From NCBI GenBank assembly GCA_035235625.1, contig CP141140.1, forward strand, positions 13,660,685 through 13,724,684: a stretch of DNA of 64,000 nt, read 5' to 3'. The stretch comes from Saururus chinensis. Lineage: Eukaryota > Streptophyta > Magnoliopsida > Piperales > Saururaceae. Positions 1-64,000 of the stretch are shown in pieces. The translations under genes and the position numbers were made by a program. The notes under the pieces were generated by a model. It searched no databases and was not told the origin of the DNA. It saw nothing but the letters and a program-made list of their open reading frames with translations. Within the stretch, counting starts at the first letter, position 1. Each line of letters starts with the position of its first letter.

Positions 1-72
1 ACATTTCTCCCCCAGAATATTATCACTATAAATACCCAGGTGCGTAAAAAAGTACAGGGAAGAAAAACTAAC

Positions 73-3000
73 CTTCATCAGTAAAGTTAGCATCAAGGAT
101 TACATGAGTTAATTGTTGCTTGAGAAAAACCTGTGATGTAGAGAGAGGAGAATGGATACAGCCATATCTCATCAGTATTCAACTTGATGCCACATCTAGG
201 GTGTTAAAAACAATATTGGCAATCATACGGAAAAAATTAAGCATCATTATAACGCACAGTTGACAAATTTCAAATCTAAGAAAATTCCAAGAAATTCAAG
301 CACCCACACCCCCCCACGTGACATTCTCTACCACTGGAAGAAATTATAATCTTATCAAAAAGATAGAAAGCCCGCTCCTGACTCAGTGTGGCTTCACTTT
401 ATTTAACTATTTGAACTTAACACATGCTCACATGGACCTTCCTTTGAACCTCCCCTCAGCCCAAAGAGGCATATATATTAAGACTATTGTCCTGACATTA
501 GCTAAAAGTGGTGGGTCCATAAGATTCCACATATTAGCTACATCAATACAACAGGCACACAAGAAGGCTATTTATATGGAAAGGCACAGTTATCAATATG
601 ACAAGAAATATTAATATTGAATATAATTAATATTATTATCATTATTATTAAAATAATAATAATAATAAATAAAATTAATTTTATTATACTGATAATAATA
701 ATAAAAACAGCAACAATAACAATAATAACTCTCACCACATGCATGACATGACAGACCCACTAGAAAGAGATTAACCATTCAGATCTAAGAAATCTGATAC
801 TAGTAATAGCTAAATTTAATATTTTTTAAAGAGGAACTTCGACGAGTTAAAAACAAAGTCATAAAGATTAGTGAATGTTTAAAATAACATACCGAAGAGA
901 GCGGTTTCCGTGTCTTTGTATCCCAGAAGCGCAGATAACTATCCAGTCCTGTAGAACCAGCACAAACTAATCAGATTTACATGATCAAATCTTAATAAGG
1001 AAACCTTAATAAGTTAACACCACAGTGATAGAAACCAAAAAAATAACTGCAGAGAGCATTATATCTTAGGATTTAGAAATCAATGCTAAAGGTACTTGTC
1101 AAAGATAATGACCAAAAACAAATGAAATAACAAAAGTAAACAGATCGTAATAACTCATTTAAGTCTTCAGACTCACCACAAGAAGCTATCAGAGGGAGCT
1201 CAGGATGTCTTGCAATAGACCTGATGCTCCCAGAACATTTACCAACAAAGCATCCTAATAGCTTTCCTGCAATACAAACACTGCTCTTAGCAATGCGATA
1301 CTTTTTAGCTCAGAAGTTCTACAATTAAATATGTCAGATTCTTCTACAAGGATAAGCAGCCTAGACAAATAGAACTGTATCAAAAATACCTGTCCGGATG
1401 TCAAAAGAAGCAAGGTCACCATATGCAGATCCAACATAGATTGTATGACCATCCGGATCCTCAGTGACTGCTTTGATAGGTGAGTCTCGGAAGTCAAATG
1501 AAATAACTGGTCGTCTTTGTGCTGAAATATCATAAAGGCGAACCTGAAATTTAAAAGTCAAAACAATAGCATTCATTCATAATGAACCCAACAAGGCACC
1601 AAAGATCCTTTTATCTACATTTGATCAGTCTCATACATAAGGTCCATGAAACACAAAGGCTCACCTGATGATTGTTTGTGCCAGTCACAATTTTACGATG
1701 ATCATTAGTAAGATATGTGGCAGCAGTAAACCAGGTCGGAGCAAATATACCAAGGCTATTGCGAGCAGGCTTTGCAAAGGTGACACAGACAAAACATCAA
1801 AGATATCAGCTAAAATGACCATAAAAACACATGGAAAAAATTACTCATTCCTAACTTAAAATGATGGAGATGCTCACAGCTTTAGCAGTCCATATCTTAC
1901 TACATTCACAGAGATCCCATACGTTGATTTCAACCCCCTTGCTAACCAATGAAAAGGTTTGACCAAATCAAGTCGTAATTAAAGGAGGCAGCCCAGCAGA
2001 ACTGAGAAATGGAAAAATAGGATAGAAGCACAAGAACTCACCCCCCAAATAAGGCATAGTTCTCACTACCATCAACCGCAGAACATAATACTTTTCCAGC
2101 ACCACATACATTCCATATATTTGGAGATTCTATGCCCGATGAATTGGGAACCTCGTCAATATGAACAGACTGTAGGCTTGCATTTCCTCTCCTTGTGCAT
2201 GTAAGAAATTTACTTGAACTGACAAATAATAGCCGATCAGCTCCATTATAGGTGAAATTTAAAGCTTTCCATAATGGAAACTGAATACATCTTTAGTAAA
2301 ATAAAATAGGCATAAGGATTTTTCTTTTCTTCACTGGAAAATAAGGTACTTTAGAATACATCATGAATAATATCAACCAAAATTGTTAAAAAATCGAATC
2401 CATATAACAATCATAGCTATATCATCAAAAAATAAAATACAAATTATAGCTGTCTATAACAAATGATATTTAGAGAATGATATTTGCACATTCCTAACAT
2501 ATGGACTCATTTATTAGGAATCAGGATGGATGAGTTTCTTTCCCACATCAAAGACTTAAAAACATAAAACAGATCATTAATAATAAAATTTACCTCGACT
2601 TCTCCTTTTTGAATATGTGCAAACCAACAACAAGATTATCTTCGGTGACAAGTCCAGATGGGTCACTTTCGCTAATTTTTACTGAAGCATGAACATCTCC
2701 ATTTATAGAATTTAAGATCTCAACCTTTGAGGCATCCAGAGAACCACAAATAAGTCAGAAACAAAAAACTATCAAAGACAGAAGATAAATTTGCATAAGA
2801 ACATTGTAGCACATACCAGACCACTTTTCCTTGCAACAGCCAGAGACTGCAAGAGTAATTTTAGAAATATAAGAAGTTAACAACCAATAAAAAAAATTTA
2901 GAAATAAATAAACAAATCTGAAATTGAGAAAAATTCAATGAATCTAGTAACATATTGTCAAAGACAATTGCAAATTACTGTTAAAACTAAAACAACCACA

Positions 3001-4092
3001 TTTATATTGACAGTTCACATTTCCACTAGTTAGATCACAAGAGTAACTGAAAAAATGATGCTCAAACACTATCACTGCGTATAAAAATTCATATATCCTC
3101 ATACTCACTCACTGGAAGGACCCAACAGCAGAGTCTTTAGATTCATAATTGAGATTGTTCATCAAGTAAACTGGTATATAAGGGTAGTATGTAAAGCTCA
3201 AAATTAGCAATAACCAATTAGATGACATGCACCCAAAAACTAGAAAAAGAAGACTCGGTGCAATATACTGTAACAACTAATTAGAGTGACATCATGAGAG
3301 AGTTGATGTAAATAATAAAATCTTAATGAAAGAGAATTCGTTTGAGTATCAAGGCCACCACCTTTATTTGTCTAATCAGAGACCACTCTCCTGGCACACA
3401 GGAAAATGGATTGACATAACCAAAATCCCCTTTTGGGAAAAGTGGAAGAGAGGGGGAAGAAGAATATGAATACCATCTACTACATTGGTAACGAGGATAA
3501 ACCACTGCTGAGTAGGTTTTACTTACAAAAAAAAAATTGAATTGATATGTTTTCATTGTTACATTTTGAGTTAGTAACATGTTATGCCTAGAGCCAACCA
3601 TCTTCCCAGTTTATAATTGAGGAAGAAGCAAGGACCCATCTCCATTTATATTGCATAATATCTTATTAGAAGGAACCTTCTACAACATTCTATCTTTTTC
3701 AATTTTGAAAACCGACAAGGTAAATTCATCACTAAACGTGTCAATAAACAACAATCTAACACCACCAAAGGAGTGGTAAAGAAGACAATACCGGATTTGT
3801 TTGACAGTCTTCAATAGACACAGCAACCACACACCGTGTAGAATCAGGCTCCCCCCATCTATCAACCACGGTAGGTAGCCCTCGCTCCCCCCGAGCCTCA
3901 ACAACTATAACCCAGATTACAGATATTAACATTTAAGAAAAGGAGAAAATTCCTGAAACGAAAAAAAAGCGGGAAGAAGATGACAATGAGAAATAAGTCA
4001 AAATTTCTACCTTTGATAAGACCAAGCGTGTCAAAACTCAGGGCCCTGAGAGGAGGGCATCCTGGGTGCTCTAATGCACTGGTCCTCGGCAT
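73..4092 (-). CDS. WDR74: WD40-repeat protein, WDR74/Nsa1-type 60S ribosome biogenesis factor (3' end beyond window)
   Basis: Eleven coding exons read in phase on the minus strand: 4092-4011, 3904-3792, 2846-2817, 2724-2594, 2218-2042, 1941-1878, 1769-1665, 1543-1390, 1266-1177, 948-893 and 130-73, all with GT-AG introns. They give 353 residues plus one base, and the donor after 73 shows that the C-terminus lies off the left edge. The start at 4092 (MPRTSALEHPGCPPLRAL) matches the plant family start as I remember it. Other recognisable stretches are PTVVDRWGEPDS, AVARKSGL, KGVEINVWDL, FAPTWFTAATYLTNDHRK, VRLYDISAQRRPVISFDF, EDPDGHTIYVG, RHPELPLIASCGLDSYLRFWD and VFLKQQLTHVILD. These WD-type blades are expected to form one propeller. 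Family knowledge: WDR74 (yeast Nsa1) acts in the nucleolus in pre-60S maturation with the AAA ATPase NVL/Rix7. Nothing in the visible exons looks broken. The family assignment is from memory of homologues. Confidence 0.88.
620..728. repeat. AT-rich ATT/AAT simple-sequence patch
   Basis: Interrupted runs of ATT and AAT triplets within an intron or the 3' part of the WDR74-type gene. No coding meaning. Confidence 0.8.
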
Positions 4093-4410
4093 TGCAACTT
4101 ACCAATTTGTGCCTTCTGCATAATAAAATAACAACGTTTCTCAGGAATAAGAGAATCAAATTGAAAGAAACACACACACACACAGAAAGCGTCACTTTGC
4201 TACAATAACAAAGTCTTTCAATACAATATCATCACAAGTACCCCAATTCAGGCCTTCTAAGCTCTCCAATTCCAACAAAAACAAAAACTCGCTTGTACCA
4301 AATTGATGGGGAAATAGAAAAACATAGCTCATAAAGGCATAAACAATTTTCTCTACGAGCCGCTTGTGGTTCAAATTCGAAATTGAGAAATATGGAGATG
4401 GGAGCTTACA

Positions 4411-4530
4411 CCGGATGGCTGAGAAATGAGCAGCTCTGCAAAAGCGAAAGGAAAGGGGAACAGGGAGAATGGGAAGTCGAAGCTGGAACGAAGGTTTTAG
4501 CCTGTTGCGATGGGCCATTAGGGTTTTCCG
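4411..4530 (-). other. 5' noncoding exon of the WDR74-type gene, with an upstream ORF
   Basis: On the minus strand a donor-like GTGTAAGC lies at about 4404-4411, and a clean acceptor (ATTATGCAG) lies at 4116-4117, 23 bases before the main ATG. This suggests a leader exon joined to 4115-4011. An ATG at 4518 opens a frame of about 36 codons to the donor. After splicing it would read past the main ATG in another frame, so if transcription starts above 4518 this would be an overlapping upstream ORF. The transcript start is not visible. Confidence 0.5.
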
Positions 4531-4618
4531 GTTTCTGAAGACAAGACCAGACCACCTTGGACTGGCACTAGGAGACGTGGGTTATGAAATTATCCCTAAC
4601 CCGCACCGACTTGGCCCA
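4511..4618 (-). promoter_or_regulatory. Telo-box and site II promoter motifs
   Basis: The minus strand carries the full telo-box AAACCCTAA (4518-4526). A TGGGCC site II core is on the plus strand at 4511-4516 and another on the minus strand at 4613-4618. In plants this pair is typical of promoters of ribosomal-protein and ribosome-biogenesis genes, where it binds TCP and Myb-type regulators. That agrees with the product called for this gene. The motifs are seen; their activity is inferred. Confidence 0.65.
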
Positions 4619-6129
4619 TCTTCATTCCGACCCGGGTAAAAAACAAACAAAACTGATGAATAATCCCTGTAACAAGGGGGTTAGAATCTAGAATGCTTGA
4701 TTAGAATACAGGATTCCATAATATAATCCAAAATCCTAGATTTGAACTACCAAAATTTTAAAATATTTAGGTGTCTAAATTTTGTATTGCTGGATTTGAG
4801 CTGCCGTATCTTAAAATAATTAACCCCATAAAATGTTTTATTTATAATTTTTAAATGTGACTAATCTATAATTTATTAGAGTCTAGTAACGTCAAAGATG
4901 TTATTAACACATAAAATAAAAATACTTATTTTAAAAAACATTCACAAGAACCATAATAACAGATGCAGTTGCAAATGGTGCAAATGATCCTTATATATAA
5001 ACTGAGGATAAGAGGGTTGTCTGATGCGCTGCGAAGTTTCGTTTGTTTGTGGACTTAGCTTGGTTGGGTGCACTGCCCGGGGCATCCGAGGCAGCCTCTT
5101 AACTCTTCACTCTCTCGACGCAGTTGAATTGTATGGTCGGCGAACCTTCTTGCGGCCCCCACGCGGCCCGAGCTTCCCTTCCCTTATGGCTGTGGGGCAA
5201 TAGGACCACGTTAATGGATTGACTGTGTCTAGCTAGGCCCAGGTCTACCAAAGTCTAAACTCTGTTCATGCCCGGGTCCGACACAAATATATTCACACGA
5301 TTTGAATCACTTGTTAGGATCGACGATGAAAAAATCGAAATAAATTCATGGGCCTAAGCGCTAAAATACCAGATGCAGTAAATTCTGGTCCGAACGAACT
5401 CTCTGTGGGGACTCACCAACGGCCACAGGCGGCTGGATCAATCAAGCGACTCAAGCCAATCGGTCCTAGCTACTTCTCAATACCCACTACGCAGGGGGAC
5501 GATGGAAAGAGAGAAAAGTGAGGGGCGTCGGAGGGACGATGGAAGAGAGGGATCAGAGGTACCTGGAACTGAAACTGGAGAAGAGGCAGATGGCGTGGCC
5601 CCAGCTCAAGCTTTCACCCGCCCAAAACAGTTTGCCCTAACCAGAGAAGCCAGCTCGAGAGGTGGTGTTACGATGAATTCCAAATATCACGTTTTAAACC
5701 CTCCTCTCAAGTCTTGTCATCGTAAAATTTACTCCGAAATTTATTTTAACTAGCCCCGGAATTTATTTTACATTTTATTAACGCGTTGTATTTTTTCTTC
5801 AAAAATTAATAGTCTTTCTTTCATGTTAATAATTTTATTTTATTTTATTTAAGTAATTAAATATATAAAAAAAACTATCATATGCTAATTTATTCTTCTC
5901 TTAAACGTTGGTTTCATCATTTAACATAAATTATTTTTTTTTAAATATTATTATTAATATAATATAAAGAGAATATAACATTTTAAATCTTAAAATACTA
6001 AGGCTATATTGTAAAGGCTAACACCGAATTCCGAAATTTAAAAATTCTATTTTAAAATTTAAATTGACTTACCCCTGTTACAATGTAATGAATGAAATTT
6101 TTATAGACCGGTTCAACCCTACCTTATGC
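4619..6129. other. Intergenic spacer with a GC-richer patch
   Basis: No gene recognised. The stretch 5020-5650 is GC-richer than its surroundings and includes a short open frame (5502-5753) without family features. It may be an old transposon or LTR remnant, but I found no ends. The rest is AT-rich. Confidence 0.5.
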
Positions 6130-6658
6130 TACAGCTGCATTTCAGGTTAGGTTAGGTTAGGTCAGGTTTTGCAGGACCCGACCTAACTCGAGATAAGAAC
6201 CTAGTTCCTTAGACCCGACTCGACATGAAATAAGAATTGAAAGTTTTGGACTCAACTCAACCTGAAATAAGAATTAAAAGTTTTGGACCTGACTCGACTC
6301 GAAATAAGAACTAAAAGTTTTGGACCCAACTTGAACCGAAATAAGACCCGAAAAACCCGAAAACCGAAATAGTAATCGAGATTCTATCTTGGGTCAGGTT
6401 GGTTTCAATAATTTAAACCAATTTGACATTATATTAAATTAACTTTAACTATAAAAAATTATAAAAATTCATATAACCAAGGTTAAATATAATTTTATAA
6501 GTTAATTAGGAACTTGGTTCGGGTCGGTTCTTGGTTTTCACATGCTGGACCCTACCCGAGAATTACCTGGGCTTTTTTCGAGATAAGACCCGACCTAGGT
6601 CAATCTTGGGTCTATTCCATCCGGGTCAGTTTGGATCCGGGTTTTCAACTTAGCCCTA
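6130..6658. mobile_element. hAT-type non-autonomous element (MITE) with 8-bp target duplication
   Basis: The flanks are CCTTATGC at 6122-6129 and CCTAATGC at 6659-6666. This is an 8-bp duplication with one mismatch, as hAT transposases make. The right end read inward is TAGGGCTAAGTTG; the left end is TACAGCTGCATTT, a weak inverted match. The interior is built of GGGTCAGG/CCCGACC words and has no open frame. The ends are partly eroded, so the call rests mostly on the duplication and the likeness to other TAGGG-ended elements in this window. Confidence 0.55.
6213..6345. repeat. 37-bp tandem repeat inside the hAT-like element
   Basis: Copies start at 6213, 6250, 6287 and 6324, exactly 37 bp apart. 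Each has an ACCCGACTCGA-like head, then GAAATAAGAA and AAAGTTTTGG; the last is partial. Confidence 0.8.
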
Positions 6659-7104
6659 CCTAATGCAAAATTTTAAAGCCCTCACTTAAATAGGCTAAAT
6701 TATGGTTAGCAACTAAAAAGCCTGTAAGCTCATTTGGCATCCTTAAGTACAAAAAAAATTTACATTGCCTTTTACATAGCCCTACATTGGTTAGAAGGGA
6801 AAGAGAAAATAAGAAGATTGTATATTTTTAAAAAGTTTAGAAGATTATAAGTTTGCAATTATCATGGTTGGTTGTGGAAGACCTCATTCAAAAACTCAAA
6901 ATAGGGTCGACTAATGGGACCCTACCCAAATATTATATAAAAATTAAATTAAAATTTATTTTTATAAAAACATAAAAATATTATTGGACAAAAAAGAACG
7001 AGAAGACCCTAATATGCTTAGGATAGGGCTAGGGCCAAATTTTTAGAAGGCTACCTAATGCCAAAGTTCAGAAATAAGTTGACAAGTTAGGGCTACATCC
7101 CAAG

Positions 7105-9542
7105 TGTAATAACTAAAATTTTTCAAAAGAATTTTTGAATGTTTTCTTGCTTCCAAATTTTACTTCATAATTTTTTGTCGCATTGTGGGCCCGTGATAGT
7201 CTAGATACTATCAATAAACAATTTTATACCTTTTTTAAACTTAGGGAAATGTTTTGATTTCATGTTTGACTTATTTTATAGTGCGTGTGTGTGTGTGTGC
7301 GCGCACTTGTTTGTTGAGCTAGAAATTTAGTTGAACCTTTAGATATTAATAGACATAACCGGTCAACTTTAGGGTTTTCGACCCTAGTTACTTATTAATG
7401 GTATATATCTTACTAGACATAGATTTTTTCCCTAAAACTCTTGAATTAGAAACTAGACTTGGAGATAAAGAGAATGTACCAAATAACATTTAAAACGGAC
7501 TTCAAATAGCTGAGATATAACCATTTGAAGTTAGAGATACATTACCATTTAAGCCTACACAAATTTTGTGAGGGACCTACAGCTTGACCAATTAGAAATT
7601 GACGCCTCATCTTCTCTCTCACACACACGTAATTTTTTTTAAAATTCTTTGACCTAGTCTCTCTCAACCTCCTAACTACCAAATCTTTGACTCAAAAATT
7701 AACCCCTAAGCTTGCCCAATCAGAACTCCTTTAACTTGGACACACTCACTTTTGGTTAGAGGAGATTTTTTGTGAAAATACCTTAAAAAGGGCAAAGAAA
7801 GTCCCCCCTCCCCTCCAACACGTCCGTCCCTCTCCTTGGTTCTACTCGATTTCCTTCATTCCTTCTTTCAAATTCAATAAATATTGGTTCAAATTACTCT
7901 CATAAACTCCCTCATATTAGATTTCTATCTTGTTCTGAATTACCTAGTATTACAAATCGTTGCTTAGAAAGGTTTCTTTGATTTTCGTTAGATCCAAATG
8001 CGTGGAGATAGAGCCCAATTCGAAAATTAGAGGTAAGGGAACTAACCGATGAAACTAGACTATTATGAGTACTCATTTACATCATTAGGGATTATATAAT
8101 TTTTGTAATAGGGTTTAATTGATTTCAACTACGATTTGGATTTATTTTCTATATTTTTATATTTCGTGAATTTTTAATTTGTATGTCAGTCTATCCTAGA
8201 TATTGGATAGACATTGGAAAATCAATAAGTAACTATATTCATGTCTAAAAATAGTGAAATTTTAACATGTTGCTATCATAATTATATTGATTTTATGTGA
8301 TTTTTTTATAATTTTTAGAAGTAGTTGGGTAGGTAAAAAGACCAAGTTGACCCTATGAGCTTTATTATTTTTCTATTGTTCATTGACTGATTTTCGGGGG
8401 GGGAATTATATAGATTCCTTATTATTTTAGTTGTCCTCAATAAAATTTTTGAGAATGTTCAAAATCTATGTGATTTATTCCTTAAAGCCATATTTTTTAT
8501 ATATTATATATGCGAATTCTGTACACTTTGGGAAAGCAGAGTAAATATTCTTGTTTCATTCCTTGATGATGCATTCTTGACAATTTGATATTAGAAAACA
8601 TAATGTCTCTCATGTCCATATAAAAGTAGGAGGTTTATAATTATTATGCTTATATGTATGAGCATGTTTGTACCTGCATTAAATAGATGTCTAATATTGT
8701 ACATGCTAGGGGTTTACCTTGGAATGAATTAGAAAATCATGCATCCTATTATATCATGTAATATGTCCATGCATCATTAGAATGTGTTAAGGGATTTTAT
8801 GTAAATTACTTAACAAGATCATAGAACAAATCAGGTAATAGCTCACACAAAAGACAACTCGATACTCTCCCCTTTCTTAATTAAAAATAGTGTGTATGAT
8901 ATTTGCTGATTGGAAAATAAAATACATCAATGAATATATAGATGCTAGTGCCTCGAAAGTTTTCAAAAAGATGGGGGTCTAACCTATGGTGTAAGCCCTC
9001 AAATTCTTCCCACAATATTTTTGCTAAGATTTCGTAGTAGACTTAGTGAAGCTTTCTAATTTTGTAGTGGACACAACGGTTTCTAATGACACTTAAGTGA
9101 AAAGAATGATTCAATTAAATAGGGTTCAATTGAGATTTCTATCATATTAAAATGATTTAATTAATTGAACAAGGTCCAGTGATAGTTACAATTATTTGGA
9201 ATTGATATTAAATTATATATGGTGGAATGATGTATATTCTCACGTGTTTGCAAGTATTCATAGTTGTTCATGATGATGGTTATTACTTTATTGGGCTTTT
9301 ATTCACCCATTTTCTTTGTTTGTTTTGAAAATCTTTCCTTAGAATTTTGTCTACGTCTTTTACGCAGGAATGTGTCACTTAAGAGAATTATGAGGATGCA
9401 ATAATTTTTTAGGCTATTTATCTTACACTTGACGGATCCTGGATCATTTTATGGTTGGGTTAAGACACTTAGCTTATGCCCTTATTTAAGGTGTAATTTA
9501 TTAATTTATATTTTCATGGGTTTAAATTTTGGGGGTATGACA
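7105..9542 (+). mobile_element. Probable Gypsy LTR (solo or remnant)
   Basis: It starts TGTAATAACTAAAATTTTTC and ends GGGGGTATGACA, the TG...CA form seen in the large LTRs of plant Tekay/Del-like Gypsy elements. Near 8030 there is an intron-like GAGGTAAGGG, and near 9305 a TTCACCCATTTTC motif; both have counterparts in the better-defined LTR at 57696-60990. No primer-binding site follows, and the flanking pentamers (CCAAG, CTAAT) do not match. A solo LTR with eroded flanks is likely; it may instead be a fragment. Confidence 0.45.
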
Positions 9543-10078
9543 CTAATCTAGCTTCAACACGTTTCAACCCCATATGAGAACAAGTGGGACAAACATAAAT
9601 CCTTGTCACCACTTGTTGTATGATAATCCAAGTTGCATCTCCACATAATCTTCTAGGTGTTGTTCCATAATGAATCCAATTACATAAATTACATTCAAAC
9701 ATTGTGGATCAAAATGGTTCAATCAACCCATATCAAAGGGAGATCAAAATCGTCAAAGAAGCTTTACAATTTTTTTGTACCAAAAAGATATGAGAATCAG
9801 GGAGCCAAGAAATCCTTCTGATTGTCCCTTGATTATTTTTCTGCTTGTCGTTGGACCTGAGGGCCCACATTGTGCAATTCGAGTGGGTCCAAAAGAGCCA
9901 CACCAAATGTTGCTTAACAAGTAAATCCAAGTGCAAGGACCAAAGAGAAAATTGAGGCTGGGCTCTTTAATTCACACTTTTTTATAATTGGCCATATTTT
10001 TAAAAATGTCTTAACAAGAACCTGCAACTTCAGCAAGATGCGGTTTTAGCTATACATCCTCTAATATTTATACTTTTC

Positions 10079-10153
<75 letters not shown>

Positions 10154-10575
10154 CCTAAGGTTCATTTCCATGCAAGTTTACTTCAAGTGTCATAAATAAA
10201 AAATATTTTTTTTATTTAGGCATCAAGAGTATTTTTGACACTTGCAATTAGTGACAAGTATCATACTATTAGTGATAAGAACCCCAATATAAAATTCTAT
10301 AAAAATGAAAAGGTACGAAGTCTAGACTTACATGGAGAGTTGATTGTCATCAATTCTGTTTGGGAAGGATATATATTTATAATAAGGGCCATAAGAATGA
10401 GGACAAAAAAACCTAAAACTACTTTTGAAAAATAGTTAGATCTAGCATTTACAAATAGATTTTTAAACAGATGGCCGAGACAGAAAGGGAAGAAATTGGG
10501 ATGGCAACAATGATGGCTTGTAGTGGCGGTCCAACAAAGGAGCAGTCTATCATTTATTGTAGCAAAGAATCATGA
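9543..10575. other. Spacer with a possible zinc-finger-like fragment
   Basis: No intact gene. On the minus strand 9702-9550 encodes a cysteine-rich stretch (CNLCNWIHYG ... YVCPTC) that resembles the spacing of a PHD-type finger. No start, splice site or continuation supports a gene, so it is at best a relic. Confidence 0.3.
10079..10153. repeat. (AAT)n microsatellite, about 25 units
   Basis: An uninterrupted AAT/TAA run of about 75 bp, likely length-polymorphic. Confidence 0.95.
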
Positions 10576-10684
10576 TACTCCCTATGTCCCATGTTAATAG
10601 CTCCAATTAGTTTTTCAAAATGAACTAATTAGTTCATTTATAAAAATTAAATGGAGTTATTAATGTAAGATGAAGGGAGCATAG
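10576..10684. mobile_element. Short Stowaway-like MITE
   Basis: The left end CTCCCTATGTCCCATGTTAA and the reverse complement of the right end (CTCCCTTCATCTTACATTAA) form an imperfect inverted repeat of about 28 bp around a short core. Such CTCCCT...TAATAGC ends belong to Tc1/mariner-type MITEs. Related sequences recur at 18965, 25733, 36337 and 36788. Confidence 0.6.
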
Positions 10685-11569
10685 GGAAGGGGTGTCGGGG
10701 GAATTGGTGATGACAACATGAAGGTTTGCCTAGTTAACAATAAGAAGTCATAGTCTCTTGATATGATAAGGGCCAACACTTTCAGAGGACTAGAATATAT
10801 TTATCTCTCTCCCTTCCATGAAGGATTGCCTAATTAACAAGTTAGAGTAGATGTTGTGTTCTTCTCTAGCTCCCACTTATCCAACTAGATTTTGTTGTTG
10901 GGAAGGGTTGGTGCTCGGAAAGAAGAGGGCGAAGGGCAGCAAAGACGACGATGGTGAGGATGAAAGCAACAATAGTGAAAGTGGTGGTCAAAGGTGGTGG
11001 AGTGTAGATGGAAGAAGAAAAAGAAGAAGAAGAAGAAGAAATAGATCACTCGAGGGTAGTTCTGTCATCTAATAAATGGGGTGGCATTTGTTGTTTTTTT
11101 TTTTGAAAATTTTAAAAGCTTTTGTTGGACTGAACATGTCAAGCAAAAAAGACATAAAAATATTATTGCTAATTACAGCCCAATCAAAAGGTTTGTTGCT
11201 AATTTTTCCTTTCTTAATCAAGAGTTGGTTACAAAAAAGGTAACGAAGAAATTGGAAGAAGCAAGACCTAATGTGGGACTAGTGAGGCAGGAATGGGGCA
11301 GTAAAAACACATCATGATGATAGCCTATCATATTCATGAGTTGCAGTTGAACAAACTAATTTTAATAAAAAGCAAGGGAAGATTTTTTGGCAGTCCCTAC
11401 AATAACAAACCTAAAATGAGCCCCATATTACAAGGAGCCATGTAGCATGGACAACCATAAGTGATTGTAGAAAGGTGAACAACCAACCCCTAATTGGCTA
11501 TTGGCAATTATTTACATCAATAGGAGGCTATTTTAGGCTCATTATTTCAAAGAGCACAAAATAAGCCTC
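10685..11569. other. Spacer without recognised gene
   Basis: It contains an AGA-rich patch (about 11007-11041) that makes an arginine-rich short frame, and nothing else assignable. The left boundary of the Copia relic that follows is not sharp. Confidence 0.4.
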
Positions 11570-13807
11570 CCAAACCCAGCGATTCCATAATCAAGGCTTA
11601 GAGCTTTAGTTGGAGAATGCATGTGCCAACATGCAGGGTTTCTAGCAAAACAAATATCAGGGCAAGTAAATGTCAAGTATTGCAAAGCTCCAACAATCTG
11701 ACGCTAAAACGTATGATTGTGAAACAAACTATCTTCAGAAGAAGCTGCTATAGGAGTGACACATGGCTTGCAAAAACCATACTTGCATGTTGTAGCAAAT
11801 CAGAAGCGTACTTACGTTGAGACAGTTGCAGGCCAATAGACGAGGTGTGAAAGTCAATGCCCAGAAAGTAGTTGAGAGGGCCTAAATCCTTAATTGCAAA
11901 CTCATAGCTGAGTTGAGTAATAATAGACTGAATGTAGTTATTGTCTAGACCAAGAATGAGAATATCATCAGCGTAAATCATTAGGATAGTGGTAACACCT
12001 ACTGAATATGATATAAACAGAGAAGGATCAACAACACTGGTGTGAAAATCATGAGCTTGTATAAAATTGGAGAATCTAGAAAACCATTAATGTGGTGCAT
12101 GTTTTAAACCATAAATGGCCTTCTATAGCTAACAAACATGTGATGGACAGTTATAATTTACAATATCCAGTTGAGACATATAAATTTTTTTATCGAGTTA
12201 CCCATGAAGGAAAGCATTGTTGACAACAAGTTGGCGAATAGACTAAGAGTATTGTACTGCAAGAGAAAGAAAAGTTCTTATTGCTAATTTCTATACCACT
12301 GGTCTAAAGGTATCATAATAATCAATGTCTTCCCCTTGTTGATATCCCTTTGCCACAAGATGTGCTTTATAATGAGCAATAGAACCATTTGGGCTCCTTT
12401 TAATATGAAAAACCCATTTAGAACCAATAACATTCTAAGCACACTGAGCAAGAACTAGAGACCATGTGCCTTAAGAGACTAATGCATCATATTCAGAAGA
12501 TATTGTCTGCCTCTAGTGTGATGACTTAATTGCTTGTGTAAAACTAGTTGGCTCCACATCAGACAAATCAGAGGATGATATAGCATAAAGACTAAGTGGA
12601 ATTTATAGCTTGACAATACTAGATTAGATTTGGAGCAAGTGGTCATAGGATGAACTACTGGATAGGAAGATGCAGGAGAAGGGATAATGGCAGAGGAGGA
12701 GATCAAAGAAGAAGAGTTGGCCTGACATGGCATTGTTGTAATAGAGGATGCCTGATTAAACATGGAAGAGAAGATGAGAGGGTATGACAGGTGAGAGGAA
12801 AAAGAGAAGGAACGGTTGGATAGGAAGGAGAAGAGGAAAAAGAGGAAAAATGATAGACAAATTCTAAAAACTTGACATATAGAGAGATAAAGATTTTGCA
12901 AGTTGACTATCATAACAATGATATCCATTGGAAGCATAGTAGTAACCAAGAAAGACACACATTCGGGAATTAATTAGGAAGGAGCTCATGAGAGTTATAA
13001 GGATGAAACCAAAAAACAAGCACACCTAAAAACTTTAAATGAAGAGTAATAAGGTAGAACACTATAAAGCAATTGAAAAGGTGAATTATTATCTAAAACA
13101 GAGTTGGGCAAGTGATTGATCAAGAAATTGGTAGTACAAAAGGCATCATACCAGAATGGAAAAGGTAAAGATGCGGTTTGAAGCATAGCCAAACTAGTTT
13201 CTAAAATATGAAGGTGTTTTCGTTCTGAAACACCGAACTGATGGACAATACCACAGGAAGAAAAATGGTTTTGAAAACATTGATTAACATATTCACCCCT
13301 ATTTTCATAGTGGAAACATTGAATTTTCAAGTTGAATTGTGTCCAGTCGTTGGAAATGTAAAAAATAATCAAACACCTGAGACTAGGATTGAAGAGGATA
13401 TAACCAAGTAAAGCGAGTAAGATCATCAATGAACAAAATGTAATAACGAAAACCATTTGTGGATGCATATGGAAAAACACCCCAAACATCACTATGAATT
13501 AAAGCAAAAGGACAAGAGACTATAGATTCAGATGGCAAAAATTGTAGTTTATGACTTTTACAACTATAACAAGTAGGACAATGAAAAGAAGAAAGATCAC
13601 TGAGAGTAACACCTAGGTGAGAGGCCAACGGTTGAAGCTTGGAAGCTGACAGATGACCAAGACATTTGTGGAGAAGGGAAATGGAAGACTGAGTCATAAA
13701 AGCTAAAGAAGAAGAGACAAAGGAATATACTGGTTAAAGACCATTCTTACTGGGTCCCTAAAAAATAATCTCCTCCAAATGATGATCCTAAAGAGACAAA
13801 CTATCAG

Positions 13808-16800
13808 TGTCACGCCCCGACACTGCTTGACCCGAGCCGAACCCGGTCCAGGGGCCGGTTAAGCGCACGGGGGCGACAAGGGAAAATTGAGATACGGTTT
13901 AGCGGAAGACTTATGCCCTATTCACGGGCGATCTAACAACATTATGGAGTATGCACATCACTTTAAGCAAGAGTAAATAAGTAGAAAAGAAAGAGAGTTA
14001 CATTAACTCTAAGATAAATAAAAGTCTTAAACCCACATGCTTAGTTAAACCATAGCCCACTCTAGGCTCCAAAATAAGTCTTAAACAACACAAATGTATA
14101 AAATAGTATACATCAAAATGAGAACCATATACAAAGGTTCTAAACATAAAGCATAAATCAAGGAAAATAAGTTACATAAGAGGGCTCCACAATCACTCCC
14201 AAGTCGTCTCCGACCTTTCCTCAAAGAGGAGATCCTATCCATCTGCGTGTCACGCCACGCAACCCCAAAGCAAAACACAATAAAGAGGGGTGAGTTTAAC
14301 AAACTCAACAATGATTTTTTAATATACTATCATCATCAGCAACACGACGTCATAGCAATATAATCATTCAGATCAAAGATTTACAAGATGTATCATTTTC
14401 TGATCACACATACACATTACCTAAACATGCATCATAGTGTATAATCCACATAGTGTCATTCACATCATATCAACCTGCATGAGATGTATCTCTAACATAC
14501 ATATCAAATCATGCCTCAACATCATATCAACCTGCATAAGATGTATCTCTAACATACATATCAAATCATGCCTCAACATCATATCAATCTCCATGAGATG
14601 TATCTCCAACATACATATCAAATCATGCATCACATTATATCAACCTGCATGAGATGTGTCTCCAACATACATATCAAATCATGCATCACATCATATAAAT
14701 AATGTCTTCATCAAGGAGTAATCACAATTTAGTATCACACAGACGGGAACATAGACAAGGCCATGAAGGCATGTCATGGTTCAAATTCTACACAAGAATT
14801 TAAGAAGAATGGGGTTGTCAATCCCTAAAGGTTGCTCGCCCCAAACGATCCTCGCCAAGGATATCACATTCTCACGAAGAGAACCTAGAGCAGGGTGTTC
14901 ATTTTGGGACATCTCTTGCGATGAAAAAAGCCTGAGTTCCCACGTAGGAAACCCTCGAACATATGGTAGCTGGTGCACAGAGCATATCATACTGGATTCT
15001 CAGGGTCTAAAAGACAATAATAATCTCAAACCGCAAGACAAGTATGTAACTTGTCCCCCATATAATTCCACTCAACTAGACTCAACCCGGGGAATGCACA
15101 TGTTCCACGAAGGAACTCAAATCAAAACATGTCCTTTCGGACCAATCAAGTTTCGATTAAGCCACGACCGATTAATCCGGCGCGCAATTTCATCACATTG
15201 CATCCAATCGATCACATTCGATTAATCTCGATAAACCCTCAATTAGAAATCTATTTTCATGTTGCATGCAACATGGTACATACATGGGCAAGGCATACAT
15301 GAATCCTAATTCATGATAAGTGCTCTCATCAGCCCCTCTTACATCATTTATAATCATAATAGTAAACCTCATCATTATCATTAAACCCCACATGTGTGTG
15401 TGTGTACATAGTAGAAGTATTTTCATCAATGCATATCAATATGCTTGTAATTCACTCACCATCACCCTACACATGTGTATTAACATCTAATCATGAATTC
15501 TAGTGGAAATCATAGGTGAAGAATCGTTAAAATCATAACTCAAATCAAAGCTTAACCACAAGCTAAACACATATAAGATCATTCACTTCATCCTTGAGCT
15601 ATGACATTCACTAACATTTACACATCAATTAACCACATCTTAACATGACATATCAGTCTGTTAGTATGTTATAGCTCTACTGAAAATATACATAACCATA
15701 GAGAATCAACCATTCATAACTTCAAGATGGCAATTCCAACATTATATAACCAACCACAAGCCATTCTACATAACACTAAATATATATCACAACTTCATAA
15801 CCTCAATGGTATACCCTTCCAGTAGCATACTATAGCTCAAAACACTCCACATACATATAAAAATGATATATATCAAAGTAGAATCACCTAAATAAACATC
15901 ATGCAAATAATACAAAATCTGCTATGTAGCCATTCAAACGCCCAGTAGGGCCGTTCGATCGGCTAAACGGGAAATCTGTTGAACTGATAGTGTTGTCGTT
16001 CGAACGCCAACAAGGCAGATCGACCTTCTTCTCCATTTTAAATTTTCAAACTGAAACTCCATTGATGAAATTTAAAATCTCCATCTAGCAATCTAAATGC
16101 CAATAAAATTCCACAATAACTTCTAGAAAGTTAATCTACATCATAACAAGATAAAACCCTATGAAATCGGGATTAAAGATTACTATTTACTAATCATGCC
16201 ATTAAAACACTAAATCAAGTAAATCCACTCAAAATAAACCACAAAATCAAGAGTTTTACCATAGGAAAACTGAAATTTCGAAAGTCCATTACCTTATCCC
16301 TTTATTAGGCTTGGATTTAATGGTCACCCTTCTTGAAAACATTACAAAGACATAAAGTTTAAATTAAATTCCATTAAAACCGATTCAACATAGAAAACCC
16401 TAATGAAAAACTTAGATCTAGGGCTTGTTGAACATAAAAATAGAATTTTTAGATCTAGGGTTTGAAATAAAGATGCAAATCAATAGTTTTGATGTTTAAA
16501 AATGAATCAAAATAAAGGGGAAATGATATATCTAGAAGGATTAAGAAAAAATCTAGGTTTTAAGGCTTAATTAAAAGAGACTTACCTTAAACTCCTTCTA
16601 ATCCGTGCCTAATTGGGGAATTAGGCCTAACCTCCATTTCCCAGCCTATTCCAAAAATAGAAATGGCTCAGGTCATTCTATTTATAGTAGGGTTTGGGGT
16701 GTGTATGGGTAAATTGTGGGGTATGAATAAAAAAATAGGCTAAAAATGGGTAATTTAGCTATTTGTGCACTAATTAAACCTGGGAAAATTATGATTATGA

Positions 16801-17114
16801 ATTTTTTTTTATAAAGGCTTGTGTTGATGTCTGGGTTAATTTAGTCTAAAAACCCAAATTTCGACGGTGGGGCCCACAGGAGTCCCGCCAAACCCTAATT
16901 TTTAGAAAATTAGTGAAAAATTAAAAAAATCCCAAAAATTCATATTTGACTCAAAATTACTTAAAACTAATAATTGTGAAGTTTATTTTGATTAAAACTA
17001 TTAAAAATACTATTTATTTACGAAACCACCGAATTAATAAGAAAATAAGTTAACTAAGCAATAACTGACGATTAAAATAAAACGAAAACTGGTTTAGAAA
17101 TTAGAGTCCTTACA
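13808..17114 (-). mobile_element. Gypsy solo LTR, 3.3 kb, nested in the Copia element
   Basis: Plus-strand ends are TGTCACGCCCCG and GAGTCCTTACA, giving TG...CA. The pentamer ATCAG is present directly outside both ends (13803-13807 and 17115-17119), so the borders are exact. The LTR reads on the minus strand: a TATA-like CTATAAATAG at about 16675-16690 and a 3' end matching that of the LTR at 57696-60990 (GTTGTCGCCCCC..., GGACCGGGTT...). No internal region is left, so it is a solo LTR made by recombination between two LTRs. It is younger than the Copia element it interrupts. Confidence 0.9.
14463..14690. repeat. 57-bp tandem repeat in the solo LTR, four copies
   Basis: Copies begin at 14463, 14520, 14577 and about 14633 (CATCATATCAACCTGCATGA type). 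The same part of the related LTR (about 60060-60320) holds diverged units of similar length, so the array is an old feature of this LTR family. The 57-bp period keeps a frame open, which makes a spurious ORF. Confidence 0.85.
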
Positions 17115-18922
17115 ATCAGCATTAAAAATTACATTACAATTGTTGTATTTGGAAAAATAATGCAAAAAAAGTAAATTGGCTGAGAAACTAGGAACATGAA
17201 GAAGATTATCTAATTGGAATTTGGGAGTAGGAGTAGGTAATATACCATTACCGATATGTTGAATAAGCATTGTTTGACCTTTACCCACACCACACTATTT
17301 TGACCATTGTAGGGTGTGTAATTCTGAAGGTTATCAAGATTAGCTATAATATAATGGGATGCTCCAGTATCAGCAATCCAATAATTTTGTTCGGTTGAGC
17401 AGATGTAGCTAACAAAGCAAGTTGTATTCTAGACCCATTATGGAGGGGAAGAAGATGTTGGAGCTTAATAGGAGAGATCAAACTAATGAAAACAATGAGG
17501 AGCTTGATGATTAGTACGTCCACAAATTTGACATGTTGTTGATGAAGATGGCACATAATACCCATTAGAAGATAGAACTAATGAGTTCTATTACATAGAA
17601 GGCTAAAAATTGGGTTGATAAAAAAATGACCATGGCCGTTGTTAGCTCTGTCACCACGAGAATTACCCCTTCCATGGTTAAAGTTGCTACGATGAGTAAA
17701 TATGGCATTGACTGGATCAATAGGCAAATAAGCAGATTTAGAAGGCAAATAAAGAGCTTGATCTGCATATTTAGATTTTTTTTATTGTTTTATTCAACTG
17801 ATAGCATGACATGCAATTCTTCTATTGTAATTGGAGCAAAGCGAGCTTGAATTGAGGTAAGAAATGATGTATATGTTGAAGGCAATTCATTAAGAGTGAT
17901 CAAAATTAAATCCTCTTCATTAAGAGCAACAGACGAGGTAGCTAATTGATTTGCTAAAACTTTAATTTGTTGCAAATAATCCATCGTAGAAGAATTGCCT
18001 TTAGATATATTATGCAACTGAGTCTTTAATTGCATGACATGAGATGGAGTAAGAGGCATATAGCACCTTTCAAGAGACTTCCAGCATTCAAATGTGGAAT
18101 GAAGCCCAATAACATAGCTCAGTACAAAAGAAGATATTGTAGCATGTAAGCAGCTAAGCAGATGACTGTAAGACACATACCATTGAATGAAATCAGGATT
18201 AGAAGCATACTTTTATGAATCATCATGTACAGTCAATGAAGGTTTTGCATAATCAAACTCCAAAAAGTGCAGAAGTTGATAAGGTCTGAACAAATTGTAA
18301 ATTTGTGTTCTCCAAAATTTGAGATTTATCAGGGACATAATGTGAGAGATCAAGAAGTTCACATAAGGAGAAAGGTAAGGAATTCTGAGTTTTGCGAAAG
18401 ACGATAGTGTTGAAGCCATCTTTCAGGCGAGTGAAAATTGGATATGAAAGAGGAGCAGACCAACATGAATCTCGTTCTGAAGTAGATCGATGAAGGCCAA
18501 AATCTTGTTATGGAGAATATTGATGAAGACCAAAAAACTCTTTTGAGTAGATCGATGAATACCGAGAACTTGTTCTAGAGCAGATCAATGAAGATCGAAA
18601 TCTCATTCTGAAGCAGATCGATGAAGACCAAAAAACTCATTCTAGAGTAGATCGATGAAGACCAAAATTTTTGGAAGAAGAGAATGTGGGCTACAAATAT
18701 GATGGAAGGCCAGGATATGGAAAAAGACAAAGGTCAGATGGCTTTGATACCATGTACACATTTTCAATTTCATATATTTCGCTCTTAAGCATAGCTTTGT
18801 AGGATTATATTATTTATACTTACTATTTGCATAGCAATTCAAAAAACCTGTTACATATCTTGCAATAACAAACAAAACAAATTTGCTGACGACATTGTTT
18901 TGACTGGTCAACTATTCTTACA

Positions 18923-21370
18923 AGATTAGCACATGGGCATCTTTTTTTTTTCAAAATTCCTAAGTACTCCTTATGTCCTATATTAATAGCTTCATTTATA
19001 AAAATAACATTTGTCCCTTATTAATAGCTTCATTTGGCTCAATTTAAGTAGTTGGATACATAAAAATTTCTCATGAGCTATTTTTAAAGGAACACATCTA
19101 TTTCCCCCCATCTTATATTCAGTACCCCCCAAAAAAATAAATACAGTGTTTGTTTTTCAATTACCCCCCCCCCCCCTCCCGCTTTTTAAAGGAACACTTC
19201 TATTTCCCCCCATCTTATATTGAGTACCCCCCCCAAAAAATAAATACAATGTCTTTTTTTTTATTACTTCCCCCTCCCCCAAACATTAAAAAAGAAAAAC
19301 CTTTCTTCTCTGATGCACCCGACCATAATCAATGGAGACATCATTCTCCCACCTGCAACAGCTTCCCTTAAAACATTGCTGCTGCCTCTCATAATACCTC
19401 ACAAACTGCCAGTTGGCCATGACCACGAAATCTGATTCTCTACCACCAACTCGCATTTTGATTTTTAGCATTTCTCAAACTATCACAACCTTCTACCTCT
19501 TCCTTGTCCAGGATTGATGCCTAACAACCCTTTTTAAATGAGTTTGTATAGGGCCAACACCGATGTCCACACCTAGTTTCTCACCATGATAGTGTCCCTC
19601 TCTTCGACGAACTCAGAGCGGTAGATGAAGTTGGCCAGAGGGGGGGGAGAGGGGGGAGTGTTAGGATGGGGTGTAGATGAGTAAATTATTTGTTTACATT
19701 GGGGTGTGTAAAGTTTGGGGGGCCTTAAGTAATTTCCGGGGGGGGGGGGGGGGGGGGTTTACTAGTTCACAGATCATAGTCATTACTCATCTAGTGAGCT
19801 CACAGTCCATGCGAAGGTCCCATAACAATGAGAATTACTAGACATTGAAAGGGCAAAGGTTTTTTATTTATCGCTGGGTAAAGGGTTATTTGGACCAATT
19901 TCATTCTCCCACCCAAATTTAGGAATTACCAGTTGGCATTGATACTCTCTACAATAGGCCTTTGGCTATCCCACCAGGTTAAGATCATTCGGGCTAAGGC
20001 GGTTTCAGTCCTCTCTCCCTAGGCAACAAACGCAATTTGTAGTAAAACAGAAGGAAAATAAGATCCTAAGCACCATTCTGGCACTTAAAATAGTCTTCCC
20101 AATCTCCTAGGTTCCATGGAGGAGCAAATTCGGTTAAGCCTAACTTTGATTTGAACTAGCCAGTCATGTTAAGGGTTGAGCCCAATCAAGTTCAAGCTTG
20201 TCTCCTTCTGTTGAGCTTGAGCTCGAATACGTTCACTGGTTTTGTATATTTCATTATATCTATTTTAAATCAAATGATATTTAAGACTACTTTTGTATGA
20301 ACTTCAATATAAAAGATACAATCGATGAAAGATAACAAATTCGATTTAAGTTGTATTTCCATTACTAGTAAAGGTACACATGCACCAGGTATTTATACCT
20401 GTATATGAGATGACCTTTTCAGATTGTTACAGCTAACAACTGTCATTATAGAATTGCAACTAACCCACTATACAAACAGTCTTGTCATAACCCGAACGCT
20501 TACTAAACAGATTACAAATCAGAAGAATTAACTTCAAACAACACTGTTGGCAGATACTCCATGCTTTAACAACTTGCATATTTGCCAGCTCGATCTCCAG
20601 GTGAAGAAGAAATCTGAAGACCGAGGAGGAAACCCTTTAAATGAAGATGAGAACCGAAAGTTATTCATTGTAAAAAAACAAGAAGGCAAAATTACACAAT
20701 AGTAATATCATAGATGTAGCGAAATGCCGGAGTTTTTAGTCAAGTAAGGTTCTGATTTTTCCCAAATGGTGACCGAAGTATGAAGCTATCGATGAACAGC
20801 CGTGTTCAATCAAAATCACACTGGCAGCTGCCAGCAAGCCTACAAAAATTGCCTAGTATTTCAAAGTAGGCTGTCTGTTTGAGAGGTAGTCGATAGTAGT
20901 TGTGTTTGGTATATATATATGACTACTAATCTGTCATGATGCTACAAGCAAGAATGTTTCCCAACTGGAGCAGCAGGTTCATGTACTATTTGCACGGGTG
21001 GACACTGCTTTGTGTTCACTGCATCATGGTTTGAAGTTTCAACAGATGGACAAACACTACTTTTTTAATTTAAATTGTTGCAAATGTTTTCCAGGCAAAC
21101 TCCAAGGACATTATGACTATGATCATTTGCACATTTTTTCTTAATGACATGAGCTGTCTAGATGGTGAGATTCAACGCTATCTAGCCTGACCGTTTCTGG
21201 GACTTTAGATGGATATCACAGGGACAACTATATCAGCACTAAAACATCACGCATGTGTACAGAACCTTATAGCTGTTTTTTTTCTTCCATTTATTGATAA
21301 GCAACATTAGGCGTGGCTTGTAGGACTAGAACTCATGTGCACGTGACTCACATTAGGACATTTCTCTCTA
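18923..21370. other. Spacer with MITE fragment and homopolymer tracts
   Basis: Two Stowaway-like ends stand in tandem at about 18965-19060 (each with TATTAATAGCTTCATTT or close to it). A duplicated block of about 100 bp (19087 and 19187) contains C-runs, one of 13 C at 19164-19176. No gene is recognised in 19800-21370. Confidence 0.5.
19738..19757. repeat. Run of 20 G
   Basis: An uninterrupted G homopolymer. The length is likely to be inaccurate in any assembly. Confidence 0.95.
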
Positions 21371-21688
21371 GAATATAAAAGAAATAAATATTATTTTGTC
21401 TTCAAGAAATAAATAAATAAGATTTTTTTTTCTTAAAATAAATAAGATTTTCCTTTCTTATAGCTCAAACTTTTGGAAATCATGGTTATATTAAATGGTA
21501 TCAGAGCTTAAAGTTCTTTAAGGTTCTGAGTTCAAGTCTCATTGTAGGTATTTATACCCTAATTGTATTTAATGTATAAGTTTGATAGACACTTACACAT
21601 GAAGAGGGGAGGAAGGAGAATATAAAAGAAATAAATAAGATTTCCCTTCTTAATAACTTGAGCTTTTGGATATCTAAGTTATCTTACA
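21371..21688 (+). mobile_element. TRIM-like miniature LTR retroelement
   Basis: Two direct repeats start GAATATAAAAGAAATAAATA (21371 and 21618). The second continues to CTTACA at 21688. The first copy carries extra A/T sequence and ends at 21495. Directly after it comes TGGTATCAGAGCT (21496-21508), a standard initiator tRNA-Met primer-binding site. A purine tract (GAAGAGGGGAGGAAGGA) precedes the second repeat. There is no coding region, which is the layout of plant TRIMs (Katydid type). The outer ends are estimated. Confidence 0.7.
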
Positions 21689-24222
21689 CTAGGCATTTTT
21701 CTTGCTTTTAATTCCAAATTTCCTCTTAACTTAGATGACTGTCAAATAGTATGGACGTTAGCAATGTTTATTATAACAATAAATTAACAATCAGAAAAAG
21801 GTCAGCTGCCAAACTGGTGTAGAATTGTCCACCTTTTCTTAATCAGCTGGGAATCCTGATTTAAGAATCCATTATCAGTGCCTCAGATCAAGACACGGTT
21901 CTCTGGACACCAAGCAAGAAACTTGACCAACACAAGCAGAAGTTATGGCAGCAAAGCTGTCTACGACAGCCGCAACATGTTTATTATGTTTTTTATTGGT
22001 TCCTGAAGTTTTATGGTTCAATCTATGCTTAAGTCTCCCATCTAGCCAAGAAGAACTTAGAAGGTCATTGTTGGGTTTATGGGAACTATCATCCCCATGC
22101 ACTTTGTGTTTCTTAAGTTGGTAATGCTGTTATATAGATGTTAGTATCTTCAATGTCCCAAATTTGGAGTTGGACCCCAGCCACCTTTGGTACCATATGT
22201 CCGCAGTTGACCGCCTCAAATAACTACTCAGAATCACTCGTCCAACTCACCTTTGTTTGCTCTAAGGTTTGTACAGCGAGCAGTACACAGTTCATTCATG
22301 TCTGCTCGTAGATCATAAAATCTACTTATGAAAAAATATATAAACAGAGGGGATATTCATGATTCAGATGACGATGACTTGGATTAAATCTGTTAGTGTA
22401 CAACAAGCAGATAGTTAGGCAAAACTAGCCATATATATGTGTGTTAATAACTCGATCACGTATTGTGATCTTTCTTAACTTTATATGCATGATATGATAA
22501 TGCTTAGAAAATTAGACATTGATTATCCCAAACCATACATGAGGTCTTGTCTCCTTCATCACGTGCGAACTTCGCTATCTTATCTTCTCAAATTCCGTTT
22601 AAAGCGCGATGCTTCAGTCATCTGCGCATATATACTCAGCATGCAAAAGTTCTAGCAACTTTGTCGTCTTATAACCGGATTGGCACGATGAATAGTCTGA
22701 AGCTAAGATTAGGTTTAACACAAGTCCCAAAGAAACGGGCTGATTTTTCAATTAAAGGAATGACGTTAGCTTTTGATCATACAATTGAGATCTGATAAAT
22801 CAAGTCGATCGTATAATGTATCAGACCATGACATGTTCCCTTGTCTTGGGATACAGGATCATATGATAATTGGCCATACAAAGAGTAGTATGTGACACGG
22901 GAAGAACTATGCGAAGCTTATCCAAACACTAATATTTCTTATGCTAATAAAGCCGCACGAAGAAGCAAGTGCGGCTGTCAAATTAAAATAAACAAACATA
23001 TTTTAAGAGTGAAGTGATGATAAAGCTTCGTCCGTACAACTACAGAGTTAATCCATAGTCATTAACGTAAACGATCTAAACTTAGGTCAGCCAATCATTA
23101 ATATTTATAAAAATCATATTAACGCATAAATAATTATATTATTAATATTCATTTTGGCCTTAAACCAAAGGCCAAATAGAGAGTCTCTGACCCAAAATAA
23201 TTCGGCGGAAAAGTTACTGAACTTCGCCTAACGCCAACGAAAGCAATCATTAGTCACCACAACATGGTGGTTTTCAGCCAATCACAACCAACCAAGTGTG
23301 CAACACCAATTTTGTCGCCGCATGGGTTTAGCGCAGCAGCCGGGGGGCCTTCTCGAACTAGGGGTAGCTAGTCAACCGTCTAGTTAGCTCATCTGCAGAC
23401 CATGGTTATGTAGGGTCCACCAGGGCGGCGCCATATGAGCATAGACTTCGGTGGTCCGGCGTCCTCTTTCCCGCTTTTTCTTCAAAACATTAATATCCCT
23501 ATAAACTTCCAAATAAAATAAAGTATTAAAAGGATTATTTGGCTGCGTATAAGTCCGTTTAAATTATTTAGTATTTTTAAAGTATCATTTAGGATTTGCT
23601 CTCCTTGGTTTTAGCCTTGCCGTTGCATGTCGCAAGTATATTATTACTTACATGCAATATTGGACATGTAATATACCATTCAGCGTATAAGCGTATGTAG
23701 CCCCATTAACATTAATCAACACTTAATTAGTGACTGTTTTTGGCTTTTTAGCAGGGAAATTAGTAAATAGCTACCAAATGACCTTATTATGTGGTTGTGG
23801 ATCATATTCATATATAGTAAAACGCTTATAGATCATGCTTATGGAGCCCGTCGGGCTTGAAGTGTCCTTTCGAAAAAGTTCAGCTAGGCGTGTCCTTTCA
23901 TAAAATCGGAGCTAGGCCAAATGTTTTTTAAAGTTTTTACCACTCAAAGCTGAAGGCTTGCAACCCCATTAGGCCATGACACGTGTACAAGGTAAACACG
24001 TTGAACCTCCCTTACAAACCAACATTCTTCCTATAAATTGGGAATGGAAAAGGTTGTGTTGCACGTTTTTTACCTTTTTTTTATTTTTGATTAATATTAA
24101 AAAAGATAAATAGATCGCATTCTATTTTATTGTGTTATATTCTATTATGCAAGATTTGAGAATTGATGCATTCAATTATCAAGAATATTCCATGACAAAA
24201 ATTGTGACAATGCTTACTTAAG
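21689..24222. other. Intergenic spacer, no gene recognised
   Basis: The open frames here (for example 22547-22795 plus, 21875-22102 minus) show no family features, splice context or codon pattern that would support a gene. A GC-richer patch lies around 23300-23470. Confidence 0.5.
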
Positions 24223-24964
24223 TAGGTTGTAAGCGGTTTTGACGGGCTGGGTAGACCCAGACTCAGCCCTAAATATGAATGACAAATAAAAAGCCTAACA
24301 TAGTTGTAACCTCTCGAATAAAAAGTTAGCCCAGCTCGGCCCGATATATAGGTGTTGACGGGAAAATAAGTGACCATTGAAGGTAAAATTGGTATTGTCT
24401 TCTCTAGTCGACCACTCAATTTTGTTATCTACTTCACTTGACATCTTCATCGACAACTTCATAGTCTATCACAGATCAGGAGTATTGGACGATATATTGG
24501 TCAATGGAGTTGATTCATTCCTTTTCTTTGTCAGAGTCAGTGATGAAATATCTAGTCTCGCAGCTGGTAAAGAGTTCAAAAGCGAACTGTTTATTGAAGA
24601 CATCTTCTATGCTCTTGACTGTGAAACAGGTGGTGACGGAGATGACACTGTGGGGCCTAGGTACTCGGGTGATGTGCGAGTCCTTTAACGAAGATTCTCT
24701 TTTTATATTGGAGTTGGGATTGTAGATGAGATTTGAGAGAGGCGGGTTGAGTTGGAAAATGGGTTGGGCTGGGTAACAGCCAACATAATGAACCTCATTT
24801 ATTGTGGGCGGAGCTGGGCTTTTATATTTTTTTTGCCCAGACCCGACCCAAAAATTTATGAACTTTTATATTTAAGACGTAGCTCGGCTCACAACTTATT
24901 TTTTAAAGCTCAAGCCTATTAATTTTTGGCCGGGTCGGGCTGGCCCAAATTATTTGCAGCCCTA
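24223..24964. mobile_element. hAT-like non-autonomous element
   Basis: The left end TAGGTTGTAAGCGG and the inverted right end TAGGGCTGCAAATAA match with one gap. The flanks TACTTAAG (left) and TACATAAA (right) agree at six of eight positions. Both ends carry GGGCTGGG/GCCCGACCC words around an AT-rich core that holds a 103-codon open frame (24377-24688) without recognised domains. Confidence 0.45.
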
Positions 24965-25642
24965 TACATAAATGCTTTAACATAATACATAGAGACAATC
25001 ACACTTTTATATACTATGTTAGGGCTCTTATACATCACAGTTACAATTTTTGTCATAGAATAGGGTCACAAAAATATTTTCCTTTGAGAATTACTATAAA
25101 TATATACCTCAATGTAGATCTGGGATAACTAATCAGCGTATACACTCAAGGCACGTACAACAGTGCAACACCATGCAGGATACATCACATGTATTTTATT
25201 TTTGTTTTCGTTCTTGATTGATCTCACAAAGATATTTAGAAGTAGGAAGTGGTTAGGCGATTGGCTGCATGCACCGCCGGCCTATGCATATATCTATGGC
25301 CCAAGGGCAACGAGTTGGGGCCTGGGGGGAGCACACACCGCTGCATGAATAGCATGGCTGCATCATGGTCCCAAGCCACTGGCAGTGCCCGAAGTTGGGA
25401 GAGCTTTTGGTATAGGAGAAAGACGTAAGTTCATATATACATATGCAAAGAAATATAGGCATAATATACATGGGTTGGGTCTGGATGATGAGAACAGGAA
25501 GGGGCATTATTATTGACTTTAGCAAGGAGAAGGGGTTTTAGGTACCGGGGGCCAAGTGACCTCATATGAAAGGGAAATGAACTCGATCGAATGTGAACAC
25601 TCAGCGACAGTAGCTTTGAGTGTTTGAAATATATAGAAGTAG

Positions 25643-25690
<48 letters not shown>

Positions 25691-27208
25691 AATTGTCTCC
25701 CTCTGTTCCTCACGTACCATCATCACAGGTGTTTACTCCCTCTGTTCCACATTAATAATCCCATTTGGGTTTTCGAAATGAACTAATTATTTCATTTTAA
25801 GCAAAACCAAATCAGAATATTAAGGTTATACAGATAGAGAATATTACTCTGCACTTACAGTAGAGATGACCATTCATTTATCGAAAGGTACGTGCATCTA
25901 TGAGGCCATGCAGCTAAATCAGCAATTACAGTGGTAGATATTGCATTGAGATACAATCAGAACTAAGATTTTTCATCCAACAAAACTCTGTTATTTACTT
26001 CATCAATTAGTTCGGAAATTTATGCTCAACATGTGTAAGGAGGCCCACGGTTTCCAGCCGGACTGCCAGACATGCAAATTTTGTTGATAGATGATTTGCC
26101 GTACACATCTCAAATAATCAGAGGATATTAAATGGAGACGGGCGTCATTTGTATAAGAATGAGGGACATTGATGCCAGTCCTCGGAAAAATAAGCGAGTG
26201 GAGGAGGGGCTGGTGGCCTTTGTAATCTTCTTTGCATTCAGACCGTTGCTGCCATGACAAGGAGGTTTGTTGGGGCTGTCCTTTTGCACCTAAAGAAAAA
26301 AACGATTGGTTGGTTTTGCTACTGACTTTTAACGTATTCTATCACGCTAGTCGCTCGGAGTAGATGACTGTGGTTGGATTTGTAACAACTAACAGAAAGA
26401 CTACGTATCCATGCTCAAGTCACCCGGAGATAATAAATTTAATAGGGCCAATAGATATTCATCATCTGAACTGTTGTATGTCAAATTGTTCAATAGAAAA
26501 ATCTTGTCTCAATTAAAATAACCAGAGCATTGAAGTCACACAACCCGGGATCACATCTTTCTTAGATTCTATAACCAGCATTTTTTTTGTTTTACTTATT
26601 CATGCGTTTTTTAAGCTGAAATGTATTGGATAGTGTTTTGGGTGCAGATACACATTACATAGCTTGAAAATGCATGTTTGTTTGTCGCATTGAGAATGAA
26701 CTGGGTTTAATATCGAAGTATGAAGCATTTCAGTGACATCAGGTAGCTAGAGGGGAGGAAAGTTAACAACCTTATTTGCTAGCTCTTGTTAATAATGCTT
26801 CTGCCGTTGTAGCTTGTTTCATCTTGAGAATCAGGAAAAAGGAGAAGATCCACCATCACCTCTATCCATGGAAAAGGTTTTCAAGATATACTATATTTAA
26901 AATCTTGGTCAGATATTTTTAGTTGTGACGTTGATAACAGTGATAATTTAGATAATAGGACATTATCATCTACAATTTGCCTGTCCTTATTAAACTACCA
27001 TTATTGTAAGCAGTGGGAATAATTTAAGATAATTATAGTAATTCATAACATTACACGACTGGGACATTTCATTGGGGGAGTTTGTCTCTAGTCAAATTAT
27101 GGGAAAGATTAACATCCACCAACAGTTTTTTCAATTAAAACTACAAAAATAAGAGTTTACCATGCCCAGTTGCCTTAAGAGCTACGTTTCTTTCTGGCCT
27201 AAAACCAC
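24965..27208. other. Spacer upstream of the NAC gene
   Basis: It contains a Stowaway-like terminal sequence near 25733 (TACTCCCTCTGTTCCACATT) without a clear partner, and a TA microsatellite. The last few hundred bases presumably hold the NAC promoter; no other gene is seen. Confidence 0.5.
25645..25682. repeat. (TA)n microsatellite
   Basis: About 18 uninterrupted TA units. Confidence 0.95.
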
Positions 27209-27216
27209 TATTTAAA
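27209..27216 (+). promoter_or_regulatory. Likely TATA box of the NAC gene
   Basis: CCACTATTTAAAGG, with a pyrimidine-rich stretch (TCCTTCCCCCTCCCAG) 10-25 bases downstream, as in many plant core promoters. It implies a 5' leader of about 440 bases before the ATG at 27689, containing a few very short upstream ATG frames. Confidence 0.5.
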
Positions 27217-27688
27217 GGCCTCCTTCCCCCTCCCAGTTTTCTTTTCTTCTTAACAACATCTCAGAGTCAAGTCTGTTCAGGTTCGAGACCTTTTCAGTCC
27301 TGAACAGCCGCCTTTCTCAGCTCTCTCTCTTACTTTCATGTCTCTTTAATTCTTCTCAGACCCAATAGCAGCTTTCACCTTCATCTGATCGACTTGTCTG
27401 ACTTTTATATGGTGGCCTATCTACCCATTTGGAAAACAAAAGCTTTTATAGGTCAGGATTGACATAGGATTCATCCGGCTTGAATTTGAAATTGGAGCTT
27501 ACTGGCCTCCTTCCGGTGCAGTTTCCTTGGTTTTTAGGGCCAGAATTTCCAACATCCTACCAATAGACGTATATGAATTTTCTTAACAGACAACGATTTC
27601 TTGTGTTCCTCGATTTCGTAGGCCGTGTATAGAAGAAACTCTTCTCTCTTCCGGGTTTGTGTTGATTTTGCACCAGGCGTTTTAAGCA

Positions 27689-29010
27689 ATGGAAAATTGC
27701 CCTACTATGGACAAAGGTGAAGACCATATAGAACTGCCTCCGGGCTTCCGATTCCACCCGACAGACGAAGAGCTCATAACCCACTACCTTTCGAAAAAGG
27801 TTCTTGACAGTGGCTTCATTGCAAAAGCAATAGGCGAAGTCGACCTGAACAAGTGCGAGCCCTGGGATCTTCCAAGTAAGTCTTCCGTGGCTAGATTGCT
27901 ATTTTGTTGTGACAGCTCTTTGAATTTAATTTCTGATTTGTAACTCTCCATTCATCTGTTTTTTAATGCAGGAAGAGCCAAAATGGGAGAAAAGGAGTGG
28001 TACTTCTTCTGTGTAAGAGATAGGAAGTACCCAACTGGATTAAGGACGAACAGGGCCACTGAATCTGGCTACTGGAAAGCTACGGGGAAAGATAAGGAGA
28101 TTTACAGGGGAAAGACCCTAGTTGGTATGAAGAAAACGCTTGTTTTCTACAAAGGGCGGGCTCCCAAGGGAGAGAAAACCAACTGGGTCATGCATGAATA
28201 TCGTTTGGAGGGAAAATTCTCACTGTACAATCTCCCCAAGACTGCAAAAGTATGCATGAATTCCTGTGTCTGATTCTCTTTTATCTTTAATTATGCTTGA
28301 TAATAATATGTTGGTATTATCTTAAATATTTCTTATTAACGAATATTTTATGGTAATTGGGTTTCTCTTCCCTCTGTTCATGGCAGAATGAATGGGTGAT
28401 TTGCCGGGTATTCCAGAAGAACTCCTGTGGGAAGAAGACACATATACCGGGGCTAATGAGGCTGAGCTCACTTAGGGACGACATGGGTCTTCTGCCACCA
28501 TTAATGGAGTCGCCCTACAGCAACTCAATCAAAAGTGCCATGTCCGAGCCGGCCCACGTGACCTGCTTCTCCAACCCTGTGGAAGCCCAGAAAAGCCAAG
28601 AGCAGATGATTGACTCATTCACATCTCCTCTGTTCTTCGCTTCTGAGAATCCTTCCAATATTCCACCCTCCTCATTGATTCTACCCAAAACCTCATATCC
28701 CGCCTCCATGTACACAAACCAGGGAGTCTCAAGCATTGGAAGTTTCCATTACTCAAACTCTGCTCTGATGTCAGATCAATCAATTCTGAGGGCTTTGTTG
28801 GAAGGCCATGGATCCGGCACGAAGCAGAACTCCAGAGCAGAGAAGGAGATGGTCAGCCTGTCACAGGAGACAGGGCTTACCACAGACATGAACGCTGAAA
28901 TCTCCTCCGTAGTATCCCATCATGAGATGGGTCGGAGGTGTTTTGAAGAGCAAGAAGACCCATCGACTACTGCAGGGCCTGTTGACATCGACTGCCTCTG
29001 GACCTACTAA
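27689..29010 (+). CDS. NAC-domain transcription factor, ANAC100/ORE1-like clade (miR164 target type)
   Basis: Three exons, 27689-27875, 27972-28249 and 28387-29010, with GT-AG introns, give 362 residues. The NAC domain spans about residues 14-167. Subdomain A is [20 protein letters not shown] is [17 protein letters not shown] is [20 protein letters not shown] is [18 protein letters not shown], and E is [11 protein letters not shown]. The intron positions are those usual for NAC genes. The variable C-terminal half has [10 protein letters not shown], which encodes the miR164 site, and ends [11 protein letters not shown], as in the ANAC079/087/092/100 group. Family knowledge: these bind CACG-core promoters as dimers in the nucleus and act in leaf senescence, ageing and organ development. 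The gene is complete and intact. The exact orthologue within the clade cannot be set without a tree. Confidence 0.93.
28553..28573 (+). promoter_or_regulatory. miR164 complementary site in the third NAC exon
   Basis: The 21 bases end in ACCTGCTTCTCCA (28561-28573). Compared with perfect complementarity to conserved plant miR164 there are three mismatches: the two 5'-most target positions, which pair with the miRNA 3' end, and the ninth. The seed-pairing side and the bases around the cleavage position (10/11 of the miRNA) match. The site sits in the codons for HVTCFSN, as in known miR164-cleaved NAC mRNAs. Cleavage is inferred. Confidence 0.85.
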
Positions 29011-30515
29011 GAAGAGAAAACAGGAAGAAGCTGAACAGGAGAAGAGCATAATTAGTTATTAGATTTATTAAAAAATACTCTTAGTATTAAGTGTATATTA
29101 TGGCTTGTGTATAAATATAAAGGACTCGGAATAACTGGGCACCGGAACAAGCGCCATATCTTCATGTACTGAAAAAAATAAGATTTTATACTATAATTAT
29201 TATTTTTTGTATCTGGTAGCCTTGTTAGCATCTGATGAGACGATTTCTGCGTGCAAATATATTAAGATAACTGAGATTTCTTCATTGGAACTGATCCGAA
29301 TTGTTACTATTATTATATTCATATTTTTATGCATATTTTATTATTATAAAAAATTATATAAGTAATTCAGTTGCTATGATTATAATACTATTTCATGACG
29401 TAGTCATTGTTCTCGGATTTCACTGTCTCTTGCAAGGTTGCTTTCGAGGCCTTCCAGGAATTTTTTTATATAAAATTTCTGTGAGTTTCATGACTCGTTA
29501 CTCTCAGTCCGGTAATTTTGTGGTTTTTGATGGAGTTTATTCTTGTCAAAGAATCGTCTTTTTCAGAGTTTGATTTTTGGCCATAACTTAGTTTTTGGAC
29601 TTTGTTTCGAAGTCTTTTCTTCACGGATTAAGCTTACGAAGGAGATCTAAAAACATGTCTATTTTCATATATGTGTGAGTCTAGGCATAATTGGAACGTT
29701 GAATCGAGATCTGATGACACCTCCGACTTTGTTCGTTGTTATATCAAAATTGGATAGCACTTAATGCTCCGTTTTCTTTATCCTTTTCAAAAAAGGAAAT
29801 TCCCCACTGGATCCAGTGGATTCTTGATTGTGCTCATGCAGCCTAGCTCATGTATACGGGTCTTTTATTTTATTTTTGTCAATTTAATAAATATATATTA
29901 ATTTTCACACAGGCTCAATTGTGCATTTTAATATAGGTTTCATTTATTAGTGTATTATTACCATGGTATTCTCGATAAAATAAAAATAAAATAAAGAGTT
30001 AACATCGTCGTAGAAAAGAGATCTTTAGTTTATTTTTTTTGTATCTTAGATTCCAACCTCCTCATTCCTAAGCTTCAATTATTTTTTGCAAGCAATGGCC
30101 ATTGTCATTGAAATATTTTACTTTTCAAGAGAATGTTAAACTTCTTAGTGGTTATTCAGGTGTTAATTTTTTAGAAATGGAAATAAATTTTTTTAGAATT
30201 AATACTAATAATTTACTTCATATTAAAAAGTATTTTTAGTAATAAATTTTTTAGAATAAATTCGGATATCACATCAAACCCATTTTTAAAACTTTAAATT
30301 AATATATCTTCATCTCTCTCTTAAACTCGGATATGTACATTTTTTATATTATTGCGCTCCTAAATTCAAATCGTATTAAATAAGGTAAAAATTTTATATA
30401 ATTCTTAAAAAAAGTTAAAAATATATATAATTCTAAAATTGAGTAAAAAAAACTCTAATGATTTTTAAAAATGCTCGCTTAAAATGAAAAAAAAAATTCA
30501 ATTAGAATTGAATTA

Positions 30516-30565
<50 letters not shown>

Positions 30566-32940
30566 CCAAATAAATATAATATATTATACATTAAATAAAT
30601 AAAATTCTAAAATAAAAAATATATAATTTTAAAATACTATCAAGAATGTATACATATTATATGTATAAATATAGATTAAATAAAATAAATAGAAGGTAAA
30701 GTATTAATCAAACAAATGTCCCCTTGCTTGCTATAGTTAGGATATCAATAATTTAAAATTATATATAAATAATTGTAAGTAATATATGAATCCAATTATA
30801 CTAGCAATTAAGAATTCAAATATCATAAATTTAATATTAGGTTATTAATTAGGGAAGACATTGGTATCAAAGAACCTTGTGTTAGACAACGAAACTTTCA
30901 TATTCAAGACCAGTTTGATAGGTAATCTCATTTAATAGAGATCATTGACAACTTCCAAATAGGTTAAAAAATATGTAAATCTAAATATGAGTCATATAAG
31001 TATAAAACAAAAACTTATTATCAACAAGAGTATTTTATGTGTGGGACCTATAAAAGAAATTGAAAAAAAGTACTATAGTGGATCTCATTTAATAAAGCTC
31101 ATTGGGAACTTTGTAATTATATAAAAAATACGTGAATTTGAATTTATAATTATAAGATATAATCTTATACAATTAAAAGTAATATAAGTTAAAAAGTAGG
31201 GTTTATATTGTATCAGCAATTAATATTACGCTAACATGTGATAATCATATAAAAGAATTTAATTAAATATTTGTACACTTTAGTAATGTATAAATTCAAA
31301 CTGTACAAAGGGTATTATATAAAATGTGAAAGTAATTAGTCACAGATTTATATAATAGTATGATATGATTATTAAATATATATGAAGTAGAAAAAAATAA
31401 ACCCCCAAAAAAGAATATATAACAAAAGGTAAAAAATACCCCCTCTATTTTACATTATTTATTCATATTTTAAAAAATAGAATATTTAAAAAATTAATTT
31501 ATTAATGAGAATGACATCAAACCGTTGAACAATATGTGATCAAAAGAAAAAAAGGTAAAAAATTGGTGGGGAATAATTTAATAATGTACTAGACTTACAA
31601 TATAAAATGCAGTAGTCATAATCAACACCACGGGAACAAGTGATTCTCTCGCAGCACTTCCACCATTGAAACCTGGGATTCGAGAGGAACCACCGTACAA
31701 GGGGCCCGACAGAAATGGTCCCAGCTTGACACACGCCCCCATAATCATCAACCTAACAGACGTACTTGTATGGGAAGAGACTGTGAAATGCTGACACTAG
31801 GGCCCACTGTTTACATCTCAATTTTGTTGTGTCCCACTTCAATGGGACCCCACCGGAGCCCACAGACCAATGACAAGTCTTATCATCGCCACCAACTTAG
31901 GACCTGAAAGAAGCTAGCGTTGCGGGTTCCCACTTCCTACTCGATGATGCGATGCCTGTGGTGAGCAAAATAATTCAATTTTATATTTAAAAAATATTCG
32001 TTTTTGTAAGTGCCAATTATTCCCTAATCTACCCCCCTTAATAATATCTCGAAACAAACTCTACAGACATGCACGCCAATCCCATCTCCTCCGCCACAAA
32101 CAAAAAAATATCCTAATTCCCATTTCCGGCAATTACGTATCTTCCGGGTCTTCCCATTTATTCTCATAATTATCAAATTTATATGGGGGTGTTGTCTTTT
32201 AAATTATCTAATTATTCAGTAACACCTAATGTTTCTTTGAGGTTGTTTAATGGCCAAGATCTTGCGGCGATGTGAACGTGTTAGAAGAAAAAAAAAACAA
32301 TATTTTAAATCCATCACCACCGTGATTGGAATATTCATGTTGGAGGCTCTTGTAAATTATGCAACCATGGAAAACAACGTTAAGGCAGCATGATTTGTGC
32401 TTAATGACCTTATGTAAATGGAAAACGATAACACTACATTAAATTTGTATAATAAAATTTTAAAGTAGTGAGTTTTTGTTGAACAATGAAAAATTGGGTT
32501 ATGGAAGGCCCACTTTTAATGTTTATAACAAAAATACGTCACCTTATGAATATATATATATATATATATATAGATATGGTAGCCAGGGGGGTTTAGGGTT
32601 CCCAGCCTATAATATTTGGCCATATGGCCTTTTTAATTTACTTTTTTACCCCTTTTAAGCTAATTTTCTGGCGCCATCCCTGATGCATGGCTATTAAATG
32701 CATCCTACATAAATATAGAGTTTTTTAATTAAAAATTTCATCATTATAAGCTACTTTGAAAAGCTGTTGAAATAATAAGGTCCAAAATATGATACAAATC
32801 GCTGGTTTGGCGAGTGGTTGAACGATGGCGACTCTGGCTGCGTTTTACTTATAAGCTCAACCATAATCTCATGGTTCGAGGAACTTGGTGGGCATTTTAG
32901 TAAAATTTTAAATTCCTAAATCTAGATACTATAAGAGGGC
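29011..32940. other. AT-rich spacer downstream of the NAC gene
   Basis: Contains the NAC 3' UTR (first 150-200 bases), low-complexity AT-rich DNA, and two diverged copies of an element starting ATCTCATTTAATAAAGCTCAT at about 30925 and 31080. A minus-strand frame near 31740-31600 with a possible donor was noted but has no recognised family. Confidence 0.5.
30519..30563. repeat. (AT)n microsatellite
   Basis: About 22 AT units. A shorter TA run lies at about 32548-32572. Confidence 0.95.
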
Positions 32941-33480
32941 ATATTCGTCATCCGAGTTTACCCATCGTCACCCGAATCAAAGGCGGAGCCAACCGGAGGG
33001 CACGTGGCGTCCAGGCCCCGCTCCAGGCTCAGCTCGTGCAAGCGTAAGCTGACACGACAACTCATCCCCCAATTTGGTGACGTCACCCATTCGAAAGCGA
33101 CTGGCACGGAGCGGCCGCACTTGTCGCTCCCCCCGACACGTCAATAACCGCTCCCAGCGCAGCCGTGTGGGGACCATATCCACGTCATACAAGGATATCC
33201 CACGTGGCAGGCTAGGGCCGGCGCCACGGACATTCTCTCCCTCCTTGGACCTTTGTGATTGGGATAGCACCCTACTTTTACCTCAAAATTTCGTCTATAC
33301 CACCAATCCGGCAATCCCATCAGAACCATACCGTAGACGCCCATTTATTGGACAGCGCTTCTGACGTCAGCATGACCTTACCGAGTCTGTTGCGGAAGGC
33401 GGGCCCCATCGACAGAAACGGTTTGCTGCGTTCGCACTCGTCGTGTTTCCTTGTCCCGTGGGGCCCGCCGTTTTAAGATC
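32941..33480. promoter_or_regulatory. GC-rich island with G-box motifs
   Basis: A 540-bp CpG-rich patch in AT-rich DNA with GCACGTGGC (about 33000) and CCACGTGGC (about 33200), plus ACGTCA/TGACGTCA-type cores near 33077 and 33361. These are G-box/ABRE and TGA-type bZIP sites. Short frames are open on both strands, as expected from GC content alone. It may be a promoter whose gene I cannot recognise, or a relic. Confidence 0.4.
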
Positions 33481-36334
33481 AGCTATTAATTACCTGCCAT
33501 AAACTGATAAGATTCTGCCTTATCTTTGTAATTATACCTCCATCCGGTTTGATTAGTTAAACCCGTGGGTGGCCCACGGGCCCCATTAGTGCTTGAAGTC
33601 ATACGGGTAGGCCAAAGTTCTACGTGATTTGTCATGATTACTTTTTGTGTATGACTACATTAATCTCTAAGCTTTCCACTTAGTGGAAGATGATGTATTT
33701 CGTGTAGCCAAATGGGGTTTGATTATGCAGTTGTGGTGGCCCTTAAGATTTCGATTGTCTTAATCATAATTAATTAGGTAAATTAATCCGACCCGTGTGT
33801 GGTTGTACGTGAGGTGAAAGATCCACCTCTAGATTTAGCAGCCTAGTCGAAAAAGCTAAGGCTTTTATATTTAGAAAATATTTGTGGCTAAGCAATTAAG
33901 CATCAACCTAACTAACACTGTTGACACTAATTTGGCGTTAAGTGTGAGCTTAACACGCGTATAGTTGCGCACTTCCTCGAGTAATCCCATACTAGCACAC
34001 TGAATGTGTATTTACTCTTAAAGCATGCATCACCCTTATGAAATTAAGCCAGCGGTTAGTATGTGATTAAGACTGCTTATCATCTTCTAATCTCCAGCGG
34101 AAGTTATTTCCACAATAGAGTCCAAGCTTGGAAAGGAAAGCAGGCCATATTTTTGACGAGCATAGGGTCCAAGCTTGGAAAGGAAAGCAGGCCATCTTTT
34201 TGACCAGCCGTGATTATGTTAGCCATCTTCAAATGCCCGAGTAATTAATTAAGATCACCCAAATTCCTCTTGCCAGTTGTCATGCGAATCAGAATGACGG
34301 AGTATGTACCGAAATTTAAGTTCCCCAGTTAACGTCTTGTTAAATCAGTTCCTAATAACACCTGGTACGTCATTAGGAGGTAAGTAGTTTTCCGTTCTAT
34401 ATGCACTCAAGTCGTACGTATGATTTGTGAATAAGGAAGATTTCAAACATCAAATGGTGCATGTTGTATATAGCCGTAATATATATAGGCAGAAACCTTT
34501 CACAGCTGTTGCATGCAATATGAACATAGAAGCCAAAACCTCCATATATACGTATCCAGTTCAAAGATGATTCGTGAGTAATGATGATATATTCCCTAAT
34601 ACGAAGGTCGCCATTCATCATCTAATCTCTTCACTGCAGTGGACTCGATTGTCAGGGGCACTGAAGGAGAAGAGGCTGCCATTTTTGTAACTATTTGACA
34701 AGGGATCACAAGTGAGGAGGGTCTGTCATTATCAGGTGATGGGGGGAAATCATGGTCACTTACCAAGATGGGGTACCTCAAAATGTGAATGGGGCCATCA
34801 ATGGAGCTGCCTTTTGAGTGATGGCCACCCTTCCATATATGGATAAAAAATGATGATGGGTCTGTGAGTTAGGTTGATGGGGATGTCCCTAGACAGGTGG
34901 AGAGAGCTTCTTTGTCACTTTGGCCAAAGGAGAATAATGGTAATATTCTTTTGGAGCCGAGACGAGAAGAATAGTTTGAATTGTAGTTGCACTTCAGTGG
35001 GGGAGAGTCAAAAGAGGGGGAAGTAGGGGGGTGTTTAGGGTTGGGTTCATTGCATTTTATCAGCTCTTGGATTTCTCTCAAGAGCTAAATTCCCTGTCTC
35101 TATCAGTTGTGCCAATAAGCTTTTGGCTGAAACTTCATGTGTGTCAATGGGCCCATTGACACGTGTATGGGACCAGGGGCACGTGGCAACCACACCTATT
35201 TGTCGGTCAACAAGTACAACTGGCAAAGGATTGGGAGATTGCTTATAAAATAATCAGGCAGTATTCATGTTTTACGTCTTTTTCTTTGTTTGAGAAGGGC
35301 ATTATTGTTCATGCTTTAAGCACATGGTAGTGACCTTTCGGATTAGTGCAATCTCATTGACTCTGAATTTTTCTTTTTATCTTCTAGAACACAATTAACC
35401 GGCCGGTCATGACTCCTATGAAGATGAAATTAAAGTGCCGCGAATCTTGCCAGAAAGGCTACCCCATTGTCCATGTCACTGGACTAGTAGAAGTCACGAT
35501 AAACATTTAACACTTAGAATCTTCATGGGAAGAGGTATTTCTATTTTTCTTTAACAAGAGCTTATCGTAAAGTAAGTATATGAACCATTGTGCACGTAAA
35601 TATAAGTGATACTTATATTAATATATGTTAGTATGTACTATGTACGTCATTGATCTTATAGATGAATAACTTTTATGTGTACTTTACGATGGTCTCATTG
35701 TCAGTGGAACATAAAGAATACTTCCCATCTTCATACTACTTCTAATAAAATTATACATTTAAACTATAGATGGGTGGTTGTTTGCACCAAATGCATGCAG
35801 ATTGCAATTATATGAAGGCACCTGATCACAAACCCAAATTAGCTCTGGTCCAACTAATTAAGTACTCCTATGAGTTATCTCCCAGGCTAGGTGTGACTAA
35901 CCCAATAGAGCCACAATATATATATCTTCGGCCTCAATTTTGTTAAATTTAAGAGGTTAAGTATTTAAAAAAAAGTATCATAAGCTTATTGATGTGGGAT
36001 TCACCATTCAATAAAAACCATCATTTTTTTTAAATATAGCTATTAATATATGATAAAGGGAGTGATGAGCTTATTTTATTTTAATCTACTATGAACACTA
36101 TATATACATCTATACAAAACTAAACATAGGATATACAAAGGGTTCACCGCAAAGGGTTTGATTGCAGAAATACAACACACATAGGGTTTGGTTGCAGAAA
36201 TACCACACACATACTAGGGACAGACCATTGCAATGTTGCAATCAATACTTATTTAGTCCAACCACACACATACTTAAATTGCTAATCCTGTTTGGTTTAG
36301 CTGTCATGTGTTTAGGTTGTGTCCATTAGAAAAA
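33481..36334. other. Spacer; possible isolated promoter at 35155-35255
   Basis: Two G-boxes (GACACGTGTA and GGCACGTGGC, about 35157-35187) stand about 60 bases before TATAAAATA (35243-35251) on the plus strand, a promoter-like layout. Downstream only a 33-codon frame (starting about 35408, MTPMKMKLKC...) is found, so no gene is called. Otherwise there is nothing assignable. Confidence 0.35.
34121..34214. repeat. 47-bp tandem duplication
   Basis: TCCAAGCTTGGAAAGGAAAG begins at 34121 and again at 34168, followed in both by CAGGCCAT and TTTTTGAC. The copies differ at only a few positions. Confidence 0.9.
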
Positions 36335-36336
36335 TA

Positions 36337-36533
36337 TTCTATTCGTCCTATATTAATAGCTATTTTTAAAAATTAGTTGTTTTTATTCAATGATGAAGCT
36401 CACATATAAGAGAAAGAAAAATAAATTTATAATATTTTTTAATTACTTAATCACTTAAATTTAATAAAATAATACTATTAATATGAAACGAATTTTTTAG
36501 CCAAATAGAGCTATTAATTTAGGATGGAGGGAA
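36337..36533. mobile_element. Stowaway-like MITE with TA duplication
   Basis: The ends TTCTATTCGTCCTATATTAA and the reverse complement TTCCCTCCATCCTAAATTAA are inverted repeats continuing into ATAGCT. TA stands at both borders (36335-36336 and 36534-36535). At 197 bp with no ORF it fits a Tc1/mariner-mobilised MITE. Confidence 0.75.
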
Positions 36534-36787
36534 TAAATTTTATTTTAAAACTTTTTATATACATATAAGTGTATTATTGTTTTTAATAATTAATTTATTA
36601 TAAATTAATTACTTTTTAAAAGATAAAATTTATTTTTATAATAAACTAGACCCATCCCACTAGCCATGTGAAGTGTTCCCACAAGAGTCCAAGATCTCTT
36701 TCTCCTACAAAAATAGGTGCCTTTGGAGCTTGAATTAACCTAAGTAGTTATATCATATCTCAAAACTCGTTTCCTAATTAATTAATA

Positions 36788-36962
36788 CTACCTCTAAATA
36801 GTGATTTTTATTAAATAGTAAAACCCACATTTAAGATCAAGAAAATAAGCTTATAACACTTTTTTTTAAATATTTAATCCTTTAAATTTAACAAAATAGA
36901 GCATTTAATATAGAACGAACTTTCTTCCTAAATAAAGCTATTAATTTAGGATAAAAAAGTAG
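36788..36962. mobile_element. Second copy of the same MITE family
   Basis: It shares the inner sequence (AAACCCACATTTAAGATCAAG, TTTAAATTTAACAAAATAGAG-like) and the right end CTATTAATTTAGGAT with the copy 250 bp upstream. TA lies at both borders (36786-36787 and 36963-36964). The left end has lost part of the terminal repeat. Confidence 0.65.
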
Positions 36963-36964
36963 TA

Positions 36965-37805
36965 TTCATCTCCCCCTTCTTCGCAAATATGCTATTTTCA
37001 TTGACTCTCACAGTGGGCTTGGGCTCAAACCTAACAATCCATCAAAACCCAAATCCAAGTTGCATGGTGGGCTCAAATAACATAATATAAAATTTTTGTT
37101 TGGCTCCTTTCAACATCATTTGGCCACCCACGTAGTAGTGAATTCACAGAATTATACGAAGTTTGCCATTTCATTTCATGGCTCGGCAGGGTTAAATTAT
37201 AGAAGGCTAATTTCACGGACTCGACAGATTTACCACTTTCATCGACCCAGTTGTGTAATGGTCACATGTATTTTACTTCATCCTAAGTGATACCATTTGG
37301 TTCAGCATCATCAACACACTAATTATAAGAAAATAACTTCTAATGGAAACTTAATTAGAGATCATAAATTTTGGACTGAAACTGAGAATGTTCTGCCAGA
37401 TTCTTTGTATTGTTATCTGTATTGATCTACCTAATCACTATGCGTATATGTAATGATTTGGCATTAGTAAAAAAAAGACACACAAAGAAAGAAAACAAAG
37501 AGATGAATCAGACTTTTCATTCAGTCATCGAGAAAGCACTGTGCCATAGCACCTGATTATGTAGAATCATATCAACTAGTGACGCATCCGCTCAGTAAGA
37601 AAATTGGTGAAGACCTTTGCCATGGCCATGAGGTTTTCCAGGTTGTCGCACTCATATGTTTGGACCCCGAAAACCAGTTGAAATTATCACCATAACAGCT
37701 AGCAGTCGAAATTACTTAATTTTTCCATAACAGTATCACATTAATGTTTCAGCACCACCCAAACGGGCCTACATTTAAAAAAAAAAAGGTGATAAGTATT
37801 GCAAC
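36965..37805. other. Spacer with a possible terminal-exon relic
   Basis: A minus-strand frame of 36 codons ends at 37576 (TYECDNLENLMAMAKVF...). It reads like real protein, but I see no start, acceptor site or family. Otherwise this is non-coding spacer. Confidence 0.3.
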
Positions 37806-38165
37806 TAGGGGTGACCAGGGGCCGCCTTGGCCACCCCGGGCTTTGGCCCGGCCTACTAAATGAGGAGCTGCAGATAGCTGATTTTGGGTTGTGGCCTGTG
37901 CGATCTGTAGGGAGCAAGCTAGGGCCGGGCTAATCTGGCCAGCGGGGCAGAGCCGCGCTGGGCCACGGCCACCCAGACCTACGGCTAGGAGAGAGTGGCC
38001 ACTACCTAGAGAGCCTGGCTACTGCCAGGAGAGAGCAGTTGTGGCCAGTGTTTTTTTTTTTATATATATAAAGTTGGGAGTTGGGGCAGAGTTGGGGCTG
38101 AGCGGACCACGGGCTATGCCGGGCTCCCCTTCCCCCATCGGACCGGGCCCAATCTAGCCCACCTT
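37806..38165. mobile_element. GC-rich TAGGG-ended repeat (hAT-like, partial)
   Basis: Starts TAGGGGTGACCAGGGGCC and is filled with GGCCCGG/CCGGGCC words. The right side (GACCGGGCCCAATCTAGCCC) resembles an inverted end, but no 8-bp duplication was found. The likeness is to the elements at 6130 and 24223. Confidence 0.4.
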
Positions 38166-38444
38166 ACAAGGAGGGACATGGAAAAGAGATTCTCGTGTAT
38201 GTTGTTAGTTAGGACCCACCTTACTTATCTAATTAAAGGTAGTGTAAAACCTATAATATATAGAAATAGGGTGTAACAGTATCATTATCCTCAAGGAAAC
38301 CTTCTCATGGTGGAAACTTATACCTTATCATATTTGTGAGACTGCAAATAATGGCAGTAATGAGTTGTGACTAGTAGCTCGAAGAATCGAGAAAGGAGGT
38401 CCCAACATGATTTTGAATAAGCCAGTGAGAAGAGATTTCACAAG

Positions 38445-39085
38445 TAGGGGTGTTCATGGATGTCTATTGTCCGGTTGTCCATCCGTGTTTGCATCCATAT
38501 TTATATAGAACGAAAAAAATTTATGCCCACAACAAACATATATACATACATTGGACTAACTAATTTTGTCTACCCTAATAGTGACTAAGAACATAGACAA
38601 ATAGTTGTCCTTGTCCATGGACGTTCGTGTCCACCCATTTTCAGTATAATTAGGCACTACAAAAAAAAAACTATTAATAATACTTCTATTAGCAGCGCAA
38701 TACAAAGTATTGCTAAAGTTATTATTTATGATGCATAAAAAAATGTTGTAAACAATAACTATTTGTGACATGGTTATGGACCATGTTAGGATTTGTCCTA
38801 ACATATCTTAACATAATACATAGTTTCTAGACAATGATAAAAGGTAAAAAAAATTAAGATCTAGTAGTTATGTAACAAGTTTAGACTTGACCTAACATAT
38901 TACATAGCTATTAATACTAAAAATTGAATTTTTTAGTGTATGTTTATGTCTACAATGGACAGATTTAGATAAAACATAATATAGATTGGGGCAAATGTAG
39001 ATGGATACAGAAAAAAGATATGCATATAGAGGATGGAGACAGACAACCGTTTGTCCACATCTATTTTTGTTATTGTGCACCCCTA
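38445..39085. mobile_element. hAT MITE with 8-bp target duplication
   Basis: The ends TAGGGGTGTTCA and, inverted, TAGGGGTGCACA are followed by related GGATG/AGATG words. The flanks TTCACAAG (38437-38444) and TTGACAAG (39086-39093) are an 8-bp duplication with one mismatch. At 641 bp with no transposase, this is a non-autonomous hAT element. Confidence 0.75.
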
Positions 39086-39618
39086 TTGACAAGTCTCAAA
39101 TTATGAGTTAAATGTGAAAGTACTATCCATGGTAGCGCCGAACGGGTCGATATAGTATGAGGAAATGTGTAAGGACGGTAATATTGTTGATGAAGGTGAA
39201 GCATGTGCAATGGTTGAATTCACATTGTATGTTAGAGCACATAAAAACAGATCATTTGAGATTGAATCCGTTGTATTCAGGGTTGATGTAGTTAATTTGA
39301 TGTAATTATTGCTTTGCTTGCTGTCAAATCCAGGGATTTCGCAGATTTGAGTGTTCCCATTTCCTTTTTAATTCATACATGGCGGTGCATATATCCCATT
39401 ACGGGGGATTGATAGTTTGCTTAGATCATGGAATAGCTAGTCAGGCACTGGAGTGGAGAAGGAATAAACTTGATAGATTGTTGTTCGAAACATACACATT
39501 ATAAGTTCATTTGTTTGTTATGGATGGACCATGCCCTCCCCATGGGCTGTGATAATCATATAAATTCCAGAACTAACAAGACAACAGATACAGGTACATG
39601 ACACAACCCTGAGAAAGT
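39086..39618. other. Non-coding region downstream of the original PMEI-like stop
   Basis: The part nearest 39618 would be the gene's former 3' UTR. No polyadenylation signal stands out and no other feature is recognised. Confidence 0.4.
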
Positions 39619-39756
39619 CTATAATGCAAGTTTACATGTAGACATAAAAGAATGAGAAGGGAAGGCAGGTCGATCAGTTGTTACTGCCTTACTGGCACCT
39701 ATGGGCCATGAAGTTGTTTTGAGGTGGTCAACAAAGCTACTCCTCTCCTCGGTGAA
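39619..39756 (-). pseudogene. Severed 3' end of the pectinesterase-inhibitor-like gene
   Basis: Read on the minus strand from the target duplication (39757-39761), this continues in the same frame as the gene part ending at 47033. It adds 45 residues (starting FTEERSSFVDHLKTTSWPIG) and a stop at 39619-39621. With the 167 residues on the far side, the pre-insertion protein was 212 residues, a normal PMEI-family length. The 7.3-kb insertion now separates it from the rest, so it is not expected to be translated unless the insertion is removed from the transcript. Before the insertion is considered, the piece is just a short frame entering LTR sequence. Confidence 0.75.
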
Positions 39757-39761
39757 GTTAT

Positions 39762-41277
39762 TGTTGGACCATGGTATGGGCTCGGGCCCGGTTTGGTCTA
39801 ACGGTGTCGCGGTCCGGGTGAGCCGGTATGGGCTACGGGGTCCAAGGGTGGTGGGGGCGGTCGCGCCGACCCCACATGTACCTTCGATACACTTAATTCG
39901 AGTAGGACCCACATATGTCACACACGTACACTAGACATACATCTAGGCGTGCATTTACACATTGTGGGGCCCAGACGCGCGAATTAGGTGTTGAGGGTGG
40001 AACCCACGTGATAATCGAGGGGTCGACTCTGTCGCGGGCTTGGCCGTGTGCAGGGGGTCCAGGCCTCCGCGGGCTATGTGGGACAGAGCCCGCTCCCGTT
40101 GTGTTAGACCCTCTTGTTAACCGGAATGATGTTGTCAGCTTGGCCCATTAGTTTTCAACCCACTCAAAAGCCCATTAAGTGAGCCAAATTCAAACACCGC
40201 CTTAATAAGGAAAGGGGGGTTATAAAGGGAGTGAATTAAAGGAGAATTAAGGGGATTTTATTTCATTCCATATGAAGGGTCGCGCCGACCCCACATGTAC
40301 CTTCGATACACTTAATTCGAGTAGGACCCACATATGTCACACACGTACACTAGACATACATCTAGGCGTGCATTTACACATTGTGGGGCCCAGACGCGCG
40401 AATTAGGTGTTGAGGGTGGAACCCACGTGATAATCGAGGGGTCGACTCTGTCGCGGGCTTGGCCGTGTGCAGGGGGTCCAGGCCTCCGCGGGCTATGTGG
40501 GACAGAGCCCGCTCCCATTGTGTTAGACCCTCTTGTTAACCAGAATGATGTTGTCAGCTTGGCCCATTAGTTTTCAACCCACTCAAAAGCCCATTAAGTG
40601 AGCCAAATTCAAACACCGCCTTAATAAGGAAAGGGGGGTTATAAAGGGAGTGAATTAAAGGAGAATTAAGGGGATTTTATTTCATTCCATATGAAGGGTC
40701 CCCCCCCCCCCCCCCCCTCCCCCTTTTTGGATTAATAAAACTGATTTTCGGAATAGTGTTTGGCTCTCCTATTTTCTCCCAATTCTAGATCTCCCCTTAC
40801 TATCCCTTTATCTTCCTTTGGTGCGGCCTACATTTTCTTTGAGAAAAGCTGCTGGCCGCCCTTGCTCTCCCTCCTAAAAGGTGTGTTTGGCGGGCTGAAA
40901 GAGGAAGAGGGATCTCTTCCTTGGCTGGGATTTGAAGGCTGAAGTAAAGGGTTGATCTTGCTGAATTTCGTCATCAATCCAAGCACGGTATTGAGGGATC
41001 TGCACATAAGAAAGGTAATCCTTAATCTCCTCCACTAGATCTGTCTTTTGACGGATTAGATCTTCAAGAAGAGGGCGTGCTAGGGCTGTTTTGGCCCAGG
41101 TCAGTTTGTCATCGCTCCCATTTTGTTTATCTCCCTTTGATTATATGTATGTGTTGCATGTTTATTGCTAATTTGATTTAGTTGTGCATGTTTATTGTGT
41201 AGATCTTGTAAAGTTTCAATTTTTATGTGCGCCAACCTCTCCCACCACTGCTTTCTTTGCTGGCCGGCCACTCTACA
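39762..41277 (+). mobile_element. Left LTR of the composite Copia element
   Basis: From TGTTGGACCATGG to CTCTACA, 1,516 bp, of which 419 bp is a tandem duplication (so about 1.1 kb in the undoubled form). It holds an 18-C run (40700-40717) and a TTAATAAAAC polyadenylation-type signal at about 40731-40741. The primer-binding site follows within two bases. Confidence 0.75.
39859..40697. repeat. Near-perfect 419-bp tandem duplication in the LTR
   Basis: GGTCGCGCCGACCCCACATG begins at 39859 and at 40278, and the copy ends at about 40697. The two units differ at only about two positions that I can see, near 40097/40516 and 40122/40541. A third, more diverged copy lies inverted at 45561-45953. Confidence 0.92.
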
Positions 41278-41676
41278 GTAGTATCGGAGCCATTAGGGGG
41301 AGGTTGGGTCGCTGATTTAGTAGAAATCCAATTAGTGTTACCCGATCTAGGTTTAGATCGGTAAAATTGGGGTTTTTAGCCTAAATCGTATGATCTACTA
41401 TTCGAATCAAAGGGATTTTCATTTTGACATGATTATAACTATAATTAGCATGTTTCTGAATGATATGGCTGCTGGTTGCATGTGATTTGAGTTTAAATTG
41501 AGTTTTTTATGCATGATTGTATGCATAAGGGCATAGTGGTCATTTTGCCACATTATTTTGTGCACATTTTTTTCTCTAATCATGTTTTTTGGGCACACAG
41601 TCCCTACTAGACAGTAAGGATATTTTAAATTATTTATTGTGTTAATAAATTTAATTTAATTGCATAAGGGTGTAAA

Positions 41677-42024
41677 TTGACCAAAATAGCCCTAGTGACA
41701 TTTTGGACAATTCACATGTGCATTCTGTGTGCTTAATATAGTTTTATCCAGATCTGTTATTCTATGTGTTAATAACTTGCTGTAGTTACTGTAAAATTTT
41801 TTGGTGTGCTGTTTGAGGGCAAAAATTACCAAAATAGCCCTAGGGTCATTGTGGTAATTATACACCAAAAATTTTTCTGGACAGAATCTGAATTTTCAGC
41901 ATCAATTAGAATTTTCTTTTTTACTGGAATATATCTGAAAATTTTCTGTGATTAATTTTGGTGTGCCCTTAAGGGTATAAATTACCAAAATAGCCCTAAG
42001 GGCATTTTGGTAAATATATACCAA
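41677..42024. repeat. Three spaced hairpin motifs in the Copia leader
   Basis: Imperfect inverted repeats of the form TTACCAAAATAGCCCT/AAGGGCATTTTGGTAA at about 41677-41711, 41825-41860 and 41990-42024. Each is followed by TTTTCTGGACAGAAT-like sequence in the last two. The same set is present in the inverted copy (about 46380-46715). Confidence 0.7.
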
Positions 42025-45000
42025 AATTTTTCTGGACAGAATTTTAAATTCCAGTAGCCTCTAATTATGTTTATTTGCTGATTTATATGCTGGGTTTTAT
42101 GTTTTGGGAATTCTAAATTCATAAAACAAATAGATACCTAATTAGGGTAACATCCTTTAAGGGGTTAAGGGGTTATTTTTGGAAAGTAACTCAAAAACCC
42201 TAATTAGGTGATTCTAATTAAGGAAACTCAACATAATATACTCAAGTTGTCCCTAGGCTTATAATTAGATTAAGAGTTTGTCTAAGAAATTATTTTTAAT
42301 TAGAAGCAGTTAACTTTCCATAAATAGTTCTAATTCCCTGTTCACTACCTGTTTCCTTGTAGATAAACAATGGCCTCCAAAATGGTAACTGCCGAGTTAG
42401 GAAAAACTGAGAAACTTAATGCTTATAATTATCTGGTGTGGAAGAGAAGGATTCACCACATCCTGACTCTTTCTGATCTTGCTCATGTACTTAAGTAGGT
42501 CATTGAGCCACCACCAGAGAATGCATTAGCTGATCAGTTTTTAGAACTTGAGAGGCTGAGAGGGGATGATAATAAGGCTAGGTTCACCATTCTTACTTTT
42601 ATGGAGCCTAAGATAGAACGACTCTTTGAGAAGTATAAAACTGCCAGAGAGATGCTAGATGCAGTGTCAGTGAGGTATGAGGAGCAGACTAAGGCTCATA
42701 AGAGGATGCTATACTCTAAATACCAAAATTCCAGGATGGGGGAAGGAGATGATGTGAATGAGCACTTGAGTGTCATGGTCATCATAGTTGATGACCTGGA
42801 GACATTGGAGGACCCCATCTCTGAGGGAATCTAAGTGTCAACAGTGTTGAACAGCCTTCCCAAATCTTGGGAGAATGTAGTGATCTATCTGAACATGAGT
42901 GACCAGAAGATCACAATGGAGGCTATGACTGTCAAGCTTAGGCTTGAGGAAGAAAGGAGGAACCATGTGAAGGCTTCTGGGGGTTCTGCTACTGCCAACC
43001 TGGTACACAACTCTGGTGGGGGCAAGAAAGGTGGATAGGGGCCTGGTCACTCTAAGAAAGCTTTCAAGAAGAAGGGGAAGAAGCCTCAGAATAAGGGCAC
43101 TGGAAAAGGGAATGAAAAACCCAAAGGTGTATGTTTTAAGTGTGGCCAGATGGGTCACTTTAAGGCTAACTGTCCCCAGAAGGATAGCCATTCAAGCAAG
43201 GACAAGGGCAAGAGCGAGGATATCGTCTGTGTTGTCTCTGAAGTGATGCTTACTGACATCAAGGAGAAGACTTGGTGGCTGGATTCAGGAGCTTCTGTGC
43301 ATGTTTCCTACTCTAGGGGAACTAGGGGCGAGATGGTCAATCTGATTCCATGCCAGAACAAAGTCTTCATGGGGAACAACACGTACTGCGAGGTGGAGGC
43401 TATGGGGAGCTACAAGATTCCTCTAAAGAGTGGGTCTAACCTAATCCTGACAGATGTGTTCTTTGCTCCTTCCATCAGAAGGAACCTGATTTCAATCCCT
43501 GTTTTGACCAAGAAGGGGTTTGAGGTTAGGTTCAAGGGGAGTAAGGCAATTGTGGGTAAGGGTGGGATAGTTTTATTTGCTACTTCTTTAATTAATGGAT
43601 TGTACTGCTTAGATGTAATAAACTCTGTTGAATCTAATGAAATAAGCGCTTCTGAGTATATTGTTTTGTTTGTGGATGATGTTTTACTTTGACATATGAG
43701 TTTGTGCCATGTAAATGTAGATAAACTACATCGAATGTCGAGTGCTAGGTTGTTACCCAAAATATCCAAAGACCTACGTGTGTGTGAGGATTGCTTATCG
43801 GGTAAGATGAGCAGGCAATCCTTCTAAAAGGGACAAAGGGCAAATAAATTGTTAGAGGTAGTACATTCTGACATTTGTGGGCCCCTGAATGTTCAGACCC
43901 ACAAAGGCATGACGTATTTTATTACATTCATTGATGACTATTCAAGATACGGGTACATGTATTTAATAAGCAGGAAGTCTAAAGCCTTAGATAAATTCAA
44001 AGAATTTAAAGCTGAGGTAGAGACTCAGTTAGGTAGGAAAGTAAAAATCCGGAGGACTGACAGGGGTGGCGAGTACACCTTTGACCTGTTTAAAGATTTC
44101 TGTACCGATCAGGGAATAGTTCACCAGTACACCCTACTGTACACTCCACAACAAAATGGAGTGGCAGAAAGGCGTAACAGGACGCTTATGGACATGGTAA
44201 GGTCCATGTTAAATCACTCTGAGTTAGGAACTAACTTCTGGGGTGAAGCTTTAGACACCGCCGTGTACATCCTTAATTGTGTACCAACAAAGGTCGTCCA
44301 ACGGACACCTTATGAGTTATGGACGGGTCGACATCCAAACTTAGGGCATCTTAGAGTGTGGGGGTCTAGGGTACACGTAAAGGTGCCTGACCAGCATAGG
44401 TCAAAGCTAGACCCCAAGACCATAAAGTGCAACTTTATTGGTTATTGTGATCACTCTAAGGGGTACCGATTCGTGGTTCACCACACGGATGGGACAGTGG
44501 GGGTTGTTAAGTCTAGAGATGCTTATTTCTTGGAAAAAGAATTAAACCCTTATAATTCCTAACAAGAAAGTTGATTTGTTCGAGGTGATTAAAGAGGCTG
44601 GTCCTAGCACTTCCCCAGAGGAAGTAATTGGATCAGATCAAAACTAAACCGAACCAGAACCCAGGGCGTTGAGGGAAAGAAGACCTTCAATTCTGTTGAG
44701 GGACTTCTATACAATGCTAGGGGAGGACAACGTCACGTTAGATGAACCTATTCTATATGACCCTATTACTGTTGAGCAAGCTTTAAGTATTCAAGATGCT
44801 CAAGAATGACAGGTTGCTATTCAGGAAGAGATGGACTCTATCTTAAAAGAATAAGGTCTGGGAGATAGTGGATCCACTTGAAGAGCGAAAGCTCATTGGG
44901 TGTAAATAGATCTTCAAAAAGAAGCTTAAGGCTGATGGGTCAATACATAAGTACAAGGCGAGATTAGTGGCCAAGGGGTTCACTCAAGTGTATGGGATGA

Positions 45001-45560
45001 ATTTTAAGGAGACATACTCACCGGTGTCAAGATTTGACTCGATTAGATGTCTCTTAGCATGCGTTGCTTACTTTGATTTAGAGTTGTACCAAATAGATGT
45101 AAAGACTGCCTTCCTAAATGGAGATTTAGAGGAGGAGATTTACATGGAACAACCTGAGGGTTATGTGATTCCTGGAGAGGAACATAAGGTGTGCAAGCTC
45201 ATAAAATCATTGTATGGCCTAAAACAATCTCCTAGACAATGGTACGTCACTTTTCACAAGGTGATTAGTGAGTATGGGTTCATAGTGAATGAACACGATC
45301 ATTGTGTCTATACCTTCTGGGATGGGACAAGGTATATGATGTTGTCTTTGTATGTAGATGACATACTCTTGATGGGGAATCATCTTAGTATGATAGTCAG
45401 TTTAAAGGAATGACTCAAAACCTATTTTGACATGAAAGACATGGGTGAGGCATCCTACATCATCGGAATGAAAATTAATAGAGATCGAAAGGCTAGGAAG
45501 CTTAGTATATCTTAAGAGTCATACATAGAGAGCGTTATCAAATGCTTCAATGTCATTGGT

Positions 45561-47032
45561 TGGAATGAAATAAAATCCCCTTAATTCTCCTTTAATTCAC
45601 TCCCTTTATAACCCCCCTTTCCTTATTAAGGCGGTGTTTGAATTTGGCTCACTTAATGGGCTTTTGAGTGGGCTGAAAACTAATGGGCCAAACTGATAAC
45701 ATTATTCCGGTTAACAAGAGGGTCTAACACAACAGGAGCGGGCTCTGTCCCACAGAGCCCGCGGAGGCCTGGACCCCCTGCACACGGCCAAGACCGCAAC
45801 AGGGTCGACCCCTCGATTATCTCGCGGGTTCCACCCTTAACACCTAATTCGCGCGTCTAGGCCCTACAATGTGTAAATGCACACCTAGATGTATGTCTAG
45901 TGTACGTGTGTGACATATGTGGGTCCCACTTGAATTAAGTGTATCGAAGGTACATTGTTTATCTATCTAACTCGATAGTTATCATTTTGGAGGCCATTGT
46001 TTATCTACAAGGAAACATGTAGTGAACAGGGAATTAGAACTATTTATGGAAGGTTAACTGCTTCTAATTAAAAATAATTGCTTAGACAAACTCTAAATCT
46101 AACTATAAGCGTAGGAACAAAAAAGAGTATATCATGCTGAGTTTCCTTATTAAGAATTACCTAATTAGGGTTTTTGGGTTACTTTTGAAAAATAACCTCC
46201 ACCACCCCTTAAAACATATAACCCAAAACATATAAAGGATCTTACCCTAATTAAGTATCTATGTGTTTTATGAATTTAGTATTTCCAAAACATATAACCC
46301 AGCATATAAATCAGCAAAAAAACATAATTAGAGGCTTCTGAAATTTTAAAATTATGTCCAGAAAAATTTTGGTGTATATTTACCAAAATACCCCTAGGGC
46401 TATTTTGGTAATTTTCACCCTTAAGGGCACACCAAAATTAATCACAGAAAATTTTCAGATATATTCCAGTAAAAAAGACAATTTTGAATGCTGCTGAAAA
46501 TTCAGATTCTGTCTAGAAATTTTTTGGTGTATAATTACCACAATGCCCCTATGGCTATTTTGGTAATTTCTGCCCTCAAACAGCACACCAAAAATTTCAT
46601 AGCAACTACAGCAAGTTATCAACACAGAGAAATAAAAATATGGACAGAACTATATTAAGCACACAGAAAGCACATGTGAATTGTCCAAAATGCCCCTAGG
46701 GCTATTTTGGTCAATTTACACCCTTAACCAATTAAATTAAATTTATTTTCACAATAAATAATTTAAAAAATATCCTTACTGTCCAGTAGGGACTGTGTGC
46801 CCAAAACGTGATCAGAGAAAAAAAATGTGCACAAAATAATGTGGCAAAATCACCAGTATGCCCTTATGCATACAAGTGCACAAAAACCTTAATTTAAACT
46901 CAAATCACATGCAACCAGCAGCCATATCATTCAAAAATATGCTAATTATAGTTATATTCAAGTCAATGAAAAGCCCTTTGATTCAAATAGTAGATCATAC
47001 GATTTAGGCTAAAAAACCCCAATGGTCCAACA
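45561..47032 (-). mobile_element. Inverted second Copia part (leader plus LTR segment)
   Basis: On the minus strand, from the right: ten bases of LTR start (47032-47023), then a leader copy (about 47022-45985) matching 41370-42390 up to the gag start, then from 45953 to 45561 a copy of the 419-bp LTR unit, where it meets plus-strand reverse transcriptase sequence. The leader arms are therefore about 1 kb of inverted repeat, about 3.6 kb apart. Confidence 0.8.
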
Positions 47033-47533
47033 GTTATTCGGGTCATTGTCGCTCAAATCACCGTATTGGCAAGATTCAAGCTCGTTGCCCATTAAAGCCA
47101 TAATTTCATTCGAAGCCTCTGACGTTGTAGCCTCATGTCCTGATTTGAGAGCCTGGGCTATTTGCATCAAGAACTCTCTGGCTTCACTGAAGCTCACATG
47201 GCATAAGCTCGCTTGCCTTCTGTAGGTGACGTCTCCTCCTGGGTTCGCATCTGCCTCCTTGCCAATCTTTGCTTCCCCATCTGCCTCATTGGCGATGGCC
47301 AGATTGACGTAGATGGCCACTGGTCCGGGGAGGTCGGCGTGGAGACTCTCCGGGGCTCCCAGGAAGATGTTCACGCACGCTTTCTCATTCACATTATAAA
47401 AGTCGTGGGTGGCCCCCTTGTGGCAGAGCTCCTTGATGTACTCAAGGCCAGAGCCCTCTACACAAGGCAAGAAGGCTTGGTTGCCGAAGGCAAGGAGCAG
47501 AAGCAGAGAAGAAAGTATGGAGGTGGAAGGCAT
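47009..47533 (-). CDS. Secreted pectinesterase/invertase-inhibitor-like protein, 3' end replaced by retroelement sequence
   Basis: A single open frame of 174 residues. Residues 1-28 look like a signal peptide (hydrophobic run SILSSLLLLLAFG). After it come four cysteines, C37, C53, C111 and C155, in the order expected of the PMEI fold, plus DLPG (67-70), LAIAN (78-82) and a C-terminal helical stretch after C111 (FSEAREFLMQIAQALKSG). Family knowledge: such proteins are secreted four-helix-bundle inhibitors of pectin methylesterases or acid invertases. Host coding ends at residue 167. The last seven residues (CWTIGVF) and the stop come from the inserted element starting at 47032. The four cysteines are kept, so the truncated protein might fold. 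The PMEI call rests on pattern, not alignment; an unrelated small cysteine-rich secreted protein is possible. Confidence 0.65.
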   Translation of the reverse strand: MPSTSILSSLLLLLAFGNQAFLPCVEGSGLEYIKELCHKGATHDFYNVNEKACVNIFLGAPESLHADLPGPVAIYVNLAIANEADGEAKIGKEADANPGGDVTYRRQASLCHVSFSEAREFLMQIAQALKSGHEATTSEASNEIMALMGNELESCQYGDLSDNDPNNCWTIGVF

Positions 47534-47815
47534 TTTTCCTTTCTATTTATTTCTTCTCTGTGCTTGATTTCCTAAGATTATCTTGTTCGTTTGTTGTGAT
47601 TGTGACTGGTGAAGAGATCTAACTGGGAATGTAGGTATGTATACGATCCAGTTCTTGCTAAATGAACTAAAATTGAACGTGTTATTGATGTTTGATATCT
47701 TTTTGTAATTTACAAACAACTTCTGATGGGCTTGACAATCACGAGTTCTGTGAAACAAGCCTGTAACGATGGTTATCGAAACCAGTAAAACATCTGAGAC
47801 AAGCCCATGCCATCC

Positions 47816-47822
47816 ATTTATA
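47816..47822 (-). promoter_or_regulatory. Likely TATA box of the PMEI-like gene
   Basis: GTTATAAATGG on the minus strand, about 285 bases before the ATG at 47533. It would give a leader of roughly 250 bases. Confidence 0.4.
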
Positions 47823-47925
47823 ACCATCTACTGACCTACCGGACATGCACAGTTAAACCCACAACAAACCAAACACTCCGGAGTCGGTTTTCTCCCTTTC
47901 AGTAAAATGTGATCGATCACAAGTT

Positions 47926-48435
47926 GAGGGCTGTTTGTGTATTCTATTTTTGAAAGAATCAGTTGATTTAGCCTCAATTCAGGCTTGAATTACTAAAATT
48001 TTATTTGTGTGTATAAGTTGCACAGAATTAAAAAATTAGCCCTGAAGTTGATTCAGGTCATTTTAAGTCTGAATCGGCCTCAATCACTGAATTCTGTTTC
48101 ATTGTCCTCGTTTTGAAAATTACAGATTTTATTACTTTTCAACAGTTATCTCTCATATCAATTTGAGCATCGAGAAACGTGCCATATAGGTAGGGTCCCA
48201 CATTAAAAATTCAAAATTGCCTACCCTTGTGAGATCTTATTTGATAAAGCTCGAATTTAGAAGTGTAATGGTACCAAGAATGTGCATATCTGAATTCGAG
48301 AGAGAGTTATATTAGTTTAAAGTTTTAAAATTAGGTTTGACGCGGCATCTGAATTTATTCTAACAAATTATATTGCCAAACATAATTCACATTTGGCTGT
48401 GAATTTTTAGAAATAATTCGCTACCAAAATAATTC
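47926..48435. mobile_element. Possible PIF/Harbinger-like MITE
   Basis: The left GGGCTGTTTGTGTATTCT and the inverted right GGGGTCATTTGGGTGCTGAA resemble the GGGCCTGTTTGG class of ends, with TGA/TAA triplets outside. The core has no ORF. The inverted match is weak. Confidence 0.35.
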
Positions 48436-49135
48436 AGCACCCAAATGACCCCTAAATAGTTAATTTTGCTTAATTTTTTTATTAGTTTGTTTTATTATTA
48501 TTTGAGATTTTTCTATATTACCTAACCTAAGATGCAAATATCCCATATTTTTTGGTTTTGCAAAAAAGATTCCATAGAAATTCGGTTTATACGATATTTT
48601 AAAAATTTTAGACCAATATACCCCTGCGTCAAGGGTTATAGTTTTAAAAGTGTGTAAACCAGTCTCAAAGACACACAAGCAGAGGCGATTGGAGCTCAGT
48701 GGTAATTTGTGATTTTTGCCCAATGATTACCATCAATAACAAATTCTGATTTTTAGTTCGGTGATTATCGGCCTCCCTCACTTCATCGGCGATCGTTCTT
48801 ATCTAATTTTTGTCCAAAAAAATTTAATCACATAAACTACTTATCCCTACAAAGGAGACCAATATGACATCTGCAACTCCAAAAATGAATCATGTGAGAC
48901 TATCCCAGGAGAACAAGGCTATATAAGAATATAAATGGATGTGGATGCTAATGAAGGACAATGCAAAATAGCCATGATGACCTCGTACTCTATTGTGTAA
49001 AGAGGGGCTCCAGTATGGTTTTCTGTATGTAAGTTTTATTGTGTAGAATATCTTATGTAAGCATGTACATGATCTTAGAGGCTTTCATCCCCACTTATGA
49101 TCACTTGTATCAATAACACATATTGGCAAAAGTCG
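48436..49135. other. Spacer before the satellite array
   Basis: AT-rich DNA without recognised gene or element. Confidence 0.4.
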
Positions 49136-50755
49136 TAAATGTCTTATTTTTTAATACACACAAAGAACACACATCGTGTTATTTTATATACGATATGGAG
49201 CATAACATATATATTATCAATAACACGTAATGTTGACATGTCGTGTTATCGTATATACGATATGAAGCATATCGTATTATAGATCACTGGCTCAAAGAAC
49301 ACACATATCGTGTTATCGTTAACACTATATGGCGAATATCGTGTTATCGTATATGCGATATGGAGCATATCGTATTATGGGTTGTCGGCTCAAAGAATAC
49401 ATATCGTGTTAATGATTAACACGATATTGCGAATATCGTGCTATCTTATATGCGATATGGAGGATATCATATTATTGGTTGTCAGCTCAAATAACACATA
49501 TCGTGTTATCGTTAACATAATATGGCGAATATTGTGTTATCATATATACAATATGGAGCATATCGTATTATTAATAATACGTATTATTGACATGTTGTGT
49601 TATCATATATGTGAAATGGAGCTTATCATATTATGGGTCATTGGTTTAAAGAACACACATATCGTATTATCATTAACACTATATGACAAATATCGTGTTA
49701 TTGTATATGCGATATAGAGCATATCGTATTATATATCACTAATTAAATAACACATATTGTGTTATTGTTAACACGATATGACGAATATTGTGTTATCATA
49801 TATGCGATATGGAGGATATCACATCATGGGTTATCGGCTCAAATAACACATCATGTTATCGTTAAGACGATATGAAAAATATTATGTTATCGTAAATGCG
49901 ATATGAAGGATATCGTATTATTGGTTGTTAGCTCAAAAAATACATATCATGTTATCAATAACACGAAATGGTGAATATCAAGTTATCGTATTTGCGATAT
50001 GGAGCATATCGTATTATCAATAACATATATTGTTAACATGTCGTGTTATCATATATGTGTTATGGAGCATATCGTATTATGGGTCATTGGTTCAAAGAAA
50101 ACACATGTCATATTATAGTTAACACTATATGATGCATATCGTGTTATCATATATGCAATGTAGTATTATGGGTTGAAAACTAATCACCACATATCATGTT
50201 ATTGTTAACACGATATGGCGAATATTGTGTTATCATATATGTGATATGGAGGATATTGTATTATGGGTTGTCGGCTAAAAGAACACATATCGTGTTATCA
50301 TTAGCATGATATGGCTAACACATATCGTGTTATCATTGACACGATGCGGTGAATATCATGTTATCGTATATGCGATATGGAGTATTCGTATTATCAATAA
50401 CACATATTGTTAACATGTGTTATGAAGCATATCTAATTATTGGTCATTGGTTCAAATAACACACATCATATTATTGTTAACACTATATGACAAATATCGT
50501 GTTATCGTATATGTGATATGAAGCATATCATATTATGGGTCGCTAACTAAATAACACATATTGTGTTATTGTTAACACGATAAGACGAATATCGTGTTAT
50601 CGTATATGCGATATGGAGGATATTGTATTATGGGTTGCTAACTAAATAACACATATCGTATTATTGTTAACATGATATGACAAATATCGTGTTATCGTAT
50701 ATGTGATATGGAAGATATCGTATTGTGAGTTGTCGGCTCAAAGAACACATAGTGA
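49136..50755. repeat. Palindrome-rich satellite-like array, 1.6 kb
   Basis: About 17 degenerate units. The anchor GGAGCATATCGTATTAT or its variants recurs at about 49261, 49360, 49459, 49553, 49614, 49710, 49808, 49900, 49995 and 50057, then on to 50704. The steps are mostly 92-99 bp, with shorter steps of about 60 bp (49553-49614, 49995-50057). Each full unit carries two short hairpins: CGATATG-GAG-CATATCG, and TCGTGTTA/TAACACGA around TCGT. The whole array is built of ATATCG/CGATAT words. Short frames through it are by-products. Confidence 0.92.
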
Positions 50756-52047
50756 TCATCGTCCTTCAATTGTTACATGTAGTTTAAGCAAATCAAAAAG
50801 TTGTCCGAGAATATCTTGTTGTCACCAGAAACTGGAATCTATTTTTGAATATCGACTATTTCATATATTCGAAACCAAAGTATATTCTATAGCGGAAAGA
50901 TAAACACTTGTAGAGTATTAATTGTTATGGTGTCTGGACTGGGGCAAGAAACAATTGGAGGTGATTAGAGACAAGAAGAGCTTTATTTAGCAAATGTGTT
51001 TAATAGAAAGTCAGACATCATAGGTGTTAATTTTTCTGATATAGGAGAAGTGAATAATAGAGGGACAAGTGAATTAGATAAAGAAGAAAATGAATTTGAC
51101 CAAAATGTGAAAAATGGAAGTTAATCAAATAAACAAGATGCTTCTAGGGTTGATGTTCGAGCACTTGCATGGAGTTTAAGGTTCGCTGAAAGTGCATAGG
51201 ATGTAGAATAGGTTCTTAATGTAACGCCCGGGGTTTTTCTCATATTTTCCTCAAAATTCACGGAAATTTTTTGCAATATAATGTCTGTAAATCGGAGGAA
51301 AAATGACAAAATCAAAACCTGATAAAACAGTTTATAATTTAAAACACTAAACATCCATTTTCCATCCAAATATTTTCATCACACGGTCAAAGCAAATATC
51401 CTCAGGCGCTACTCGAAAACACACGTACGACTAAATTGCTATGATCATAGACTTTTAAATACAAAACACTCCCAGGCATCCCTGAGTGCAAGTCCCATAA
51501 CAATCTACAGTCTAATCCAAACTAAAGTCCAGAAAGAATAAACATCTTAACGTCTCGTCTCACCCAATACATTTGATCGTGGCACAAACAAACTCGTGGT
51601 GAGTCAAACATATACATGAGACAACGGGAATCAATCCACCGCTGAAATGAGCATCCATCTCCAGGAGCTCTCCAACACACACCTGCAAAAGCCTCCCGAA
51701 CCACGGGGCTAAAAATGGTAGGGTGAGTATTTTCATACTCAATAGGAAAATACCCAGTAGGGGAAATCCCAAACGGTGAACTTAAAAGTTCATAAAAACA
51801 CGCGTTCATGCAACTCAAACATGAAGCAGATAGGCATATCAATATCATGCTCATGCACATACAAACATACCAAATTCACCATCGTGCCAAAGTTATACTA
51901 AATGCACCATCGTGCCAAAATCATACCATCAAACAAAACTTACACAAACACCCTTATCCAGGGTCTTACAAACTTACTCGTACCATCGTACGCATACTCA
52001 AACAACTTACCCATACTTGTACGACCTTACTCGTACAATCATATACT

Positions 52048-52310
52048 TACTCGTACGACCTTACTCGTACATCTTACACTTACTCGTGCGACTTTACTCG
52101 CACATCTTACACTTACTCGTGCGACCTTACTCGCACATCTTACACTTACTATCTTGCTCGGATTCATACGCTTACAGTCTTACTCTTACAATTGTACTCA
52201 TACTCTTACAGTCGTGCTCATACTCATACTCATACAGTCGTACTCATACTCATACACTTACAGTTGTTCTCATACACATACGCTTACAGTCGTGCTCACA
52301 CTCATAATCG
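52048..52310. repeat. 33-bp and about 26-bp tandem repeats in the solo LTR
   Basis: CTTACTCGTGCGACTTTACT-type units of 33 bp (about three copies to 52146), then CTTACAGTCGTGCTCATACT-type units to about 52310. Periods divisible by three keep all three plus frames open, which explains the overlapping ORFs here. Confidence 0.8.
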
Positions 52311-52617
52311 TACACATATCAACGACCACTGAAGCTCATTACAACTAATAAGCTCTAGCGTCGAAAAGGAAAAGAATGTCACTGGGGCAACACCTTAACC
52401 TCCGGGGAGTGACTAGACGCCATGGACTTTTCCGAAGGTAAGGCACACCAATGCTCATGGGGCACTGGATCAAACAGGTAAGAGTAGATCCATGATACTA
52501 CTTACCTGAGCGCGCAAACATAAACACCCACACATAAGGGGTCATACAGTTGCCCACCATAATGGGTCTTATAGTGCCAGTGCCACTCTTGGGCAGAAAT
52601 CGTACAGTGCCACTCTT

Positions 52618-52866
52618 GGGCGGAAACATACAACGCTCTCAATAGAGCATCAAACGTCTGGGCTTATACAGCACACAGACCAAATCGGAAACATACTTCG
52701 CTCTCAACAGAGCATTAGACGTCTGGGCTTCATACAACACACAGACAAAGTCGGAAACGTACATCGCTCTCAACAGAGCATCAAATGTCTGGGCTTATAC
52801 AGCACGCAGACCAAATCGGAAACATACGTCGCTCTCAACAGAGCAAAAGACGTCTGGTGCTCTACA
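52618..52866. repeat. About 60-63-bp tandem repeat, four copies
   Basis: Units with CGGAAACATAC, CGCTCTCAACAGAGCA (an inverted-repeat hairpin), GACGTCTGGGCTT and CAGCACACAGAC, repeated four times with few changes. Confidence 0.85.
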
Positions 52867-53639
52867 CAGCACACAAATAACATCCCGTAGGATAAACACC
52901 ATGGCAAGACATGATAAATGCTCAGCTGACTCATTATCGGCTAGCTCAAACACGAAACTTAATTCGTCAAACCCTCAGGTCTCAAACTCACAACGCTACC
53001 ATTAGTTGTGCTTATAATTCAAGTTTAAATTAAGTACATTATGCGGTACAATTATGCCACACAAACTCACAGTCCTCGACTGATCAAACTGAAGCTAAGC
53101 CCGATCCAAAACCTGAGTTCGTCAGGGCAGCAGACTTCCTTAACTCATCCATATCAGGATCAAAACTCATCGTACACCCAAATCTTACAGTCTTACATAC
53201 TCCGCCATCGACCTTATGGTCAAATCATCTTACACTAACATCATCAAAAGAAGCTCCTCAGAGCCAAACCCAGTTGTCTCCCTTTATACTTATACCTCAC
53301 ATATTGAGCTTACTTTTCACTTCATAATCTGTATGTTATGCTTGTACAATTATGCACACTCTTACTATTTGACAATCCTCACCCGTCATACCCATAACCT
53401 CTGTCATCCATCATACGCTTACACATCCATAACCAAATCCAGACAAAACCTCTGTCATCTGACATACGCTTACGCATCCCACATCCAATCTAGATGAAGG
53501 CTCTGTCACCTCTTACTGTCCATCGCCCATACATGCCCACATACACTTACACATAACCATCACATAGGCCATTAGCCATCATACATACGTATGCCTATCA
53601 CACATATGTATAACATACACGTACTTTCATACATAGCTT

Positions 53640-54010
53640 ACTATCATACTCGCTAGCCATCACTAGCGCACATACATACACCTACGTTTAACATACACGC
53701 TAGCCATCACTAGCACATACATACACATTTATACATACATCAAACATACACGCTAGTCATCACTAGCACATGCATACACACGTCAAACATATATGCTAGC
53801 CATCACCAGCACATGTATAATCCATACATACTTCAAACATGCACGCTAGCCATCACTAGCACATGTATAATCCATACATACTTCAAACATGCACGCTAGC
53901 CATCACTAGCACATGCATACACACGTCAAACATACACGCTAGCAATCACTAGCACATGCATACATATGAAACTTACCAACAAACACGCTAGTCATCACTA
54001 GCACATACTT
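53640..54010. repeat. CACGCTAGCCATCACTAGCA array
   Basis: About eight copies of CACGCTAGCCATCACTAGCA (GCTAG...CTAGC forms a small palindrome) separated by CATACATA-rich linkers of variable length, giving units of about 45-60 bp. Confidence 0.85.
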
Positions 54011-56063
54011 ACATCCAACATACTTACAGCCAACATGCATGTCATATGCATTTCAACATACCATATCATCATGCTTACATGCACATCATGCAATCGGATC
54101 GTTACTTAACATCCAAGGCATGGAATCATACAATCCTAGCATGCTGCTACTCATTCAAAGCATGCTATCATGAATTTACGAGTTCAAAGCTCCCCTACAT
54201 CGTAATCATGACGTTTGATGGCGAGCACACGACGGTGGCGGCATTGGCGGTGGAATTGGCGGCCAATAGCTTTGCCAAGTGGAGAGAGCTGTTGTCCCGA
54301 GGATTTTAAGAAGTGCCAGAAACAATCACGGCCAAACAAGGTGTCAGATGTCAAAGCGGCAAAGTCCGCAATCCACAGCGGCACACTAGGGGCGGCCGGG
54401 AGAAATGTCGTGCCAACATAAGTGGCAGTGCGACCAAAAATCGAGGGTGTACTCACTGAAGATCGGCCGGTGGCTAAGACGTGCTCAGCCGGCCACAAGA
54501 CGTCAAAATCGGCTGTGGACAGCACCCAACGGCGGCGATTTCGCGTCAACAAGGGCCCACATAAGGGCGGAGGGCATGAGGTGACTCTCAAGGACAGTGG
54601 AGAGGTGGAGGAGGACTCTAATGTCAACTCCACTTGGTGGCAAAGCCAACCGATGGTCAGGCGACACAAATACAGCGCCTAAACCCAAAAATGCACGCGT
54701 GGCCACATGCACATGCGGCCAAACAGTGCCACTATAGGGGGAGATGGTTTGGACGGTGGCGACCCAAGGCCCACATAAGGGCAGCCGAGCTAAGGCCAAG
54801 ACATGGTGGCCGATCGAAGCGGCGACATCGCCTATCACCACCCACAACCAACACCATGGTGCGGGCGGTTGTACATCTCGCACGGTATAGGGCAATGGCA
54901 AGCAGCCCGTTTCAAGCGGAGTGTAAAATTGGGCCAATCGGGGCTGGCCCTCACTGTCGCCTAGCCGGGGCAGAGCCCACGATGGCCAAATGGCCCACGG
55001 CTCGCCGATGCCAACAACCCGAGACGCACCTAAAGCGTCTAATCGGGCGGAGCAAGGCAATAGGGGCGAAGCGGGGTCGGGAACTGCAACCCCCTACTGA
55101 CATCGGGTTGAGGTAGGCTGGACGGAGTCCTACCGGTGGCCAGACGACAACCGGAAACCCATCGACATCCAAAAAATCTCACGGACAGTGAGATGAAAAA
55201 TGTAAACAAAACCTGACCAAAAGATCGGCAGCTCACAGCGGAGCGCAGAAAGCACGGCGGCGGCTCTAGCTAGCGCCTATGGGTTCCTAGCGGCCAACTA
55301 AACATAAGTCTAGTTGAGAGCGGCCGCAAACGACGTCAAAATCGTACACCCACAACTCAAAAACGGGATTGAAGGAGAGAAAAAACCCGAAAAAGGTTTG
55401 GTACCTCGTGGAGGAGCGAAGAGGCCGTGGCGGCAGTCATAGCCGGTGTCTACGGACTCGTGGCGGTGAGGTAAAGCAGATCCTGACAAGAATCGACAGA
55501 ATCCAACGATGGAGGAGGGAGAACGGAGCGACCGAAATCTGGCTCGGGTTCTCACAAAAGTCACTAGACGTGAAAAAGTTTCTGGGCGAAAACTTACTGG
55601 AATCTGAAGAACGGATTCCATATACTTATATCATTTTCTTTTCAATTTTTCTATCCACGTCCCTAATGCGCGTTAACTCACTGGTTACAAGTTATACCTC
55701 CAAAATTCGCACCGTAAGCGCGCAGCGAGGCCCGTGGCCTATGACTAAGCCCCACACCCGACTCTATGGGTATAAATATGGGAAAAATACATAAATATGA
55801 ATACGCCGAAGCGTCACATTTTCCCGTCGAAAATGACCAGAAAAATCCCAGAAAATCGTATAAAATTCAGGGACATTACACTTAAGTACTTGGAAGATCT
55901 TCTTCTACCCGTGCACTCATCCATGATTAGAGGCTTTGGCATGGAAAAGAAACAGGCTCCTACTGTTGTTGTTGTTGAATGGCAGAAGAAAAGTAAAGAA
56001 ACTACTAATAGTTCAGTTGATCCTAATCTTTTCACCAATAACAATTCTAAACAAAAGTTTTAA

Positions 56064-57695
56064 TGTTTCAAGTATCACATAAAATTTAGTGTTCATTGTA
56101 CTAAATTGTATAGCTTGCATAACCATGTAGCGATTTCAGAAACTTTAAATCCCTTTCTATGTTTGATATGTGCCATTTTATGTTGGGAATAATATTGTGT
56201 TTATATTGTCTTAATAAATCATTTTGGTCGAAGCCCTTAAATTGGATGACATAAAACCTGGAGTATACAATTTACATTGCCTACCATTAAGTTTACTTGG
56301 TGCCGAACGTTCACCAATTAGATGCGTTTTTTTATCAAATAGGCAACATTTTTTTTCCTAGGTCAAACGGGCAACCTTTCTTGTGAGAAACAATTTAATT
56401 TTAGTTTTTGTAAGTATGGAAAAACATTCTAAGCCAAACCACATGGAGCTATGGTTGATTATGTATAGATTTAATTATAACAACAAGAACAGATATGAAA
56501 GTACTTCCAAGCCTTTTTTCGGTGATCTTCTTTTTTACTTTGCCAATGCATTTCTTTCCACTCATTGTTGTGTATTGACTCAATGTCCATGAATGTGCCA
56601 AATCCAAAAATGGTATCAATAAGCTTTTTTCTATTTAGCATTGGGCGGTGAAACATGTAAGCTCTAGGAATCCATATTATTGGTTCACAGTGAGTGTGTG
56701 GAATTATCATATAAGATTTTAGGTGTTAATATACTTGCAAAATTGTTTGGTTAGATTGCTTCAGAGAAAAAAATAGTTGGATGCCACTTGCCAAATACCA
56801 ATAGCCAACAGAAGCAAAAGTTGCACTTACTAGCTTGTCATTTGATTGCGAGTTGGTGCTTTAACTGGCCATCTGAAGCTAAGAATTATTGGACTAGTCA
56901 TAAAATAATGCTCTTAACAAAGGCAATCAATCTCCAAGAGCCTGGGGCTTTGAGTTTTCCATGGTGTAAATTGGCTGTTAGATGTGAAATCTACATACAA
57001 TGACCCAAATACTTGAGAGGAAAAAATTGCTTTAGATGTCAATGAAAGCACCGTCCTCATCTCTAGATCCATTTCTAGTTGAGCCAAAGAACGAAGAAAG
57101 CTTCACATTGATATTGCAAGTCTCATATTGAAAGGTCTTTATCATGTGAATGTTGAACTATCTATGTACAATTGTTCATATGTTTATCATGTTTCCTTCA
57201 TGGTTTTACATCCACTTCTAGTTCAGCCAAAAAAAGATAAAGTTTCACATTGATGTTTTAAGCCTCATATCAAGGTGTGTTTGTCATGAACAATCTACAT
57301 ACAATTATTCCAGTGTTTATTGTTTATCATGTTTCAACACAGGTCCAAACAAGGATTTACACCTATCCACCCCCAAAATCACCTAAATAAAATGTTTCAC
57401 ATTGGCATCTTGGACTTCTTAAACTATTTCTTTATTCATGTGCTTAGCATGTGTTGAATTAGGAGAGCTTCCATGCTCAATTAGAAAGTGGAAGTGGTTT
57501 TTTTAGACACCAAAAGAGTATGCACGACCATCAAATCCTATTTCCCCAACCCCACTCATGTCTGGAAAGGCCTTCAATACATGGAAGGAGACAAAGGTAG
57601 TAAGGGGGTGGCACCTCTACCCTTCATCGATGGGTTGACCCAACCCAAAAAGTTGAACGGGTCTAGTTAAATGAGGTTCAACTAGCCATGCCAGG
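56064..57695. other. Spacer, no gene recognised
   Basis: Low-complexity T-rich tracts and a 71-codon plus frame (56788-57003) without known family. Three related stretches with TTCACATTGATG/TCACATTGGCATCTTG words at about 57105, 57243 and 57398 suggest a degraded repeat. Confidence 0.4.
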
Positions 57696-60600
57696 TGTCA
57701 CGACCTGGATTTTCAAAACCCTTTTAAATAAAAGATACACAATAAATCATGATAATTTTTTTTCTTTAAATCAAATAAAATCAATTGACTAAATATCCAA
57801 GTCATGATAACTATAGTTCAGAAATACGAATATCAAAACATATGATATTATTACACGTGTAAAAATTTGATAAATAGCAGGTTAACCCTCTAAGCACATG
57901 TTTGTCATGTAAGATCTCTAAACTCTAACCGGTTCATTTTATTTGATTTAGTAATTATTGTGGTTTATGTTGATTTTGATCGATTTTGACTTACTTTTGA
58001 ATTTAAAGTGGTTAACAATGATTTTTAATCAAATTGTCTTCACTTTGATGGTTTTTATGACCGACCATGGGCCCTACGTGCAAAATTGGGATGATAGGTC
58101 TCAAATGACCCTAACAACATCTTAAGACAGTATTTAAAAGTTTTAAAATTTTTAGAAATCAATTTGGGTTTAAAATAAGCAAGTTTTCTTTTTTTAGTGT
58201 AAAACTCTATTTATACTGTACATATATATTATATTTACCCCAAGGCCTACTATAAATTAGGCTCAACCACTTTCCCAATTGGGAAGGGCTGGAAATCAAG
58301 AGCTGAGGAGCCTTAATCCCCATTTCCCAAGAAGGGAAGATGATTAAGGTAAGGATTAGCCTAATCTTTCACTAATTTATTAGGGTTTCTCCTAAACTTT
58401 TCAAATCCCTTCTTTTGATAAGGTTTAATCCCGATTTCTACCCAAAAGGCTACTGATTTAAACCTCTATATCAAACTCTTATGAAAGAAATTTTATTTTT
58501 TGAACTCAATAAACCCTAGATCTACTAGTTTTCAAGAGATTTAGGTATTTTAAATCGGATTTATAAAGGTATTAACAAAAACCCTATTTTGGGTGGGATT
58601 TTAAGGTGTTGGAGGATCGATTTCAAGTCAAGAAGCTCTTTGAAAGTAAGTGATTTCGTCCTTAAATAGATATGTGATTTCAGATTTAATGTTTTATGGA
58701 GTTTGATGTGGGATTCCATGGATTTGAGCTCTAATGACGGATTTAGAAAAAAATAATCTTTCTTATGGTTTCTTAGTATTTTTGGTTGTAAATGGCTAAA
58801 TTTTCTGTTTCCTAAGCTTGGATTTCATTATTATGAAGTTTGAGAGTGAGATTTGAAGATATAAAATTTGTATGTGAAGTTTCAGTTTTGAATTTGAAAT
58901 AGGGAAGACGAACCAAAAATTCTAGTTCTGGTGATCGAACAACCATGCATGCTGATCGAACGGCCTGTTCAAACAGCCCTGTAGGGCGTTTGAACACCAA
59001 CATAGTAGTTCGGTTATTTTTGCTATTTTGCTCATTTTTTTGTTTTTTGTCCTTAAGTACCATTTTTTATGTTCATAATGAGTAATATATGCAAGATAAA
59101 GCTATTAGAAGGGTATGAATTTGATGATGGAAGCTATGATGAATGTTTAAGTATTATGTGAATTATATATTATTCGGTTAAGCATGTGATAGATTCTTGT
59201 CTTGAATCCATGTTGAATGATTCCTTGTATTTTAAGTATGATTCCAGCACGGTTATAGTATGAGAATGGATTTGTATGTCTTTACATGTTACGATTAAAT
59301 TATGGGTGAATGATGGTGCCATGTTTAGCTCAAGGTGTAGTAATGATTATGTTTACTTAAGTCTAGCATGAGATTTCACATGATTCGAATTGTGTTTTTC
59401 GATGGTTTTAACTCATGATTTCAGTACGAAGCCATGATTAAATGCTAAATAGCACGTGCATAGTATGTTAATGGGATGTTTATAATGCATGTCCATATGC
59501 TTAGTATGTAACGATTCTATCAAATACACACACATGAGGGAGGTTATTATGGTGATTGTTGATGTTTATGATTAGAAATTATGCATGTAAGGCTGATGGA
59601 GAGCACATTTCATTAATTATAATTCATGTAGTTATTGGTCACGTATGTACCATGTTGCATGACATCATGAGAAAGATTTACAAATGAGATTTTATCGAGA
59701 TTAGCCGTGTTGATCAATTGGATGTAATTATGTGATATTGCTTACCTGATTAATCGATCGAAGGCTTATCGATTCGGTTTTACTTTCGAAATGATGGGGT
59801 TTTACGTCCCTCGAGGACGAGTTTTCCTCCCTGGGTTGAGAAGAGCAGCAATGCTATAAGGAGAATAAAAATGTTGAGACCATCTAGACCCTGAGAATTC
59901 AGGCTAGTGTAGCTGAGTGCACTGGCTTATTAGGGGATATTCTTCCCTATTAGGGAATTTACCCAAACTGTGTAATTCCTTCATACTTTCCTATTGGGGA
60001 TGGTTTGAAGTGAGCAAAGACTGCTTATGCTTCAGCCAATTAAGCAGGGTTGTTTTATGGACTTGCATGGTTATGATTATGTGTTAGAGACACTTGAGAT
60101 GCATGTTGATGTCTTATGATTATGCATGACATAATTGTGTGGTAGAGACACTTCTCATGTAGGTTAAATGTGATGATTGTGCATGATATGATCGTGTGGT
60201 AGAGACACTTCTCATGAAGGCTTATGATTATGGATATGCATGATGTGATTGTGTGTTGGAAACATGTGTCATGCAGGTTGAATGTTATGAAGGAGAAGGA
60301 TTGTGCATGGATATGTATGCTATGTTTGAGATATCTGCATGCAGGATAATTGCTTATGTTTAAGTATGGTTATGGTAAGGAGAGTAATTAAAAATGAGAT
60401 GATATATGATAGGTAGATCTGATAGACCATGTTGATGTGCCGTAGTTTTTTTTTCTTCTGATTTGTCGTTACCGTATCCAAAACCTTACTTAGTTTTACT
60501 CACCCCTCTTTGTTTTATGTTTTGTTTTGGGGCTACATGGTGCAACATGCAATTAACTAGGACCCTCTGTATGGGGAACGATTGGGGAGAGCTTGGGAGT

Positions 60601-61680
60601 AGGTGTGGATGCCTTTGGACCTTGTTATGTTTTTTGATTTATGCTGTTATGATAATAGAACATCATGTATGGTGGTTCTTGTTTCAGACTCGTGTATATC
60701 TTATGTTTTTAGATCTGTTTAAGACTTTCTGATTTGAGCCATGTGTGTCGGCTCAGTATTCTAGGTGTGTGGATATATGACTTATGGACTAGTTCTGAGT
60801 TAAAGTCCTCTTTTGTTTTACTTGTTTCTATTGCACAAAGGTTAAGGTGAGTACTCCGTATGTGTTAAATACCTGCTAGATGGGTTAAAGACTTTTGTAG
60901 CTTATAAATCAATCCGTTGTCGCCCCCATGTGCTTCGAACGTCCCTTGGACCGGGTTTGGCTCAGGTCAGGCAGGTGTTGGGGCATGACAAAAAGTTCTT
61001 GGTATTGGAGCACCTCTTTGTCCAAGAGTAAATAAGGTTAGGTGATGAGTCCTAAAGGGTCAAAGGTTGTGAGGTGATTAAGATGAGTCCTAAAGGGTCA
61101 AAGGTTGTGAGGTGATTAAGGTCTAGACATAACTAGTGATGTGGAATTTCATTGGTTGATTGTCTAGAATGTTTGTTGCTTGATTGTATTGTTTGTGTTG
61201 CTTGTGTGCTTGTGTTGTTTTGTGTTATTAGGCTGTATGATTAATGTCTGGTTGTTGTGTAGATAACTAGCTCTAATCATGCAGGTGCTAATAACCATCG
61301 GGGTGCCCGAGACCCCAGAATTGACTATGTGTTGACTTCCATAGAAGGGTTAACACAATTCTTACAAGCTAAGCAGATAGAAAGCAGCAGGTATGCGTCT
61401 CTTTCACTAGAGGGATTCAAGAAGCTTAACCCTCCTTGCTTCGAGGGCAGGTTAGATGCTTCAGAGGCGAATAACTCGAGACTCCATATGGAGAAGATCT
61501 TCAGTGCTCGACATTGTGCAGAGGAGGAGAAGACTCGTCTTGCAGTCTTCACTTTTGAGGGCGAGGCTCAGCGGTGGTAGTTGTCTATAGAGTGGCAGAG
61601 GTTTCAAGGTCGCGTGGACATTCCTTGGGAGGAATTCTTGTCAGCTTTAAATGACAAGTATTTTCCTAAGCAAGGATTCT
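57696..61680 (+). mobile_element. Gypsy retrotransposon, 5' part: LTR, primer site, partial gag
   Basis: LTR 57696-60990 (TGTCACGACCTGG to GGGGCATGACA, 3,295 bp), with TATA-like CTACTATAAATTAGG at about 58249 and diverged 60-bp repeats at about 60060-60320. The primer-binding site TGGTATTGGAGC is at 61000-61011, matching initiator tRNA-Met with small changes. Gag begins near 61260 and shows the usual Gypsy gag pattern (FKKLNPPCFEGRLDASEA, MEKIFSARHCAEEEKTRLA, FEGEAQRW) to about 61680, where element sequence stops. Protease, pol and the 3' LTR are absent. It is the same family as the solo LTR at 13808-17114, most likely of the Tekay/Del group. A truncated, broken copy. Confidence 0.85.
61044..61119. 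repeat. 38-bp perfect tandem duplication in the Gypsy leader
   Basis: GATGAGTCCTAAAGGGTCAA starts at 61044 and 61082, with identical following sequence through GAGGTGATTAA. Confidence 0.93.
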
Positions 61681-63452
61681 AAATGACTATCCCAAACTCT
61701 ATCGGTCCCATCTAGACTAGGGTTAAAACTCAAAATTACAATTGGTTCATTAACTAAGGCAAATAATAAGGTCAAAAGCCTTGTTCACTCTATGAACTAG
61801 TCCCAACCTCCTTTGAGGATATTTTAGTCTTTATCTTGATTAGGTGTTCTCGCCCAATCCAAAGCCATCTAACCCATTGATTAGTCTTTCATTAATCTTA
61901 AGTTAGTGATAAATTACTATCACAACAACAATAGCAAACATTAAAGCAAATAAAAACATATATAATACAAACCTATACAAGTCTAAATGAATCGTAATAC
62001 TAAGGTCCAAACTCAGTTATAGCACTAAAAAGATCCGTACTCTTGTGCCCTAACTCTCCTCGAGTTAGGAACTTGAATTTTCATGAAAATAGGTTATAAT
62101 TTACCTAAGGGCTTAGGATAATTTTCCCACATTGGACATGGTCCTCTCTATTCTCGGGTAAGTTTTTTACCTTTTAAGAGGTTCCAGTATCAAATTGGCC
62201 CGTTAATTTTATTCACGTGAATGCAGGCCAGTTCACTCATAGGGGTATTTCTATCATTTTGTTAAAGGCTTCTCTAAACCCTAATGGGTCCAAAACTAAT
62301 CTCAGAGGTACTCTTTGACGTTATGACCCAATGTAATTTTCTCGACATTTGACAGGGTCGTGAACTCTTTGAACCAACCTTGATGGGTTGCCCTAAAGCC
62401 TAGGAGCAAAATAATGACTTATTCACTTACTGATGTTTTTTCTCACTATGTGTTTTGGTCTATATTTATGGTACATATTAAACTCTGACTGAAAATTTTC
62501 CCAACTTTTAAATCGGGTTAGTAAACTACGACTTAGCTATAAGGGTAAAATAGTTATTTTATAGCATATAATATTTTTATTTAACCTGAAACTTGGTCTA
62601 GTTACCCATCATGTTCCCTAGGATGGCCTTTAATTTTCTTGAATTTTTTGCACATCAAAAACCTACTGAACCGAACATGGTTTAGTGAGGTTTTGTTTTT
62701 GTTTTTTTAATGGACATGGGCCAGTCAACAATTCCAGTTCGGAATAGGGTCAGACCCGCCCACAGGTCATCTTCCTCGTGGAGACTCCTAGGCATTGGCG
62801 GGGTCGCCCACTTTGGGGTGGAAGCCCAAATGCTGGTGCCCCCACCCGACAGCGCCGAGATCCCCCTGATGGCGCCCTGATCCACCTTGTGAATCTCAGA
62901 TTCTCTGTGCGGCCAGTGTCTACTAGCCGGTGGCGGCGCATGACTAACCACATGGCCAGGCCTGGATGGATCACTGCCAAGCAGCGATTCCAATGGTGCT
63001 TGCCCTATCGGCGACGGGTGGTTGCTCCACTTTTGCCCGGTGCTCAAAGGCCCCGCCTTCCCCTTCTCTTTACTGCATTGCTCACTACCAGATGTTGCTG
63101 CAGCCGCCTCGGCTGGCCGTAGGGCTGGGACTAGTTGTTCTATCGTCCAACAGCAATTTAGGCCACCTTGACCCTGAATCCAGCCGGTGAATGGCCTGCT
63201 TTGGTCGAGAGCCCAAAGCTCCGCCCTCTTTTCCCCTTGTTTTGCACTGTCCTGGTCCAAACGGCAAGGCTGTGCCTACAGCATGCCAGAGCCTGACCCT
63301 TCGTTCCTTTAGACATAGGTGGTTGTGGCTGAGGGAGTCTGGGTAGTGTTCGGAGATGCCATTGCACCAAGTAATCAGCACTAGGTGTTTGACGTACAAT
63401 GGCTTCGTTGCCAACAAATTAATGCGAGTCTAAGAATACAACAAGTGTTGTT
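61681..63452. other. Unassigned sequence after truncated gag, GC-rich at 62730-63340
   Basis: At about 61680 the Gypsy gag gives way to unrelated DNA. The GC-rich segment has open frames on both strands (for example 62682-63260 minus, 62778-63122 plus) that look like GC-driven frames, similar in character to 54210-55300 inside the solo LTR. It may belong to another large LTR; no ends are seen. Confidence 0.4.
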
Positions 63453-64000
63453 TGTCACGCCCTCACTTGTATACGATTATAAAAAATAGTACTTAAAGCA
63501 ATGAAACTAGCATAGGCATCTTACCTCATAAACACCGGTCTTTGAGCTCGCACATCTCCTCCTCAATCGCTTGCCACTCTTCAAAAAGCTCCTCCAGTGG
63601 CTTCTTCCCATATCTCTCTCCTCCAAGGGGCCCCCTCTCAAAAACTCTCCAATTGAGACCTAGGAAGCTCTTTTTTATAATTATAGAGATTAGGAACCCT
63701 AATCCCTTTTGAAGTTGGGCCAAGGTGGACCACTTGGGCTATATTTTAATAATTCCCGTCGCTCTAAATAATTGGGCCCGTAAAATGACTTAAACGGCCT
63801 AAATACACGTCTAAATTAGGTAAATGACACATGTATGACATGTTAAACTTTGAGCGGTTATAACTCCCTCATTCAAACTCTGATTTGAGCATTCTTAGTG
63901 GCATTTCGAAGCTCGTCTTTCTAATTTCCAATCACATATGTCTCAACTACAAATTTCATCTATTTGGGAATTTATTCAACTAAGAAGATTTGGGGGTTAA
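63453..64000 (-). mobile_element. Start of another LTR-like sequence, running off the window
   Basis: TGTCACGCCCTCACTTGTAT resembles the plus-strand start of the minus-oriented LTR at 13808 (TGTCACGCCCCGACACTGC). Only one end is in the window, so the call rests on about 12 bases and the repeat-rich setting. Confidence 0.35.

Follow-up and report, generated by a model that had tools for sequence, protein, structure and literature searches.

A head-to-head Ty1/copia insertion with a U3 terminus at each end in a PMEI-like gene of Saururus chinensis

A Ty1/copia insert of 7,271 bp (39762-47032, plus strand) separates the two parts of a gene for a PMEI-like protein. It is a chimera: the 5' part of one copy, from LTR to pol, is joined head to head to a second copy that is inverted and carries two deletions, and there is a U3 terminus at each end. 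We consider it likely, with a probability of roughly 0.7, that this is the product of one integration of aberrant Ty1/copia DNA, in which two fused copies entered through two U3 termini. The description is based on one assembly from one genome of the species (GCA_035235625.1). The window is a stretch of 64,000 nucleotides from the forward strand of contig CP141140.1 (13,660,685-13,724,684), to which all positions refer.

Structure of the insert

The insert is bounded by exact GTTAT duplications, at 39757-39761 on the left and at 47033-47037 on the right, where the repeat overlaps the host frame. An identity of 5 bp has by itself a chance of 1 in 1024. Target-site duplications of this length are a Ty1/copia trait. 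Twelve family loci were fetched, and in eight of these the two LTRs could be paired by script; the flanking 5-bp pair is exact in seven of the eight (a T run in one case) and has one mismatch in the other.

The left LTR (39762-41277, plus strand) extends from the U3 start TGTTGG to the U5 end CTACA and is lengthened by a 419-bp tandem duplication within U3. The first copy of the duplicated segment, A1, lies at 39859-40277 and the second, A2, begins at 40278; the junction between them is absent from all fetched loci except the window's own. The LTR is followed, on the same strand, by a sequence resembling a primer-binding site, TAGTATCGGAGCC (41279-41291), where most relatives in the printed alignment have TGGTATC[AG]GAGCC, and by an untranslated leader (41292-42369). 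Rfam and tRNA scans returned no matches. The gag-pol region (42370-45560, plus strand) is interrupted by stops and frameshifts and stops short of the part in which RNase H would be expected. It contains a copia gag, a CCHC knuckle identified by eye, Pol_BBD, integrase and reverse transcriptase. The domains follow each other on the plus strand as Retrotran_gag_2 (5.5e-15), Pol_BBD (4.6e-18), rve (7.9e-11) and RVT_2 (3.1e-50), that is, with integrase ahead of reverse transcriptase, which is the copia arrangement.

From 45561 onwards the sequence is inverted and belongs to the second copy. It starts with a U3 fragment (45561-45955, minus strand; U3 positions 115-509), joined to pol at a TGGAA microhomology. 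Next is a templated filler of 11 nt (45956-45966, minus strand) that copies the bases immediately preceding the gag ATG, and then the leader together with the first 31 bases of gag (45967-47021, minus strand). The last 11 bp, TGTTGGACCAT (47022-47032, minus strand), are a second U3 end and abut the duplication. Read in its own direction, this right arm is collinear with an element that has lost two segments: one runs from U3 position 12 to the base of the leader that corresponds to 41365, the other from gag base 32 through position 114 of U3 in the 3' LTR.

The inverted second copy terminates with U3 positions 1-11, so that both integrated ends are U3 ends; the termini read TGTTGG... and ...CCAACA. 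A 3' LTR is absent from the insert, and its left and right regions match in inverted orientation only. The two direct LTRs of Ty1/copia elements, with U3 and U5 as outer ends, are not present, and a normal LTR element was rejected, as the direct terminal repeat is missing. The inverted ends and the head-to-head fusion had escaped the first-pass annotation.

Relatives of the insert follow the usual layout. In the paired loci the 5' LTR begins with TGTTGG in seven of eight, and 11 of 16 LTRs end with TCTACA; unlike this U3...U5 layout, the insert ends on the right with the U3 start in reverse complement. The family has 1,526 U3-start matches in the genome. The terminal junction of the insert occurs a single time in the 516 Mb, with up to 3 mismatches allowed, and of the 40 candidates scored, out of 2,286, none but the insert itself spans the inner junctions. 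A propagating family with head-to-head architecture was rejected on these two results.

Origin of the two arms

The mirror-image, identical ends suggest that the two copies were fused before they were inserted together. Under the preferred reading two RNAs, which probably stem from different members of the family, would have been packaged in one particle, and the cDNAs made from them would have been joined at short microhomologies prior to or during integration. Integrase would then have used two U3 ends instead of U3 plus U5. Template switching by reverse transcriptase would account for about half of the probability given to this reading. Most of the remainder goes to end joining, in which two partial cDNAs would have been connected while their U3 ends were in one integration complex. 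Microhomologies at the five junctions measure 2, 0-1, 3, 5 and 4-6 bp and sum to 14-17 bp. A sum of at least 14 has a chance of 2.6e-4 under a uniform-base model, with lengths read by eye from the alignments, because scripted measurement on whole loci overestimated them at the pol join and at the U3 duplication.

The two arms are not identical. They differ by 4.5% in U3 (17 of 395 sites between the right U3 and A1) and by 9.1% in the leader (K2P 0.091), compared with 0.5% between A1 and A2 (2 differences in 395 compared positions). In the best trees of both regions the left body groups with the same relative, locus L052, with moderate support (90/94 and 91/71), and the right arm is placed elsewhere. 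From these divergences and trees the two copies probably, if not provably, come from different family members. The private changes of the arms are of different kinds: C>T or G>A in 10 of 14 on the left arm and in 5 of 20 on the right, and this shortage on the right counts against the preferred reading as well.

A single RNA might also have supplied both arms, by fold-back or self-copying, giving the same two-U3 structure, with all arm differences acquired after insertion. The right arm is in fact nearest to the left arm by plain distance in both regions, and AU tests do not reject trees in which the arms are constrained together (p-AU 0.171 for the leader and 0.242 for U3). However, the uneven divergence of the arms, set beside the near identity of A1 and A2, their separation in the best trees and their different private changes argue against a single source, and we regard it as unlikely. 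On that reading the insertion would date back about 1.7-7 My at rates of 0.65-1.3e-8, in contrast to the recent event first proposed.

The inverted and divergent arms would also be expected if two independent elements had inserted in opposite orientation at the same GTTAT, and a later deletion had joined the pol of one to the U3 of the other. This requires a second hit on exactly the same 5 bp. The deletion in the LTR of the right copy and the templated filler would be further separate events, and the inner join shows no visible duplication, so that this origin appears quite improbable. Even less probable, in our view, is a normal element whose 3' part was later swapped for inverted family sequence by replication-based chromosomal repair. 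Microhomology and short templated filler are likewise typical of such repair, but the terminal U3 base would have had to be placed exactly against the duplication by chance.

An assembly misjoin or collapsed repeat has to be considered in a family of this copy number, which is hard to assemble. The exact duplication and the continuity of the host frame between the two sides speak against it; moreover, the arms are separable in assembly because they are 4-11% different, and we give such an error very little credence. Autointegration, in which an LTR end of the cDNA attacks an internal site of the same molecule and the product, now inverted, is integrated, is known for retroelement DNA (PMC2644782), but it is largely refuted here: the inner junctions lie at U3 positions 11, 115 and 509 and within gag, leader and pol, and none of them has the LTR terminus that such an attack would leave.

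The interrupted gene

The host gene lies on the minus strand. Its 5' part (47033-47533) starts with an ATG at 47533 and runs for 167 codons down to 47033, and its 3' part (39619-39756) resumes in frame at 39756 with 45 codons (39756-39622) and a TAG at 39621-39619. The first-pass annotation had described one gene cut by one insertion, and this is borne out by the GTTAT on both sides and the frame that is unbroken across it: once the insert and one GTTAT are removed, the halves give 212 codons without a stop. Both frame positions were also right, but the frame does not end at the duplication. Today it continues for 7 codons into the element (CWTIGVF, with a stop at 47009-47011; 47009-47032, minus strand), and the interrupted ORF is 174 aa long.

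The proposed relationship to PMEIs was supported. It is indicated by a TIGR01614 match over residues 2-142 (1.3e-6), whose 27.8 bits are below the cut-off of 35.95, and by a score of 45.2 bits against a profile of 12 PMEIs from the same genome, the best of 20 whole-protein shuffles reaching 0.7. In that profile the cysteines at 37, 53, 111 and 155 align with the four family cysteines, and by eye the N-terminus is signal-peptide-like. The Pfam search that had been suggested gave no PF04043 match at E up to 10 for six versions or pieces of the protein, nor is the protein found among the 99 PMEI-domain (PF04043) matches of the genome at E up to 0.001. A PDB sequence search returned one match, to an antibody heavy chain (E 0.9). 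A single-sequence structure model of 143 residues mixes helix and strand at a mean pLDDT of 56 and is too poor a guide to a four-helix-bundle fold. By its sequence, the gene encodes a PMEI relative, though a divergent one: the protein shares with PMEI/invertase inhibitors (PF04043, TIGR01614) the length, the signal-like start, the four cysteines and the similarity to PMEIs of its own genome, but differs in the missing PF04043 match, the TIGR01614 score under cut-off and an unrecognisable C-terminal part.

The severed tail says less than was first assumed. An open frame of 45 codons has a chance of 5.1% from base composition and 6.4% when the local flank is modelled as a first-order Markov chain, and alone it is weak evidence. 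In comparisons with PMEI C-termini, position-specific scoring gives p = 0.059 and 0.073 for the tail and local alignment p = 0.40 and 0.75, without reaching significance. The HMM returned no score, and the tail adds nothing to the score against the own-genome profile. Its openness had been taken as a sign of recency. Because only 13 of 405 possible substitutions create a stop, openness has a half-life of 12-25 My at rates of 0.65-1.3e-8 (4-8 My with frameshifts added at an assumed 10%), and is almost uninformative on age. The decay of gag-pol is not usable as an age measure either, since none of the 12 fetched family loci keeps one long frame (longest 693 codons).

Searched against the genome for further copies, the host gene matched its own two halves and one distant relative, and the host flank matched, besides itself, a dispersed repeat only; the genome therefore offers no empty-site homologue for comparison.

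Known systems and significance

In general the insert resembles the template-switch 'complex' LTR retrotransposon insertions of Sabot and Schulman 2007 (PMC1950507), some of them Copia, which are flanked by a 5-bp duplication and for which two co-packaged RNAs were proposed as parents. Common to both are a chimera in a single integration and the flanking 5-bp duplication. The published complexes are characterised by a third LTR inside the insertion, two complete cores and outer LTRs that resemble each other. In contrast, the insert lacks these and has its parts head to head, one LTR plus U3 fragments, and U3 at both ends. It is a variant of such insertions, of which we found no description in the literature. 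With the canonical copies of its family (the eight paired, among L042-L050) the insert shares LTR, primer site, leader, gag-pol and 5-bp duplication. Unlike these copies with their two direct LTRs, the insert is missing the 3' LTR and the last part of pol, and it carries the inverted second copy.

DIRS-1 is likewise a retroelement with inverted terminal repeats. In DIRS-1 (PMC5633606), however, a tyrosine recombinase replaces integrase and inverted LTRs are a family trait, whereas the inversion is seen in this copy only. A tyrosine recombinase gave no match in the 7 element stretches searched, and the pol frame holds an rve core. The rve-type integrase and the direct LTRs of the relatives rule out a DIRS-type element.

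Mu killer of maize (PMC3440606) is also a rearranged element copy, in which family sequence is partly duplicated in inverted orientation. It is of DNA-transposon origin and its silencing is demonstrated, whereas silencing by the insert is a mere possibility. The arms are 88.6% (leader) and 95-96% (U3) complementary, and their predicted duplex has -1425 kcal/mol against -363 for a same-sense control. The insert could in principle be a self-made silencing locus, a reading to which we give a small chance. A transcript from the left U3 promoter would pass through leader, gag, pol and the inverted U3 and leader, and run on into the PMEI-like gene in antisense direction. Folded into a long hairpin, this RNA would yield small RNAs matching the leaders and U3s of many members, as a retrotransposon counterpart of Mu killer. 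If true, this would also be a natural example of two-U3-end integration.

For the plant, the insertion would remove all of the protein beyond residue 167, and with it the helix expected to come last, which probably makes this a null allele. There may be no visible effect, since the genome has 99 PMEI-domain matches and the host gene is one, divergent gene. For the family, the inverted arms, if transcribed, are a candidate silencing trigger. Aberrant products of reverse transcription are expected to be seldom visible in genomes, because integration demands usable ends. An integrant with a clean duplication reveals which ends are acceptable to integrase, and it may record two RNAs sharing a particle.

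The element and its family

The element inserted at 39762-47032 carries on its plus strand Gag, Pol_BBD, integrase and reverse transcriptase domains in copia order. For comparison, 12 loci of the same family were fetched from this genome, and in 8 of them two LTRs could be paired by script. These LTRs are 0.9-1.1 kb long and end in TCTACA in 11 of 16 cases, while the 5' LTR starts with TGTTGG in seven of the eight relatives and exact 5-bp duplications are likewise present in seven. The start of U3 has 1,526 matches in the genome at up to 3 mismatches, against none for a reversed control.

The left end of the element resembles its relatives apart from a tandem duplication of 419 bp within U3, which is absent from the other fetched loci. 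Pol reaches 45560, and the continuation that all 10 aligned relatives have there is missing. Beyond this point a second copy runs in the opposite direction. It begins with U3 positions 115-509 and an 11-nt templated filler; bases 1-31 of gag and the leader come next, and the initial 11 bases of U3 close the insert, abutting GTTAT. Read in its own direction, this right arm is collinear with an element bearing two internal deletions.

Other copia sequences are also found on the minus strand of the window: a remnant of another copia-type element at 11748-13733 (RVT_2 2.9e-17, gag_pre-integrs 9.8e-6) and an isolated gag fragment at 17790-18212 (Retrotran_gag_2 3.5e-12).

Proposed origin of the fused insert

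The five junctions show, by eye, microhomologies of 2, 0-1, 3, 5 and 4-6 bp; a total of at least 14 bp has a chance of 2.6e-4 under a simple model. The terminal junction occurs once in the genome, and the inner junctions are spanned by no other copy among the 40 scored of 2,286 candidates. We propose that one fused DNA integrated via two U3 ends, which would jointly explain the target duplication and both ends. The present sequence does not distinguish template switching from end joining as the fusion route.

Complex insertions with flanking duplications and three LTRs have been described and attributed to template switching between co-packaged RNAs (Sabot and Schulman 2007, PMC1950507). In DIRS-1 elements inverted LTRs are a family-wide trait, but a tyrosine recombinase is used (PMC5633606); the "LTRs in opposite orientation" of PMC2151762 concern a marker method. 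Among open-access titles and abstract openings on inverted or palindromic LTRs, template switching, head-to-head elements and two-U3 integration, no comparable case appears, which does not prove absence.

The two arms are likely, though not proven, to stem from different parents. Over 395 sites the right U3 differs at 17 from A1 and at 19 from A2, the two copies of the duplicated left U3 segment, whereas A1 and A2 are 2 sites apart; the leaders differ by a K2P of 0.091. Trees were built from 33 rows for U3 and 18 for the leader (at least 93% query coverage, window rows included). In both, the left body groups with L052, a relative, with moderate support (91/71 and 90/94), and the right arm is placed elsewhere. 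A topology that keeps the two arms together is not rejected by an AU test (p 0.242 for U3, 0.171 for the leader), and in raw distance no sequence lies closer to the right arm than the left arm. Among private leader changes, C>T or G>A make up 5 of 20 in the right arm and 10 of 14 in the left. Changes private to the right leader (45967-47021) are rich in transversions compared with those of the left, even though both arms now share one locus.

The split host gene

The first-pass annotation described a PMEI-like gene (minus strand, 47033-47533 and 39619-39756) interrupted by an insertion of 7,271 bp, with GTTAT duplicated and both halves open, and all of this is present in the sequence. At present the host frame continues for 7 codons inside the element before a stop, giving an ORF of 174 codons; with the halves joined it has 212.

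PF04043, the Pfam PMEI model, does not match the host protein in any of six versions or pieces tried, and its 99 places in the genome (516 Mb, 11 contigs) do not include the host locus. The NCBIfam PME_inhib model aligns to residues 2-142 (1.3e-6, 27.8 bits; cut-off 35.95). A profile of 12 PMEI genes chosen from the 99 places scores 45.2 bits against 0.7 for the best of 20 whole-protein shuffles, and the four family cysteines align. The host protein is therefore classed as a divergent PMEI relative. The relative closest to it in the genome lies on C8 and matches weakly (E 0.006, 22% identity); it also has the top score of 12 pairwise comparisons.

The severed 45-codon tail contributes nothing to the profile score, which is 46.1 bits for the first part alone. 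Tested position by position against PMEI C-termini, it reaches p values of 0.059 over 24 residues and 0.073 over 30, with the continuing frame outscoring the other two; in local alignment the p values are 0.40 and 0.75, and a C-terminal PMEI HMM gives the real tail no score. The resemblance of the tail to PMEI is suggestive at most. By chance alone, 5-6% of tails of this length would be open.

A dispersed repeat (47928-48333) is located some 400 bp upstream of the host ATG; when 40 of 2,400 candidates were scored, it had 42 further matches at 76-86% identity, the majority covering this same stretch. It is followed by a complex tandem array at 49205-50724 (94-97-bp units, higher-order periods 161, 256 and 446, abundant short palindromes) and, at 51995-54025, by several minisatellites next to one another (periods 26, 33, 50, 65, 100, 131 and 143), some beneath long open frames. 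A NAC transcription-factor gene of several exons lies at 27686-29010 on the plus strand, its NAM domain split over two frames (1.8e-16, 9.7e-30) ahead of a long 3' frame.

Age of the insertion and a possible transcript

At substitution rates of 0.65-1.3e-8, an open tail, once present, is expected to persist for about 4-25 My; the earlier suggestion that its openness marks a recent insertion is not supported. At the same rates, the 2 differences between A1 and A2 in 395 sites suggest 0.2-0.4 My if a single reverse-transcription event also produced the U3 duplication; for a duplication older or younger than that event, the figure is uninformative on age. The nearest relatives by K2P (leader, 0.070 to L052; U3, 0.042 to L050, another family locus) set rough upper bounds of 1.6-5.4 My. 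If the arms had one parent, an age of about 1.7-7 My would follow from their divergence (0.045 and 0.091). The LTR pairs of the eight relatives have K2P values of 0.024-0.075. A recent insertion is possible.

The left U3 retains TATAAA motifs at 40221 and 40640, and the arms form long inverted repeats. The leader arms are predicted to form a duplex of -1425 kcal/mol, compared with -363 for the two arms in the same sense as a control, and 157 of 1,015 left-leader 21-mers are perfectly complementary to the right arm. Of the 12 fetched loci, 11 share 21-mers with the left arm in the leader and all 12 do so in U3. Plus-strand AATAAA motifs at 45569, 46631 and 46753 could stop a transcript before or within the inverted leader, which counts against a hairpin. 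If read through, a transcript of the element could form a hairpin that extends antisense into the host gene.
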